Below are positions 1 through 64,000 of a DNA stretch of 64,000 nt, piece after piece. The position numbers and the translations under genes are program-made. This DNA is from an uncultured Anaeromyxobacter sp. GTDB taxonomy: Bacteria > Myxococcota > Myxococcia > Myxococcales > Anaeromyxobacteraceae. The stretch spans positions 1 to 64,000 of the forward strand of contig CAIVAR010000093.1 in NCBI GenBank assembly GCA_903904005.1. Reading direction: 5' to 3'. Each line of letters begins with the position of its first letter. The first letter of the stretch is position 1. Under the pieces are notes generated by a model. That model worked only from the letters and a program-made list of their open reading frames with translations, made no database searches and was not told the DNA's origin.

Positions 1-240
1 GGCTTCCCCGGGCCATGGAGACGGTAGCCCCCCCTCGGGCAGGTGGTCCGCTTTGGCCTAAGACACCGGGCTTATGGAGCTTCTAGACTGGGGGGGCGGA
101 CCGGTGGTAGGTTGCGCCCCCGCTGGAGGGCAGGCAGGCGGAAACGCTGTGCGGAGTGGCCTTGGGACGTCTCAATATGACCCCAAAGAGGGACCATTCG
201 CGACGCAGGCAAGTGGTCGTGATGACAGGAAACAAGAATC
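1..240. other. Gene-free left edge, possible structured RNA remnant
   Basis: I see no convincing coding sequence here. There is a perfect 7-bp inverted repeat, GGTCCGC at 45-51 and GCGGACC at 96-102, enclosing a 44-nt loop that contains GACACCGGGCTTAT (61-74 region). That loop loosely resembles the conserved CCGGCTTAT near the 3' end of RNase P RNA. The conserved RNase P AATGA element is not visible upstream, and the 3' end would not fit the usual helix P1. The stretch may be the 3' part of a non-coding RNA that starts left of the window, or simply a spacer before the tRNA. Confidence 0.25.
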
Positions 241-317
241 GGTGAGGTAGCTCAGTCGGCTAGAGCGAGGGTCTCATAATCCCTAGGTCGGGAGTTCGAT
301 TCTCCCCCTCACCACCA
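241..317 (+). tRNA. tRNA with anticodon CAT (elongator Met, or Ile2)
   Basis: A complete 77-nt cloverleaf with encoded CCA: acceptor GGTGAGG/CCTCACC, D-arm GCTC/GAGC, anticodon loop CTCATAA, variable AGGTC, T-arm GGGAG-TTCGATT-CTCCC. The anticodon is CAT. A normal G1-C72 pair argues against initiator tRNA, which has an unpaired 1-72 position, so this is elongator tRNA-Met or the lysidine-modified tRNA-Ile2. The closing anticodon-stem position 31-39 is a T-T mismatch, leaving four pairs. Confidence 0.93.
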
Positions 318-467
318 GCATCTCCCCCGAGTCAGAACCTGTCCTCACCGGGGAAGCGCTTCATCTGCGCGATCGACCGGATGGCCTCCCCTCGCGCCCC
401 TTTCCTTTTTCGTTTCGGTGCGATACCCACGATCACCCGGTAGGCAGCATCGTCCAGGAGGTCGCGC
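318..467. promoter_or_regulatory. Leader region of the mutase operon
   Basis: This 150-bp spacer lies between the tRNA and the mutase gene and ends in a strong ribosome binding site, AGGAGG at 456-461, six bases before the ATG at 468. A pyrimidine-rich run sits near 400-417. I looked for a cobalamin riboswitch, as expected near some B12 genes, and saw no B12-box-like core. The promoter position is not obvious. Confidence 0.4.
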
Positions 468-2240
468 ATGGCTGGAAAGCCCGCTGTCGAGACGAAGCCC
501 GAGGTACCCGCGAAGCCCCGCAAGCCCACGCCGGGCGCCCCCGCCGCCGCGGCGAACCCCGTCTACTCGCGTGAGGAATTGCAGCGGATTCTCGGCGAAC
601 GGGAGTCCTGGACCGCCGGCGAACTGGCCGAGACCCTGGCCCGCGCCCCGCGCCGCCGCAAGAGCTTCCAGACCGACTCGGGCATCCCCATCCCCGACGT
701 TCTCGACCCGGCCAGCCGCTCCCAGGAGGACCACCGCCGCGACATCGGCTACCCGGGGCGCTACCCGTTCACCCGCGGTCCGCAGGCCACCATGTACCGC
801 GGCCGCCTCTGGACCATGCGGCAGTTCGCCGGCTTCGGCTCCCCCGAGGACACCAACGCCCGGTTCAAGTACCTGCTCGCACACGGCATGACGGGGCTCT
901 CCACGGCCTTCGACATGCCCGCCCTGATGGGCTACGACGCCGACCACCCCTTGTCCCGGGGCGAGGTGGGCAAGGAAGGGGTCGCCATCTCGACCCTGAA
1001 GGACTTCGAGATCCTCTTCGACGGGATCCCGCTCGGCGACGTCACCACCTCCATGACCATCAATGCGAGCGCCGTGGTGGCGCTCGCCATGTACGTGGCG
1101 GTCGGGGAGAAGCAGGGGGTTCCGCGGGCCCGGCTGGGCGGCACCATCCAGGCCGACATGCTGAAGGAGTACATCGCGCAGAAGGAGTGGATCGTCCCGC
1201 CTCGACCCGCGGTGAAGATGGTGGTCGACATGATCGAGTTCTGCGCCAAGGAGATGCCGCGCTGGAACCCGGTCTCGATCTCCGGCTACCACATCCGCGA
1301 GGCCGGGGCGACGGCCGTGCAGGAGATGGCCTTCACGCTCGCCGATGGCTTCGAGTACGTCCAGGAGTGCGTCGACCGCGGCATGGACGTCGATTCCTTC
1401 GCCCAGCGCCTCTCCTTCTTCTGGGACGTTCACAACGACTTCTTCGAGGAGATCGCCAAGTTCCGGGCGTCGCGCCGCATCTGGGCCCGCACGATGCGGG
1501 AGCGCTTCGGGGCCAGGAAGCAGGCGTCGCTCCTGCTCCGGACCCACGCCCAGACGGCCGGGGTTTCCCTCACCGCGCAGCAGCCCTACAACAACGTGGT
1601 CCGCACCACCCTCCAGGCGCTCGCCGGGGTGCTCGGCGGGACCCAGTCGCTCCACACCAACTCCCTCGACGAGACCTACGCGCTCCCCACCGAGGACGCG
1701 GTCCGCATCGCGCTGCGCACCCAGCAGATCATCGGCTTCGAGTCGGGGGTCGACCGGGTCGTCGACCCGCTCGGCGGCAGCTACTACGTCGAGTACCTGA
1801 CCGACGAGATGGAGAAGCGGGCCCTCGACTACATCCGCCGCATCGACGACATGGGCGGCATGCTGCGCGCCGTCGAGGAGGGGTTCCCGCAGAGGGAGAT
1901 CGCGGAGAGCGCCTACCGCTGGCAGCGCGAGGTGGAGAGCGGGGACCGGATCGTGGTCGGGGTGAACGAGTTCCGCACCGAGGGGGACGAGCCCATCCCG
2001 CTGCTCCGCATCGACGAGAGCGTGGCCCGGGCCCAGACGGAGCGGCTGCAGGCGGTCCGCGCCTCGCGGAGCGCCGACAAGGTGAAGGAGACGCTCGACG
2101 GCGTGGAGCGCGCCTGCCGCGACGGCTCGAACGTCATGCCTCCGATCATCGAGGCCGTGAAGGCCTACGCCACGCTCGGCGAGGTGTGCGACGTCTTCCG
2201 CAAGGTCTGGGGGCAGTACCGCGAGGACGGTCACTTCTAG
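468..2240 (+). CDS. icmA: B12-dependent acyl-CoA mutase large subunit, isobutyryl-CoA mutase type
   Basis: A 590-residue catalytic TIM-barrel subunit of the methylmalonyl-CoA mutase family, without a fused B12 domain. That domain is encoded separately at 2984-3406. Family motifs are clear: [20 protein letters not shown] near 99-118 and [10 protein letters not shown] at 272-281. Aligning the invariant Tyr243/His244 of Propionibacterium methylmalonyl-CoA mutase with Tyr274/His275 gives a constant offset of 31. Tyr89 then falls on Phe120 and Arg207 on Gln238. Phe plus Gln is the known signature of isobutyryl-CoA mutase, which interconverts isobutyryl-CoA and n-butyryl-CoA; Arg207 binds the free carboxylate of methylmalonyl-CoA. 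The family is certain. The substrate is inferred from these two residues and from the butyryl-CoA oxidation operon at 17.9-21.9 kb. The first 35 residues are a Pro/Ala-rich extension. Confidence 0.85.
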
Positions 2241-2987
2241 TTGACCCGCCACTGGGCCGACGACTACTACGGCGACCTCTACTACGAGTCGGTCGCCGAC
2301 CTGCTCACGGCCCGGCTCTCCACCTTCGAGGCGGCGCTGCTGCGGCGGCTGCTGGTCCTCGGGCCGCGCGACCGGGTCCTCGACCTCGCTTGCGGCCACG
2401 GGCGGCACGCCCGGACCCTCTCCCCCGAGGTGGGGCTGCTGGTGGGACTGGACCGCAACCCGGAGTACCTGGCCCGGGCCCGCCACTCGGGGGCGGTGCG
2501 GGTCCGGGGCGACCTGCGGGCGCTGCCGCTGCGGGAGGGGAGCTTCGACGCCCTCTACTCCTGGTACTCGTCGCTCTTCATGTACGACGACGAGGAGAAC
2601 GCCCGCGTCCTCGCCGCGGCGGTGGCGCTCCTGCGCCCCGGGGGGCGCCTGGTCGTCCACCACGACAATCCACTGCGACTCCGTCGCCAGACGGAGGCGC
2701 AAAGCTCCTGGGACATGCCCGGGGGAGGGCATGTGGAGGAAACCTCGGTCTACGATCCGGTGACCGGTCGCGACTCCTGCACGCGCCGCGTCATCCGCCC
2801 CGACGGGACGTTGTTGGCGGGGGTGGCCCATTTGCGGTACTACACTCCGGAGGAGTGGAAAGGACTCGCCGGTCGTTGCGGCCTCGAACTCCTGCGGATC
2901 ACCAGCACCTGGCAGGCGGACCGGCCGGCGGAACGCCTCGACGACGACGCCCCGGATCTGATCGCCATCGGGAGAAGGCCAGCATGA
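2241..2987 (+). CDS. Class I SAM-dependent methyltransferase
   Basis: A 248-residue Rossmann-fold methyltransferase with motif [13 protein letters not shown] near residues 48-59, an acidic strand-2 end (GLDRN), and a post-motif [11 protein letters not shown]. The start is a TTG directly after the mutase stop codon, and the gene ends inside the ATGA that starts the B12 small subunit, so all three genes are translationally coupled. Proteins of this shape methylate small molecules more often than nucleic acids, but nothing here reveals the substrate. A methyltransferase between the two subunits of one mutase is an unusual arrangement and may point to a linked acyl-CoA or cofactor role. Confidence 0.85.
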
Positions 2988-3406
2988 GCCAGAAGAACGA
3001 GCGAACCCTCCGCATCCTGGTCGCCAAGCCCGGCCTCGACGGCCACGACCGCGGTGCGAAGATCGTGGCGCGCGCCCTGCGCGACGCCGGATTCGAGGTC
3101 ATCTACACGGGACTTCACCAGACCCCGGAGATGATCGCGGCCGCGGCGGTCCAGGAGGACGTGGACGGCGTGGGCCTCTCCATCATGTCGGGCGCCCACC
3201 TGACGCTCTTCCCGGCGGTGGTCGACGCCTTGAAGGAGCGCGGCGCCTCGGACGTCACCGTCTTCGGCGGCGGGATCATCCCCCAGGACGACATCCCCAA
3301 GTTGAAGGAGTCGGGGGTCTCGCAGGTCTTCCTCCCCGGGGCGACGACCCAGTCCATCGTCGACTGGATCCGCGGCAACGTGAAGCCGCGGGCCGAGGTC
3401 GCCTAG
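2984..3406 (+). CDS. icmB: Cobalamin-binding small subunit of the acyl-CoA mutase
   Basis: A 140-residue flavodoxin-like B12-binding protein. It carries the DxHxxG motif as DGHDRG (about residues 19-24), whose histidine coordinates cobalt in the base-off/His-on mode, followed by the [11 protein letters not shown] and VFGGGIIP loops that hold the nucleotide tail. The length matches stand-alone IcmB and archaeal-type mutase beta subunits. The ATG overlaps the preceding stop, with GGAGAAGG upstream as ribosome site. It should form a heterodimer or heterotetramer with the product of 468-2240. Confidence 0.9.
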
Positions 3407-3423
3407 CCACACCCGCCGGTCCC

Positions 3424-4374
3424 ATGGCGACGCGCATCACGGTCTACGAGGTGGGCCCGCGCGACGGGCTCCAGAACGAGGCGCGCGTCGTCCCCACCGA
3501 CGGCAAGCTGGCGCTCGTCGCGGCCCTCGCCGACGCTGGCCTCACCCGCATCGAGGCCACGAGCTTCGTCTCCCCCGCCTGGATCCCGGCGCTGGCCGAC
3601 TCGGCCGAGCTGGTCGCGCGCCTCCCGGCGCGCCCCGGCGTGCAGTACGTGGCGCTGGTGCCGAACGGCAAGGGGCTCGCCCGGCTGCTCGAGGCCCGCG
3701 GCAAGGCGAGCCCCGCCTCGCCCGTCGACGCGGCCGTCTTCCTCTCGGCCTCCGAGACCCACAACAAGAAGAACGTGAACAAGACCATCGAGGAGACCTT
3801 CCGGGCCTTCGACGAGGTCATCGGGCCGGCGCTCGCGGCCGGCCTGCGGGTGCGCGGCTACGTCTCCACAGCCTGGGGCTGTCCGTTCGAGGGGGCCGTC
3901 GACCCGCGCCGCGTGGCGGGGATCGCCGAGCGGCTGCTCGGGCTCGGGTGCTGGCAGGTCTCCCTCGGGGACACCATCGGCGTGGGAACGCCCAACCAGA
4001 CGCGCGAGATCGTCGGGCTCCTCGCGCCGCGGGCCCGGCCTGGCTCCATCGCGCTCCACCTGCACGAGACCCGCGGCACCGCGCTCGCCAACGTGCTCGC
4101 CGGGCTCGAGGCCGGGATCACCACCTTCGACGCCTCGGTGGGGGGGCTGGGCGGCTGCCCGTACGCCCCGGGCGCCTCCGGGAACCTGGCCACCGAGGAC
4201 CTCGTCTACATGCTCCACGGGATGGGTTACGAGACCGGCGTGGACTACGGGAAGCTCGTCACCGCGGGCGCCCTGGCCCAGGAACTGGTCGGGCGCAGGC
4301 TGCCCGGTCGGGCGCTCCAGGCGGAGCTCGCCGGCCGGGAGCGCGCAGCGCGCGCCGCGGAGGCGAAGGCATGA
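3424..4374 (+). CDS. mvaB: Hydroxymethylglutaryl-CoA lyase
   Basis: A 316-residue TIM-barrel lyase of the HMGL-like family that cleaves HMG-CoA to acetyl-CoA and acetoacetate, the last step of leucine breakdown. The N-terminal EVGPRDGLQNE carries the catalytic Arg and metal-binding Asp. The paired HLHETRG (metal-binding histidines) and the loop GLGGCPYAPGASGNLATEDL, with its catalytic cysteine, are present near residues 215-260. Its stop overlaps the ATG of the crotonase. No methylcrotonyl-CoA carboxylase is in the window, so the leucine pathway must be completed elsewhere. Confidence 0.93.
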   Translation: MATRITVYEVGPRDGLQNEARVVPTDGKLALVAALADAGLTRIEATSFVSPAWIPALADSAELVARLPARPGVQYVALVPNGKGLARLLEARGKASPASPVDAAVFLSASETHNKKNVNKTIEETFRAFDEVIGPALAAGLRVRGYVSTAWGCPFEGAVDPRRVAGIAERLLGLGCWQVSLGDTIGVGTPNQTREIVGLLAPRARPGSIALHLHETRGTALANVLAGLEAGITTFDASVGGLGGCPYAPGASGNLATEDLVYMLHGMGYETGVDYGKLVTAGALAQELVGRRLPGRALQAELAGRERAARAAEAKA

Positions 4375-5153
4375 GCGGTCGCGAGTGGGTGGTCGAGCGG
4401 CTCGAGGGCATCGAGGTATGGACCATCGACGGCGAGGCCCGGCGCAACGCCCTCTCGCGGGCGATGATCGCCGAGCTGCTCGTGAACCTGGCCCGCGTGC
4501 GCGACGACCGTGCCGTCCGCTGCGTGGTGATCACCGGCAAGGGGGACAAGGCCTTCTGCGCCGGCGCGGATCTCAAGGAGCGGGCCGGCATGTCCGCCGA
4601 CGAGGTCCACCAGTTCCACCGGTCGCTCCGGGACGCGTTCCGCGGGGTCGAGGCCGCCCCGCAGGCCTTCGTCGCCGCGTTGAACGGCGCGGCCCTCGGC
4701 GGCGGGCTGGAGATGGCGCTCGCCTGCGATCTGCGCGTCGCGGGGGAGGGGGTGGAGATGGGGCTGCCCGAGGTGGGGCTCGGCATCATCCCGGGCGCCG
4801 GCGGGACGGTTCGCCTCCCGCGGGCCATAGGGGTGGCGCGGGCGAAGGAGCTCATTCTCACCGGTCGGCGCGTCGGCGCGGCCGAGGCCCTCGCCATGGG
4901 GCTCGTCTCCCGGGTGGCCCCGGCGGGCGGGCTGCGCGACGTGGCCCTGGAGGTCGCCGGCCTCGTGGCCCGCAACGCCCCCGTCTCCATCCGGCAGGCC
5001 AAGCGGGCCGTCGACGGGGGGCTGCACCTCGACCTGGACGCCGCGCTGGCCCACGAGAACGCGATGTACCAGGACTGCCTGAGGACGAAGGATCGGGTGG
5101 AGGCGCTCCGCGCCTTCGCCGAGAAGCGGAAGCCGATCTTCACCGGAGAGTGA
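4371..5153 (+). CDS. Enoyl-CoA hydratase, probably methylglutaconyl-CoA hydratase type
   Basis: A 260-residue crotonase-fold enzyme. Both catalytic glutamates are present, in GGGLEMALACD and LPEVGLGIIPGAGGT, and the oxyanion-hole segment reads FCAGADLKERAGM. The ADLKER wording and the RLPRAIG segment resemble AUH/LiuC methylglutaconyl-CoA hydratases, and the next gene upstream makes HMG-CoA lyase, the following enzyme in leucine breakdown. A broader enoyl-CoA hydratase cannot be excluded. The ATG overlaps the lyase stop codon. Confidence 0.85.
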   Translation: MSGREWVVERLEGIEVWTIDGEARRNALSRAMIAELLVNLARVRDDRAVRCVVITGKGDKAFCAGADLKERAGMSADEVHQFHRSLRDAFRGVEAAPQAFVAALNGAALGGGLEMALACDLRVAGEGVEMGLPEVGLGIIPGAGGTVRLPRAIGVARAKELILTGRRVGAAEALAMGLVSRVAPAGGLRDVALEVAGLVARNAPVSIRQAKRAVDGGLHLDLDAALAHENAMYQDCLRTKDRVEALRAFAEKRKPIFTGE

Positions 5154-5177
5154 CGGAGAACGAAGTCCCGAGAACCC

Positions 5178-6323
5178 ATGGATTTCCAGCTCGACGATTC
5201 GCACCTCCAGATCCGGCAGATGGTTCGCGACTTCTGCGCGGAGGAGGTGGCGCCGCACGCCCGCAGGTGGGACGAGACCTGCGAGTTTCCGCACGCCGTG
5301 GTCCGGAAGCTCGGTGAGCTCGGGCTCATGGGCGTCACGGTTCCGGAGGAGCTCGGCGGCGCCGGGCTCGACATGCTGGCGCTCGCGGTGGTGGTCGAGG
5401 AGATCGCCCGCCAGGACGGGTCGCTGGCCCTCACCGTGGCGAGCCACAACGGCCTGGGCTCGAGCCAGATCCGCTATTTCGGGACCGAGGCCCAGAAGCA
5501 GCGCTGGATCCCGGCGCTCGCCCGGGGCGAGAAGCTCGCCGCCTGGGGGCTCACCGAGCCCGGTTCGGGCTCCGACGCGGCGGGCCTGCTCACCAGCGCC
5601 GTCCGCAAGGGGAAGGGCTGGATCCTGAACGGCTCCAAGATGTTCATCACCCAGGGTACGGTGGGGGACACCTTCGTCGTGCTGGCGCGGACCTCGCCGG
5701 AGAAGGCCCAGAAGGGCATCACCGCCTTCGTCCTGGAGAAGGGGATGAAGGGCTTCAGCCAGTCGCCCATCCACGCCAAGCTGGGGATGCGAAGCTCCGA
5801 CACCGCCGAGCTCCACATGGAGGACGTGGAGGTCCCGGACGAGAACCGCATCGGCGACGTCGACCACGGCTTCCTCGACACGCTCTCCATCCTCGACCGC
5901 GGGCGCATCACCATCGGCGCGCTGGCGGTGGGGCTGGGGCGGGGCGCCGTCGAGGAGGCCCGGGCCTACGCCCGGGAGCGCAAGGCCTTCGGCAAGCCCA
6001 TCGCCGAGTTCCAGGCCATCGCCTTCGCGCTGGCGGACATGGCCACCGAGGTGGACGCGGCCCGGATGCTGGTGTGGCGCGCGGCGGCGCTGTGCGACGC
6101 CGGGGTCCCCTTCGGCCGGGAGGCGTCGATGGGGAAGCTCTTCTCGAGCGAGGCGGCCATGCGGGCCACGAGCAAGGCGATCCAGATCCTGGGCGGCTAC
6201 GGCTACACGCGCGACTTCCCGGTGGAGCGCTACTTCCGCGACGCCAAGCTCTGCGAGATCGGCGAGGGCACGAGCGAGATCCAGCGGCTCGTCATCGCCC
6301 GGTCGATCCTGAAGGACGCATGA
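5178..6323 (+). CDS. Acyl-CoA dehydrogenase
   Basis: A 381-residue FAD-dependent acyl-CoA dehydrogenase that introduces a trans-2 double bond and passes electrons to ETF. The FAD/substrate motif [12 protein letters not shown] and the C-terminal [19 protein letters not shown] are typical. The catalytic base is the Glu of GEGTSEIQR, the position used by short- and medium-chain enzymes. True isovaleryl-CoA dehydrogenases keep their base elsewhere, so despite the leucine-pathway neighbours this one looks like a short-chain or branched 2-methyl acyl enzyme. Its stop overlaps the meaB start. Confidence 0.9.
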
Positions 6324-7345
6324 CCGGGAAGGGCGCCACCGTCGTGGAGCGGGTGCGGGCCGGCGACATCCGTGCCGCCGCCCGGCTGATGCGGAACCTG
6401 GACGACGGGATTCCGGGGGCGCGGGCGGTCCTGCGGGAGCTCTTCGCCCGTCCCGGGCACGCCCTCGTGGTCGGGCTGACCGGGCCGCCGGGGGCGGGGA
6501 AGTCGTCGCTCACCGACCGGCTCATCGCCTACCACCGGAAGGCGGGCCGGACGGTCGGGGTGGTGGCCGTCGATCCCACCAGCCCATTCACGGGCGGTGC
6601 GATCCTCGGGGACCGGGTCCGCATGCAGGACCACGCGCTCGATCCGGGGGTGTTCATCCGGTCGCTCGCCACCCGCGGCCACCTGGGAGGGCTCTCGCGG
6701 GCAACCTCCGACGTGGTCACGGTTCTCGATTCGATGGGCAAGGACGTCATCCTGGTGGAGACGGTCGGCGTGGGGCAGGACGAGGTGGAGATCGTCGAGC
6801 TCGCCCACACCGTCGTCGTGGTCTCCATCCCCGGGATGGGCGACGAGGTGCAGGCCATCAAGGCCGGGGTGCTCGAGATCGCCGACGTCTTCGCCGTCAA
6901 CAAGGCCGACCGGGAGGGTGCCGACCGCACCGTGAAGGACCTCCAGATGATGCTCGACCTCCGGCGGACCACGGCCACCCGGGGCGGGCTGGACCACGAC
7001 TCGGTCCACCGGATGACCCGGACCGGCTCCGAGGACCCGCACGAGGCGGGCTGGTGGGAGCCTCCCATCGTGAAGACCGTGGCCACCCGCGACGAGGGGA
7101 TGGTCGAGCTCGCCGAGGCCGTCGAGCGCCACCGGCTCCACCTCGACCGGACCGGCGAGCGCAAGCTCCGCGAGGTGGCACGGGCCCGGGCCACCTTCCT
7201 CACCATCCTTCGCGATCGGCTCATGCAAGGGGCCCTGAACCGCCTCGCCGAGGAGGTGGGGCACCTCGACGAGCTGGCCGCCCGGATCGCAGCCCGGAGC
7301 GCCGATCCGTACGAGCTGGCCGACGAGCTGGCGAGGAGGCTCTAG
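6320..7345 (+). CDS. meaB: MeaB/ArgK-family G-protein chaperone of the B12 mutase
   Basis: A 341-residue SIMIBI-class GTPase. It shows a P-loop GPPGAGKSS near residues 54-62, [19 protein letters not shown], the [12 protein letters not shown] switch and NKADREGAD. MeaB proteins gate loading of adenosylcobalamin and protect acyl-CoA mutases from inactivation. Location at the end of the operon that begins with the mutase matches that role. As this G-protein is separate, the system is not the fused IcmF type. It overlaps the dehydrogenase by ATGA and is followed after one base by rnc. Confidence 0.93.
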
Positions 7346-7346
7346 C

Positions 7347-8303
7347 ATGGCTCCGGAGTTCACCGTCGAGGACCGGGAACGGGTCGCCCGTCTGGCGGAG
7401 CGCGTCCGCGCGCCGCTCGCCGACCGGGGCATCGCCCTCGCCGCCCTGACCCACAAGTCCTGGGTGAACGAGCACCGGGGGGAAGGGGCCGAGGACAACG
7501 AGCGGCTCGAGTTCCTCGGCGACGCGGTCATCGACCTGCTCGTCTCCGACTGGCTCATGGCGCGGTTCCCGCTGGCGCGGGAGGGGGAGCTCTCCAAGCT
7601 GCGCGCCGCCGTGGTCGACGAGCCGGGGCTCGCCGCGGTGGGGCGCGCCCTCCAGCTCGGCGAGCTGCTCCGGCTGGGGCGCGGCGAGGAGTTGACCGGC
7701 GGCCGGGAGAAGGCCTCGCTCATCGCCGATGCGATGGAGGCGGTGGTGGCCGCGGTCTTCCTCGACGGCGGTCTCGCCGCGGTCCACCGGCTCGTCGACC
7801 CGTTCCTGGAGGACGCCTACGCCCGGGCCGGTACCGGCGCCTTCGACCGGGACTGGAAGACCCAGCTGCAGGAGCAGGCGCAGGCCCGATACCGGACCTC
7901 CCCGCGCTACCGCGTGGTGGCCGAGGTCGGGCCGGACCACTCCAAGACCTTCGAGATCGAGGTGGAGCTCCGCGGCGAGGTCCTGGGCCGGGGTACCGGC
8001 CGGTCCAAGAAGGACGCCGAGCAGGGCGCCGCCCGGATGGCGCTGGAGGCGCTCGCGGCGCTCCCGGTGGAGGCGCCACCGCCGGTCGCTGCAGCGGTGG
8101 TCCCGGACGTGGTCTCTCCTGTGCCCGAACCGGTCGTTCCGCCCGTCCCGGAGCCCCCTCCCGCCCCCGCCCGGAAGGCTGCCACGCGGAAGCGCCCGAA
8201 GAGCGCCAAGCCCGCCCCCCGGAAGGGAACCGGGGCGAAGGCCCCCCGGAAGGGCAAGGCCGTCCCGTCGAGGAAGATTGCGGTGAAGCGGGTGCGTGAC
8301 TAG
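7347..8303 (+). CDS. rnc: Ribonuclease III
   Basis: A 318-residue double-strand-specific endoribonuclease that processes rRNA precursors and structured mRNAs. The RNase III signature NERLEFLGDAVIDL lies near residues 51-64, a second acidic cluster lies in DAMEAVVAAVFLDGG, and a dsRNA-binding domain covers about 155-225. From about residue 230 it carries an extra tail of 85-90 residues, first Pro/Val-rich, then very basic (repeated APRKG, RKAATRKRPK). Typical enzymes stop near 230, so the tail is an add-on that could bind RNA. The nearby era gene is a common partner. Confidence 0.95.
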   Translation: MAPEFTVEDRERVARLAERVRAPLADRGIALAALTHKSWVNEHRGEGAEDNERLEFLGDAVIDLLVSDWLMARFPLAREGELSKLRAAVVDEPGLAAVGRALQLGELLRLGRGEELTGGREKASLIADAMEAVVAAVFLDGGLAAVHRLVDPFLEDAYARAGTGAFDRDWKTQLQEQAQARYRTSPRYRVVAEVGPDHSKTFEIEVELRGEVLGRGTGRSKKDAEQGAARMALEALAALPVEAPPPVAAAVVPDVVSPVPEPVVPPVPEPPPAPARKAATRKRPKSAKPAPRKGTGAKAPRKGKAVPSRKIAVKRVRD

Positions 8304-8313
8304 CATCCCCCGC

Positions 8314-8970
8314 ATGACCAAGCTCGCAATCGCCGCCGCGCTGGCGCTCGCCGCCTCCCCGGCCGTCGCCCAGGACCTGTACGCCACCTTCGACACCACC
8401 GCCGGCAAGATCGGCGTGAAGCTCCTTCCCGGCGAGGCCCCGAAGACCGTCGCCAACTTCGTCGACCTCGCCCAGGGCAAGAAGGAGTGGACCGACCCGA
8501 AGACGGGGCTCAAGGTGAAGACCCCGCTCTACGACAACACCCTGTTCCACCGGGTGATCTCGGGCTTCATGATCCAGGGCGGAGACCCGCTCACCCAGGG
8601 CGCGCAGATCGGGGCGAGCTCGTCGTCCCAGGGGCGCCCGTTCGGCAGCGGAGGCCCCGGGTACAAGTTCGAGAACGAGATCCCGAAGCCCCCCGCCAAG
8701 ACCTTCGAGAAGCCGTGCGTGCTCGCCATGGCCAACTCGGGAGCGGACACCAACGGCTCGCAGTTCTTCATCACCGAGGGGTACGGCCGGACGGTCAGCC
8801 AGCTCGAGCCCACCTCCTGCGTCGACGCCAAGGGCGGCGTGTGCGGCTACACCCGCTTCGGGCAGGGGGTCTGCGGATGCGACCTCGTGGCCGAGATCGC
8901 GGGCAAGGGCACCTCGAAGGTCCGTCTGAACAAGGTCGTCATCACCACGACGCCGCCCACCTGCAAGTAG
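8314..8970 (+). CDS. Exported cyclophilin-type peptidyl-prolyl isomerase
   Basis: A 218-residue cyclophilin with an N-terminal signal peptide (MTKLAIAAALALAASPAVAQ), so it probably acts in the periplasm on proline-limited folding. FHRVISGFMIQGGDP supplies the catalytic Arg and Phe/Met/Gln, and NGSQFFIT follows. Four cysteines in the C-terminal part (SCVDAKGGVCGYTRF, GVCGCD) are absent from the neighbouring paralogue and could form disulfides, in line with export. I prefer the ATG at 8314 to an in-frame GTG at 8296 because the signal peptide begins there. Confidence 0.92.
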   Translation: MTKLAIAAALALAASPAVAQDLYATFDTTAGKIGVKLLPGEAPKTVANFVDLAQGKKEWTDPKTGLKVKTPLYDNTLFHRVISGFMIQGGDPLTQGAQIGASSSSQGRPFGSGGPGYKFENEIPKPPAKTFEKPCVLAMANSGADTNGSQFFITEGYGRTVSQLEPTSCVDAKGGVCGYTRFGQGVCGCDLVAEIAGKGTSKVRLNKVVITTTPPTCK

Positions 8971-8983
8971 GAGAGTCACCACC

Positions 8984-9490
8984 ATGGCCGATCCCATCCA
9001 CGCCACCTTCCATACCTCCGCCGGCGACATCGTCGTGAAGCTCCTTCCCGAGAAGGCGCCCAAGACCGTCGAGAACTTCCTCGGGCTCGCCGAGGGCACG
9101 CGCGAGTGGACCGATCCCCGCAGCGGCGAGAAGGCGAAGAAGCCGCTCTACGACGGCACGGTCTTCCACCGGGTGATCCCCGAGTTCATGATCCAGGGGG
9201 GCGATCCGCTCGGCACCGGCACCGGTGGCCCGGGCTACAAGTTCGGCGACGAGATCGGCCCCGACAACAAGTTCGACCGGCCCGGGCTCCTCGCCATGGC
9301 CAACGCCGGTCCGGGCACCAACGGGTCCCAGTTCTTCATCACCGAGGTGCCGACGCCGCACCTCAACCGGGGGCACACCATCTTCGGCGAGGTGGTGAAG
9401 GGTGGCGACCTCATCGCCAAGATCGCCCGGACCGGCAACGCCAAGGTGAAGCTCACCAGGGTCGTCATCACCCGCGGGCCGGTGGGATAA
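8984..9490 (+). CDS. Cytoplasmic cyclophilin-type peptidyl-prolyl isomerase
   Basis: A 168-residue cyclophilin without signal peptide, close in sequence to the preceding exported one. Shared segments are KLLPEKAPKTVENFLGLAEG, FHRVIPEFMIQGGDP and NGSQFFIT. The tandem pair looks like a duplication, one copy having gained export and cysteines. It catalyses cis-trans isomerisation of Xaa-Pro bonds. A ribosome site (GGAGAG) precedes the ATG by a few bases. It is followed at once by era. Confidence 0.93.
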   Translation: MADPIHATFHTSAGDIVVKLLPEKAPKTVENFLGLAEGTREWTDPRSGEKAKKPLYDGTVFHRVIPEFMIQGGDPLGTGTGGPGYKFGDEIGPDNKFDRPGLLAMANAGPGTNGSQFFITEVPTPHLNRGHTIFGEVVKGGDLIAKIARTGNAKVKLTRVVITRGPVG

Positions 9491-9498
9491 GGGATCTC

Positions 9499-10431
9499 TT
9501 GACCGACAAGGGGCCGTTCCGCGCCGGATTCGTCGCCATCCTCGGGCGCCCCAACGTCGGGAAGTCGACGCTGCTCAACCAGCTGCTCGGGGAGCACGTG
9601 GCGATCGTCACGGCGCGCCCGCAGACCACGCGCACCCGCATCCTCGGGGTGGTGAACGGGGAGGGCTACCAGCTCGCCCTCTTCGACACCCCGGGGATCC
9701 ACAGGGCGAAGGGGCCGCTCAACCGGCGCATGGTGGAGACGGCGCTGTCGACCCTCTCCGAGGTCGACGTGGCGCTCGTGCTCGTCGAGGCCACCACCGG
9801 CCCCGGCGGCAGGGTGGAGGTGGGCGAGACGATGGAGTGGATCGCCGCCGAGCTGAAGCGCCGCCGCCGGCCCGCCGTCCTCGGCATCAACAAGATGGAC
9901 CGGGTCCCGCGCGAGACGCTGCTGCCGGTCATCGAGGCCTACCGCACGGTCTACGACTGGTCCGACGTGGTGCCGTTCTCCGCGCTCACCGGGGAGAACG
10001 TCGACCGGCTGGCCGCCGCGCTGGCCCGCCACCTGCCGGTCTCCGAGGCCCCGCTCTTCCCGCTCGACGTGATGACCGATCAGGCCGAGCGGGTCATCGC
10101 GGCCGAGTACGTCCGCGAGCAGATCATGCAGCAGACCCGCGAAGAGCTCCCCTACGCCGTCGCCGTCGAGATCGAGGAGTTCGACGAGTCGGAGCGGCGC
10201 GACGACGGGGGGCTCATCCGCGTCGGCGCGGTGGTGTGGGTGGAGCGCGAGTCGCAGAAGGCCATCGTCATCGGCAAGGGGGGCTCGATGCTCAAGCTCG
10301 TCGGCACCCGTGCCCGGGAGCGGATGGAGCGGCTGCTCGGCGCCAAGGTCTTCCTTCGCCTCACCGTGAAGGTCGAGGAGCGCTGGTCGGAACGGCTCGA
10401 GGCGCTGCGGCGCCTGGGGATCGCGCCGTGA
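9499..10431 (+). CDS. era: GTPase Era
   Basis: A 310-residue essential GTPase that binds the 3' end of 16S rRNA and helps 30S maturation. G1 GRPNVGKST, G3 DTPGIH and G4 NKMD are present. The C-terminal KH domain carries VIGKGGSMLKLVGTRARERM. The likely start is the TTG at 9499, preceded by the purine-rich GATAAGGGA; it gives a length close to the 301 residues of the E. coli protein. The stop overlaps the GTG of der, so the two GTPases are coupled. Confidence 0.95.
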   Translation: MTDKGPFRAGFVAILGRPNVGKSTLLNQLLGEHVAIVTARPQTTRTRILGVVNGEGYQLALFDTPGIHRAKGPLNRRMVETALSTLSEVDVALVLVEATTGPGGRVEVGETMEWIAAELKRRRRPAVLGINKMDRVPRETLLPVIEAYRTVYDWSDVVPFSALTGENVDRLAAALARHLPVSEAPLFPLDVMTDQAERVIAAEYVREQIMQQTREELPYAVAVEIEEFDESERRDDGGLIRVGAVVWVERESQKAIVIGKGGSMLKLVGTRARERMERLLGAKVFLRLTVKVEERWSERLEALRRLGIAP

Positions 10432-11894
10432 GCGCCCTTCGCCCGATCATCGCCTTCGTGGGGCGCCCCAACGTGGGCAAGTCCACGCTCTTCAACCGCA
10501 TCGTCGGGTACCGGACCGCCATCGTGCAGGACGTTCCCGGCGTGACGCGGGACCGGAACTACGGCGACCTCACCTGGGACCACCGGCTCCTCTCGGCGGT
10601 GGACACCGGGGGATTCGAGCCGATCGCTCCGGCCCGCAAGGACGAGACGTCCGGCCGGACGCTCATGCGCAGCGTGCAGGAGCAGGCCCAGCTGGCCGTG
10701 GACGAGGCTTCCGCCGTGGTGCTCGTGGTCGACGGGCGGGAGGGTCCGACCTCCATCGATCGGGCGGTTGCCGACCTGCTCCGTCCGTCCGGCAAGCCCC
10801 TCTTCGTCGCGGTGAACAAGATGGACACCGCCGGGACCGAGGGCGAGTCCCCCATCGCCGAGTTCTACGAGCTCGGCTTCGGCGACGTCGTCCCGGTCTC
10901 CGCCGAGCACGGGCGCGGTGTCGGCGACCTCATGGGGGCGATCCTGGACGCCCTCGAGGCGCGTGGGACGCCGGCCCCGGAGGAGGCGGAGGAGTCCGAG
11001 GAGTTCCCGCCCGACGACGAGGAGGGTGAGGAGGTCGAGGAGCCGGCCGAGGACCCCGCGCGGGAGATCCGGCTCGCCATCGTGGGCCGGCCGAACGTCG
11101 GCAAGAGCACCCTCGTGAACACCATCCTGCGCGAGGACCGATTCGTGGTGTCGGACGTCGCCGGGACCACCCGGGACAGCATCGACGCCTCCCTGGAGCA
11201 CGAGGGGCAGCGCTTCATCATCACCGACACCGCCGGCATCCGGCGCAAGCGCTCCATCGCCCAGAACGTCGAGCGCTACTCCGTCATCCGCGCCATGCGG
11301 TCCATCGACGACGCCGACGTGGTGGCCCTGATCCTCGACGCCCAGGAGGCGGGCGCCGACCAGGACGCGAAGCTCGCCGGGCTCGTCGCGGAGAAGGGGC
11401 GGGCGCTCGTCATCGTCGTGAACAAGTGGGACATCGCCCAGGAGGCGGGCGCGACCCAGCGCTGGTACCGGGAGGAGCTCGGCAAGAAGCTCCCCTTCGT
11501 CGCCTGGGCCCCGATCCTGTTCGTCTCGGCCCGGGACGGGAACGGGGTCAGCGCGCTCCTGCGTGAGGCGGGGAGGCTCGCACGGCAGTACCGGACCCGC
11601 CTGCCCACCCCCAAGCTGAACGAGCTCCTGGAGGCCATCCAGGAGGCCCACCCGGCCCCGCTCTCCCACGGCCACCCGGTGAAGCTCTACTACGTCAGCA
11701 TGGTCTCGACGGCCCCGCCGACCATGGTCCTCCAGGCGAGCCGGCCGCAGACCATCCCGGACCACTACAAGCGCTTCGTCGAGAACCGGTTCCGGGAGGC
11801 CTTCGGGCTCAAGGTCCCGCTTCGGTTCGTCTACCGGGAGCGCACCCGGCGGGACCGCGGACGAAGGCCGAAACCCGGTCGCCGCGGCGCTTGA
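10428..11894 (+). CDS. der: GTPase Der (EngA)
   Basis: A 488-residue double GTPase needed for 50S subunit assembly. Two G domains in tandem each carry a GRPNVGKST P-loop (about residues 12 and 220), DTGGFEP/DTAGIRRK switch II motifs and NKMD/NKWD. A strongly acidic linker of about 30 residues (EEAEESEEFPPDDEEGEEVE) joins them. The C-terminal KH-like domain covers about 400-488 and ends in a basic tail. The GTG start overlaps the era stop. Downstream come YfgM-like and BamB-like genes, the same trio seen in E. coli. Confidence 0.95.
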   Translation: MSALRPIIAFVGRPNVGKSTLFNRIVGYRTAIVQDVPGVTRDRNYGDLTWDHRLLSAVDTGGFEPIAPARKDETSGRTLMRSVQEQAQLAVDEASAVVLVVDGREGPTSIDRAVADLLRPSGKPLFVAVNKMDTAGTEGESPIAEFYELGFGDVVPVSAEHGRGVGDLMGAILDALEARGTPAPEEAEESEEFPPDDEEGEEVEEPAEDPAREIRLAIVGRPNVGKSTLVNTILREDRFVVSDVAGTTRDSIDASLEHEGQRFIITDTAGIRRKRSIAQNVERYSVIRAMRSIDDADVVALILDAQEAGADQDAKLAGLVAEKGRALVIVVNKWDIAQEAGATQRWYREELGKKLPFVAWAPILFVSARDGNGVSALLREAGRLARQYRTRLPTPKLNELLEAIQEAHPAPLSHGHPVKLYYVSMVSTAPPTMVLQASRPQTIPDHYKRFVENRFREAFGLKVPLRFVYRERTRRDRGRRPKPGRRGA

Positions 11895-11955
11895 CGCCCA
11901 TCGGCTCCACGCCTAGATTGTGCCGACTTTTCGCAGGGATTGACGAGAGAGGACC

Positions 11956-12687
11956 ATGTCGAAACACGCCCCCGAGCTGACCCGCAAGGACATGAAGGCC
12001 CCCGACGCCTTCCAGACCGCCGCCAAGGCCGCGACCTGGCTCACGGGGAAGCAGCAGACCATCGTCGCCATCGTGGTGGGCGCCCTGGTCGTGGTCGCCG
12101 TCATCCTCGGGGCCATGGCCTGGATGGACGCCCGGAAGAGCACCGCCGGGGCGCTCCTCTACCGCACCCTGGACGACGCCGACGGTCAGGTCTCGAGCGT
12201 CCCGCTGCCCGGCGTCAGCGTCCCGATCTTCCCGTCCACCGAGGCGCAGTACCGATCCGTGCTCGGCCGGGCCGACGAGCTCCGCAAGACCTACCCGTCC
12301 ACCGACGCGGCCCGTACGGCCGCGCTCGCCGCCGCCGCTGCCAACCTCCGGCTCGCCGCCTGGGATGCCGCCATCGCCGACTACGAGGCCTACCTGGCGG
12401 GAAGCGCACCGCAGGACTCGCTGGCCTTCATCGCCGTCGAGGGGATCGCCCGGGCCAAGGAGGCCAAGGGTGACGTTCCCGGCGCCATCGCCTCGCTCGA
12501 GAAGCTCCAGAACACGGCTCCGGCCCGCGCCGACCGGGCGGTGCTCGAGCGCGCCCGGCTGCTCGCCGGCTCGGGGAAGGCCGACGAGGCCCGGAAGCTC
12601 CTCCAGGCGTTCCCGCAGGACTTCAAGGACTCGCAGCTTCGCGGCGACGCCGACAAGCAGCTCGCCGCGCTGGGCGGGACCAAGTAG
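11956..12687 (+). CDS. YfgM-like single-span membrane protein with TPR-like domain
   Basis: A 243-residue protein with a basic cytoplasmic N-terminus (about 35 residues), one membrane span near residues 37-58 (VAIVVGALVVVAVILGAMAW) and an Ala-rich helical domain outside, arranged like tetratricopeptide hairpins. This is the layout of YfgM, a SecYEG-associated periplasmic chaperone partner in E. coli. The gene order der - this gene - BamB-like matches yfgM-bamB-der synteny, which supports the call more than sequence does. The stop is immediately followed by the next GTG. Confidence 0.75.
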   Translation: MSKHAPELTRKDMKAPDAFQTAAKAATWLTGKQQTIVAIVVGALVVVAVILGAMAWMDARKSTAGALLYRTLDDADGQVSSVPLPGVSVPIFPSTEAQYRSVLGRADELRKTYPSTDAARTAALAAAAANLRLAAWDAAIADYEAYLAGSAPQDSLAFIAVEGIARAKEAKGDVPGAIASLEKLQNTAPARADRAVLERARLLAGSGKADEARKLLQAFPQDFKDSQLRGDADKQLAALGGTK

Positions 12688-13776
12688 GTGTTCCTCGCCG
12701 GTGCCGCTGCAGCGGTCCTCGCGCTCGCGGTGGTTGCGACACCGCCGGCCCCCATCCCGACCGACAGCCTCTTCGCGGTCGCCTGGCGGAAGTCGCTCGT
12801 CGAGCCCTACCTCCTCGAGTACAAGCCCTTCGAGCCGGCCGGGCCGGGGATCGACCCGCTCACCGGGATGGTGGTGGCCGCGACCCGCGACGGCTTCGTG
12901 CAGGCCTACGACCCGGCCGGCAAGGAACTCTGGCACTGGCGCGGCAAGGGGCCGTACCTCGGGGCTCCCGGCGTGGGCGACGGGCTCGTCTTCGTGGCCG
13001 GCATCGACGGGAAGATCGTGGCCCTCGACGCGGCGCGGGGCGAGGAGCGCTGGACCTACTCCTACAAGGAGGAGTTCGGCAGCCAGCCCGTCGTCGCCGG
13101 TGACCTGGTGTACTTCGCCACGCTCGAGGGCACGGTGCTCGCGCTCGAGGCCCGCACCGGCGCCTGGAAGTGGCACTTCCGGCGCGAGCCGTCGGGCAAG
13201 TTCATCATCCTCGGGGTGGGGCGTCCGGCCGTCGTCGACGGCATCCTCTACCAGGGCTTCGCGGACGGCAGCGTGGTGGCCTTCGACGCCAGGACCGGCG
13301 CGGTGAAGTGGGACCGCAAGGTCGGGCGCGGCGCCTACCCGGACATCGACGCCGACGTGCAGGTCACGAAGGATCGGGTTTACGTGGCGAGCTACGGCGG
13401 TCAGGTCGCCGCCCTCGACCGGCAGAACGGCACGCCGATCTGGGAGGCGAAGGCGGTCGACGCGTACAAGGCCCGGCTCGACGGGGACGTGCTCGTGGTG
13501 GTCACCACCAAGGACGTCGTCGGCTTCGACGCCCGCTCCGGCAAGGAGATCTGGACGCTGCCCCACGAGGGATCGCCGCTCGCCGAGCCGCTGGTCGCCC
13601 GTGGGCTCGTGCTCGTCCCCATCGGCAAGGGGCTGCTCGTCCTCGATCGGAAGAGCGGCAAGAAGCTCCGGTTCTTCACCCGCGGCTCGGGCGCCACGGG
13701 CAGCCCGGCCCTGCTCGGGAATCGGCTCTACCTGCTCTCGAACGCGGGCGAGCTCATCGCCATCGACCTCCGGTGA
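12688..13776 (+). CDS. BamB-like PQQ-repeat beta-propeller protein
   Basis: A 362-residue exported beta-propeller. Repeats of the PQQ type recur through the chain, for example VQAYDPAGKELWHWRG, IVALDAARGEERWTYSY, VLALEARTGAWKWHF, VVAFDARTGAVKWDRK and VAALDRQNGTPIWEAK. The N-terminus is hydrophobic (FLAGAAAAVLALAVVA) and serves as signal peptide; I see no lipobox cysteine, unlike E. coli BamB. It probably helps outer-membrane protein assembly together with the adjacent YfgM-like protein. The GTG start abuts the previous stop, and its own stop overlaps the next gene. Confidence 0.8.
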   Translation: MFLAGAAAAVLALAVVATPPAPIPTDSLFAVAWRKSLVEPYLLEYKPFEPAGPGIDPLTGMVVAATRDGFVQAYDPAGKELWHWRGKGPYLGAPGVGDGLVFVAGIDGKIVALDAARGEERWTYSYKEEFGSQPVVAGDLVYFATLEGTVLALEARTGAWKWHFRREPSGKFIILGVGRPAVVDGILYQGFADGSVVAFDARTGAVKWDRKVGRGAYPDIDADVQVTKDRVYVASYGGQVAALDRQNGTPIWEAKAVDAYKARLDGDVLVVVTTKDVVGFDARSGKEIWTLPHEGSPLAEPLVARGLVLVPIGKGLLVLDRKSGKKLRFFTRGSGATGSPALLGNRLYLLSNAGELIAIDLR

Positions 13777-14168
13777 AACGGGTGCGGGTGGTCGCGGCGG
13801 TACTCCGCCGGGACGGCCGCATCCTCGTCACGCGGCGCCACGGCCACGCCGAGCGCGGCGGGCAGTGGGAGTTTCCCGGGGGCAAGGTCGAGCCCGGGGA
13901 GGCCGAGCCCGACGCGCTGGTCCGGGAGATCCGGGAGGAGCTCGACTGCGGCGTGGCCGTCGGCGCCCTGCTCGCCCGCACGACCCACCGCTACCCGGAC
14001 CTGGAGGTGGAACTCGCCTTCTTCGCCTGCACCCTCGAGCCGGGGCAGGAGCCGCACCTCGTGGGGGCGGCCGCCATGGAATGGTCCGAGCCGGCCCGCC
14101 TCGCAGGCTACGACTTCTGCGAGGCCGACCGGCCGGTGCTTCCGGTGCTGCTCGGGCTCGAGCGGTAG
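13773..14168 (+). CDS. Nudix hydrolase, MutT-like
   Basis: A 131-residue Nudix protein. The Nudix box GX5EX7REUXEEXGU is met by GGKVEPGEAEPDALVREIRE followed by ELDC, with Cys in the usual glycine place. The preceding GGQWEFPGGK is the usual MutT context. Likely work is cleaning of oxidised nucleotides such as 8-oxo-dGTP, though the substrate cannot be read from sequence. The GTG start overlaps the preceding stop. Its stop codon directly abuts that of the next gene, which runs the opposite way. Confidence 0.88.
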   Translation: MKRVRVVAAVLRRDGRILVTRRHGHAERGGQWEFPGGKVEPGEAEPDALVREIREELDCGVAVGALLARTTHRYPDLEVELAFFACTLEPGQEPHLVGAAAMEWSEPARLAGYDFCEADRPVLPVLLGLER

Positions 14169-16580
14169 CTACCGCCCCCGGCTACCGCCACCACCGTGGC
14201 TGCCGCCTCCTCCGTGGCTGGCGCCCGAGGAGTGGGAGGTCGTGCGCTGCCGCGCCGCCGCATCCCGTCCCAGGCCCGCGGGGGCGCTGGGGTAGGAGGG
14301 CTTCGACGACGGGCGTGCGGCCTGCTGCGGGGGCGCGGCAGGTCGTGACGCCGGACGGGCCTGCTGCTGCTGCGGCTGCTGCGCCGGCCGGGCCTGCTGA
14401 GGCTGCTGGGGGGCAGGGCGGGTGGCGGAAGGGGTCGTTGGGCGCGCGGCCTGGCCAGGCTTCGCCGAGGACGAGCCTCCCTGCTGTGGCTTCCAGCCCT
14501 GGGCGGTGTTCCGGTCCCACGAGCCCCCCTGGTTCTGCCGGTACACGTTGCCGCTCTTGTCGGCGTAGACGTTGTTGGGGCGGTTGGACGGCCGGGGCGC
14601 CGGGCGGTTGGCGATGGCCTGGGCCCTGTCGGCGTTCCGGACCCTGTTGTCGGGGCGCGCGTACAGGTTGTTGTTCCAGCCCCCCGGGCCGGACGGCCGG
14701 GGAGGGGGAGGCCGGACTCCGCCGCCGGGGGGGTAGCCGCCAGGAGGCGGCCGGTATCCGCCGGGCGGAGGGGGGCGATATCCGTATCCGGGGTAGGGGG
14801 GACGGTACCCGGGCGGGGGGCGGTACCAGCCGCCCGGATACGGGGGCGGGTACGGTCGGTATCCCGGAGGACCCCACCAGCCGGGCCGGTAGTACGGATA
14901 TCCGTAGCCACCGAAGTGGATCCCCACCGAGACGAACGGGGAGCCGAAGCCGTAGGTGAGCCCGAACCCGGTCCACGGGTTGTAGGTCATCCCGAAGCCG
15001 TAGGTCACCGGGCGTGCGTAGTAGACGGACGGGCCGATGTACGGCGGGTAGTAGAAGCCGGTGCCGTACACCACCGTGCCGTAGTACGGGTACATGCCGG
15101 TGTAGCCGGGCAGGTAGCCGACGTACACCACCTGCGGCGTCGACTGGTACACGTAGACGTACTTGGTGTTGTAGACCGGCGCGCTGGGCGGGACCTGGTC
15201 GATGTCGGGCGGCCGCCGGTCGCTCACGGTCCAGGGTCCCCGGGGACCCGAGGCCACGTACCAGACCGCCTGGTCGCAGGCCCAGTACCGGCCGGCGTCC
15301 AGGATCACCGAGGCCGAGGTGTTCACCGCGAACGACATCTGCGTGCCCTCGATGGCCTTGAAGCGGGGCTCGCCGTCGTAGACCACCTCGAACTTCTGGT
15401 CGCGCTTCACGGCGGTCGTCTGGGGGATCTGGGTGTCGGCGACGGCGTCCTGCGCCTCGTCGGTGCCGGCCACGAAGGTCCGGACGTTTCCCACCGCCGA
15501 GTCGGGCGGCAGGCTCGAGAAGCCGGCCGGGAGCTGATCGGGCCGGACCGAGACCCACGGACCGCCGAGCGACCGCGACTTGAACCAGCGTCCGGAGGCG
15601 AGGACGAAGGTCTCGTTGGTGGGAACGTACACGAGCACGTCCCGCTGGGTGTTCTCGGCGTAGAGGAGGTCGGCGTCGGTGCCCACCGGCACGTACTTCG
15701 GCGGGCCGTCGAAGACGAAGAGCTCGGCGGGGTCGGTCGAGACCAGGATGCGCGGCGGCGAGGTGGGCTCGGTGATGGCCTTCTCCTCGGCCTTCTCCTG
15801 GGCGTCCCCGGATCCCTTCTCCGGCGGCGGGGGATTCTGGTCGAAGAACCTCTTCACCGTTGGTGACGGGGCGGCGACCGGCGCGAAGGGGCCGGTGGCG
15901 GCGGCGGCCTCGTACCAGAACTTCCCGCCCGAGAGGTAGTAGCGGCGGGTCGACGGATCGAGAACCACGAACATGGGCGTGTTGACGACCCGCTTCAGGT
16001 CGGAGCCCGGTATCGGCTGCTCCACCGGCTTCCCGGCGTAGAGGAGGAGCACGGCCGGGTCGTTCGAGAAGAGCATGCGGGGTGGCGTGGACTTGAGCCC
16101 CTCCGACGACCGCTTCTCGGCCTGCGAGACGGCCAGGCTCGCCTGGATGGCGTCGAGCCCCACGGTGAGCTCCCACCTCGGGACGTCGGCCTCGATCTTG
16201 GCGGCGACCTGCTTCTCCTGGTCCTTCGTGATGTTGGGGAAGCGGACCTTGGTGACCTGCAGGCTCTCCACCGTGGCCTGGCGCGCGTCCCGGTCCACCG
16301 AGACCTGGGCGACGTACCAGATGACCCCGAAGACCGGCGCCTTGTCCTTCTCGGTCCAGGCCACCGCCGACCGGCCGGAGAGCTTCACGCCCTCGAACTT
16401 CTCGAGCTGCGGCTGGTAGATCTCGAGGGACCCGTTGCCGATCTCGATGGCCCGGGGCCAGTCGGACGAGGGTTCGTCCTGGCCCTGGCCCTGTCCGGCG
16501 TCGACCGGGGGCGGCGGGGTCTGCGCCCCGGTGTCGAGGGCGGCGGCGAGCAGCAGGACGGCCAGGGCGTGGGCGCGCAT
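14169..16580 (-). CDS. Large exported Gly/Tyr/Pro-rich protein with repeated GPW/GPF modules
   Basis: An 803-residue protein with a cleavable signal (MRAHALAVLLLAAALDTGAQ). The first half has at least three similar modules ending in GPF or GPW: GGKFWYEAAAATGPFAPV, SGRWFKSRSLGGPWVSV and VWYVASGPRGPWTV. Such modules occur in proteins loosely labelled carbohydrate-binding family V/XII. From about residue 480 the chain becomes extremely rich in Tyr, Gly and Pro (PPGYRPPYPGYGYRPPPPGG), then Asn/Gln-rich with Ala-Arg-Pro stretches, ending in Ser/His/Gly repeats. It is probably a surface or matrix protein. I do not recognise a catalytic domain. It stands alone, convergent with the Nudix gene. Confidence 0.8.
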   Translation of the reverse strand: MRAHALAVLLLAAALDTGAQTPPPPVDAGQGQGQDEPSSDWPRAIEIGNGSLEIYQPQLEKFEGVKLSGRSAVAWTEKDKAPVFGVIWYVAQVSVDRDARQATVESLQVTKVRFPNITKDQEKQVAAKIEADVPRWELTVGLDAIQASLAVSQAEKRSSEGLKSTPPRMLFSNDPAVLLLYAGKPVEQPIPGSDLKRVVNTPMFVVLDPSTRRYYLSGGKFWYEAAAATGPFAPVAAPSPTVKRFFDQNPPPPEKGSGDAQEKAEEKAITEPTSPPRILVSTDPAELFVFDGPPKYVPVGTDADLLYAENTQRDVLVYVPTNETFVLASGRWFKSRSLGGPWVSVRPDQLPAGFSSLPPDSAVGNVRTFVAGTDEAQDAVADTQIPQTTAVKRDQKFEVVYDGEPRFKAIEGTQMSFAVNTSASVILDAGRYWACDQAVWYVASGPRGPWTVSDRRPPDIDQVPPSAPVYNTKYVYVYQSTPQVVYVGYLPGYTGMYPYYGTVVYGTGFYYPPYIGPSVYYARPVTYGFGMTYNPWTGFGLTYGFGSPFVSVGIHFGGYGYPYYRPGWWGPPGYRPYPPPYPGGWYRPPPGYRPPYPGYGYRPPPPGGYRPPPGGYPPGGGVRPPPPRPSGPGGWNNNLYARPDNRVRNADRAQAIANRPAPRPSNRPNNVYADKSGNVYRQNQGGSWDRNTAQGWKPQQGGSSSAKPGQAARPTTPSATRPAPQQPQQARPAQQPQQQQARPASRPAAPPQQAARPSSKPSYPSAPAGLGRDAAARQRTTSHSSGASHGGGGSHGGGGSRGR

Positions 16581-16631
16581 CGTTGAAGTTTATCGCCGGA
16601 GGGTGATGCCGGCGATGCCCGTTGGGACGCG

Positions 16632-17192
16632 CTAGCGACTTCGCTTCTTCTTGACCTTCTTGGGGGGTGCGGGCGGCGGCTCCCCGGCGACCCGGAACGG
16701 GACCGCCAGGGGCTCGAAGGTGGTTCCGTCGACCGAACGGACGAGCCGGTTCTCCAGCCCCTCGAGCCGGAGGACGTAGCGTCCGGCCGGGGTGAGCGGG
16801 TCCTGGGGGGTGAGGACGAAGCGGGACCCGGATGGGCCGACCTCGGACTCGGAAGTCGACGGCACCATGGCGTCCCGCGAGTCGAGCAGCACCAGGCGGG
16901 CCGCCCGGACGGCGAGCGGGGAACGGACCTCGAACGACGAGGCGGGGTCGACGGCCTCGGTGCCGTCCGGCGGGACGGGGCCGGACGTCTCGGCGATCCG
17001 CACCAGCACCGCCGACACGGGGAACGGGGCCGGCGCCGCAGGTGGGGCCGGTGCCACCGGGCCCGACGGTGCGGATGCGCCCGGACCCGACGGGGAAGCA
17101 GGTCCGGACGGAGCCGACGGGAAACCCGAACCGGTGGAGCGCTCAGGGGTGCAGGAGGACGTTGCCGCGCAGAGCAGCCCGACGACGATCAC
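16632..17192 (-). CDS. Probable lipoprotein of unknown function
   Basis: About 186 residues beginning at GTG 17192. There is a short hydrophobic signal followed by a possible lipobox cysteine (GLLCAATSSC), then a 40-residue Pro/Ser/Gly/Ala linker and a C-terminal globular part with a beta-rich look (RYVLRLEGLENRLVRSVDG), ending in a lysine-rich tail (PPKKVKKKRSR). The domain resembles an Ig-like or bacterial surface fold only in general terms. No other start codon in this frame gives a signal peptide. An AT-rich promoter-like patch lies 40-60 bases upstream, and the MerR gene lies just beyond it on the same strand. Confidence 0.6.
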   Translation of the reverse strand: MIVVGLLCAATSSCTPERSTGSGFPSAPSGPASPSGPGASAPSGPVAPAPPAAPAPFPVSAVLVRIAETSGPVPPDGTEAVDPASSFEVRSPLAVRAARLVLLDSRDAMVPSTSESEVGPSGSRFVLTPQDPLTPAGRYVLRLEGLENRLVRSVDGTTFEPLAVPFRVAGEPPPAPPKKVKKKRSR

Positions 17193-17219
17193 CGCATGAA
17201 ACCGGGATTTCAGCCCCCC

Positions 17220-17256
17220 AGGGTGAGTCCGATAATGTATATTATGTAAACTACGA
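17220..17256 (-). promoter_or_regulatory. AT-rich promoter or operator with inverted repeat
   Basis: In DNA of about 70% GC this spacer contains an island of roughly 20 bases that is nearly all A/T. Arms ATAAT (17232-17236) and ATTAT (17241-17245) form an inverted repeat around GTAT. On the minus strand it offers -10-like hexamers (TATACA, CATTAT) just upstream of the lipoprotein gene. It is a plausible promoter or a site for the adjacent MerR regulator. Confidence 0.5.
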
Positions 17257-17266
17257 CCGGGACCGG

Positions 17267-17815
17267 TCATGCGTGGCTTCGGCTCGCCCCATCGGCCATC
17301 GGATGGCGTCCATGGGCGGCCTCCGGTCGCGGTCCGGCGTGGAGACCCCCGCACTCCCCGGTCCTCGCCAGCACCCGGACGATCCGCGGTGCACCGCGCT
17401 CGGCTGCGACCGAGCACGGGCAAGGAACCGATGCCGGATCGGAATGCTCCTCCTCGGTGACCGACGCGAGCGCCTGGCGCAGCTCCGACTCGAGCCGCTT
17501 CAGCTTCTCGATGCGGCTGCGCACGCGCACCACGTGGGCCGGCAGCCGATCGGCGAGCAGCTTCCGGAAGTCGACGGCGGTCCGGCACCCTTCCCGCATC
17601 GCCAGCAAGGCCCGGATGTCCGGGATGGAGAGCCCGAGCTCGCGGAAGTCGAGGATGAACTGGAGCTGCTCGAGCGCGGCGCGATCGTAGCGGCGGTGGC
17701 CGCCTTCGCTCACGGTGACGGGCGGCAGGAGCCCCTGCTCCTCGTAGAAGCGGACGGTGCGGACGGTTTCCCCCGTCGCACGCGCCAGATCCCCCGAAGT
17801 GAGCACCTGCTCCAT
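17267..17815 (-). CDS. MerR-family transcriptional regulator
   Basis: A 182-residue regulator. The winged helix-turn-helix covers residues 1-70 (GDLARATGETVRTVRFYEEQ, then GGHRRYDRAALEQLQFI) and a dimerisation coiled coil covers about 75-120. Cysteines near residue 77 (EGCRTAV) and in VPCPCSVAAERG near 131-133 resemble the metal- or redox-sensing positions of ZntR/CueR/SoxR relatives, but the spacing matches none exactly. An extra tail of about 45 residues follows. MerR proteins twist promoters with overlong spacers; the inducer is unknown. Likely targets are the flanking lipoprotein and itself. Confidence 0.88.
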   Translation of the reverse strand: MEQVLTSGDLARATGETVRTVRFYEEQGLLPPVTVSEGGHRRYDRAALEQLQFILDFRELGLSIPDIRALLAMREGCRTAVDFRKLLADRLPAHVVRVRSRIEKLKRLESELRQALASVTEEEHSDPASVPCPCSVAAERGAPRIVRVLARTGECGGLHAGPRPEAAHGRHPMADGASRSHA

Positions 17816-17841
17816 GCGGGTTGGCTAATCGCCTCCCGCGC

Positions 17842-17881
17842 CGTTCGCAACGAACGTTTCGGGACGGTGCCGGATCCGGCT
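17842..17881. promoter_or_regulatory. Two adjacent palindromes upstream of merR
   Basis: CGTTCG (17842-17847) and CGAACG (17851-17856) form a 6-bp inverted repeat around CAA, 27-41 bases upstream of the merR ATG. A 12-bp perfect palindrome GCCGGATCCGGC (17870-17881) follows and runs into the stop codon of the acyl-CoA dehydrogenase. The first could be a MerR operator, or the two could be stem-loops ending the upstream operon. No T-tract follows either stem. Confidence 0.4.
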
Positions 17882-19026
17882 CAGCCCTGTGACAGGATGT
17901 TCCGGGCGATGACGAGCCGCTGGATCTCGCTCGTCCCCTCGTAGATGGTCTGGACCCGGGCATCGCGGAAGAGCCGCTCGACGGGGAAGTCGCCCACGTA
18001 GCCGTACCCACCGTGGACCTGGACGGCCTTCGACACCGCCACCTGCGCTGCCTCGCTGGCGAAGAGCTTGGCCATGGCCGCCTCCTGTCCGAATGGGCGC
18101 CCGGCCTCCTTCTGTGCGGCGGCGCGCAGCGTGAGCATGCGGGCCGCGTCGTGGGCCGTGCGCATGTCGGCGAGGGCGAAGGAGACGGCCTGGAAGTCGG
18201 CGATGGGGCGGCCGAAGGCCCGGCGGTCCCGGGCGTACCGGACCGACGCCTGCAGCGCCGCCTGGATGGTTCCTGTGGCCTGGGAAGCGATCCCGATGCG
18301 CCCGCCGTCGAGGGCGGAGAGCGCGACGCGGAGGCCGTGTCCGAGTTCCCCGAGCACGGCCGTGGCGGGCACCTCGCAGTCCTCGAACGTGAGGGAGACC
18401 GTGCTCGAGGAGCGCAGCCCCATCTTCTCCTCGTGCCGTCCCACCGAGAGCCCCGGGGTGCCCCCCTCCACCAGGAAGGCGGTGATGCCCCGGTTGCCGG
18501 CGCCGATGTCGGTGCGGGCCCACACGATGATGACGCCGGCCCTGTCCCCGCTCGTGATCCACTGCTTGGAGCCGTTCAGCACCCAGCGGTCGCCCCGGAG
18601 GTCGGCCCGCGTGCTCATCGAGTTGGGGTCGCTTCCCGCCTGGGGCTCGGAGAGGCCGAAGGCGCCGGCCAGCCACTCCGAGGACGCGAGCCGGGGGATG
18701 CAGCGGGCCTTCTGCTCCGGCGTGCCGAACTTGGCGATGGTCTCGCCCACCATGTTGGTGACCGCCATGGTGACCGCGAGCGAGCAGTCGGCGCGGGCGA
18801 TCTCCATCACGGCCATGGCGTAGGCCACCGCACCGGCCTCCGACCCGCCGTACCCGGCGGGGATGTTCACCGCGAGGAGCCCGAGCCCACCCAGTTCCCG
18901 GATGAGTTCCTCGGGAAAGCGGGCCTCCCGATCGGCCCTGGCGGCCGCCGGATCGGCCCGCTCGGTGGCGAACTTCCGCGCCGCCGCGGCGACGGCCTGC
19001 TGGATCTCGGTCCCCCCGAAGTCCAC
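17881..19026 (-). CDS. Acyl-CoA dehydrogenase, second copy of the butyryl-CoA operon
   Basis: A 381-residue FAD acyl-CoA dehydrogenase. The flavin-binding segment reads AFGLSEPQAGSDP, the catalytic glutamate lies in [11 protein letters not shown], and the C-terminal GGYGYVGDFPVERLFRDAR is typical. It is the last gene of the hbd-crt-bcd series, three bases after the previous dehydrogenase, and clearly paralogous to it. Two dehydrogenases side by side suggest different chain-length or branched preferences. The start is a GTG at 19026. Confidence 0.88.
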   Translation of the reverse strand: MDFGGTEIQQAVAAAARKFATERADPAAARADREARFPEELIRELGGLGLLAVNIPAGYGGSEAGAVAYAMAVMEIARADCSLAVTMAVTNMVGETIAKFGTPEQKARCIPRLASSEWLAGAFGLSEPQAGSDPNSMSTRADLRGDRWVLNGSKQWITSGDRAGVIIVWARTDIGAGNRGITAFLVEGGTPGLSVGRHEEKMGLRSSSTVSLTFEDCEVPATAVLGELGHGLRVALSALDGGRIGIASQATGTIQAALQASVRYARDRRAFGRPIADFQAVSFALADMRTAHDAARMLTLRAAAQKEAGRPFGQEAAMAKLFASEAAQVAVSKAVQVHGGYGYVGDFPVERLFRDARVQTIYEGTSEIQRLVIARNILSQG

Positions 19027-19029
19027 CGC

Positions 19030-20172
19030 CTAGCCCTTCAGGACGTTGGCCGCGATCACCAGCCGCTGGATCTCGCTCGTGCCCTCGTAGATCTCGGTGA
19101 TGCGGCTGTCGCGCCAGTGGCGCTCCACGTCGTACTCCTTGATGTACCCGTACCCGCCGTGCACCTGGATGGCCTTGGAGGTCACCCGCTCGCACATCTC
19201 CGAGGCGTAGAGCTTGGCCATGGCGCTCTCCGCGCTGTGGCGGATGCCCTTGTCCTTCATCCAGGCGGCCCGCCAGACCAGCAGCCGGGCCGCGTCGATC
19301 TCGGTGGCCATGTCGGCCAGCATGAACTGGATGGCCTGGAACTGGGTGATGGGCAGCCCGAAGGCCTTGCGGTCCTTGGCGTAGGCCACGGCCTCCTCGT
19401 AGGCGGCCTGGGCGATGCCCAGCGCCTGGGCGGCGATGCCGATGCGGCCGCCGTCGAGGGTCTGCATGGCGACCCGGAACCCCTCCCCCTCCCCACCCAG
19501 GCGGAAGCGCTCGGGCAGGACCACGTCCTCGAAGTAGAGCGTGCAGGAGCCGGAGGCCCGGATGCCCACCTTGTCGTCGGCCTTGCTGCGGGTGAAGCCC
19601 TTCACCGAGCCCGGGACCAGGAAGGCGCTCACGCCCTTGTTGCCCTTGGTCCGGTCGGTGTTGGCGAACACGATGACCACGTCGGCCTGGGGGCCGTTGG
19701 TGATGAAGTTCTTGGCGCCGTTGAGGACGTACTCGTTGCCCTTCTTCACGGCGACGGTCCGCATCTCGGCGGCGTCGGAGCCGCTGGTGGGCTCGGTGAG
19801 GGCGAAGGCTCCGAGCCGCTCGCCGCGGGCGAACGGGGCGAGGAACTCCGTCTTCTGCTCGTCGGTGCCGAACTTGTAGACCGGGTCGCAGTAGAGCGAG
19901 TTGTTGACGCTCATGATGACGCCGGTGCCGGCGCAGCCGCGGGAGATCTCCTCCATGGCGAGCGCGTAGCTGACGTTGTCCATCCCGGCGCCGCCCAGCT
20001 CCGCCGGGATGGCGACGCCGAGGAGCCCCAGCTCGGCGAGCTTCTTGATCGCCTCGGCCGGGAACTGGTGCTCGACGTCCCACTTCCGGGCGTTGGGCCT
20101 GAGCTCGGAGTCTGCGAACTGCCTGCAGAGTTCGCGGACCTGGCGCTGCTCGTCGCTGAGCTGGATGTCCAT
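19030..20172 (-). CDS. bcd: Short-chain (butyryl-CoA type) acyl-CoA dehydrogenase
   Basis: A 380-residue dehydrogenase with FALTEPTSGSDA, NGAKNFITNG, and the catalytic Glu of [31 protein letters not shown] at the N-terminus and the SVNNSLYCDPVYKFG segment are characteristic of butyryl-CoA dehydrogenases. With the crotonase and 3-hydroxybutyryl-CoA dehydrogenase genes just upstream it would convert butyryl-CoA to crotonyl-CoA. ETF genes are not in the window. Confidence 0.9.
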   Translation of the reverse strand: MDIQLSDEQRQVRELCRQFADSELRPNARKWDVEHQFPAEAIKKLAELGLLGVAIPAELGGAGMDNVSYALAMEEISRGCAGTGVIMSVNNSLYCDPVYKFGTDEQKTEFLAPFARGERLGAFALTEPTSGSDAAEMRTVAVKKGNEYVLNGAKNFITNGPQADVVIVFANTDRTKGNKGVSAFLVPGSVKGFTRSKADDKVGIRASGSCTLYFEDVVLPERFRLGGEGEGFRVAMQTLDGGRIGIAAQALGIAQAAYEEAVAYAKDRKAFGLPITQFQAIQFMLADMATEIDAARLLVWRAAWMKDKGIRHSAESAMAKLYASEMCERVTSKAIQVHGGYGYIKEYDVERHWRDSRITEIYEGTSEIQRLVIAANVLKG

Positions 20173-20188
20173 CGTTCTCCTCGGGGGT

Positions 20189-20971
20189 TCAGGCGCCCTG
20201 GAAACGGGCGGGGCGCTTCTCGACGAAAGCCTGCAGACCTTCCTTGCCGTCGGCGGTGCCGAAAAGCATGCCGAAGGCGTCCGCCTCCATCTCCAGGCCG
20301 GCGGCGAGCTGGGGCTGGGCCGTGGCGCGCAGGATCCGCTTCGAGGCCGCGATGGCCCCGGGCCCCTTGGAGGCGATCTTGCGGGCCTGGGAGAGCGCGT
20401 ACTCGAGCAGCTTGTCGGCGGGCAGGACCTCGAGGGCGAGCCCCCAGGCCTTGGCCGTGGCGGCGTCGGCCATGTCGCCGGTGAGGATCATCTCCATGGC
20501 CCGGGCCGGGCCGACGCGCCGCTGCAGCCGCTGCGTGCCGCCGAAGGCGGGGATGATGCCCAGGTTCACCTCGGGCTGGCCGAAGCGGGCCTTCTCGCTC
20601 GCGTAGACGAGGTCGCAGGCCATGGCGAGCTCGCATCCGCCGCCGAGGGCGAAGCCGTTCACCGCGGCGATGGTGGGGATGGCGAGCGCCTCGAGCCGCT
20701 CGAAGGTGCGCTGCCCGGCCTCGGCGAAGCGTCGGGCGTCGAGCGGCGACAGCCGTGACATCTCGGCGATGTCGGCGCCGGCCACGAAGGCCTTCTCCCC
20801 GCTGCCGGTGAGGATGAGCGCCCGGAGCGTCCGGTCGGCCTCGACCTCGGCGAGCATCTCGCCCAGTTCACGGACCGTCCGGGTATCGAGGGCGTTGAGC
20901 GCCTTGGGGCGGTTCATGGTGGCGATGCCCACCCCGTCCTCGACGCGCCACAGGATGTTCTCGAGCTGCAT
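20189..20971 (-). CDS. crt: Enoyl-CoA hydratase (crotonase)
   Basis: A 260-residue crotonase. Catalytic glutamates appear in GGGCELAMACD and QPEVNLGIIPAFGGTQRL, and the first oxyanion-hole segment is FVAGADIAEM. It hydrates crotonyl-CoA to 3-hydroxybutyryl-CoA. The gene sits between hbd and bcd, with 27 and 16 bases of spacing, so the order follows the reaction path in reverse. It is not the closest relative of the crotonase at 4371-5153, which has the ADLKER wording instead. Confidence 0.92.
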   Translation of the reverse strand: MQLENILWRVEDGVGIATMNRPKALNALDTRTVRELGEMLAEVEADRTLRALILTGSGEKAFVAGADIAEMSRLSPLDARRFAEAGQRTFERLEALAIPTIAAVNGFALGGGCELAMACDLVYASEKARFGQPEVNLGIIPAFGGTQRLQRRVGPARAMEMILTGDMADAATAKAWGLALEVLPADKLLEYALSQARKIASKGPGAIAASKRILRATAQPQLAAGLEMEADAFGMLFGTADGKEGLQAFVEKRPARFQGA

Positions 20972-20998
20972 GCCGCCTCCGGTCCGCCGCGTGGCGGG

Positions 20999-21853
20999 TC
21001 ACGCGTACTTGTAGAAACCCCTGCCGCTCTTGCGCCCCAGCCAGCCGGCCGCCACGTACTGCCGGAGAAGCGCCGCCGGCCGGTACTTGTCCTCGCCGAG
21101 CTCCCGGTGGAGCACGTCGGCGATTAAGAGGCAGGTGTCGAGGCCGATGAAGTCGGCCAGGGTGAGCGGGCCCATGGGGTGGTTGAGCCCCAGCTTCACA
21201 CCGGTGTCGATGTCCTCCGGCGTGGCGAGCCCCTCCTGGAGCGCGAAGCAGGCCTCGTTGATGAGCGGGATGAGGCACCGGTTCACGATGAACCCGGGAA
21301 CGTCCTTCGACGTCACCGTGACCTTTCCCATGGTCTTCGTGGCCAGGTCGACGGTGGTCTTCCAGGTCTCGTCGCTCGTCTGCAGGCCGCGGATGATCTC
21401 GATGAGCTGCATCACCGGGGGCGGGTTCATGAAGTGCATCCCGATGAACTGGGCCGGGCGCTTCGTGGACGCGGCGAGCTGGGTGATGGAGATGGAGCTC
21501 GTGTTGGAGGCCAGGATGGCGTGGGGCGGGAGCAGCGCGTCGAGCTTGCGGAAGAGCTCGACCTTGGGCTCCACCTTCTCGACGATGGCCTCGATGGCCA
21601 GGTCGGCCCCGGCCGCGGCGTCGACCGAGTCGGAGGCGGTGATCCGGTCGAGGATCCCCTGCCGGACCTCGGCGGTGATCTTCCCCTTCTCCACGAGCCT
21701 GGCCAGACCGGCCGCCATCTTGCCATGCGCCTTGGCGGCGAGGCCGGGGATGCCGTCGATCAGGGTGACCCGGAGGCCGGACTGCGCGGCCACCTGGGCG
21801 ATGCCGCTTCCCATCTGCCCTGCGCCGACGACTGCGATTCGTTCGATCGCCAT
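20999..21853 (-). CDS. hbd: 3-hydroxybutyryl-CoA dehydrogenase
   Basis: A 284-residue NAD(P)-dependent dehydrogenase. The Rossmann motif GAGQMGSGIAQ lies near residues 10-20, the catalytic His in FIGMHFMNPPPVMQLIEII, and the C-terminal NHPMGPLTLADFIGLD completes the family signature. Length equals clostridial Hbd. It is the promoter-proximal gene of hbd-crt-bcd-acd. This set oxidises butyryl-CoA to acetoacetyl-CoA, or runs backwards for butyrate synthesis. Thiolase is not in the window. Confidence 0.93.
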   Translation of the reverse strand: MAIERIAVVGAGQMGSGIAQVAAQSGLRVTLIDGIPGLAAKAHGKMAAGLARLVEKGKITAEVRQGILDRITASDSVDAAAGADLAIEAIVEKVEPKVELFRKLDALLPPHAILASNTSSISITQLAASTKRPAQFIGMHFMNPPPVMQLIEIIRGLQTSDETWKTTVDLATKTMGKVTVTSKDVPGFIVNRCLIPLINEACFALQEGLATPEDIDTGVKLGLNHPMGPLTLADFIGLDTCLLIADVLHRELGEDKYRPAALLRQYVAAGWLGRKSGRGFYKYA

Positions 21854-21905
21854 GGATGCTCCTCTCGCGGGGACGGACCGTGATACGGAGAATCCGGCAC
21901 GGTTG

Positions 21906-22268
21906 TCAATCGGCGTTTGAGCCGTCGCGGCGGATCGAAAGGACCACCGGGCCGCTCTCCGATACGACGACGGGGAGCACGGTTCGCCGGGTCCCGCGTT
22001 CCGCCCGCGAGACCCGCAGCGCGACGTCGTAGGTCCCGTCCGGAAGCTTCACGTCGTGCCGGATCTGCTGCGGTGCGCCATCCGGGAACCGGTACTCCGC
22101 GTGGCGAAGCGTCTCGGTGCCGTGCCGGACGTCCACCTCGACCACCCGCACGCCCGGCGGGTCCTCGAGATCGTAGACGAACGTGACGCTCCGGGGCATT
22201 CGGCCGAGGAAGAAGAGGCCGATCGCCGCGAAGCCGAGGAGGAGGACGAGGCGGAGGGCCCCCTTCAC
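21906..22268 (-). CDS. Small single-span membrane protein, unknown
   Basis: A 120-residue protein. The GTG start overlaps the stop of the next gene upstream. One hydrophobic segment (LRLVLLLGFAAIGLFFLG, residues 5-22) is followed by about 95 residues of alternating beta-strand character (VTFVYDLEDPPGVRVVEVDV, TYDVALRVSRAERG). It is probably an N-terminally anchored periplasmic domain. I recognise no family. It is tightly coupled to the gene at 22265-22696, so the two likely act together. Confidence 0.7.
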   Translation of the reverse strand: MKGALRLVLLLGFAAIGLFFLGRMPRSVTFVYDLEDPPGVRVVEVDVRHGTETLRHAEYRFPDGAPQQIRHDVKLPDGTYDVALRVSRAERGTRRTVLPVVVSESGPVVLSIRRDGSNAD

Positions 22269-22696
22269 TCCCCGGAGTCCTCGGGGGGCGCCTTCGGCCG
22301 GCGCTTCACCTTGATCCGGACCGGTTGCGCCTCGCCGTCGTCGGAGGCCTTGAGCCGCATCTCGGCGTGGACCTCGATGGTCATGTTCTCCACCGACTTC
22401 AGGATCTCCTTGCGGAAGGTCTCCGAGTCGAGGAGCCGCCGGAGCTCCTGCCCGACGACGCGCAGCACCTCGTCCCGGGCGCCCGACGCCTGCGAGACGA
22501 GGTAGGTGGCGAGGTCCTTGGGGAGCTTCCACTCCCGGGCCACCTTGCGCGCCCCCTCCTCCGTCAGGAAGAGCGCCCCCACTCCGGTGAGGACGGCCTT
22601 GCGGACGACGTCGGCGACGAACCCGACGGTGCCGGGTCCGCCCGGGAGATCCTCCGGGGCGGTGGTGGGGTCCTGCGGACTTTCCGGGTCGGCCAT
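22265..22696 (-). CDS. Phasin-like helical protein, unknown role
   Basis: A 143-residue soluble protein with an acidic, Pro-rich N-terminus, an amphipathic helical centre (VADVVRKAVLTGVGALFLTE and LVSQASGARDEVLRVVGQEL) and a basic end (RIKVKRRPKAPPE). The shape resembles phasins and polyhydroxyalkanoate-granule associated proteins, which would fit beside butyryl-CoA genes, but I see no diagnostic motif. It overlaps the small membrane protein gene by GTGA. Confidence 0.6.
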   Translation of the reverse strand: MADPESPQDPTTAPEDLPGGPGTVGFVADVVRKAVLTGVGALFLTEEGARKVAREWKLPKDLATYLVSQASGARDEVLRVVGQELRRLLDSETFRKEILKSVENMTIEVHAEMRLKASDDGEAQPVRIKVKRRPKAPPEDSGE

Positions 22697-22737
22697 GGGG
22701 AAAGCCTACCCCATCCCGTGCCCGTCCGCGCCGGGCA

Positions 22738-23823
22738 TCAGGCCCTGGGCTGGGAACCGATGACCGGGAGGCGGGGCGCCTTCATCACCTGGACGCTGAT
22801 GGCCCCGGCCACCTGCCCGGCCATGGCGATGAAGGCCTTCGCCTGCGGCCCGTCGGGAAGGGCCTCGACGACCGGCACGCCGGCGTCGCCCCCCTGCCGC
22901 ACGGCCAGGTCGAGCGGGATCTCCCCCAGGAAGCGGATGCCCATCCGCTCGGCGGCGATCCGTGCACCACCGTGGTCGAAGATGGGGGTCTCGCCGCGGC
23001 AGTGGGGGCAGATGAAGCTCGACATGTTCTCGACGATGCCGAGCACCGGGATTCCCACCTTGTCGAACATGAGCTTGGCCCGGATCACGTCGGCGAGCGC
23101 CATGTCCTGCGGGGTGGACACGAGGACCACGCCGGCCGCCTTCACGTTCTGGGCGAGCGTGAGCGGCACGTCGCCGGTCCCTGGCGGCAGGTCGAGGAGC
23201 AGGTAGTCGAGCTCCCCCCAGTTGACGTCCCGCAGGAGCTGCAGGAGCGCCCCCGTGACCATGGGGCCGCGCCAGATCATCGCCTGGTCGGGGTCGACCA
23301 GGAAGCCGATCGACATGAGCTTGAGCCCGTGGGCCTCGATGGGGTCGAGTCTGTTGCCCTCGACGGTCCTCGGCCGCTCGGTGACGCCGGTGAGGAGCGG
23401 GAGCGAGGGGCCGTAGATGTCGGCGTCGAGGACGCCAACCTTGGCGCCGGCGCGGGCCAGCGAGAGCGCCAGGTTGATGGTCACCGTGGACTTGCCCACC
23501 CCACCCTTGCCGGCCCCCACGAGCACGATGTTCTTCACGCCGGGGGTGAGCGAGGACTGGGCCACGCCGGGGGCGGCCCGGACGCGGGCGCCGAAGCGCA
23601 GCTCGACCCGGGTGGCGCCGGCGGCGCGAAGCGCGCCCTCGACGTCCTTCGCGATGGTGTCCTTGAGCGGGCAGGCCGGGGTGGTGAGCTCCACCTCCAG
23701 GGAGGCCACGCCCCCCTGAACCGTAAGCTCCTTCACCATCCCCAGGCTCACCAGATCGCGGTGGAGCTCCGGGTCCATCACCTTGCGAAGTGCAGCCATT
23801 GCGCCGTCGAGCGTGATCTCCAT
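22738..23823 (-). CDS. mrp: Mrp/ApbC-family Fe-S cluster carrier ATPase
   Basis: A 361-residue P-loop ATPase. An N-terminal MIP18/DUF59 domain (residues 1-85, with CPLKD) is followed by the deviant Walker A GAGKGGVGKST near 103-113, the DADIYGPS switch and LLLDLPPGTGD. The cysteine pair CPHC near residue 280 binds the bridging cluster at the dimer interface. The family delivers 4Fe-4S clusters to apo-enzymes. The gene stands alone, divergent from corA. Confidence 0.93.
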   Translation of the reverse strand: MEITLDGAMAALRKVMDPELHRDLVSLGMVKELTVQGGVASLEVELTTPACPLKDTIAKDVEGALRAAGATRVELRFGARVRAAPGVAQSSLTPGVKNIVLVGAGKGGVGKSTVTINLALSLARAGAKVGVLDADIYGPSLPLLTGVTERPRTVEGNRLDPIEAHGLKLMSIGFLVDPDQAMIWRGPMVTGALLQLLRDVNWGELDYLLLDLPPGTGDVPLTLAQNVKAAGVVLVSTPQDMALADVIRAKLMFDKVGIPVLGIVENMSSFICPHCRGETPIFDHGGARIAAERMGIRFLGEIPLDLAVRQGGDAGVPVVEALPDGPQAKAFIAMAGQVAGAISVQVMKAPRLPVIGSQPRA

Positions 23824-23869
23824 GGGGGCGGGCTATAGCGGGCGGCTCCCCTCGTGGCAAGATGTGCCG

Positions 23870-24808
23870 GTGCTGCGCGTGCTGAGGCTCGAGGGAGACG
23901 CGGTCCTGTCCGGGGGACGGGAGCTCGCCGCCCCGGGCGCCACCATCTGGGTCGACTGCTCCCCGGAGCCGGAGAATCTCGACTGGCTCTCCACCCGCTT
24001 CGGATTCCACCCGCTCGCCCTCGAGGATGCCGCCCACGCCGGGCAGCGCTCCAAGTTCGAGGACTACCCCGGGACCTCCTTCATCGTCCTGCACCGCCTC
24101 TCGAGCCGGCCCGACGGCGAGGAGGTCATCGACCAGGAGCTCCACTCCTTCCTCATGGTTGACGCGCTCGTCACCGTGCACGTCGACCGCATCGTCGAGC
24201 TCGACCACGTCTTCGACCGGGTGAAGGGGGACGCACCGGTCCTGAAGCGCGGCCCCGACTTCGCGCTCTACCTCGTCTACGACGCCATCACCGATGCCCA
24301 CTTCCAGCTCGCCGACGCCCTCTCCGACGAGGTGGAGATCCTGAACGAGGAGGTGCTCGAGAACCCCCGGGAGCACGAGGCGCTGGCGCGGATCTCGGGG
24401 CTCCGCCACCGGCTCGCCCACCTCCGCCGGAGGCTCGCGCCGCAGCGGGAGGTGCTCGCCGCGCTGGCCCGGCCGGGACAGCCGGTGGTGCACGATCGGA
24501 CGGTGTTCTACTTCCGCGACGTCCAGGACCACGTGGTCCGCATCACCGAGGAGCTCGACGTGGCGCGAGACCTGGTCTCGCAGACCATGGAGATCTACCT
24601 GTCATCGGTGAACAACCGGCTCTCCGCGGTCATGGCCCGAATGGCGCTCGTGGCCACGATCTTCCTCCCGCTCGCCTGGGTGACGAGCTTCTTCGGCATG
24701 AACCTCCCGGGCACCAGCTGGATGGGCGGCTGGTGGCTCGTGGCCGCGACCACGGTCGTCCTGCCGCCGGCGATGTACATCCTCTTCAAGAGGCGCGGCT
24801 GGTTCTAG
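23870..24808 (+). CDS. corA: CorA-family divalent metal transporter
   Basis: About 312 residues. The cytoplasmic funnel occupies most of the chain. Two C-terminal membrane helices follow; the first ends in the selectivity signature GMN (FFGMNLPGT), and the last is followed by the basic end KRRGWF. It carries Mg2+ or Co2+/Ni2+ inward. The start is uncertain: GTG 23870 gives LRVLRLEGDA, and another GTG lies at 23864. The stop codon overlaps that of the opposing rtcA gene. Confidence 0.9.
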   Translation: MLRVLRLEGDAVLSGGRELAAPGATIWVDCSPEPENLDWLSTRFGFHPLALEDAAHAGQRSKFEDYPGTSFIVLHRLSSRPDGEEVIDQELHSFLMVDALVTVHVDRIVELDHVFDRVKGDAPVLKRGPDFALYLVYDAITDAHFQLADALSDEVEILNEEVLENPREHEALARISGLRHRLAHLRRRLAPQREVLAALARPGQPVVHDRTVFYFRDVQDHVVRITEELDVARDLVSQTMEIYLSSVNNRLSAVMARMALVATIFLPLAWVTSFFGMNLPGTSWMGGWWLVAATTVVLPPAMYILFKRRGWF

Positions 24809-25890
24809 CCGCGGGGCCGGACCCGAACCTCGCCCTCGCCGCCCTCGCCACCGTCCACGTCGACCTCGACGGGCAGGAAGGCCCGGACGATCCCGGCGTT
24901 GGTGAGGAGGTGGCGGGTCACTTCACCTACGGTGAACCGTGTCGAGCAGTCCACCCCGGGAGGCCGGGGGACGAGACCCGCGGCGACGAGGGCGGCGGGG
25001 AGGAGCAACTGGTCGGCGAGGTGGGGGTCGACCGCGCCCCGACCGTCGAGGAAGCGGGAGAAGGCGGCGACCGCCGCGTCGGCCGTGCGGTCGGGTTCCC
25101 GCCCACCCTCGTTGGTGGCCGAGTGGCCCGAACGGACCCGCTCGAACCGGGCCACGACGAGGAGGTGGGCTCCCCGGGACGGCCCGCCGGGCATCGGGAC
25201 CACCCGGGCCTCGCAGGAGACCCCGTTCGCCCGCATCCGGCGTTCGGCTCGCGAGGCCTGCTGCTCCCCCACCGCGAAGTGGACGCCGGAGAAGAGGGAC
25301 ACCACCTCGGTCTCGAGGAGCGTTCCCCGGTGGACGAGGTCGAGCGGGGGCATCGCCCGGGCGGGCTGGACGGTCGCCTGGAAGGCGCCACCCCCTTCCG
25401 GGTAGAAACCGGCCCGCTGGAGGGAGAGTCCGAACGGGAACCCGAGCCGGGCCACCGCCGGCGCCCAGACGAGGGCCAGGTAGTGGAAGGAGGGGCTGTG
25501 GTCCTGGTGGGTGCCGCCGAGGAGGGAGAGTTCGGTCGGGAAACCGGCGAGCGCGAGCGGCCAGCAGAGGGTCTGGAAGAGCAGCGGCGCCGATCCGGCC
25601 GTGCCGATGTCGAAGGTCCAGGAGCCCTGCCGCACAACATCCCGTGGTTCCAGGGAGATCTCCCCTGACCCCACCTCGTCCCCGACCAGGGTCCCGGCGC
25701 AGATGGCGGCCGTCGCCCGGGCGGCGGCGAGGTGCTGGGGGCGAAGCCCCGGCTTCAGGCGGCCGTGGCGTACCCGGGAGAGCCGGAAGGGCCGGCCGGT
25801 GATGGCGGAAAGGCTGAGGGCGCTCCGGAGGATCTGACCTCCACCTTCGCCGATGGCGCCGTCGATCTCGATCCGGCCTCGGGAGTCCAC
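24805..25890 (-). CDS. rtcA: RNA 3'-terminal phosphate cyclase
   Basis: A 361-residue cyclase that uses ATP to turn RNA 3'-phosphates into 2',3'-cyclic ends. The hallmark GEGGGQILRSALSLS lies near residues 15-29, PQHLAAA and GSAPLLFQTL follow, and the adenylated histidine should be the one in TRHLLTNAGIVRAF. The chosen start is GTG 25890. The window holds no RtcB ligase and no RtcR-type sigma-54 activator beside it, which usually flank rtcA. Confidence 0.9.
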   Translation of the reverse strand: MDSRGRIEIDGAIGEGGGQILRSALSLSAITGRPFRLSRVRHGRLKPGLRPQHLAAARATAAICAGTLVGDEVGSGEISLEPRDVVRQGSWTFDIGTAGSAPLLFQTLCWPLALAGFPTELSLLGGTHQDHSPSFHYLALVWAPAVARLGFPFGLSLQRAGFYPEGGGAFQATVQPARAMPPLDLVHRGTLLETEVVSLFSGVHFAVGEQQASRAERRMRANGVSCEARVVPMPGGPSRGAHLLVVARFERVRSGHSATNEGGREPDRTADAAVAAFSRFLDGRGAVDPHLADQLLLPAALVAAGLVPRPPGVDCSTRFTVGEVTRHLLTNAGIVRAFLPVEVDVDGGEGGEGEVRVRPRG

Positions 25891-26033
25891 GCCCGGCCAT
25901 CTAGAACCCGGCCGGGCTCCCTCGTCAAGCCATCGCGGTTTCGCCGAAATAGCCGCTTTCCCCGGCCGTAGGGGGTTGCATGGTTGCAGCCCACGCATTG
26001 CCCGGGATAGGTTCCCGCGTCTCCTGGCCCGCG
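25891..26033. promoter_or_regulatory. Divergent promoter region between rtcA and the ECF sigma gene
   Basis: These 143 bases serve both directions. A perfect 10-bp palindrome CCCGGCCGGG lies at 25907-25916. I cannot place -35/-10 elements with confidence. The sigma gene start at 26034 has only a weak ribosome site. Confidence 0.35.
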
Positions 26034-26639
26034 ATGAAGCAGGGGGAACGGGTCCTCTTGGCGCCTCCATCCCACGACGCCAGCCTCGCCCTCTCGGCGG
26101 CTCGCGGCGACCGCCGGGCCTTCGCCCGGCTGGTCGACGAGAACAAGCGCTCGGTATACGGCCTCTGCCTCCGGCTCCTCTCCGATCCGGAGGAGGCGAA
26201 GGACGCAGCCCAGGAGGCCTTCACCCGCGCCTACGCGTCGCTCGAGAGCTACGACCTCGAGCAGGCCTTCGCCCCCTGGGTGCTCCGCATCGCCCGGAAC
26301 CACTGCCTCGACCTGCTCCGCCGCCGCCTGCCGGCCCGGGCCCGGGTGGAGCTCGACGCCGAGGAGGAGGACGGGCGGCACCACGAACTCGCCGACACCA
26401 CCTCCGAGCCGGCCGACGAAGCCATCCAGAAGGCCCAGACCCGGGTGGCCCTCGAGCGGGCCGTGGCGGCCCTGCCGCCCAACTACCGCGAGGTCGTGCA
26501 CCTCTTCCACGTCGAACAGCTCTCCTACAAGGAGATCGCCGCCACCATGGGCATTCCCCTCGGAACGGTGATGACGTGGCTCCACCGGGCCCGCGCCCAG
26601 CTTCGCACGCTGCTCGAAGGACAGGAGGTGTCGCCGTGA
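26034..26639 (+). CDS. ECF-type RNA polymerase sigma factor
   Basis: About 201 residues with two sigma regions. Region 2 includes FARLVDENKRSVYGLCLRLL and DAAQEAFTRAYASL, with promoter-recognition helix FAPWVLRIARNHCLDLLRRR. Region 4 includes LPPNYREVVHLFHVEQLSYKEIAATMG and GTVMTWLHRARAQLR. The start at ATG 26034 removes an atypical leader that an upstream in-frame ATG would add. The stop overlaps the GTG of a zinc-finger anti-sigma gene, the usual pairing for a membrane-signalled ECF factor. Confidence 0.92.
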   Translation: MKQGERVLLAPPSHDASLALSAARGDRRAFARLVDENKRSVYGLCLRLLSDPEEAKDAAQEAFTRAYASLESYDLEQAFAPWVLRIARNHCLDLLRRRLPARARVELDAEEEDGRHHELADTTSEPADEAIQKAQTRVALERAVAALPPNYREVVHLFHVEQLSYKEIAATMGIPLGTVMTWLHRARAQLRTLLEGQEVSP

Positions 26640-27154
26640 CCGACGTCCGCCACATCGCAGAGGACGAGGCCCAGCTCTACCTCGAGGGCGCCATCGAGCC
26701 TTCCGAGGCGGAGCGGATCGACGGTCACCTCGCCGGATGCACGGCGTGCCAGGCGCTCGTGGCGTCGTTCGAGTCCCTCTCCGAGGCGCTCTCGGGGCTC
26801 CCCCTCGCCGACCCCCCGCCCGACTTCACCTCCGCCGTCATGGCCCGCATCGACGAGCGGGAACTCGCCCGCGCGAGCGAGCGGCTCATCGCGTTCGGCG
26901 TGCTCGCCACCGTCTGCGTCTCCCTGGTGGTCGCGCTCTCCCTGGCCGGTCAGGCGGCATGGGCCCCGGCCCTCTCCGCGGTCTCCTCCGCCGGCGTGAG
27001 GGCGCTGCAGGCCTTTCGCATCACCTCCGACGTCCTCTCCCCGGTCGTCTCGGCGCTCCGCGTCGAGATCATCGTGGTCGCGGCGGTCGTCGGCATCCCG
27101 CTCACCATCGCCCTCTCCCGCCTGGCGACCCCCCGCCAGGGCCAGGTCGCCTGA
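26636..27154 (+). CDS. Anti-sigma factor with zinc-finger domain and membrane spans
   Basis: A 172-residue partner of the ECF factor. The N-terminal anti-sigma domain contains HLAGCTAC, fitting HxxxCxxC, within LEGAIEPSEAERIDGHLAG. A membrane span lies near residues 81-103 (LIAFGVLATVCVSLVVALSL) and a second near 145-163 (IIVVAAVVGIPLTIALSRL). It probably holds the sigma factor at the membrane until an envelope signal arrives. It is coupled to the sigma gene by GTGA and followed after 14 bases by the next gene. Confidence 0.9.
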   Translation: MTDVRHIAEDEAQLYLEGAIEPSEAERIDGHLAGCTACQALVASFESLSEALSGLPLADPPPDFTSAVMARIDERELARASERLIAFGVLATVCVSLVVALSLAGQAAWAPALSAVSSAGVRALQAFRITSDVLSPVVSALRVEIIVVAAVVGIPLTIALSRLATPRQGQVA

Positions 27155-27168
27155 CCCGGAGCCATCCC

Positions 27169-28863
27169 ATGTTCACCGCACTCCTCGTCGCCGCCGCCCT
27201 CGCCGCTCCACCGGCCCCCCCGGCCCTTCCCCCGCTGCCGCCCCTGCCCGGCGCCGTGGCCCGATCCGGCCGGGACTCCCGCCTCCTCGGCGAATGGCCG
27301 TCGAAGCCCAACGACGCCAAGGTCACCCTGAGCGACGGCAAGATGACCGTCGACAAGGCGCTCCGGAAGATCGCCAGCGCCGCCGGCTGGAGCATGGTCG
27401 CGAACACCGGCCGGGCCGGCGACCGGATGCTCGTCCTCGACCTGCGCAACGTCCCGGTGGAGGACGCGCTCGTCGCCGTCCTCGAGGGGACCACCCTCGC
27501 GGCCACGCGCCGGGGGGAGACCATCACCGTTGCCCCGCGCTCCAGTCCCGTCAGCGAGACCCCCGTTCTGTCCGGGTTCGAGGCGCCTTCGGGGAAGAAG
27601 GTCAGCGCCAACTTCGCCGATACCCCCGTGGACAAGGCGCTGCGCCAGATCGCGGAGGCCGCCGGATGGTCCATCGTCCTGCCGCCGGGCCTGCGAGGCG
27701 CGGTGAACGCCAACTTCCGCGCCACCCCCGCCGAGGAGGCGCTGAAGGCTGTCCTCTCCCAGGCCGGCCTCACCGCGGTCCGCGACGGCTCCATCGTCAC
27801 CATCGCCCGCGAGTCGGGCCCCCGCGTGGTCATCCGAGGCGAGAAGCGCCGGCTCGTGTTCGACGGCGACGGCGAGGTGGTGCAGGAGGATGTCCGCGGG
27901 ATCGCCGACGAGGCCCGGCAGGCGGCCGCCGAGGCCCTCGCCGACGCCCAGCAGGGGCTCCAGGACGGGCTCGTCGAGTCCGGCAGCAAGGGCAAGGACA
28001 AGGTCATCTCCGGCGACGTCGTCATCGGCCCGGGCGAGCGCTGGCGGGACGTGGTCGCGATCCGCGGCAACGTGCGGATGGAGGCCGGTTCCTCGGCCCG
28101 CCAGGTCACTGCGGTGCTCGGCAGCATCGAGATCGGCCCGGGCGCGACCGTCGAGAAGGAGGTCGTCGCCGTCGGCGGCAACGTTCACGTGGCCGCCGGC
28201 GCACACGTCGGGAACGACGCGGTCAGCGTGGGTGGCGAGGTCTCCATCGACCCGGGCGGCACCGTCGACGGCCAGGAGGTCTCGGTGAGCGTGCCGGGCG
28301 TGGGGAGCCTCCTCGGCCTCGCCTCCCCCGGCCCCGCCACGTCGAAGGGAATCTCCATCGGCCTCCAGATCGGCCAGGCGATCGCCAAGTTCATCGTCTT
28401 CTTCCTGCTCGCCCTGCTCCTGCGTGCCGTCGCCCCGGCCCGGCTCGAGCGGGTCACGGCAGGCCTCACCCGGGCACCGCTCCGCGACGTGCTGGTCGGC
28501 CTGCTCGGGACCATCGCCATGCCGGTGCTGACGGTCCTCCTGGCGGTGACCATCGTCGGGATCCTGCTCATCCCGGTCCAGTTCGTCGCCATCATCCTCG
28601 CCGCCATCCTCGGCTACACGGCGCTGGCGCTCCTCGTCGGGCGGGCCATCCCCATCGGTGAGCGCGGGGCCAGCGGCGTCATCCAGCTCGCCATCGGGAC
28701 CGCGATCGTGGTTCTCGTCAGCGAGATTCCCTTCGTGGGAATCCTCGCCATGATCTCCGCCTGGCTTCTCGTCTTCGGCGCGGTGCTCCGCTCCCGCGGC
28801 GGCCAGCCCTCGCCAGCGGCCCCGGCGCCCACGACCTCCATCGCCCCCACCGCCGGCGGATGA
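27169..28863 (+). CDS. Exported STN / bactofilin-like repeat protein with C-terminal membrane domain
   Basis: A 564-residue protein in four parts. Residues 1-30 are a signal followed by a Pro-rich stretch. Two STN-like modules follow (about 50-123 and 144-213), each with a DKALRxIAxAAGWS helix and a VPVEDALxxVLEGT-like helix, as in secretins and TonB receptors. Residues 278-373 form a hexad-like right-handed beta-helix resembling bactofilins (GDVVIGPGERW, GSIEIGPGATV, GGNVHVAAGAHV, GGEVSIDPGGTV). From about 403 to 540 there are four or five membrane helices. The combination is unfamiliar to me. It is the likely output gene of the adjacent ECF pair. Confidence 0.75.
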   Translation: MFTALLVAAALAAPPAPPALPPLPPLPGAVARSGRDSRLLGEWPSKPNDAKVTLSDGKMTVDKALRKIASAAGWSMVANTGRAGDRMLVLDLRNVPVEDALVAVLEGTTLAATRRGETITVAPRSSPVSETPVLSGFEAPSGKKVSANFADTPVDKALRQIAEAAGWSIVLPPGLRGAVNANFRATPAEEALKAVLSQAGLTAVRDGSIVTIARESGPRVVIRGEKRRLVFDGDGEVVQEDVRGIADEARQAAAEALADAQQGLQDGLVESGSKGKDKVISGDVVIGPGERWRDVVAIRGNVRMEAGSSARQVTAVLGSIEIGPGATVEKEVVAVGGNVHVAAGAHVGNDAVSVGGEVSIDPGGTVDGQEVSVSVPGVGSLLGLASPGPATSKGISIGLQIGQAIAKFIVFFLLALLLRAVAPARLERVTAGLTRAPLRDVLVGLLGTIAMPVLTVLLAVTIVGILLIPVQFVAIILAAILGYTALALLVGRAIPIGERGASGVIQLAIGTAIVVLVSEIPFVGILAMISAWLLVFGAVLRSRGGQPSPAAPAPTTSIAPTAGG

Positions 28864-28932
28864 CCCCCTTCCAGGGGGGGGGCTCCCTACTGGGGTCTTG
28901 AGTAACCGTTCCTTTGGGTGAAGGCTGCGGGG

Positions 28933-29526
28933 ATGACCACATCCAGACTGGCCGTCCTCGCCGCCGCATCCACCCTCCTCGCCTGCGCCACCCCCTCCGG
29001 CACCCCGATCCCGGTGACCACCCCCGCCCCCGGAGAGGTGAAGACGAAGGACTTCAAGTCCACCGGCGAGGTCTTCTTCGACGCCCAGTCCGCGGGCACG
29101 AGCGTGGCCTTCAACGACTTCCGGATGGTGGGACCCCAGGTGAACATGGGGCTCGACGCCAAGGGCAACTGGGGCGGCAACATCGGCGAGAAGAACATGA
29201 TCGTCACCGTGAAGCCCGGTCGAATCACTGGCGACGGCGTCGACCTCTACGTGGTTCGCAAGGGCACCACCGTGAGCATCCAGGGGATGTACTTCCAGCG
29301 CCAGGTCTGGTTCACCCTGAAGCCGAACGAGATCCAGGGCACCACCGACGGCGGAAGCTGCTCCTTCGATCTCACGCCGGCCCGCACGCCCGGCTTCTAC
29401 ACCGGCGGCGTCGGCTGCGGCGGGAACATCCGGATGGGCACCCTGCAGCTCACCGGGATCGCCGCCAACATCGAGCAGCCGCCCATGCCGCAGCTCGTGT
29501 TCGCGCTCATCGCCGTCCTTCCCTGA
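28933..29526 (+). CDS. Lipoprotein of unknown function
   Basis: A 197-residue lipoprotein. The start at ATG 28933 gives a clean signal and lipobox (MTTSRLAVLAAASTLLAC), preferable to the in-frame GTG 15 bases upstream. The mature part has a Pro/Thr linker, then a beta-rich domain (GKNMIVTVKPGRITGDGVD-like strands), a cysteine pair (GGSCSF, GVGCGGN), and a hydrophobic C-terminus (MPQLVFALIAVLP). It follows the STN/bactofilin-like gene by 69 bases, in which a short GC hairpin lies, so it may be read from the same transcript or from its own. Confidence 0.7.
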   Translation: MTTSRLAVLAAASTLLACATPSGTPIPVTTPAPGEVKTKDFKSTGEVFFDAQSAGTSVAFNDFRMVGPQVNMGLDAKGNWGGNIGEKNMIVTVKPGRITGDGVDLYVVRKGTTVSIQGMYFQRQVWFTLKPNEIQGTTDGGSCSFDLTPARTPGFYTGGVGCGGNIRMGTLQLTGIAANIEQPPMPQLVFALIAVLP

Positions 29527-29538
29527 CGGGGGGCGGCG

Positions 29539-31518
29539 TCAGGGCTTGCGGACCGGCCGGGCCGGGAGGCGCGCCAGCGCTTCCCGGGCGGAGCGTCGTA
29601 CCTCGGCGTAGTAGTCGGAGCGCAGGGCCTCGAGGCGCAGCGAGGCCGGCTCGTGGCGGAGCTTTCCGAGCGCCCGGGCCGCGGCGGCGCGCACCGCCGG
29701 CCGGTCGCTGAGCAGCTCCGCCGAGAGCGCTTCCCCCGCCTCCGGCGACCCGAGCTGGGCGAGCGCCTCCACCACCTCCAGCCGGCCGACCGTTCCGCCG
29801 CCCGCGAGCGCATCGAGCAGGACCCGGGTGCCGTCAACGCTGCCGAGGCGACCGATGGCGAGGGCCGCGTCGGCGGCCAGCGGCCCGCCCAGGAGAGGCG
29901 AGAGGAGCGGAAGGGCGGACGGGTCGCCGGTTGCACCGAGCGCCCGGACGATGGCTTCCCTCTCGACGGGGTCGCCCGGGCTGCGGGAGAGGGCTGCGCC
30001 GAGGGGGGCGACCGCAGGGGCTCCGTGGGGGCCCAGCCCCACGTAGGCGAGACGTCGGACGTCGGGGTCCGGGTCGGCGGAGAGGGTCACGAGCGGCGGG
30101 AGGGCCGAAGGTTCTCGACCCAGGGACAGGGCCCGTGCGGCGGCAGCCCGCAGACGCGCGTCCGGCGCCGCGACCAGGCGTGCCACGAGCGGTCCGGAGG
30201 ACTCGGGGGCCAGCCGGGCCAGGGCGACCGCCAGCTCGGCGAGCTCCTCGACGTCCCCTGCTTCGGCGATCCCGGGTGGCTCGCCCGGCCGGGCGCTCCG
30301 GGCCGCCCTCTCCTGGATCGCGGCCACGCGCCGCTGAAGCGCGGGAACGGCGGGGGGGAACGGCGCCGCCCCCAGCGCCCGGGCAGCCGCAGCGCGGACC
30401 CGCGGATCGGCGCTCGACCCCAGGATCCCGGTCGCCTTCTCCCCCACCCCCTTGGAGCGCTCGGCGGGGAGCCCCAGGGCGCCGAAGGCCGCGAGCGGGG
30501 CGATCGACTCCGGTCCGCCGCGCCCGATCCGCTGGACGAGCGGCCGCTCCGGGCAGTCGCCACCCCGCGCATGGGCAGCACCTGCCGCCGCCTCGGTGAC
30601 GGCCGGATCGGTGGCCCGGAGCGCCACCTCGCACAGCGAGACCCCGACTCCGGGTGCGGGCGGGAGCGTGTCGAGCGCGGCAACGGCGCTGCGCGCCACC
30701 CGGGCGGGCCCGGTGGAGCCCACCTCCCCCAGGCCATCCGCCGCGAGGGGATCTCCGAGGTTCCCGAGGGCCCAGGCGGCCGCCTCGGCCAGCCCGGCCC
30801 ACCGGCTGCGGAGCGCCGCCTCGAGCGGCTCGAGCGCGGTCCGGTCGCCCGACCCGCCGAGCCCCCTTGCGGCCGCCTCCGCCAGCTTCGGATCGCCATC
30901 GGCGTCCTCCATCAACGGGACGAGGAACTTCACCGCCTCCACCCGTCCGCTCCGCCCGAGTTCCTCCGCGGCGCCGGCCCGCACGGTTGGCGAACCGGTC
31001 CGGAGCTCCCGCACGTTCTGCTCCCAGAGCTGCCGGGCCTCGGCCTCGAGCGCATCCCGCAGCGAGGTCCCGGTGGCCCGCATCGCCTGCGCGATCTCGA
31101 CCCGGGCACGCGAGTCGGCCCTTCCGTAGGCCTGGGCGAGGGCGCGCCCGGCGCGTTCGGAGACCTCCGCGGCGCCGCGGGCGTCGGACGGGGCCCGGTC
31201 CGGGCGGAGGGTGGCGAGCGAACGGGCCGCCGAGGACATGACCTCGGGATCGGGATCGGCGAGCATCTCCGAGAGCGCCTCGAGCGAGCGGGTTCCCCCT
31301 CGCCTGCCCAGCGCCCGCGCCGCCGCGGCCCGAACCCGGGGATGGGGGTCCTGCCCGGCGACGAGGAGGGCCGCGAGCTCCTTCGCCTCCCGTGGATCGG
31401 TGAGCCGTTCGACCGCAGCGGCCCTGCGGGCCGGATCGGCCGAGGAGAGATCGCGCTGGCCGCCGGGGCTGCACGCCGCGAGCGCCGTCGCGAGGAGCGC
31501 GGCGGCCGCCCGTCTCAC
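29539..31518 (-). CDS. HEAT-repeat lipoprotein
   Basis: A 659-residue alpha-solenoid. A signal ends in a lipobox (ALLATALAAC, near residue 16). The rest is built of about fifteen HEAT/PBS-type repeats, seen as VRAAAARALG, VMSSAARSLATL, LAEAAAWALGNLGDP, LRAAAARALSLG and VRRSAREALARL. Such proteins are adaptors with no enzymatic motif. The GTG start overlaps the rluB stop, so it is the last gene of the trpS-scpA-scpB-rluB run. A soluble periplasmic scaffold translated with chromosome-segregation genes is unexpected. Confidence 0.85.
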   Translation of the reverse strand: MRRAAAALLATALAACSPGGQRDLSSADPARRAAAVERLTDPREAKELAALLVAGQDPHPRVRAAAARALGRRGGTRSLEALSEMLADPDPEVMSSAARSLATLRPDRAPSDARGAAEVSERAGRALAQAYGRADSRARVEIAQAMRATGTSLRDALEAEARQLWEQNVRELRTGSPTVRAGAAEELGRSGRVEAVKFLVPLMEDADGDPKLAEAAARGLGGSGDRTALEPLEAALRSRWAGLAEAAAWALGNLGDPLAADGLGEVGSTGPARVARSAVAALDTLPPAPGVGVSLCEVALRATDPAVTEAAAGAAHARGGDCPERPLVQRIGRGGPESIAPLAAFGALGLPAERSKGVGEKATGILGSSADPRVRAAAARALGAAPFPPAVPALQRRVAAIQERAARSARPGEPPGIAEAGDVEELAELAVALARLAPESSGPLVARLVAAPDARLRAAAARALSLGREPSALPPLVTLSADPDPDVRRLAYVGLGPHGAPAVAPLGAALSRSPGDPVEREAIVRALGATGDPSALPLLSPLLGGPLAADAALAIGRLGSVDGTRVLLDALAGGGTVGRLEVVEALAQLGSPEAGEALSAELLSDRPAVRAAAARALGKLRHEPASLRLEALRSDYYAEVRRSAREALARLPARPVRKP

Positions 31519-32429
31519 TTCTTCTTGCCTCGCCCTTCCCTTCCGCGGGACGGGGCCGGGCGGATGCGGCGTGGGCGGGACTCCCGCTCGGGCTCCGGCT
31601 CGCGCGGAGGGCGTGGCGCGGGGGCGTCCCGGGGGGCCGGGGCGCCGTGGCCGTGCCGTCGCGCGGCCCGCGGGAGGGGCAGCGCCGGTGCCGCAGGTCG
31701 TTCCCCCTTCGTCAGTCCGGCCGAGTGGCGGAGCATCTCGACCTCCTCCGGGCGGAGCTCGCGGGAGTGTCCGGGGCGAAGCCCGGCCACGCTCACCCCG
31801 CCGAACTCGGGACGGAAGAGGCGCAGGACGTCGAGTCCGACAGATTCGCAGAGCCGCTTCACGAGGTGGCGGCGCCCTTCCCCGACCACCACCCGGATCC
31901 AGGAGTTCTTCTCCACCCGCTCGTGGAAGGCGGCCTCGAGCGCCTGTGCCGGGCCGTCCTCGAGCCGGACGCCGGAGCGCATGCGCTCGAGCGCCCCCGG
32001 CGGCGCGTCGCCCTTCACCTTGACGAGGTAGGTGCGGCGATGGCCGTAGCGGGGGTGCGCGAGCCGGTTGGCGAGGTCGCCGTCGGTGGTGAAGAGGAGC
32101 GCCCCCTCGGCGTCCCAGTCGAGCCGCCCCACCGGGAAGACCCGCTCCTTCACGCCGCCGAGGTACTGGGCGACCGTGGGGCGTCCCTGCGGATCGGAGA
32201 GCGTGGTCACGCATCCGGGCGGCTTGTAGAGGAGGAGGTAGCGGGCCCGGGCCTCGGTCTCCACCGGCTTCCCGTCGACGACGACGAGGTCGCCGGGATC
32301 GACCCGCGTGCCCATCTCGGTGACCACCTTGCCGTTCACCGACACCCGTCCGGCGAGCACGAGCTCCTCGGCCTTGCGGCGCGAGGCCACGCCGGCACCG
32401 GCGAGGAACTTCTGGAGGCGCTCGCTCAT
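31515..32429 (-). CDS. rluB: 23S rRNA pseudouridine synthase, RluB/RsuA family
   Basis: A 304-residue enzyme. An N-terminal S4 domain (MSERLQKFLAGAGVASRRKA) is followed by the catalytic core with the active aspartate in VGRLDWDAEGALLFTTDG and the KPPGCVTTLSDPQGRPTV segment typical of RluB. The last 60-70 residues are a Pro/Arg-rich tail ending in lysines, longer than usual. It isomerises a uridine in 23S rRNA (U2605 in E. coli numbering). ATGA overlap with scpB upstream. Confidence 0.92.
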   Translation of the reverse strand: MSERLQKFLAGAGVASRRKAEELVLAGRVSVNGKVVTEMGTRVDPGDLVVVDGKPVETEARARYLLLYKPPGCVTTLSDPQGRPTVAQYLGGVKERVFPVGRLDWDAEGALLFTTDGDLANRLAHPRYGHRRTYLVKVKGDAPPGALERMRSGVRLEDGPAQALEAAFHERVEKNSWIRVVVGEGRRHLVKRLCESVGLDVLRLFRPEFGGVSVAGLRPGHSRELRPEEVEMLRHSAGLTKGERPAAPALPLPRAARRHGHGAPAPRDAPAPRPPREPEPERESRPRRIRPAPSRGREGRGKKK

Positions 32430-33370
32430 GAGGTCCCCCCGTCGCCGGGCGCGCCGGCCGGGGGAGGCTCGGGGTCGAGGACCGACTTCACGGAGCGGCT
32501 GCTCGAGTCGGCGCGGTCGATGGCCCGCTCCAGCTCCTCGAGGGCCGTGTCCGCCTCCTCGCGCCCCTTCTCGAGGGCGGCGCGAAGGTTCGGGTCGGCG
32601 AGCTCCGCCACGAGCCCCTGGAGGTTCGGAACCTCGGCCGGCGCCTCCTTCTCGACGATATCCCGGTGCTCCTCGGAGAGCTCGTGGAACTCGCGGAGGG
32701 TGGGGAGCGAGGCCAGGTCCTTCAGCGCGAAGAACTCGAGGAACTCGCGGGTGGTCCCGTAGAGGATGGGGCGTCCCGGCTCCTCCTTCTTGCCGAGGAT
32801 CTTGAGCAGGCGCCGCTCGAGCAGCGCCTTCATGACGGCGCCCGAGTCCACCCCGCGGATCTCCTCGACCTCGGGGCGGGTCACCGGCTGGCGGTAGGCC
32901 ACGATGGCGAGCGTCTCGAGCGCGGCGCGGGTGAGTCGCTGGGGCTTCACGCGCAGGAAGCGGCGGGCGAAGTCGGAGGCGTCCGGGGAGGTGCGCAGCT
33001 GCCAGCCGCCGGCCACCTCGTGGAGGACGATGCCCGAGACCCCTTCCCGGAAGTTGCCGGAGATCTCGTCGAGGGCCTTCTTGATGCGGGCCAGCTCGAG
33101 GCCGGTGACGATGCGGACCTCCTCGACGCCGAGCGGCTTCTCGGCGAGGAAGAGCAGCGCCTCCACCACCGCGCGCGCCCGCTCCGGGGAGATCTTCCGG
33201 GCCTGGGCCGCGAGCTTCTCGAACGGCTCCTCCTTCTCGGTCGCGCTCTCGGGCACGTCGATGGCGGCCGGCTCGACCTCGTCGAGCGACGGATCGGCCT
33301 TCACCTCCTCGGCTGCCTGGAGGGCCTGCAATTCCTCTGCACTGGGGCCGGGCCCCTGGTTCTCGCTCAT
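32426..33370 (-). CDS. scpB: Segregation and condensation protein B
   Basis: A 314-residue ScpB. The central tandem winged helices contain AVVEALLFLAEKPLGVEEVR, QRLTRAALETLAIVAYRQPV and RPEVEEIRGVDSGAVMKALL, all standard. It adds an acidic N-terminal extension of about 55 residues and a C-terminal acidic/Ser-rich tail of about 60. With ScpA and SMC it forms the prokaryotic condensin. It is coupled by ATGA to both neighbours. Confidence 0.95.
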   Translation of the reverse strand: MSENQGPGPSAEELQALQAAEEVKADPSLDEVEPAAIDVPESATEKEEPFEKLAAQARKISPERARAVVEALLFLAEKPLGVEEVRIVTGLELARIKKALDEISGNFREGVSGIVLHEVAGGWQLRTSPDASDFARRFLRVKPQRLTRAALETLAIVAYRQPVTRPEVEEIRGVDSGAVMKALLERRLLKILGKKEEPGRPILYGTTREFLEFFALKDLASLPTLREFHELSEEHRDIVEKEAPAEVPNLQGLVAELADPNLRAALEKGREEADTALEELERAIDRADSSSRSVKSVLDPEPPPAGAPGDGGTS

Positions 33371-34236
33371 CGGTAATCCTCCGCCCCTTCCGGAGCCGGC
33401 GTCCCGTCGCCCAAGGTATCCCGCGCCTCGACCAGGATCTCGCCCCCGGTTCCCTGCTCGTCGGCCGGAGCCTGCACCATCCGCAGCAGGCGCAGCTTGG
33501 CCATCTCGAGGATGGCGAGGAAGGCCGAGATGATGGCCGATCGACCGCTGCCGCCGGCGGCGAGCAGCAGCTCGACGAAGGAGACGCGCCGCCGCAGGCG
33601 AAGCACCTCGGCGACCCGGCTGATGGCATCGGTGATGGAGAGCCGGTCGGCCTCCACCTCGTGCATCGTCTCCGGCTTCGCGTTGGCGAGCGCCTTGTCG
33701 AGGGCCTCGATGAGCTGGAACACCGAGACCTCGGCGAGCCCGTCGGGGCCGTCCGGCTGGGCAATCCGCGCCGCCCGGACCCGTCGGGCGAAGACGTCCC
33801 GGTCGAGGATGTCGTGGCGCCCCAGCTCCTCGGCCGCGGCCCGGTACTTCTGGTACTCGAGCAGCCGGCGGATCAGCTCGGCGCGCGGGTCCCCCTGCTC
33901 CTCGCCCGGGCCGGCATCCTCCGCCACCTCGGTGCGCGGGAGCAGCAGCTTCGACTTGAGCAGCATGAGCTGCGCCGCCATCTGGAGAAACTCACCCGCC
34001 ACGTCGATGTCGAGGTCCTGCATCGTCTTCAGCGCGACGAGGTAGGCGTCGGTGATGCGGGCGATGGGGATGTCGAGGACGTCGACCTGGTGCTCCTGCA
34101 CGAGGTGGAGGAGCAGGTCGAGCGGCCCCTCGAAGGGCGGCTCGCCGGGGCGCGCCGGAGGCAGGCGGACCTGGAACGCGAGGGGCGTCGGAACGTCGGC
34201 CGCGGGGGGGCCCGGGGTGGCCGGGTCAGGGGTCAT
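33367..34236 (-). CDS. scpA: Segregation and condensation protein A
   Basis: A 289-residue kleisin. FEGPLDLLLHLVQEHQVDVLDIPIARIT near residues 27-54 is the SMC-neck-binding N-terminus, followed by EFLQMAAQLMLLKSKLLLPR. The C-terminal winged helix (SAIISAFLAILEMAKLRLLRM) caps SMC. An unusual Pro-rich leader of about 20 residues precedes. It lies 21 bases after trpS in the transcript, and its ATGA overlap couples it to scpB. Confidence 0.95.
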   Translation of the reverse strand: MTPDPATPGPPAADVPTPLAFQVRLPPARPGEPPFEGPLDLLLHLVQEHQVDVLDIPIARITDAYLVALKTMQDLDIDVAGEFLQMAAQLMLLKSKLLLPRTEVAEDAGPGEEQGDPRAELIRRLLEYQKYRAAAEELGRHDILDRDVFARRVRAARIAQPDGPDGLAEVSVFQLIEALDKALANAKPETMHEVEADRLSITDAISRVAEVLRLRRRVSFVELLLAAGGSGRSAIISAFLAILEMAKLRLLRMVQAPADEQGTGGEILVEARDTLGDGTPAPEGAEDYR

Positions 34237-34257
34237 GGGGGGCGCCGGACCGGGATC

Positions 34258-35262
34258 TTACAGGTTCTGGTCCAGGTGCATGGCGATGCGCACCTGCTCC
34301 ATGGTCCGCTCGGCCTCGGCCCGGGCCCGGGCGGTGCCGTCACGGACGACGTCGCGGACGTAGTCGGGCCGGGAGAGGAGCTTCTCCCGCGCCTCTCGCA
34401 GCCGTTCCTGATCCGGGACGAGCCGCTCGAGCAGCTTCTTCTTGCAGTCGACGCAGCCGATCCCCGCGGTGCGGCAGTTCTCGTTCACCCAGCCCTGCGT
34501 CTCGGCGGTGCTGTAGATCCGGTGCAGGTAATAGATGCCGCACAGATCCGGATTGCCGGGGTCCTTGCGGAGCTTGCGGGCCGGGTCGGTGACCGCGCCC
34601 ATCACCTTCTTGGTGGTGGTCTCGGCCGCCTCCCCCAGCTCGATGGCGTTGCCATAGCTCTTCGACATCTTCCGGCCGTCGGTGCCCACCACCTTGGCCG
34701 CCTCGGTGAGCAGTGGCTTCGGCTCCGGGAAGACCTCGCCGTAGTGGAAGTTGAACTTCCGGGCGATCTCCCGGGTCAGCTCGAGGTGGGTGACCTGGTC
34801 GGCGCCCACCGGGACCATGGTGGCCTTGTAGAGGATGATGTCGGCCGCCATGAGCACGGGATAGCCGAGGAAGCCGTAGAGCGCGAGGTCGCGGTCGGTG
34901 ATCTGCTCGCGCATCTCCTTGTAGGAGGGGGAGCGCTCGAGCCAGCCGATGGGCGTGATCATGCCGAGCAGCAGGAAGAGCTCTGCGTGCTCCTTCACCT
35001 GGCTCTGGATGAAGAGCACGGTCTTCGCCGGGTCGATGCCGGCGGCCAGGAAGTCGACGAACATCTCGAACTCGGCCTGCTTCAGCTTGTCGGTCTCGTG
35101 GTAGCTCGTGGTGAGCGCGTGCCAGTCGGCGCTGAAGAAATGGGCGCGGGTGATCTCCTGCAGCCTCACCCAGTTGGCGATGGCGCCGTGCAGGTGGCCG
35201 AGGTGCAGGCGGCCGGTCGGGCGCATCCCGGAGACGACGATGGGGAGCTTCGGGTCGGTCAT
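34258..35262 (-). CDS. trpS: Tryptophanyl-tRNA synthetase with Fe-S-type cysteine motif
   Basis: A 334-residue class Ic synthetase. HLGH lies near residues 20-23 (HIGH motif) and KMSKS near 198-202. In the C-terminal helical domain four cysteines, C241, C263, C270 and C273, give C-x21-C-x6-C-x2-C with the segment CRTAGIGCVDCKK. This closely matches the C-x22-C-x6-C-x2-C motif that binds a 4Fe-4S cluster near the anticodon site in Thermotoga maritima TrpRS. So this is the cluster-containing type, not the E. coli/Bacillus type. Confidence 0.95.
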   Translation of the reverse strand: MTDPKLPIVVSGMRPTGRLHLGHLHGAIANWVRLQEITRAHFFSADWHALTTSYHETDKLKQAEFEMFVDFLAAGIDPAKTVLFIQSQVKEHAELFLLLGMITPIGWLERSPSYKEMREQITDRDLALYGFLGYPVLMAADIILYKATMVPVGADQVTHLELTREIARKFNFHYGEVFPEPKPLLTEAAKVVGTDGRKMSKSYGNAIELGEAAETTTKKVMGAVTDPARKLRKDPGNPDLCGIYYLHRIYSTAETQGWVNENCRTAGIGCVDCKKKLLERLVPDQERLREAREKLLSRPDYVRDVVRDGTARARAEAERTMEQVRIAMHLDQNL

Positions 35263-35276
35263 GGGCGAAGGCCTCG

Positions 35277-35927
35277 TCAGACGATGGCGACGAGCAGACG
35301 CTCGAGGAGCCGGATGCCGGCCTCCACGGGAACGCCGATGACCCGCCAGCCGAAGAACACGAGCGCAAGGAGGAGGAAGGGCGAGAACCGCGCGAACGCC
35401 TCCCACTGGGGGCGGAACCGGGCCGGGAGGAAGGCGTCCACGATCCGGCTGCCGTCGAGGGGGGGGATCGGGATGAGGTTGAACACGGCCAGGACGACGT
35501 TCATCTGGATGGAGATCTGGAGGAACGCGGCCAGGCCGCCGACCCGCTGGCTGAACCCCGGCGCGAACCGGAACAGCATCCCGAGGACGAGCGTGGAGAG
35601 GATGGCGAGGATGACGTTCGCGAACGGGCCGGCGAGCGACGTGAACATCATGCCCTTCCCCATGTCGACCCCCTTGCGGAAGCGGGAGGGATCCACGGGG
35701 ACCGGCTTCGCCCATCCGAAGGGGGCGATGAGGGGCAGCAGGAAGGTGCCGAGCGGGTCGGCGTGGGCGAGCGGGTTCAGGGTGAGCCGCCCCATCCGCT
35801 CGGCGGTGTCGTCCCCCAGGCGGCGCGCTGCCCAGGCGTGCGCGAACTCGTGCACGGTGAGCGAGAGCAGCAGCACAGGAAGGTAGAGGACCGCCCTCTG
35901 GATGATGTCGGCGAAGGAAAAACCCAA
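35277..35927 (-). CDS. Site-2 protease family (M50) membrane metalloprotease
   Basis: A 216-residue polytopic protein of the short rhomboid-like/YwhC M50 group. The zinc-binding HEFAH sits in the first membrane helix (residues 26-30), and the second metal ligand is expected in IPIPPLDGSRI, the family's NPxDG counterpart. Four or five further hydrophobic helices are visible. It probably cleaves substrates within the membrane. It is followed by trpS after 14 bases. Confidence 0.88.
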   Translation of the reverse strand: MGFSFADIIQRAVLYLPVLLLSLTVHEFAHAWAARRLGDDTAERMGRLTLNPLAHADPLGTFLLPLIAPFGWAKPVPVDPSRFRKGVDMGKGMMFTSLAGPFANVILAILSTLVLGMLFRFAPGFSQRVGGLAAFLQISIQMNVVLAVFNLIPIPPLDGSRIVDAFLPARFRPQWEAFARFSPFLLLALVFFGWRVIGVPVEAGIRLLERLLVAIV

Positions 35928-36002
35928 TCGTTACCTCAGGGGAAGGCCGGTTGAGTAGCACCGGGAGGTCGGCCGGTCAACGATACCCGGCCGGCCCGGA
36001 GA

Positions 36003-36932
36003 TCACGCCCGCGGGTGGTGCCGGGCGTGCAGCCGCCGGGCCTGCGTGCGGTCGACGTGGGTGTAGATCTCGGTGGTCGAGACGTCGGCGTGGCCGAGCA
36101 TCGCCTGCACCGCCCGGAGGTCGGCGCCCCCCTCGAGCAGGTGGGTGGCGAAGCTGTGGCGGAGCTTGTGGGGGGAGATGGCCCGGGAGATCCCGGCCAC
36201 CCGGGCATAGCGCCCGAGGAGCTTCCAGAACCCCTGCCGCGTCATCCGCCGTCCGCGCGGGGTGACGAAGAGGTCGCGGGAGCGGCGAAGCCGGAGCACC
36301 TGTTCCCGCGGACCGGCGAGCCAGGCCTTCATCGCCTCCACGGCCGGAGTGCCGATGGGGACGAGCCGCTCCTTGTTCCCCTTCCCCCGGGCGAGGAGCA
36401 CCCGTGACTCGAGGTCCACCTGGTTCAGCTCGAGCATGACGAGCTCCGACACCCGGAGCCCCGTGGCGTAGAGCAGCTCGAGCATGGCGCGGTCCCGGAC
36501 GCCAGCCGCACCCTTGGCCTGGCGCGGAGCGGCCAGCAGCCGGTCCACCTCGCTGCGGGAGAGCAGCTGCGGGAGCTTCCGCGTGCGCCGCGGGGCGTCG
36601 ACCTCGTCGGTGGGGTCCTCCCGGGCGATCCGCTCGGCCAGCAGGAGCTTGTGGAACCCACGGACCGCCGAGAGGGCGCGGGCCTGGCTCCGGGCGGAGA
36701 TGCCGTCCCGGGTGAGGGCGCCGAGATGGGCCTGGACGTCCCCCCGGGTGACGTCGTCCCAGGAGGTCCGGCCGGACGCCGAGAGGAAGGCGAGGTAGCG
36801 GCCGACGTCCCGAGCGTACGCCTCGACCGAGTTCCGGGAGAGCCCCTTCTCCACGCGCAGGTGGGCGAGGAAGAGGTCGAGGGCCGGGGCGAGCGGACCA
36901 CCCTCGGCGGCCGGCGCCTCGCCGCGCGCCAT
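36003..36932 (-). CDS. xerD: Tyrosine recombinase XerD
   Basis: A 309-residue recombinase for resolving chromosome dimers at dif. The N-terminal SAM-like domain ([21 protein letters not shown]) is followed by the catalytic domain with Arg in [45 protein letters not shown] and the nucleophilic Tyr in that last segment. No dif site was recognised in the window. It overlaps the YrdC-family gene by one base. The chromosomal type is favoured over a phage integrase because it sits among housekeeping genes. Confidence 0.93.
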
Positions 36933-37546
36933 CAGAGGTCCGAGGCGTCGCCCTTGCCGGCGCGCGTGACCACCGGCAAGGGGCCGGTGAGGTTCACGAT
37001 CGTCGAGGGCTCGTTGGGACGGTAGCCGCCGTCGAGGATGAGCTCGAGGCCGTGGCCGAGCCGGTCGCGGATGTCGCGGGCGTCGATGAGCACCTCGCCA
37101 TCGGGGGTGGCGGCCGAGGTGGAGACCACGGGGTGTGCGAGCTTCCGGACGATCTCGAGTGCCACCGGGCTGTCGGGGAGCCGCACGCCGACCGTCTTCT
37201 GGCGACGAAGCGCCAGGTCGGGGACGAGCCGCGTGGAGGGCAGGATGAAGGTGAACGGACCGGGGGTCTTGCGCCGCAGGACCCGGAAGGCGGCGTTGTC
37301 GAGCATGGCGTATCGCGCCACCTCGGCCAGGTCCGAGCAGATGAAGGAGAGCTCGTGGGTGTGTGGGAGCTGCTTCAGCTGGTAGATGCGCTCGATGGCC
37401 CGCTTGTCGAAGAGGTCGCAGGCGATCGCGTAGTAGGTGTCGGTGGGGAACGCGACGAGGCCGCCGGAGGCGAGCACGCTCACCGCCTTCTCCACCACCC
37501 GCGGCTGCGGGTGCGCCGCGTCGATGCTCCAGATGGTCGCCGTCAT
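36932..37546 (-). CDS. YrdC/Sua5/YciO-family protein (threonylcarbamoyl-AMP synthase like)
   Basis: A 204-residue protein of the YrdC fold. The N-terminal [24 protein letters not shown] and [20 protein letters not shown] are the nucleotide-binding signature. The wording [13 protein letters not shown] is nearer to YciO than to TsaC, so threonylcarbamoyladenylate synthase activity for t6A tRNA is likely but not certain. I prefer ATG 37546 over the GTG four codons upstream. Confidence 0.85.
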
Positions 37547-37586
37547 GGGATCGTCCACCCCGAGGTTACCAGGGGGGGCGTCCCGG

Positions 37587-40343
37587 TCAATTGCGCGTCA
37601 GGGCCTGGGTGAGGGCATCGGTGATCCGCTTCCCCTCGTCCCCCTCGACGCGGCGCCCCTCGCGGTTGCGGACGTAGAAGGCGTCGGCGGCCCGGTGCCC
37701 CTCGGTGGTGATGCGGGCCAGGTCCACCGTGAGGCCGAGATCGAAGAAGGTTCGGGAGAGCGTGTGGAGGAGCCCCACCCGGTCGGCCGTGAAGACGTCG
37801 ATGACGCTGTGGTGGCGGGAGCTGTCGTTGTCGATGACGATCTTGGTGGCCACCCGTGGGAGTGGCCGGGCCGGAAGCGGCGAGGTCTTGAGTCGCCGGG
37901 CCATCAGCTCCTCGAGGTCGACCTCCTCCACGAGCACGCGCTGGAGGTCGGCGCGGGCGGCACGCCAGCGGGCCGGTTCGAGCGCCCCGCCCTCGGGTCC
38001 GCGCAGCTCGAAGAGGTCGAGGGCGCGGCCGGCGATCCACCCGAGCGCCGGGTCGACCGGGGTGGAGAAGACCTCGGCGTGCTGGATGTCGATCCGGTGG
38101 GCGGCCAGCACGCCGGCCACGAGCGCCAGCAGGCCGGCCCGGTCGATCGCGCTGAGGGCGAGCTCGGAGTGACCGAGGGACGGGCGGTGGCGCACGACGG
38201 CGGCGAGCGGTCGCCGCCGTCCCATCTCGAGCAGGCGGAGGTGGCGCGGGGCGCGCGCCGGGAGCTCGGTGAGGAAGTAGCGCGCCGGCATGGCCGCGAC
38301 GAAGCGCTCCCGCTCGGCCAGCGGAACGCCCCGCGCGTCGAGGGCGGCGTCGACCGCGGCCCGGCCGGCCGCCTCGTGGGTTCCCGGGATCGGGCGACCG
38401 CGCTCCCCCTCGGCGGTGAGCAGGCTGCGGGTCTTCTCGTACAGTTCCCGCAGCAGCCTCCCCTTCCAGTCGGTCCAGGTCTTGGGTCCCACCGTTGCGA
38501 TGTCGGCGTAGGTGAGCAGGTAGAGCTTGTCGAGCCGGTCGGCGGTACCCACCTCGTCGGCGAAGGCGTGGATGAGGTCGGGGTCGGAGAGGTCGCGACG
38601 CTGGGCGATGTTCGCCATCCGGAGGTGGCGCGTCACGAGCCACTCCACGTCGGCCGCCTCGGCCGGGTCGATGCCCATCCGGACGCAGGCCGCGGCGGCG
38701 ATCTCCGCCCCGCGGGTGGAGTGATCCTTGCCGGAGCCCTTCCCGATGTCGTGGAAGAGCGTCCCCAGGTAGAGCCCGAGGGGGTGCGCGAGCCCCTGCA
38801 TGAGACCGGTGAGTCCATCCACCTGGATGTCGCCGTTCCGCAGCGCGAGGAGGCGGCGCACCGCGAACAGGCTGTGAACGTCCACGGTGTACACATGGTA
38901 GAGGTCGATCTGCCGCCGGGCGGTGACCCGCGCGAACTCGGGCAGGACCCGCTCGAGGACGCCGAGTTCGTGCAGGGAGGCGAGGAACCGGCCGCGCGTT
39001 CCCGGGCGCGTGAACATCGCGAGCAGCTCCTGGTTCAGCTCGGGATCGGCCGCGGCCTCGGGGGGAAGCTCGCTGGCCGCCTGCGCGGCGAGGTCGCGCG
39101 CGAAGGGGTAGAGGTCGAGCCCCTCCCGGTCGGCGGTGGCGAAGAGCCGGACGAGGGCGGCGGGGGAGCGGCGCAGCACGTCCCGGTCGGCCACCGTCAC
39201 CCGCCCGCGGAAGACCTTGAACTCCCCGCCGGCGATGGGGCGAGCGTCCGGGCTCATCCTGCCCGTCTCGGCCCCCTTTCGCGAGGCGAGGGCCTCGGCC
39301 CTCCTCCAGGGCTTGGCCCGGGTGGACTCCAGGCAGCGGTCGACGAGCGCGTCGCTGGCGACGAGGATGGTCTTCGCCGCCAGGTAGTAGTGGCGCATGA
39401 AGTTCTCGACCCCGGCGTCCCCCTCCTCGTAGCCCATGAAGGCCGCCAGCTGGGGCTGGAGGTCGAAGGTGATCTGGTCGGTCTTCCGCCCCGTCACGTA
39501 GTGGAGGTGGTTGCGGATGCGCCAGATGAAGTCGCGGGCCAGGCGCAGCTCCTTCACCTCCTGCTCGGGGAGGAGCGCCCGGGAGAGGAGGTCGGTGATG
39601 CCGGCGACCTTGAAGCGCGCCCGTGCCGCCCAGAGCCCCATCTGCAGGTCGCGCAGCCCGCCCTCCGACTGCTTGAGGTTGGGCTCGAGGAGGTAGAGGG
39701 AGTCGCCGAACCGCTCGCGCCGCTCCCGGGCCTCGCGGGTCTTGTCGGCGATGAAGGCGTCCACCTTGACCTGGGACAGGCCGTGGAGCTGGTCGCGCTC
39801 GAGCTCGCGGAAGAGCGCCATGTCCCCGTGCAGGTGGCGCAGATCGAGGAGCGCGGTGCGCGCGGTGTGGTCGCTGGCGGCCAGCTCGTCGCAGGCGTGG
39901 ACGTCGCGGATGCCGTAGCCCACCTCGAGCCGCAGGTCCCAGAGCGCGTAGAGGAAGCGCTCGCTCGCCTCCTTCACGAAGGGGCCGGGCTCCCGCTTCT
40001 CGTGGAGCAGGAGCAGGTCGAGGTCGCTGTGCGGGGCGAGCTCCCGCCGGCCATAGCCGCCGAGCGCCAGCAGCGCCACCGGCGTGGGGGCGTGGGCCGC
40101 GGCTGCGGTGGCCAGCGAGCGTTCCCAGATGGCGGCGACGATCCGGTCCATGGCCGCGCTGAGGAGCCGGACGACGGTGTGGCCGCTCCCGCCGGCGAGG
40201 TGGACCCCCTCCACGTAACCCCGGAGGGAGAGGAAGTCGGCGCGGACGTCCCCGGTGAGCGCCGGGATGCCCTCCAGGCGCGACTCGAACTCGTACGGTG
40301 CGGCCTTGGGGAGCTTGGCGAACGATGCGTCCTGGACAAGCAT
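37587..40343 (-). CDS. glnD: PII uridylyltransferase / uridylyl-removing enzyme
   Basis: A 918-residue sensor of glutamine status. The nucleotidyltransferase domain holds GGYGRRELAPHSDLDLLLLH near residues 93-112. The HD domain (FHDIGKGSGKDHSTRGAEI near 530) removes UMP from PII, and two ACT domains end the protein (HRIDIQHAEVF, then DRVGLLHTLSRTFFDLGLTV). Slightly longer than E. coli GlnD (890). No glnB or glnA lies beside it. Amidase and glnD are separated by 23 bases, so they may share a transcript. Confidence 0.95.
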   Translation of the reverse strand: MLVQDASFAKLPKAAPYEFESRLEGIPALTGDVRADFLSLRGYVEGVHLAGGSGHTVVRLLSAAMDRIVAAIWERSLATAAAAHAPTPVALLALGGYGRRELAPHSDLDLLLLHEKREPGPFVKEASERFLYALWDLRLEVGYGIRDVHACDELAASDHTARTALLDLRHLHGDMALFRELERDQLHGLSQVKVDAFIADKTREARERRERFGDSLYLLEPNLKQSEGGLRDLQMGLWAARARFKVAGITDLLSRALLPEQEVKELRLARDFIWRIRNHLHYVTGRKTDQITFDLQPQLAAFMGYEEGDAGVENFMRHYYLAAKTILVASDALVDRCLESTRAKPWRRAEALASRKGAETGRMSPDARPIAGGEFKVFRGRVTVADRDVLRRSPAALVRLFATADREGLDLYPFARDLAAQAASELPPEAAADPELNQELLAMFTRPGTRGRFLASLHELGVLERVLPEFARVTARRQIDLYHVYTVDVHSLFAVRRLLALRNGDIQVDGLTGLMQGLAHPLGLYLGTLFHDIGKGSGKDHSTRGAEIAAAACVRMGIDPAEAADVEWLVTRHLRMANIAQRRDLSDPDLIHAFADEVGTADRLDKLYLLTYADIATVGPKTWTDWKGRLLRELYEKTRSLLTAEGERGRPIPGTHEAAGRAAVDAALDARGVPLAERERFVAAMPARYFLTELPARAPRHLRLLEMGRRRPLAAVVRHRPSLGHSELALSAIDRAGLLALVAGVLAAHRIDIQHAEVFSTPVDPALGWIAGRALDLFELRGPEGGALEPARWRAARADLQRVLVEEVDLEELMARRLKTSPLPARPLPRVATKIVIDNDSSRHHSVIDVFTADRVGLLHTLSRTFFDLGLTVDLARITTEGHRAADAFYVRNREGRRVEGDEGKRITDALTQALTRN

Positions 40344-40366
40344 GTTCCCTGCCTATAGCCCGGGTC

Positions 40367-42121
40367 TCAGCGGGCCGCCACGCGCGCCTGACCGGCGAAG
40401 TCGACCACCGCCCGCGCCACCCCGTCGGCGACGAGCTGCTGGTAGGCGGGGCTCGCGAGCCGCTGTTCCTCGGCACGGTTGGAGATGAAGGCCGTCTCCA
40501 CGAGCACGGCGGGCATGCGGGCCCCGAGGAGGACGTAGAAGAGCGCGCTCTTCACACCGCGATCCCGGACCGGCCCCTGGGTCTGCCGCGTGCGGGCCGT
40601 GACCTCCTTCTGGACCATCCGGGCGAGCTGGCGCGAGGCGCCCGCGCTCACCTTGGAGTCGAGGTCGGTGAGGATCCGCTGGACGTCCTTGGGGGCCTCC
40701 TCGAGCTCCATCGTCCCGTTCTCCCGGGCGGCGAGGCGCCGTGCGTACCGGTCGTCGGTCACGTTGAGGAAGTAGGTCTCGACGCCGCTCCGGTCGCGGC
40801 GCGGCGCGGCGTTGGTGTGGAGGGAGACGAACAGGTCGCCGCGAGCCAGGTTGGCGATGGCGGTGCGCTCCTCCAGCTTGAGGTACCGGTCGTCGGTCCG
40901 GGTCAGCGTGACCTCGAACCCCTGCGACCGCAGCTTCGCGGCGAGCCGCTTTGCCATGGCGAGCGTGACGTCCTTCTCCCGGACCCCGCGCGGACCGATG
41001 GCGCCGGTGTCGTGCCCGCCGTGCCCGGCGTCGACGATGACGTGGCGGACCTGGCGATGCGCCGCTTCCCCCTCGTCGTCCTCGACCGGCGCGGGAGGGA
41101 GGGCCTGCGCGATGGCCTCCCGTCGGGCCTCCCGGATGCCGAGGTCGACGATGAGCCTCGGGGGATCTCCGAGGGTGAACACCTGGTAGGCGTCCTTGCC
41201 CTTCAGGTCGAGGACCACGCGGACCGTGTCGGGGCCGTGCTGGGCGGCGCGCACCCGGTGGAGGAGCGCATCGGCAACGGTCCGCTCCTTCCCCGGGCCG
41301 TCGAGGACCGCCGGTCGGAGGTCGAGGGCGAGACGGCGCGGCGAGGTCGCGTCGGCCGGAAGTTCCTGCTTCTCGAAACCTACCGGCTGGGAGAGGTAGA
41401 CCGCCACGCGCGTGTAGTCGGGGCTGGTCCAGGACTGGACCTCGGTGACGTGGGCGACGGAGGGCGCCGTGAGGCCGGTACCCTTCTCCGGGGACGCCGG
41501 CGCCGGGGCGTCCGCCACGGCCTCCTCGAGCACCGGGTCGGACGGGTCATCGTCCTCGGCGACCGGGGCCGGAACGGCCACAGCGGGCGGGGCCGGGGGC
41601 GCCGGCCGGGGATCGGCCTTCCGCGCCGGCGGGGCGGCCGCGACCGCCGGGCTCTTGCGGAGGGACCGGGCGACGGGAGCCGGGTCGTCCCCGGCCTCCT
41701 TCCGGATGGCTGCGGCGAGGGAGGTCGCCTGAGGCGCGCCGGCCTTCGCGGCCCTGCCCGCGAGCTTGAGGGCCGCCTCGCGGTCCGACTCCACCGCCGA
41801 GAACCGGTAGAGGGCGTAGCGCGCCCGCGCCGCGTCGAGGAGCGCCGGACCCGTGTCCGGACCGCGGGCGGCCTTCTCGAGGGACCGGATGGCCTTCTCC
41901 CAGTTGTGGCGGTAGCGCCGCTTCGCCGGGCTGGCCTTCACCGACGCCAGTTCGGCGCGGGCCTTCTGTAGCGCCGGCGACGGGGCGCGCCCGGCAGCCG
42001 CGGCCGGGGGTCGGGCCGCCTTGGTGGTTCCCTTCGCGTCGGCCTGGTCCGGGGCGAGGAGGCCCAGCACGAGGGCGATCACGACGGGGACGAGCCCGTA
42101 CCTGTGGCCAGCGGAGCGCAT
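40367..42121 (-). CDS. N-acetylmuramoyl-L-alanine amidase with AMIN domain
   Basis: A 584-residue exported amidase of the AmiC type that splits daughter-cell peptidoglycan. After a signal peptide (HRYGLVPVVIALVLGLLAP) comes an Ala/Lys-rich helical region resembling TPR hairpins (50-150), a Pro-rich linker, an AMIN domain (SPDYTRVAVYLSQPVGFEKQ onward, about 235-330) and the Amidase_3 domain: VDAGHGGHDTGAIGP, SLHTNAAP and VLVETAFISNRAEE carry the zinc His/Glu/His and catalytic Glu. The start is ATG 42121. Confidence 0.93.
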   Translation of the reverse strand: MRSAGHRYGLVPVVIALVLGLLAPDQADAKGTTKAARPPAAAAGRAPSPALQKARAELASVKASPAKRRYRHNWEKAIRSLEKAARGPDTGPALLDAARARYALYRFSAVESDREAALKLAGRAAKAGAPQATSLAAAIRKEAGDDPAPVARSLRKSPAVAAAPPARKADPRPAPPAPPAVAVPAPVAEDDDPSDPVLEEAVADAPAPASPEKGTGLTAPSVAHVTEVQSWTSPDYTRVAVYLSQPVGFEKQELPADATSPRRLALDLRPAVLDGPGKERTVADALLHRVRAAQHGPDTVRVVLDLKGKDAYQVFTLGDPPRLIVDLGIREARREAIAQALPPAPVEDDEGEAAHRQVRHVIVDAGHGGHDTGAIGPRGVREKDVTLAMAKRLAAKLRSQGFEVTLTRTDDRYLKLEERTAIANLARGDLFVSLHTNAAPRRDRSGVETYFLNVTDDRYARRLAARENGTMELEEAPKDVQRILTDLDSKVSAGASRQLARMVQKEVTARTRQTQGPVRDRGVKSALFYVLLGARMPAVLVETAFISNRAEEQRLASPAYQQLVADGVARAVVDFAGQARVAAR

Positions 42122-42202
42122 CGGTCGAGACCACCCTACGCCCGCCGATATCGCGATCCAGTTTTCGGTATGATTCGCCCCACCCGTTTCCGGAGGTTCG
42201 CC

Positions 42203-42868
42203 ATGGCGAAGGAGAAGCGCGTCGGTGTCATCCTGTCGGGGAGCGGTTACCTCGACGGTGCGGAGATCCAGGAGGCCACGCTCACCCTGCTCTACCTCGA
42301 CCGGCGTGGGGCCAAGGTGGTCGCGATGGCCCCCGACGTGATGCAGATGCACGTCGTCGACCACGTGAAGGGGGAGCCCGCGGCCGGCGAGGCCCGCAAC
42401 GTCCTCGCCGAGGCGGCCCGCATCACCCGGGGCGCCATCGTCGACGTGAAGACGGTGAAGGCTGGCGACCTCGACGCCCTGATCCTCCCGGGAGGGTTCG
42501 GCGTCGCCAAGAACCTCTGCACCTTCGCGACCGCGGGGGTGAAGCTCGAGGTGAACCCGGACGTGGAGCGGCTGATCCGGGACATGTCCGCGGCCGGGAA
42601 GCCGCTCGGCTTCGTGTGCATCGCCCCGGTCATCGCGGCGAAGGTCCTCGGATCGAAGAAGGTGAAGCTCACCATCGGGAACGACCCGGCCACGGCCGCA
42701 GCCGTGAACGCGCTCGGGGCCATCCACGTCGACTCGCCCGTGGACCAGATCGTCGTCGACGAGCGGAACAAGGTCGTCTCCACCCCCGCCTACATGCTCG
42801 GCCCCTCGATCGCGCCCGTGGCGGCCGGGATCGAGCGACTGGTGGGGGCAGTCCTCGAGATGGCATGA
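42203..42868 (+). CDS. elbB: ElbB-family DJ-1/PfpI glyoxalase-like protein
   Basis: A 221-residue class I glutamine-amidotransferase-like protein. It reads closely along E. coli ElbB: VGVILSGSGYLDGAEIQEA, EARNVLAEAARITRG, PGGFGVAKNL, and PLGFVCIAPVIAAKVLG containing the nucleophile-elbow cysteine. The E. coli enzyme has glyoxalase III activity. The start is set by GGAGG at 42192-42196, seven bases before the ATG. Confidence 0.92.
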   Translation: MAKEKRVGVILSGSGYLDGAEIQEATLTLLYLDRRGAKVVAMAPDVMQMHVVDHVKGEPAAGEARNVLAEAARITRGAIVDVKTVKAGDLDALILPGGFGVAKNLCTFATAGVKLEVNPDVERLIRDMSAAGKPLGFVCIAPVIAAKVLGSKKVKLTIGNDPATAAAVNALGAIHVDSPVDQIVVDERNKVVSTPAYMLGPSIAPVAAGIERLVGAVLEMA

Positions 42869-42876
42869 CGCTCACG

Positions 42877-42890
42877 TTGACGGAGGTCAA
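42877..42890. promoter_or_regulatory. FNR/CRP-family-like palindrome
   Basis: TTGAC-GGAG-GTCAA is a perfect inverted repeat with the arm length, spacing and outer TTGA/TCAA of the FNR consensus TTGAT-N4-ATCAA. It lies 135 bases upstream of the start of a tri-haem cytochrome gene, which an oxygen-responsive regulator might control. No such regulator is encoded in the window. Confidence 0.5.
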
Positions 42891-43024
42891 GGCGGACGGA
42901 TGTGGGTCCAGCCAAAGTGCCCCGTCAGTGAATCTCCGGGGCGGTCGTCTCGTCTCCGGGTCAACCAACGCGATTCCTCCCGGATCACTCCTCCGGCAGG
43001 AACGAAAACCGAAGGGGGAGTCCC

Positions 43025-43315
43025 GTGAAGAAGATCCTGAGCGCCGTCCTCGCCGTTGCCTTCCTCGCCGTCGCGTCGACGGCCATCGCCGCCCCGCCGC
43101 CCGCCGAGGTCGTCCTCCCGGCCAAGTCCGGCAACGTCACCTTCAACCACAAGCTCCACCAGGGTCAGGGCTGCAAGAAGTGCCACGGGGAAGGCGCCCC
43201 CGGGAAGATCGAGCTCCCGAAGGACAAGGCCCACGCCCTCTGCATCGACTGCCACAAGGAGAAGGCCAAGGGCCCGGTCGACGCCAAGGCCTGCACCGCC
43301 TGCCACAAGAAGTAG
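43025..43315 (+). CDS. Periplasmic tri-haem cytochrome c7-like protein
   Basis: A 96-residue exported cytochrome. A signal peptide (KKILSAVLAVAFLAVASTAIA) precedes about 73 mature residues with three CxxCH haem sites: CKKCH, CIDCH and CTACH. Extra histidines (FNHKLHQGQ, KAHAL) can supply the distal ligands, giving bis-His haems. The size and motif count match the PpcA/cytochrome c7 class that shuttles electrons across the periplasm in metal-reducing deltaproteobacteria. GTG start with GGGGGAG upstream. A strong terminator follows. Confidence 0.93.
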   Translation: MKKILSAVLAVAFLAVASTAIAAPPPAEVVLPAKSGNVTFNHKLHQGQGCKKCHGEGAPGKIELPKDKAHALCIDCHKEKAKGPVDAKACTACHKK

Positions 43316-43340
43316 GCAACCATTCCTGACGTAGCGACGG

Positions 43341-43371
43341 GGGGGCCGGGCAACCGGCCCCCTTCCGTTTT
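43341..43371 (+). terminator. Rho-independent terminator after the cytochrome gene
   Basis: Perfect 9-bp GC stem, GGGGGCCGG (43341-43349) with CCGGCCCCC (43354-43362), four-base loop GCAA, then TTCCGTTTT. It ends the cytochrome transcript and lies between it and the convergent mutS. Confidence 0.85.
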
Positions 43372-43380
43372 CCGGGCGTC

Positions 43381-46020
43381 CTACTCCAGCCGGGACTTGA
43401 GCGCGGCGAGCAGGTTGAGCGCCTCGAGCGGGGTGAGCCGGTCGAGCGAGAGCGCCCGCAGTTCCTCGGCGATCCGCGCGAGCCGGGGGTCCGGCGCCGA
43501 GAAGAGCCCGAGCTGGTCGCCGGCCGGGCGCTCCCGCCGCCGCGTGCCCCGCGCCAGCGCCGCATGACCGGCCTCGTCCACCTCCAGCGACTCCAGGTTG
43601 CGCAGGATCTCCCGCGCCCGGGTGAGCACCTCCGCGGGAAGGCCGGCCAGCTTGGCCACCTCGATGCCGTAGCTGCGCGACGCGCCGCCGGAGACGAGCT
43701 TGCGCAGGAAGACCACGCGGTCGCCGACCTCCCGCACCGCGACGGTGAGGTTCCGCACCCGGGGACGTTCCCGGGCCAGGTCCTGGAGCTCGTGGTAGTG
43801 GGTCGCGAAGAGGGTGCGGCAGCCGGTCTTGTCGTGCAGCCTCTCGGCCACCGCCCAGGCGATGGAGAGCCCGTCGAAGGTGGAGGTGCCGCGCCCGATC
43901 TCATCGAGGATCACGAGCGATCGCCGGGTGGCGTTGTGGAGGATCGAGGCCGTCTCGGTCATCTCCACCATGAAGGTCGAACGTCCGCGGGCCAGGTCGT
44001 CGGACGCTCCGACCCGGGTGAAGACCCGATCGACCACGCCCACGCGCGCCCGCTCCGCAGGTACGAAGCTACCGGCCTGCGCCATGAGCACGACGAGGGC
44101 CGTCTGTCGCATCACCGTGCTCTTGCCGGCCATGTTGGGGCCGGTGATGACGAGCAGCTGCGCTCCCTCGGGGTCGGCGCTCGAGGAGACGGAGACGTCG
44201 TTCGGCACGAAGCCGCCGGAGTCGGCAGGGAGCATCGCCTCCACCACCGGGTGGCGCCCGCCCACGATCTCGAGCGACTCCGAGCCGTCGAGGACCGGCC
44301 TCCGGTAGCCCCGCTCGGCGGCGATCCGGGCCAGGGAGAGGACCGCATCGGCGGTGGCCACGGCGGACGCAGCGCCGCGGAGACGCCCGGCCTCCGCGAC
44401 CACCCTCCCCCTCAGGTCCTCGAAGATCCGGTCCTCCAGCGCGAACCGCTTCTCCTCCGCTCCCAGCACCTGCTCCTCGAGCTCCTTCAGCTCGGGGGTG
44501 ATGAAGCGTTCGCCGCCAACGGTGGTCTGCCGCCGCTGGTAATCGGGCGGGACGAGGTGCAGGTTGGGCTTGGTGACCTCGATGTAGTAGCCGAAGACCC
44601 GGTTGTAGCGGACCTTGAGGGAGCCGATGCCGGTGCGCTGCCGCTCCCGCGACTCGAGGGAGGCGATGACCCCCTTGCCACCCTCGGAGAGGGCCACGAT
44701 CCGGTCGAGCTCCTCCGACCAGCCCCGGCGGACCATCCCGCCCTCGCCGGTGGTGGCGGGGGGCTCGTCGGCGACGGCACGTTCGAGCAGCGCCGCCAGA
44801 TCCTCGAGCCCGCGGAGCGAGCGCCCCGTGGCGGCGAGGAGCGCCGGGCCGGCTCCCTCCAGGAGGTCGGCCGCTGCGGGCAACGCCGACAGCGTCCCCG
44901 CCAGCGCCCGGAGATCCCGCGCGTTCCCCTGCCGGAGCGCGAGCCGGGAGAGGAGCCGCTCGACGTCCGCCACCGGGCGGAGCGCCTCGACCACCTGTTC
45001 CCGCAGCACCGCTCCGGAGGCGAGCGCCTCGACGGCGTCCAGCCGGGCCTCGATGGCGGCCACCTCGGTGAGCGGGTAGCGAAGCCACTCGGCCAGGCGC
45101 CGCCCACCCGCCCCGGTGACGGTCCGGTCGAGGAGCCCGAGCAGCGAGCCCTTCCGGCGCCCGCCCACGAGCGTCCGCTCGATCTCGAGGTTGGCCCGGG
45201 TGCTCTCGTCGAGGAGGAGCACGTCGGCCGTGGGAAGCAGCGCGATCCGGTCGACGTGGCGGGGTTCGGTGCGCTGCGTCTCGGACAGGTAGTGAAGCGC
45301 GCCGCTGGCCGCGGCCACCGCCCGCGGCAGGTGGCCCACCCCGAAGCCGTCGAGCCCGGCGACGCCGAGGTGCCGGCAGAGCTTCTCGGTCCCCCGCTGG
45401 AACGCCGCGTCCTCCACCTCGGCGACCGGCACCCCGACCATCTGGGCGATGGCGGTGGCGCGCGGCCCCGCTCCCTCCGACCTGGGGAAGAGGAGCTCGC
45501 GCACGCCGGCCTTGCGGAGTTCCTCGGCGAGGCGAACGTCGCTCCCCACCTCCCCGCAGCGGAACTCTCCGGTGGTGGCGTCGAGGAGGGCCACGCCGCC
45601 ACCCGCGCCCTCCGGGTCGAGGGCCACCGCCCCGAGGAAGCTCGACTCGCGCGGGTCGAGCGACTGCTCGTCGAGGACCGTCCCGGGGGTGATCACCCGG
45701 GTGACCTCGCGCTTCACGATGCCGCCCTTGCCGGGGGGCTCGACCTGGTCGCAGATGGCGACCTTGAAGCCCCGTTCCAGCAGCTTCGCCACGTAGCCCC
45801 TGGCCGCGTGGTACGGGATGCCGCACATGGGGATCTTCCCATCCCCCTTGGCGCGCGACGTCAGCGTGATCTGGAGCGCCTCGGAGGCCTGCACCGCGTC
45901 CTCGGCGAACATCTCGTAGAAGTCGCCGAGCCGGAAGAAGAGGATCGCGTCCGGGTACCTCGCCTTCACCTCGAGGTACTGGCGCATCATCGGGGTCGCC
46001 GGCTGTGCGATCTCGGCCAC
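43381..46020 (-). CDS. mutS: DNA mismatch repair protein MutS
   Basis: An 879-residue mismatch sensor. The mismatch-binding Phe-x-Glu is in RLGDFYEMF near residues 30-38. The ATPase has Walker A GPNMAGKST and DEIGRGTSTFDG. The family length is about 850-880. The start is GTG 46020 (reading MAEIAQPATPMM). The matching mutL lies 14 kb away in the window, not adjacent. Transcription is divergent from the UbiB-family gene. Confidence 0.96.
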   Translation of the reverse strand: MAEIAQPATPMMRQYLEVKARYPDAILFFRLGDFYEMFAEDAVQASEALQITLTSRAKGDGKIPMCGIPYHAARGYVAKLLERGFKVAICDQVEPPGKGGIVKREVTRVITPGTVLDEQSLDPRESSFLGAVALDPEGAGGGVALLDATTGEFRCGEVGSDVRLAEELRKAGVRELLFPRSEGAGPRATAIAQMVGVPVAEVEDAAFQRGTEKLCRHLGVAGLDGFGVGHLPRAVAAASGALHYLSETQRTEPRHVDRIALLPTADVLLLDESTRANLEIERTLVGGRRKGSLLGLLDRTVTGAGGRRLAEWLRYPLTEVAAIEARLDAVEALASGAVLREQVVEALRPVADVERLLSRLALRQGNARDLRALAGTLSALPAAADLLEGAGPALLAATGRSLRGLEDLAALLERAVADEPPATTGEGGMVRRGWSEELDRIVALSEGGKGVIASLESRERQRTGIGSLKVRYNRVFGYYIEVTKPNLHLVPPDYQRRQTTVGGERFITPELKELEEQVLGAEEKRFALEDRIFEDLRGRVVAEAGRLRGAASAVATADAVLSLARIAAERGYRRPVLDGSESLEIVGGRHPVVEAMLPADSGGFVPNDVSVSSSADPEGAQLLVITGPNMAGKSTVMRQTALVVLMAQAGSFVPAERARVGVVDRVFTRVGASDDLARGRSTFMVEMTETASILHNATRRSLVILDEIGRGTSTFDGLSIAWAVAERLHDKTGCRTLFATHYHELQDLARERPRVRNLTVAVREVGDRVVFLRKLVSGGASRSYGIEVAKLAGLPAEVLTRAREILRNLESLEVDEAGHAALARGTRRRERPAGDQLGLFSAPDPRLARIAEELRALSLDRLTPLEALNLLAALKSRLE

Positions 46021-46029
46021 GGGGAGCTT

Positions 46030-46077
46030 CTAGCACGCCGGTCCGCCCGCGTGGCGGGTCCGGGGCCCGGGTGCTAG
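46030..46077. promoter_or_regulatory. Nested inverted repeats in the mutS/ubiB divergent spacer
   Basis: CTAGCAC (46030-46036) and GTGCTAG (46071-46077) are 7-bp inverted arms 34 bases apart. Inside them CCCGC-GTG-GCGGG (46046-46058) forms a second short hairpin. The spacer between the two start codons is only 66 bases, so this structure occupies most of the shared promoter region. Confidence 0.4.
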
Positions 46078-46086
46078 CATCGGGCG

Positions 46087-47799
46087 GTGCTGCGCGAGGC
46101 GATCCACGACCTGAACCGGCTCCGCGAGGTCTCCTCGGTCATCGCCCGCCACGGCTTCGGGGCGTATCTAGAGCGGGTCCGGCTGGGTTCCGCCGCCCCC
46201 CGCCCCGCCCCCGTCGACGGCAGCCCGCCGGGCCCCCCGCCGTCGGACGGGCGCAACGCCGCCCGCTTCCGGCAGATGCTCGTCGACCTCGGCCCCACCT
46301 ACGTCAAGCTGGGTCAGCTGCTCTCGAGCCGCCCCGACATCCTCCCGGCGGCCTGGATCGCCGAGCTCTCCCTGCTCCAGGACGCCTGCGACCCGGTCCC
46401 GGTGGACGACATCCGGCGCGAGATCGAGCGCGGGCTGGGGCGCCCGGTGGGAGAGCTCTTCGCCTGGCTCGACCCGGTCCCGGTGGCGAGCGCCTCCATC
46501 GCCCAGGTCCACCGCGCCCGGACCCACGGCGGCGCCGACGTCGCGGTGAAGGTGCAGCGTCCGGGCGTGCGGGAGCAGTTCGAGTCCGACCTGGGGCTCC
46601 TCCAGTACGTGGCCCGGCTGCTCGAGGCGCTCGTCGAGGAGACGGGGATCTACACCCCGTCCGACATCGTCCACGAGTTCGACCGGGCCATCCACGAGGA
46701 ACTCGATTTCGCCAACGAGGCACGGAACGCCCGGGACATCGCCATCGCGTCGAAGGACCTCGCCTTCGTGGTGGTCCCGGCGGTGCACGCCGCCTTCTCC
46801 TCGGCGACCGTCCTCACCCTCGACTACGTCGAGGGGCGGAAGGTGACCGACGTCGCCGGGCGGGAGGGGTACGACCCGCAGCGGGTGGCGCGAAACCTCA
46901 TCGATGCCGCCTTCCGTCAGCTCTTCGGCGGCGGCATCTTCCACGGGGACCCTCACCCCGGAAACCTGCTCGTGCTCCCCGGCGACCGGATCGCCTACCT
47001 CGACTTCGGCCTGGTGGGGCGCATCGGCCGCCCGATGCAGGAGGCGCTCGTCACCCTGCTCGTGGCGGTCGCCCTGCGCGACCCGGACACGGTGGCGCGC
47101 GTCCTCTACCGCATCGGCGTGCCCGAGGCCCACACCCCGATCACCTCCCTGCGGGACGACATCTCCCGCATCCTCGACCGCTACCTCGGGCTCAAGCTCG
47201 ACCAGATCCGTTCGTCGACCCTGCTCACCGACATGCTCGACCTGGCGGTGCGCCACAAGATCAAGGTGCCCCGGGAGTACGCGCTGCTCTGCAAGTCCTC
47301 GGTCACCATCGAGGGGGTCATCCGCGGCCTCTACCCGGAGCTCGACATCATGGAGGTCGGGCTGCCCTACGCGAAGGAGATGCTCTTCTCCCGGTTCCAG
47401 CCGGGCGACGCCTCCGGTGCGCTCATGAAGTCGATGCTGAAGCTGCAGGGGCTCGCGGAGGACGTCCCGGCGCAGCTCTCGCAGATCCTCGCCGATCTCG
47501 AGGGCGGCAAGTTCCGGGTCCACGTGCGCTCGGAGTCGATCGACCGCATCGCCGACAACGTCCGGTCGCTCGGGCTCACCGTGTTCCTGGGGCTGCTCGC
47601 CAGCGCGCTCGCCCTCGGCGGCCTCTTCGTCGTGGCGCGCCAGATGGCCGGCTCGCAGGTGGTGCTCTTGCTCGGCTTCTCGGCGCTGCTCTTCGCCGGC
47701 TTCCTCTTCGGGGCCTCGCTCACCGTCTACTGGCTGGGCGGCCGCATCCCCAAGCTCTCGCTGCGCAAGCTCATCCATCGCTTCTCCCGCCCCTCCTGA
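46087..47799 (+). CDS. UbiB/ABC1-family atypical kinase
   Basis: A 570-residue membrane-anchored member of the ABC1/ADCK/UbiB family, linked to ubiquinone or menaquinone handling. Typical motifs are [15 protein letters not shown] (family KxGQ), [24 protein letters not shown] and YLDFGLVGR. Two hydrophobic segments near the C-terminus (about 500-545) anchor it. No quinone-biosynthesis genes lie beside it. Its last 73 bases are shared with the opposing gene. Confidence 0.92.
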
Positions 47800-48695
47800 G
47801 GCGCGAGGGAGAGCACGCCGACCGCCGCGAGCCGCCACAGCTCGGCTCCGGCCGCAAGCAGCGCACCGGCGGCGGCGAGGACGGCGTCGGGAAGGGCCAT
47901 GAGCCAGCGGGGGCCTCCGTGGGCCGCGGCCCCGAGCACGCCGAGGGCGGCCTGGATGGATCCGGCGGCGAGGACGCTGCCGAGCCACACGGCGAGGAGC
48001 ACCACCAGGAACGCCGCCGGCCGGGAGAGGAACGACCGGACGCCCCCGCCCAGGGACCGAAGCAGATCCTCGCCAGACATGGCCGCGCGGGCGACGGCCA
48101 CGTCGCCCAGCGCCGAGAGGGAGGTCGCGAGCACGGCCGCGGTCACGAGCCCCATCGCGGCGACGAAGGCCGCCGGGCCGGCGGAGCCGCTCCCCTGGGC
48201 GCGCGACCCGACCGCGAAGACGCCGAGGATCGAGGCGAGGACCATCCCCTTCCCGACGAGGTCGAGCAGGAGCGCGACGACGGCGGCGGGGAGGACCTGC
48301 TCGAACCGCCGCACCGCCCCCTCGGTGACGGAAGGGGGCGAGCCGGTCCCACCGGACAGTCGCCAGGCCAGGCGGGGGACGGCGCCGGCCATCCAGGCGA
48401 CCCGCAGAGCCCCCCAGAGCAGCACGCCGGCGAGCCAGAGCCCGATGGCGATGGACCGGAATCGGGGCTCCGCCCACGCCTGGGCAAGGACGGCGAGCAC
48501 ACCGGGCAACCCTCCTCCCCGGTGGAGGACCTCCCGGGCGGCCAGCCAGGAGACGGCGACCACGAAGGCGGTGCCCGGGAGGGCGAGAAGCCCCCGGAAC
48601 AGGGTCACGCAGAGCCCCAGGGCCACGAGCCAGGTCTCCCCGGCCACGGCCCGGAACCCGGCGCCCAGCGCCCTTCCCACGGTCGGTTCCTGCAC
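47727..48695 (-). CDS. Polytopic membrane protein, unknown
   Basis: A 322-residue protein with about six hydrophobic segments, such as LVALGLCVTLFRGLLALPGT, FVVAVSWLAA, AVVALLLDLVGKGMVLASIL and AFLVVLLAVWLGSVLAAGSI. The start at GTG 48695 (QEPTVGRALGAGF) is inferred from the first hydrophobic helix. Its final 24 codons run antisense to the UbiB-family gene. The overlap is real as long as no sequencing error lies there. I do not recognise the family; a DUF-type permease-like protein is possible. Confidence 0.7.
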   Translation of the reverse strand: MQEPTVGRALGAGFRAVAGETWLVALGLCVTLFRGLLALPGTAFVVAVSWLAAREVLHRGGGLPGVLAVLAQAWAEPRFRSIAIGLWLAGVLLWGALRVAWMAGAVPRLAWRLSGGTGSPPSVTEGAVRRFEQVLPAAVVALLLDLVGKGMVLASILGVFAVGSRAQGSGSAGPAAFVAAMGLVTAAVLATSLSALGDVAVARAAMSGEDLLRSLGGGVRSFLSRPAAFLVVLLAVWLGSVLAAGSIQAALGVLGAAAHGGPRWLMALPDAVLAAAGALLAAGAELWRLAAVGVLSLAPQEGREKRWMSLRSESLGMRPPSQ

Positions 48696-48756
48696 GGGGG
48701 GACCGTACGCCGCGCCCCTTGCCGGGGCAAGGCGAATGCCCGAACGGAAGTTGCGT

Positions 48757-48788
48757 CTGAACGCCCGGAGGGTATACTTGCGTTCAGG
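48757..48788 (+). promoter_or_regulatory. LexA box and half-site upstream of lexA
   Basis: The 17 bases at 48772-48788 end in GTTCAGG and match 15 of 17 positions of the motif CTRHAMRYBYGTTCAGS described for Myxococcus LexA. An inverted half-site CTGAAC lies at 48757-48762. The box ends just before the lexA ribosome site, so it probably mediates autoregulation. Confidence 0.7.
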
Positions 48789-48801
48789 AGGCGCCCACGC
48801 C

Positions 48802-49491
48802 ATGGAAGCCCTGACCGATCGCCAGCTCGAGGTTCTCCGCTTCATCGCCCGTCAGATCGAGGAGCAGGGTTATCCCCCCACCATCCGCGAGATCGGCGAG
48901 GCCCTCGAGATCCGCTCCACCAACGGCGTGAACGACCACCTGAAGGCGCTCGAGCGCAAGGGCTACCTCACCCGCGATCCGGTGAAGTCCCGCGCCCTCA
49001 TCCCCACCCCCAAGGGGCGCGACGCGCTCAGCGGCCGTGCGTCCGGCGCCCAGGTCATCTCGCTCGCCTCCCGCGCCGCGGCGCGCGGCGCCTCCCGCCT
49101 CGTCGACGTCCCCATCGTCGGGCGGGTGGCCGCGGGCCAGCCCATCCTGGCCGAGGAGCGCATCGAGGACACCGTCCAGGTCGACTCCTTCTTCCTCGGC
49201 GCGGGGCGCAAGGTCTACGGGCTGCGCGTCCAGGGCGATTCGATGATCGGCGACGGCATCCTGCCCGGCGACTACATCTTCGTCCGCAAGCAACTGAACG
49301 CCGACGACGGCGACATCGTGGTGGCCATGATCGACGACGAGGCCACGGTGAAGCGGGTCTACTTCGAGGGGGACCGGGTGCGGTTCCAGCCTTCCAACCC
49401 GCGCATGGCGCCCATCTACGTGCGCGAGTCCGACTTCCGGAGCACCATGATCCTCGGCATCGTGGTCGGGATCTACCGCAGGCTCCAGTAG
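48802..49491 (+). CDS. lexA: LexA repressor
   Basis: A 229-residue SOS repressor. The N-terminal winged helix (TDRQLEVLRFIARQIEEQGY) carries recognition helix RSTNGVNDHLKALERKGY. Self-cleavage should occur at Ala111-Gly112 (VAAGQPI). Catalytic Ser147 is in GDSMIGDG and Lys184 in ATVKRVYF. The ATG follows AGGAGG at 48786-48791. It is transcribed convergently with the RelE-fold fusion gene, 16 bases away. Confidence 0.96.
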   Translation: MEALTDRQLEVLRFIARQIEEQGYPPTIREIGEALEIRSTNGVNDHLKALERKGYLTRDPVKSRALIPTPKGRDALSGRASGAQVISLASRAAARGASRLVDVPIVGRVAAGQPILAEERIEDTVQVDSFFLGAGRKVYGLRVQGDSMIGDGILPGDYIFVRKQLNADDGDIVVAMIDDEATVKRVYFEGDRVRFQPSNPRMAPIYVRESDFRSTMILGIVVGIYRRLQ

Positions 49492-49507
49492 CGAGGCCCC
49501 TTCCCGC

Positions 49508-50749
49508 CTATCCGCGCGTCTTGGCCTGCCGGATGTACCGGTCGAGGTCCTCGCGGTCGATGAGGGACAGGATCTCCACGGTGTTCTGCCGCTCCGGCCG
49601 CCGGTAGATGAGCCGGACGTCGGTGGCCACCCGGACGCGGTAGTAGCCCGGGAGCCCCTCGAGCGGGATGGCGCGCAGGCTCGGGTGGCGGTGGTCCTGG
49701 GAGAGCAGCTGCGCCTGCTTGAAGGCGGCGCGCTGGATCCGCCGATCCCACCCCTCCAGCGAATCGTAGAACTCCCGCGTGTAGACCGGGAAGAGCCAGG
49801 TCTCGGCGTCCCCTGCCTCCGTCTCCTCCGGGGATTGCGGAGCTACCTCGGTGGGGGCTGCCACGGCCTTCGTGGGGCGCGCCCGCTCGAGTTCACGCGC
49901 GAGTTCCTGTTCCCGTTCCTGCGCCCGCGCGAGCCGTGCCTCGGCCGCGCCGAGCCGCCCGGCAAGTTCCCGGGCCTCCGCCCGGGCCCGCTGGGCCTCG
50001 AGCCCAGCATCGGATTGCCGGAGGGCGTCGGCCTCGCCGCGCGCCTTTGCGCCCTCCTGCCGCGCCTGGGCTGCCTCCTCGCGGGACCGTGCCGATTCCT
50101 CGGCCGCCCGCGACTCCCCGGCCCGCGCCTCCCGCAGCGCGCCCTGGAGCTTCTCGCGCTGCTCCTCCGCCTTGCGTCGCGCCTCCTCGGCCCGGGCGGC
50201 GCCGGCCTCCTCCGCGGCGCGAAGCCGGGCGTCGGCCTGGCCGAGCGAGGCCTCCAGTGCGGCGACGCGCTCCCGGGGATCGACCTCCCCGGGCGACTCC
50301 CGCCCCGGAGGGGGTTCGGTGCCATCGCCGGGGCCGAAGTAGTGGGCGGCGAGCTCGTCCAGGATGGGCAGCGCCGCGCTCCGGACGTCGGGGCTCAGGT
50401 CGGAAAGCACCCGCCAGAGGACGAGGGCGAGCGGGGCATCGCCGGCGGTGGCGTCGAGCAGGTCGGCCGCCTCGGCGGGGGCGAGCGCCGTCCCGACGAG
50501 CGGCGGGCGCTCGAAGGCCCTGGCGAGGAGCTCGAGGACGTTCCTGCCGGAGGGCGGGTTGGCGCGGATCTCGTCGGCGATGACGTCGCAGCGCTCGACG
50601 TCGCCGAGGGAACCGCTGCGGAAGCCCGGGATGGAGAGCTTCTGCTCCTTGACGACTGCGCGGGTCTCGTCGGGCGTCAACGAGACGTAGAGGAAGACCG
50701 AGAGCTGGTCGCGCGAGAGCTCGGCGAGTGGGGCATCGGCCACCTGCAC
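49508..50749 (-). CDS. Coiled-coil protein with C-terminal RelE/ParE-fold domain
   Basis: A 413-residue protein of unusual build. Residues 1-140 are a helical domain I do not recognise. Residues 155-300 are a long Ala/Glu/Arg coiled coil. Residues about 325-413 read like RelE/ParE toxins: FYDSLEGWDRRIQRAAFKQA, HRHPSLRAIPLEG, PGYYRVRVATDVRLIYRR and LSLIDREDLDRYI. No antitoxin gene lies next to it, so it is unlikely to be an ordinary toxin-antitoxin pair. The RelE fold also occurs as a fused module beside helicases. Operon with the phosphoesterase (16-bp spacing). Confidence 0.8.
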   Translation of the reverse strand: MQVADAPLAELSRDQLSVFLYVSLTPDETRAVVKEQKLSIPGFRSGSLGDVERCDVIADEIRANPPSGRNVLELLARAFERPPLVGTALAPAEAADLLDATAGDAPLALVLWRVLSDLSPDVRSAALPILDELAAHYFGPGDGTEPPPGRESPGEVDPRERVAALEASLGQADARLRAAEEAGAARAEEARRKAEEQREKLQGALREARAGESRAAEESARSREEAAQARQEGAKARGEADALRQSDAGLEAQRARAEARELAGRLGAAEARLARAQEREQELARELERARPTKAVAAPTEVAPQSPEETEAGDAETWLFPVYTREFYDSLEGWDRRIQRAAFKQAQLLSQDHRHPSLRAIPLEGLPGYYRVRVATDVRLIYRRPERQNTVEILSLIDREDLDRYIRQAKTRG

Positions 50750-50765
50750 GTCGGGACCTCTCGGC

Positions 50766-51602
50766 TCACCCGCGGGGGGCGAGCACGGCCTTGACCGAGC
50801 GGACGCCGCTCCGGTCGATCTCGTAGACGTAACCGCGGGCGCGCCGGACCGGCTCGTCGCTCACCCGGCTGGCCGAACCGGCGCAGAGGATGGGGGTGGT
50901 CCCGGCCGCTCCGGGGATGTCGACCCGGAAGGCACAATGCCGGTGGCCGTGCAGCACACCGGCGATCCGGACGTCGGAGATCATGCGGACCACCTTGTCG
51001 GCGTCGAGGAGCGGTGTCCGGGCCACGAGCGCGTCGGAGGGGATGCGTTCCCGCGGGAGCAGGAGATGGTGGTGCAGGGCGAGCAGCACCGCCCTCCCCT
51101 CCTTCACGTGCTCCCGGACCAGTTCGCGGCAGGCCTGCAACTGGGCCGAGCCCAGGACCCCAGGGGTGTCGAAGGGCTCGTCGCCGAACTGGGTGCTGTC
51201 GAGAGCGATGATGGCCACCTCGGGCGCCGGAAGGGCCGCGAAGGGGTAGCTCACCTCGGGCTTGCGCATGCCCCGTCCATCCGGTCCGATCATCCGCAGG
51301 AACCGCGCCGTCTTGACCGACTCGGCGGTCCACACGTCGTGGTTGCCGGGGACGACGGTCAGCTTTCCGGCGTCGGCCCACTTCCGCAGGAGCTTGGCGG
51401 CGCGCTCGAACTCGGTTGCCTCGCCCGAGAGGGTGAGATCGCCGGTGACCACGAGGTGGTCGACCTGGGCCTCCTCGAGCTGGTCCAGGACACGCTGGGC
51501 CAGCCTGACGGAGTGGCGATCGCAGTCCCGGGGGAGGATCCCGGCGCGCGGGTAGCGGCCGCGGTCGGAGAGGTGGAGGTCGGATACGTGGCCGATGCGC
51601 AA
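50766..51602 (-). CDS. Calcineurin-like metallophosphoesterase
   Basis: A 278-residue phosphoesterase with all metal-binding motifs of the family: DLHLSD, GDLTLSG, GNHDVW and GHRH, plus the single His in [10 protein letters not shown]. It resembles cyclic-nucleotide phosphodiesterase/Icc-type enzymes, but the substrate is open. The start is a TTG at 51602. Paired with the RelE-fold gene downstream. Divergent from lon. Confidence 0.88.
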
Positions 51603-51655
51603 GCTGCCGGATGCTATCGGCCGGCGGGAGAAGCGTCAAACGGCGGGGTGGGTGC

Positions 51656-51683
51656 TTGACCGACCCCTTTCCTGTCTTAGATC
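51656..51683 (+). promoter_or_regulatory. Probable promoter of lon
   Basis: TTGACC (51656-51661) followed after 16 bases by TAGATC (51678-51683) resembles a housekeeping -35/-10 pair. Transcription would begin near 51690, so the ATG at 51691 would have almost no leader and the ATG at 51760, with GAAGGAG upstream, would be the true start of lon. Confidence 0.45.
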
Positions 51684-51759
51684 GACCGACATGGTCCCGT
51701 CGGATATCCTCAACGCGCCGGAGCAGGCTGACTCCGAGGAACTCGAGAAGGAGCACGCC

Positions 51760-54228
<2,469 letters not shown>

Positions 54229-54237
54229 CGGTCTGAC

Positions 54238-54265
54238 GACCGGGGCCGGTCGTGTGGCCCCGGTC
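54238..54265 (+). terminator. GC-rich hairpin after lon
   Basis: Ten perfect pairs, GACCGGGGCC (54238-54247) with GGCCCCGGTC (54256-54265), with an 8-base loop. No T-tract follows, so termination may be weak or Rho-aided. A second short inverted repeat, GACA/TGTC at 54268-54279, comes right after. Confidence 0.55.
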
Positions 54266-54331
54266 CCGACATCCGTGTCATAGTGTCCGGCGATCACTCG
54301 GACCGCGGCGTCGCGATCCGGAGGGAGAGGT

Positions 54332-56146
54332 TTGATTCGCCGGATCGACCGTTACGAACTCCTCGAGCAGGTAGGAACCGGTGGAATGTCGGTCGTCTAC
54401 CGCGGTCGCGACACCGCGCTCGAGCGGGAAGTGGCGGTCAAGGTCCTCCACCCCCACCTCGCCACCAAGGCCGAATCCCGGGCCCGCTTCTCCCGGGAGG
54501 CCCGTGCCGTGGCCCGCCTCTCCCACCCCGGCATCGTCGAGATCTTCGACTATTCCGGCGACGGGACCGCGGAGAGCTGGCTCGTCACCGAGTTCGTCCA
54601 CGGGAGGACCCTGCGCGCCTTCGCCGACGCGGGGGGGATCCCGATGCCGGAGTGCGGCGCGCTCGTCGCGCTCGCGCTCGCCGACGCGCTCGTCCACGCC
54701 CACGCCGCAGGGGTCATCCACCGGGACCTGAAACCCGAGAACGTCATGATCGCCGAGGGCGGCGGTCGCCCGTCGGTGAAGCTCGCCGACTTCGGGATCG
54801 CCCGGATCCTCTCGCAGGACGACCGGATGACGATGACCGGCGCGCTCGTCGGGTCGCCCAACCACATGGCCCCCGAGGTGGTGGAGGGGCGCGAGGCCGA
54901 CGCCCGCTCCGACGTCTTCTCGCTCGGGACCATCCTCTACTGGCTCTGCACCGGGCGCCTCCCCTTCGAGGCGCCGAATCCCAGCGCCACCCTCCACCGG
55001 CTGGTCACCGGCGACTTCCCCGATCCACGGGGAGTGAACCCCGCGCTGGGGGAGCCCCTGGCCCGGCTGATCAACGCCTGCCTGGCCCTCGACCCCGGAG
55101 CCCGCCCGGCCGGCGCCGCGGCGGTCCGGGACCAGCTCGCCGCCATCCTCCGCGCCGACGGGATCGACCGGCCCGACGAGGCGCTGGCGGCTTTCCTTGC
55201 CGATCCGGCGGGAACCCCCGCCCTGCTCCGCCCCCGGATCGTGGAGGCGCGTCTCCGCCGCGGCGAGGCGCACCTCGAACGCGGTGAGATCGCCCAGGCG
55301 CTCGGGGACTTCGACGGGGTGCTCGCCATCGAGCCCCGCCACCCGCGGGTCCTTGCCCTCCTCGACGAGGTGGCGCGTTCCGACCGGCGTCGGCGCCTCG
55401 TGCGGCGCAGCGTGGTGGCGCTGCTGTCGATCGTGGCCCTGGTCGGACTGGTCGCCGGCGTCGACCGCATCCGCAGTTCGGCCCCTCCGCCCGCGTCTGC
55501 TCCGGGAAACATCCCGGTGGTAGCCGCCACGGGATCGACCGCCCCCCCGGCGTCCCAGGCGGCTCCCGCACCCGGCCCCGGCACCGCCACCGGAGCACCC
55601 TCGGCGGGGCCCGCCATCGCCCCGCGCCCGGCGCCTGAGCCGGCCAGGAGCGTCGTCGCCCGCCGGTCCCCGCCTCCCGTCCCCTTCACCATCCAGGTCC
55701 GGCCCTACGCCCAGCGGGCGCTGCTCGACGGCGTCCAGGTCGCCACCGGCCAGCAGCGGGTCGTGCTCGCGCTCACCCCCGGCACGCACCGGCTGCGGCT
55801 CGAGCACCCCTGCTGCGAGCCGTACGAGCGGGAGATCGACGCGGCCTCCGCCCAGCAACTCGGCGAGCTCAAGGTCCCGCTCGTGCCCCGCCCCGCCAGC
55901 CTCCGCGTCGGCGGCGACCCGTCGACCCGGGTCTACGTCGAGGGGAAGCTCCTCGGGACCGCGGGCGAATCCCAGCGCGATGCCTTCCGCGTCCGGGTCC
56001 CGTCCGACGGGCCGAACCCGTACGAGGGAGAGGTGGACCTGAGGCTCGAATCACCCGGGCGGCGCGCCGTGAGCGCCACGGTCCGGGTCCGGGCCGGCCA
56101 GGAGATCAACGTCCCCGCCGTGCTGACGGAGGAAACGCCCCCATGA
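54332..56146 (+). CDS. Transmembrane Ser/Thr protein kinase with PEGA-like domain
   Basis: A 604-residue eukaryotic-type kinase. ATP-binding [11 protein letters not shown] precedes Lys37 and Glu56, with catalytic HRDLKPEN (Asp132) and DFG (Asp153). A helical region (265-350) looks TPR-like and carries [20 protein letters not shown]. One membrane span lies near 358-378, a Pro/Ala-rich linker follows, and the exported end (about 455-604) includes a PEGA-like beta domain ([20 protein letters not shown]). The TTG start has a strong site (GAGGGAGAGG). First gene of a four-gene coupled operon. Confidence 0.92.
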
Positions 56147-56985
56147 TCGCCCTCCTCCTCGTGCTCGCCCTGGCCACGCCCGAGGCCGACATCAAGCGGG
56201 CCCGCGACCGCTACGAGTTCGGCGCCTATGCCGACGCCGCCTTTGCGGCGCGCGATCTGCTGGGACGCAACCCCAACCTCCCCGAGCCCGTCGCCATCGA
56301 GGCCTGGCGCATCCTGGGGCTCGCCGAGTTCCAGCTGGGAGACAAGCCCGAGGCCCGGCAGGCCTTCATCCACCTGCTCTCCCTCGATCCGGACCAGACG
56401 CTCGATCCCTTCCTCGTCCCGCCCCCCATCGTCGAGTTCTTCGACAAGGTTCGTGCCGAAGCCGAACCGGAGCTGGCCCCGCTGCGGGAGCAGAAGCGGC
56501 AGCTCCAGGAGCAGGAACGGCTGGCCGAGGAGGCCCGGCGGCGGCTGCTGCTCGAGGAGCAGGTGCGCTCCGGGCCGCCCACCAAGGTGATCGTGGTGGA
56601 GGAGCACGTCTACATGCTCAACTTCCTCCCCTTCGGTGTGGGGCAGTTCCAGAACGGCGACACGACGAAGGGGATCATCATCGCCGTCTCCCAGGTGGTC
56701 TTCGGCGCCATCAACCTCGGCTCGATCTTCTTGCACAACGCCATCGCCAACGATCCCTCCCGCCGATGCTACGTGAGCAACCCGAACAACTGCAGCAACC
56801 CGCCCATCCCCGATTCGGACCGGCAGATGCTCCAGAACATCGACATCGTGAAATACGTCTCGGCCGGCCTCTTCTGGGGGGTCTACGCCTACGGCATCAC
56901 CGACTCCCTCATCCACTACGTCCCCCGGATCGAGACCGAGGTCTCGCCCGGCAAGGCGGCGGTGAAGCTGGCGTGGGACTTCTAG
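56143..56985 (+). CDS. Exported TPR-like membrane protein, unknown
   Basis: A 280-residue protein. A short signal ([15 protein letters not shown]) leads into TPR-like hairpins (residues 15-85), a charged coiled coil (ELAPLREQKRQLQEQERLAE), and a C-terminal half with membrane-associated segments (NFLPFGVGQFQNGDTTKGII, VVFGAINLGSIFL). Proteins of this layout occur near myxobacterial kinases and may form an outer-membrane-linked complex. It overlaps the kinase stop by ATGA. No family name can be assigned. Confidence 0.7.
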   Translation: MIALLLVLALATPEADIKRARDRYEFGAYADAAFAARDLLGRNPNLPEPVAIEAWRILGLAEFQLGDKPEARQAFIHLLSLDPDQTLDPFLVPPPIVEFFDKVRAEAEPELAPLREQKRQLQEQERLAEEARRRLLLEEQVRSGPPTKVIVVEEHVYMLNFLPFGVGQFQNGDTTKGIIIAVSQVVFGAINLGSIFLHNAIANDPSRRCYVSNPNNCSNPPIPDSDRQMLQNIDIVKYVSAGLFWGVYAYGITDSLIHYVPRIETEVSPGKAAVKLAWDF

Positions 56986-56987
56986 GG

Positions 56988-58798
<1,811 letters not shown>

Positions 58799-58802
<4 letters not shown>

Positions 58803-59383
58803 ACCGCGGCACATTCCGGATCGGCGCGATCCTCGTCGTGGCCCTGGCCTGCGGGGGGCTCCTGGGCGGATGCCCCATCCCGCAACCGCTCCCCGGGGTG
58901 GGCTCCATCGACGGCGGCCTGCCGATCACCCCCCCGCGCATCCTCACCTCGAGTGCGGTGCCGGGGCTCGCCATGACCGACTACGCCCCGCTCGCCTCCT
59001 GCCCGCCCGGCTCCCTCTTCCAGGTCTCGGCCACCCTCATCGACGAGAACGCCGAGGAGGCGGTGGAGGTGCGCTGGTTCGTCGACTACGACCCGGACAA
59101 CCAGCTCCTCCGGACTCCCCTCCAGATCCAGATCCTCCCCGCACCGACCGACACCACCCAGTACCGGCGCTTCCCCAGCCCGTTTCCCTTTTCCCCCTGG
59201 GACTTCGACCGTCCGACGGAGCGCGTCCACGTCGTCGAGATGACCATCTCGAACGGATTCCTGCCGGTCGGTGCGCCGGTTCCTCAGGGGGACCTGCCCA
59301 ACCGGACCGCGGCACCGGGCTACGAGGTGCAGGTCTTCCGGTGGACGTTCCAGCCCTCCGCCAACGGCGGCTGCAGCACCTGA
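58799..59383 (+). CDS. Lipoprotein of the kinase/sigma-54 operon
   Basis: A 194-residue lipoprotein. The TTG start overlaps the preceding stop as TTGA. The signal and lipobox read IGAILVVALACGGLLGGC. The mature domain has a beta-rich layout (SLFQVSATLIDENAEEAVEV, RVHVVEMTISNGFL) and no recognised family. Its tight coupling to the activator suggests it is the surface or periplasmic part of the same signalling cassette. Confidence 0.75.
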
Positions 59384-59384
59384 G

Positions 59385-59909
59385 CTACTGCGACGGCCGG
59401 GCGGCGTCGCGCGCGTGGACCATCGCTTCGGCTGCGGCACGGGCCAGGTCGCCCTGCTCGTCGGCGAAGCGGTTCACCTGGGCGGTGTAGGCGCGGTGAA
59501 GGGCCATCATGGCGTCGCGGGCCGCGGCCATGTCGGCGCGCTCGGATGCCCACTCGCCCTTCTGGACGTCCAGCCGGCAGCGATCCGAGAGGTCCTCGAC
59601 CCGTTCCTCCCAGCGCGGCGCCCAGTCGCGCCAGGCGGCGAGCGGCATGGGCCCCTCGAAGTGGGTCCCCATGGACCAGGCGCGCTGGTTCTGCTCGACG
59701 TAGAGGGCGTCGAGGTCGTCCATGCAGACCCGGAGCGTGGCCCGCGTGGGGACGGCGCCGGTGGCGACGGGCGGGGCGCGGCGGGCCCGCCCGCGCAGCG
59801 TCTTCACCACGCTCACCGCGAAGAAGCCCACGGCGATGGCGATGGCGGAGAAGTAGAAGATCCACGCGGCCATCCGGTACGGGCGGAGCTTCGGGTCGCG
59901 GGTCGCCAC
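59385..59909 (-). CDS. Single-span membrane protein, unknown
   Basis: A 174-residue protein with one membrane helix near residues 13-35 (MAAWIFYFSAIAIAVGFFAV), a basic linker (KTLRGRARRA), and a mainly helical, charged exterior domain (WRDWAPRWEERVEDLSDRCR, AARDAMMALHRAYTAQVNRF). The start at GTG 59909 is a guess; an internal ATG at the membrane helix is possible. Convergent with the lipoprotein gene (one base apart). No family recognised. Confidence 0.6.
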   Translation of the reverse strand: MATRDPKLRPYRMAAWIFYFSAIAIAVGFFAVSVVKTLRGRARRAPPVATGAVPTRATLRVCMDDLDALYVEQNQRAWSMGTHFEGPMPLAAWRDWAPRWEERVEDLSDRCRLDVQKGEWASERADMAAARDAMMALHRAYTAQVNRFADEQGDLARAAAEAMVHARDAARPSQ

Positions 59910-59959
59910 GGCGCGCCATCTGACACCAGCCGCAGCGGCGAGTAAAGCCCCTTGCCCGC

Positions 59960-61768
<1,809 letters not shown>

Positions 61769-61832
61769 GCTCCCTCCTACCACGGCGATCCGACCGTTTG
61801 ACGGAGCCGCCCTTCCCCTGTACGAAACCCGG

Positions 61833-62945
61833 ATGGCATCGAGGAAGCGGAAGCCCGCCCGAGCAGCGCCGGCCAGGCGTCCGGTCCTCGGCAACGATCC
61901 GTTCGAGCGGGGAGCCGCCCCACGCGATGCCGCGCCCGCGCTCGCTGCGCAGGCTGAGGCTGCCCCTCCGGCCCCTCCCCCCGCCCCGGTACCGCCGCCG
62001 CCCCGGGAGGTGCCCCGGGATCCGCCCCTCGGAGACGGGGAGGCCCGCCTGGCCGAGGTGGCTCGCCGGACCGGTCCGGCGGCCTACACGGAGGAACTGG
62101 GGCAACTGCTCGTCAGGCTCCTGCCCGCCCTCCGGGATTCGCTCGCGCCGCTCGCCTCCCTGGCCACGGTCATCGGCTCTCCGGCCCGGGTCGACGAGTA
62201 CGGCATGGACCCGGAGCTGCTCGTCCGGGCTCGGGCCGTCCTCGACTTCTTCATCGGCACCTGGTGGCGGGTCGACGTGCAGGGGGCGGACCTTCTCCCG
62301 GACCGCCCGTTCGTCCTCGCGGCGAACCACGGGGGAACCGCACCGTGGGACGCCGCCGTGCTTCGCGCCGTCGTGGCCCGGCAGGGGCTCCCCAGGGAAC
62401 TGCGGCCGCTCCTCGACCCGAGGGCCCTCGCCGTGCCGCTGGTCGGTCCCTTCCTGGTCCGGCTCGGCGCCGCCCCTCTCCGCCCCGAGGTGGCGCTCTC
62501 CCTGCTCGACCGGGGCTCGAGCATTGCCCTCTTCCCGGAAGGGGCGCGTGAGGCGCCCCGGCCCTGGGCGGACCGCTACCGGCTCACCCGTTTCGGCCGA
62601 GGGGGATTCGCCCGCATCGCGGCGCTCGCCCGAGCCCCCATCGTCCCCTGCGCCATCGTCGGCAGCGAGGAGGCGGCCGCGCCCTTCGACCGCCGGGGGT
62701 GGCTGGCCGAGTCGCTCCACCTGCCGCTCCTCGGATTCGCCCCGGCATTGCCGCTGGCGGGGCTTCTCGGGTGGCTGCCGCTGCCCTCGCGCTGGACGAT
62801 CCGGTTCGGCGACCCGATCGAGCCTCCTCCGCCGGAACGTGCCGACGACGCGGTGGCGATGGCGGCAGCGGGGGAGCGGACGCGTGCCGAGCTACAGCGC
62901 ATGCTCGACGCCGACCTGGCGTCCCGCCGCTCCGTCTTCCTCTAG
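61833..62945 (+). CDS. PlsC-type lysophospholipid acyltransferase family protein
   Basis: A 370-residue acyltransferase. A basic and Ala/Pro-rich leader of about 80 residues precedes a helical part and the LPLAT domain (about 145-345). The histidine motif reads [14 protein letters not shown], in the H-x6-D variant seen in the diacylglycerol-acyltransferase-like subgroup, and FPEGAREA is the substrate motif. It probably acylates a glycerolipid or glycolipid. Its last 54 bases overlap, on the other strand, the desaturase gene, another lipid enzyme. Confidence 0.85.
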
Positions 62946-63815
62946 CGACCGGGGCCGGGCCGGAAGGCGCCCCGCGCGCACGTGCGGCGGCGGCGTCCGG
63001 AGGTCCCAGACCAGGCCCGTGACCGCGAGCCCGCGGAGCGCCAGGTAGGACAGGTCGAGCTCCCACCAGAACCAGCCCTGGTTCGCGGTCGAGGCGTAGA
63101 AGTGGTGGTTGTTGTGCCAGCCCTCGCCGAAGGTGAGGAGCGCGAGGAGCGGGTTGTTGCGCGAGTCGTCGCCGGTCGGGTACCGGCGCGAGCCGAGCAC
63201 GTGGGCCACCGAGTTGATCGAGAAGGTGACGTGCCAGGCCACCACGATCGGGACGAAGAAGCCCCAGAGGAACGCCGGCAGGCCACCCAGGGCGAAGAGC
63301 GCGATGGCGAAGAGGACCGGGACGAGGAGGCCGAAACGGTCGAGGAAGACCAGTTCCGGGAACCGGGCCAGGTCCTTCACCCGGTCCATCCGGGTTCGAT
63401 CGTAGCGTGCCGCCAGGATCCAGCCGACGTGGCTCCACCAGAAACCGCGCTGCACCGGCGAGTGGACGTCCTTCTCGCCGTCGGAGTAGCGGTGGTGGTC
63501 GCGGTGGTGGGCGGCCCACCAGAGGACCCCCTTCTGGACCGACAGCGTTCCCAGCAGCGCCAGCAGGAACTGGAAGACCCGCCCGGTCCGGAAGGCCCGG
63601 TGGGAGAAGTAGCGGTGGAAGCCGGCGGTGATGCCGAACATGCAGACCGCGTAGACCGCGGCCGCGAGCCCGACGAGGCGCCAGGTCGGCGCCACGAGGA
63701 AGGGCGTTGCCAGGGCTGCCGCATGCACGGCGATGAACGGGATCGACTTCACCCACTGGGGCCTGTCGAGGTCGGCATCGGCGGGGGATGCGGCGGCGGC
63801 ACGTTGGGAGTTCAC
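62892..63815 (-). CDS. Acyl-CoA/acyl-lipid delta-9 fatty-acid desaturase
   Basis: A 307-residue di-iron membrane desaturase. The three histidine boxes are GFHRYFSH, HHRDHHR and GWHNNHH, with four hydrophobic segments between them, matching the stearoyl-CoA desaturase family. It introduces a cis double bond to keep membranes fluid. The start is GTG 63815. The C-terminal tail after about residue 275 is unusually long and basic/Ala-rich and lies in the overlap with the acyltransferase. Confidence 0.92.
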   Translation of the reverse strand: MNSQRAAAASPADADLDRPQWVKSIPFIAVHAAALATPFLVAPTWRLVGLAAAVYAVCMFGITAGFHRYFSHRAFRTGRVFQFLLALLGTLSVQKGVLWWAAHHRDHHRYSDGEKDVHSPVQRGFWWSHVGWILAARYDRTRMDRVKDLARFPELVFLDRFGLLVPVLFAIALFALGGLPAFLWGFFVPIVVAWHVTFSINSVAHVLGSRRYPTGDDSRNNPLLALLTFGEGWHNNHHFYASTANQGWFWWELDLSYLALRGLAVTGLVWDLRTPPPHVRAGRLPARPRSLEEDGAAGRQVGVEHAL

Positions 63816-63937
63816 CCCTCCTTCCTAGGATCCCAGTGTCACCGCACGGTCACGGTGCGTATCGGTCCATTCGCCTCTTCCTGCGCGTGGGCGTTTGCGC
63901 TATCTTCCCGGCTCCTCCGGCCCGAGGTTTCCCCCAG
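63816..63937. promoter_or_regulatory. Divergent spacer between desaturase and the right-edge gene
   Basis: An inverted repeat CGCAC (63843-63847) / GTGCG (63855-63859) is centred 36 bases upstream of the desaturase start. Desaturase genes are often repressed by TetR/FadR-like proteins binding such dyads, so an operator is plausible. No clear promoter hexamers were found. Confidence 0.35.
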
Positions 63938-64000
63938 ATGGCGCGTGCTTACATCGGCAACACCCCCTGCGAGGTCACCATCGACAAGGACCTCGGCGAC
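63938..64000 (+). CDS. Start of a gene truncated by the window edge
   Basis: An ATG at 63938 opens a frame that stays free of stops to the end (MARAYIGNTPCEVTIDKDLG, 21 codons visible). Codon use is like that of its neighbours (C or G in third positions). No function can be read from so few residues, and the true start may differ. Confidence 0.5.
   Translation, partial: MARAYIGNTPCEVTIDKDLGD

What the first reader, a model, noticed from the sequence alone, without database searches (positions are those of the whole stretch)
26034..29526. ECF/anti-sigma cassette driving a novel STN + bactofilin-like + membrane protein
A coupled ECF sigma and zinc-finger anti-sigma pair is followed within 15 bases by an exported protein joining two STN modules (secretin/TonB sensor type), a bactofilin-like beta-helix and four or five membrane helices, then by a lipoprotein. 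I know of no described family with that order. It could be a surface sensor or polymer-anchoring complex with its own sigma factor.
Basis: partly seen in the sequence, partly recalled or inferred. Interest (0 to 1): 0.55.

Follow-up and report, generated by a model that had tools for sequence, protein, structure and literature searches.

The report
Self-regulated envelope-stress operon with bactofilin-fold protein
A bacterial stress-response operon pairs a sigma factor and its membrane inhibitor with an uncharacterised membrane protein whose exported part looks like a bacterial cytoskeleton protein; the same trio recurs in several distant groups of bacteria, and it appears to switch on itself and a small set of envelope-protecting genes.

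Summary
Sigma (ATG probably 25980, not 26034), a zf-HC2 anti-sigma and an exported protein (27169-28863) follow each other closely. The third protein has two STN/N0 domains, a bactofilin-fold beta-helix and a five-helix membrane domain without a Pfam family. The lipoprotein is not part of the module: it is linked only in three congeners. The trio is deeply conserved: 55 of 57 scorable loci with a strong beta-helix+membrane hit have an ECF sigma gene within 2 kb upstream, in several phyla. The STN domains are a variable (0-3 copies), mainly Myxococcota add-on. Upstream of sigma lies a sigmaW-like promoter, GAAATA-N15-CGTA, found in loose form at 39 of 45 loci (0.04 expected). In 24 family genomes it occurs 84 times (reversed control 0), in front of recurring classes: the operon itself, Zn-ribbon-PspC, exported bactofilin-like proteins, DUF2807, Yip1. 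Three genomes without the sigma orthologue have no site. I read it as an autoregulated, sigmaW/Psp-like envelope-stress system. The third protein is its likely sensor or regulator, because the anti-sigma has only a ~40-residue loop outside. That step is inferred; a purely protective role remains open.

The parts
25945..25970 (+). sigmaW-like promoter CGAAATA-N15-CGTA of the operon
   Evidence: Loose motif upstream of sigma in 39 of 45 loci, 0.04 expected in shuffles; YGAAATA-N15-CGTA 84 sites in 24 family genomes, reversed control 0
25980..26639 (+).
   Evidence: Sigma70_r2/r4, SigW best NCBIfam resemblance; ATG 8-9 nt after CGTA in 13 of 13 family sigma sites examined
26636..27154 (+). zf-HC2 anti-sigma factor, two membrane helices with ~40-residue loop, no periplasmic sensor domain
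   Evidence: zf-HC2 2.2e-6; HxxxCxxC motif and two-helix pattern across loci
27169..28863 (+). STN-STN-beta-helix-membrane protein, 564 aa, signal-peptide-like N terminus
   Evidence: Pfam STN 2.7e-21; AlphaFold2 pLDDT 80; conserved family
27283..27537 (+). first STN/N0 domain (residues 39-123)
   Evidence: model; Pfam STN, several stretches
27598..27810 (+). second STN/N0 domain (residues 144-214), nearest PilQ N0
   Evidence: TIGR02515 4.1e-16; 4ar0 profile 3.5e-12, Foldseek 4.8e-4
27997..28287 (+). bactofilin-fold right-handed beta-helix (residues 277-373)
   Evidence: VIA-align 6rib Z 13.1; PF04519 in 9 of 30 homologues
28357..28797 (+). helical membrane domain (residues 397-543; five long helices plus a short one), no Pfam/NCBIfam family

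Best explanation
This is an autoregulated envelope-stress module that works like Bacillus sigmaW with a Psp-type output. At rest the zinc-finger anti-sigma, held in the inner membrane by two helices, sequesters the SigW-like sigma factor. Envelope or membrane damage is perceived outside the cytoplasm, most likely through the third protein, whose STN domains and bactofilin-fold beta-helix face the periplasm and whose membrane domain sits beside the anti-sigma. Released sigma transcribes GAAATA-N15-CGTA promoters: its own operon (more of all three proteins) and a small regulon of membrane-protecting genes (Zn-ribbon-PspC, exported bactofilin-like and DUF2807 beta-structured proteins, Yip1 membrane proteins, DUF5916 proteins). 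Shown by sequence: gene order, domains, predicted fold, promoter, regulon membership, co-absence of sigma and its sites. Inferred: export topology, sequestration, and above all the sensor/regulator role of the third protein.
For: Gene trio: 55 of 57 scorable strong-hit loci (recognised duplicates removed; 11 more too short to tell) have an ECF sigma within 2 kb upstream on the same strand, in Myxococcota, Rokubacteria, Verrucomicrobia, Acidobacteria, Paenibacillus and a gammaproteobacterial MAG; weaker paralogues only 6 of 22. Synteny in the family. Promoter: 39 of 45 loci. Regulon: 84 sites vs 0 in control; 63 of 78 sites examined precede one of 11 recurring gene classes, named by Pfam on representatives. 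Genus of G079, with its own variant: 173 sites vs 8 control (my sum over). Sigma-promoter pairing: G021 (100% complete), G010 and G023 lack the orthologue and have 0 sites. sigmaW consensus TGAAAC-N16/17-CGTA read in PMC2375139; sigmaW control of the PspC/toastrack yvl operon read in PMC12791056. Anti-sigma lacks an external sensor domain across loci. STN fold matches cell-surface-signalling domains of FecA and PupR.
Against: No experiment and no expression data. The stress identity rests on the gene content of the predicted regulon. Homologues in haloarchaea and weak paralogues stand without sigma, so the beta-helix+membrane unit can work outside ECF signalling, which favours an effector role. 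STN domains are absent in some linked members (L050; no STN hit in L130, L132). In other phyla the promoter was not found, so autoregulation is shown only for Myxococcota, Rokubacteria and one further MAG. 15 of 78 sites have no recognised class. The A4 model was seeded with many of the loci whose scores are quoted.
Confidence: 0.55

Rival explanations
1. Same sigmaW-like envelope-stress module, but the third protein is only an effector: an inner-membrane-anchored periplasmic beta-helix scaffold, made on demand, that stabilises the membrane or envelope; the anti-sigma senses damage through its own membrane helices.
For: The regulon contains a stand-alone exported copy of the same beta-helix (8 family sites) and DUF2807 proteins; archaeal and paralogous copies lack sigma; Psp-type systems stabilise the membrane (PMC11237479, abstract in the listing).
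Against: Near-obligate linkage to sigma/anti-sigma in distant phyla, also where the sigma is only distantly similar, is more than an ordinary target would need; the anti-sigma has no external domain.
Confidence: 0.33
2. A bactofilin-type morphogenesis or polymer-anchoring complex that happens to have its own sigma factor.
For: Best fold match is bactofilin; Pfam Bactofilin in 9 of 30 homologues.
Against: N-terminal signal-like segments put the beta-helix outside the cytoplasm, unlike classical bactofilins; the co-regulated genes are PspC, DUF2807 and Yip1, not wall-synthesis genes.
Confidence: 0.08
3. A FecA/FecR-like cell-surface-signalling system in which STN domains relay an outer-membrane receptor's state to the anti-sigma.
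For: STN domains; Foldseek matches to FecA, FpvA and PupB signalling domains and the PupR domain.
Against: The anti-sigma has no STN/FecR domain; sequence resemblance is to PilQ N0; no TonB receptor class in the regulon; STN absent from many linked homologues.
Confidence: 0.04

Closest known systems
Bacillus subtilis SigW-RsiW and its yvlABCD target
   Same: SigW-like sigma, zf-HC2 anti-sigma (RsiW recalled), promoter TGAAA(T/C)-N16-CGTA (consensus read), PspC plus toastrack-type targets (yvl operon)
   Different: To my recollection sigW-rsiW has no third gene; the third protein with STN and bactofilin-fold beta-helix, and an exported bactofilin-like target, are new here
PSP envelope-stress partners: PspC and Toastrack (DUF2154/DUF4097/DUF2807), Ravi et al. 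2024, PMC11237479
   Same: PspC and DUF2807 are predicted regulon members; a beta-helix domain joined to a membrane domain
   Different: Beta-helix is bactofilin-fold and exported; control is by an ECF/anti-sigma pair; 'bactofilin' and 'ECF' do not occur in the main text of that paper
Bactofilins (PF04519)
   Same: Right-handed beta-helix with best structural match 6rib
   Different: Carries signal-like N terminus, STN domains and a polytopic membrane domain; Pfam does not recognise the window member
PilQ/secretin N0 and TonB-receptor STN domains
   Same: Two STN domains, nearest PilQ N0
   Different: No secretin ring or TonB barrel; anchored by inner-membrane-type helices
Haloarchaeal halofilins (Curd et al. 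2024, recalled; only citing papers seen, as a listing)
   Same: Surface-exposed bactofilin relatives (recalled); haloarchaeal homologues of the beta-helix+membrane unit exist (L095, L114)
   Different: Not compared by sequence here; archaea have no ECF module (general knowledge)

Membership tests
ECF sigma / zf-HC2 anti-sigma pair | Sigma70 regions 2 and 4 only, followed by anti-sigma with Zn-binding HxxxCxxC and membrane helix | tested here: met
SigW-type ECF with autoregulatory promoter | TGAAA-N16-CGTA-like promoter upstream of its own gene | tested here: met
   consensus from PMC2375139
SigW (NCBIfam equivalog) | Score above the curated cut-off of the SigW model | tested here: not met
   144.6 bits against cut-off 209: SigW-like, not SigW
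Bactofilin (PF04519) | Sequence match to Pfam Bactofilin in the window protein | tested here: not met
   no hit in the window protein; 9 of 30 homologues hit
Bactofilin (PF04519) | Bactofilin right-handed beta-helix fold | tested here: met
   predicted model, Z 13.1 to 6rib, 1.8 A over 91 residues
Bactofilin (PF04519) | Nucleotide-independent polymerisation | not testable with these tools
   needs purified protein
Secretin | C-terminal secretin ring domain after N0 | tested here: not met
   only the N0/STN part matches; C terminus is beta-helix plus membrane helices
FecIR-type cell-surface signalling | Anti-sigma with periplasmic STN/FecR domain | tested here: not met
PSP response | PspC and/or toastrack components under a common stress regulator | tested here: met
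   10 Zn-ribbon-PspC and 8 DUF2807 sites in the predicted regulon; PspA not looked for
Halofilin | Sequence homology to HalA/HalB | not tested
   sequences not at hand

The most novel reading that the evidence does not exclude
A three-component ECF signalling class spanning several phyla, in which the stress sensor is not the anti-sigma but a periplasmic bactofilin-fold membrane protein; in Myxococcota it has gained PilQ-like N0 domains that let it detect mis-assembled secretins in the inner membrane, the classical trigger of the Psp response.
Probability: 0.15. Interest if true: 0.85.

Novelty: new variant of a known kind. Interest (0 to 1): 0.62.

Why it matters
It gives a concrete promoter and a short regulon for an uncharacterised ECF group in myxobacteria, links bactofilin-fold beta-helices to extracytoplasmic stress signalling, and defines a membrane family without a Pfam name that travels with ECF/anti-sigma pairs in several phyla. 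If the third protein is the sensor, it would explain how a two-helix anti-sigma without an external domain receives its signal.

Tried and rejected
Lipoprotein 28933-29526 as part of the system: rejected, linked only in G000, G002, G003 and with scattered paralogues. Search of viral contigs found no relative. Broad alignment A1 could not seed a contig scan; the closer A2 was used. sigma-70-type promoters: none in 25800-29700; one terminator-like site, 0.9 expected. SigW-like motif upstream of the sigma genes of other phyla: not found except Rokubacteria and one deltaproteobacterial MAG; isolated near-matches to other variants in L098, L103, L109. Foldseek gave no match with E <= 0.001 for the beta-helix+membrane model, and VIA-align did not reach the membrane domain; its fold stays unassigned, neither known nor new. 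Whether the Myxococcus orthologue is RpoE1 could not be settled (Ward 1998 not read). No paper describing this trio was found in searches; the reclassification paper of the ECF family was not held, so prior description there is not excluded. Hypothesis that the regulon includes PilQ or a type II secretin: no such class seen among the 78 sites.
Full report
What is there. On the + strand between a divergent rtcA gene and a HEAT-repeat gene (these neighbours named by me from their translations) lie an ECF sigma gene, a zf-HC2 anti-sigma gene and a 564-residue protein gene. Sigma and anti-sigma overlap; 14 bases separate the anti-sigma stop from the third ATG. The sigma resembles SigW best among NCBIfam models, below that model's cut-off. 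The third protein has a signal-like N terminus, two STN domains (Pfam 2.7e-21), a coil, a beta-helix and a helical membrane domain in the AlphaFold2 model (mean pLDDT 80.2, 28 sequences). A second model of the beta-helix and membrane part reached 88.2. The beta-helix matches bactofilins best (6rib Z 13.1, 6ria 11.1, 2n3d 10.8); by Foldseek alone these matches were weak. Pfam does not recognise the window's beta-helix, but hits 9 of 30 aligned homologues. The membrane domain has no Pfam or NCBIfam family.

Conservation. Of 41 genomes searched, 35 match the third protein; many matches of the more distant genomes cover only the C-terminal half or an STN domain. In the family the trio keeps its place between rtcA/corA/mrp and HEAT/rluB/scpB/scpA in most loci with enough flank. 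Across 116 Myxococcota genomes 78 have a beta-helix(+membrane) match; part of these matches are beta-helix-only or weak paralogues. A contig scan with organism names gave 56 loci in Myxococcota, Rokubacteria, Opitutaceae and Pedosphaera, Acidobacteria, Gemmatimonadota, Paenibacillus, Rubrobacter, Zixibacteria, haloarchaea and others. I scored distance to an ECF sigma on the same strand. Among strong hits (150 bits or more), after removal of duplicates that I recognised (14 loci), 55 of 57 scorable loci have sigma within 2 kb upstream; 11 more had too little upstream DNA. The two exceptions are L051 and a haloarchaeon. Among weak hits 6 of 22 scorable are linked; one more was too short. The weak Myxococcota paralogues serve as an internal control. 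The scores come from a model seeded with many of these loci, so the strong/weak split is partly by construction; the linkage is not. STN was found by Pfam in 20 of 23 aligned order members, and copies range from none (L050, L051) to three (L042) by my reading of the alignment. So the beta-helix plus membrane domain is the conserved core, and STN a lineage-specific addition.

Lipoprotein. P0003 is next to the trio only in G000, G002 and G003; elsewhere its relatives are scattered paralogues (matches in 14 of 41 genomes). I leave it out of the module.

Anti-sigma. By a simple hydropathy scan the gene between sigma and the third gene mostly shows a two-helix pattern (some loci three or four overlapping calls, a few odd ones such as L098, L101, L103, and none found in L092), with a loop mostly of 24-58 residues and a short C-terminal tail. 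In the window the loop is about 40 residues. No external sensor domain is recognised.

Promoter. Upstream of sigma a bipartite site stands out by eye. The loose form G[AC]AAT[ACG]-N15/16-CGTA, which I chose after seeing the sequences, occurs in 39 of 45 distinct loci against 0.04 expected in mononucleotide shuffles; the strict form GAAATA-N15-CGTA in 22 of 45 against 0.0. The six without are a Myxococcales MAG (L074) and five from other phyla. It differs little from the sigmaW consensus TGAAAC-N16/17-CGTA (passage read in PMC2375139). In the window it lies at 25945-25970, and an in-frame ATG (25980) follows after 9 nt; in 13 of 13 family sigma sites examined the distance is 8 or 9 nt. I therefore think the mRNA is leaderless and sigma begins at 25980. 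This is inference.

Regulon. In G000 the one-mismatch pattern occurs 11 times, reversed control 1. In 24 genomes of the family YGAAATA-N15-CGTA occurs 84 times in 20 genomes, reversed control 0. I examined the downstream DNA of 78 of 84; the other six lie upstream of sigma operons by position. Of the 78, 63 precede one of 11 recurring classes: sigma operon 13, PspC 10, exported bactofilin-like 8, DUF2807 8, Yip1 5 plus Zn-ribbon Yip1 4, DUF5916 5, a 73-residue membrane peptide 4, a 63-residue peptide 3, S9 peptidase 2, S41 peptidase 1; 15 are unassigned. Classes were seeded by me from the list itself and named with Pfam on representatives (PspC 5.9e-21, DUF2807 1.2e-47, Yip1 1.6e-11 and 2.3e-14, DUF5916 1.2e-19). 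The genus of G079, where the site reads GMAATGG-N14-CGTA, has sites in 27 of 27 genomes, 173 in all against 8 in the control (my sum over the rows). I looked at 17 of these: they include a Zn-ribbon-PspC, an exported bactofilin-like gene, two bPH_2 proteins and a transglycosylase-associated protein; several others have no clear target. Near the exported bactofilin gene of G079 and G129 the site is a variant, GCAATC-N15-CGTA.

Pairing of sigma and site. G021 (100% complete), G010 (80%) and G023 (66%) have no close sigma homologue (best 3.4e-29 against 4e-79 to 4e-68 in three genomes that keep the operon) and no site with GAAATA-N15-CGTA; the five others in the pattern search, which have the operon, have sites. 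Absence in the two incomplete genomes is weak evidence.

Mechanism. The site and target set point to a sigmaW/Psp-like envelope-stress response: sigmaW controls a PspC/toastrack operon in B. subtilis (passage in PMC12791056), and toastrack (including DUF2807) is a Psp partner (passages in PMC11237479; there bactofilin and ECF have no occurrence in the main text). The third protein is either the sensor/regulator or a first-line effector. For the sensor: near-obligate linkage to sigma/anti-sigma even with distant sigmas, an anti-sigma without an outside domain, and STN domains of the type used in sigma signalling (PupR, FecA). For the effector: homologues without sigma in archaea and paralogues, and a stand-alone exported copy of the beta-helix in the regulon. 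I favour the sensor/regulator, without excluding both.

Bold reading. The second STN is nearest to PilQ N0. Mislocalised secretins are a known trigger of Psp (abstract of PMC5596341 in the listing). An inner-membrane protein with PilQ-like N0 domains could detect such secretins. Nothing here tests this, and linked homologues without STN speak against it as the general function.

Limits. All is sequence and prediction. Some loci of named and unnamed sources are the same genome; I removed those I recognised. Literature absence rests on the ten searches named in Tried and rejected, in an open-licence library only.

Noticed in passing
L138 (G000:C170, site 12259-12284 -): Exported stand-alone bactofilin-like protein (164 aa, no Pfam hit) behind the same promoter; recurs at 8 family sites and in a Myxococcus-type genome (L224).
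   Followed up: partly
L117 (G000:C116:85162-85869 -): A second, weaker type of beta-helix+membrane protein in the same genome, not next to a sigma gene; similar orphans in other Myxococcota (L118-L127, L136).
   Followed up: partly
L128: A short weak-type homologue (287-aa frame) that does sit behind an ECF sigma and a two-helix anti-sigma, unlike the other weak Myxococcota paralogues.
   Followed up: no
L189, L195, L170, L204; L144, L200, L182: Two families of very small membrane/exported peptides (73 and 63 aa, no Pfam hit) 12-28 nt behind the promoter.
   Followed up: no
G021: A complete family member that lacks the sigma orthologue, the full third protein and every promoter site: apparent loss of the whole system.
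   Followed up: partly
window 28933-29526: Putative lipoprotein of a family with 7 matches in G000; in 41 relatives searched its matches fall only in this bacterial family (14 genomes); function unknown.
   Followed up: no
L042: Homologue with three STN domains and probably a PEGA domain (Pfam 3.2e-8 in one A1 member; the assignment to L042 is by eye).
   Followed up: no
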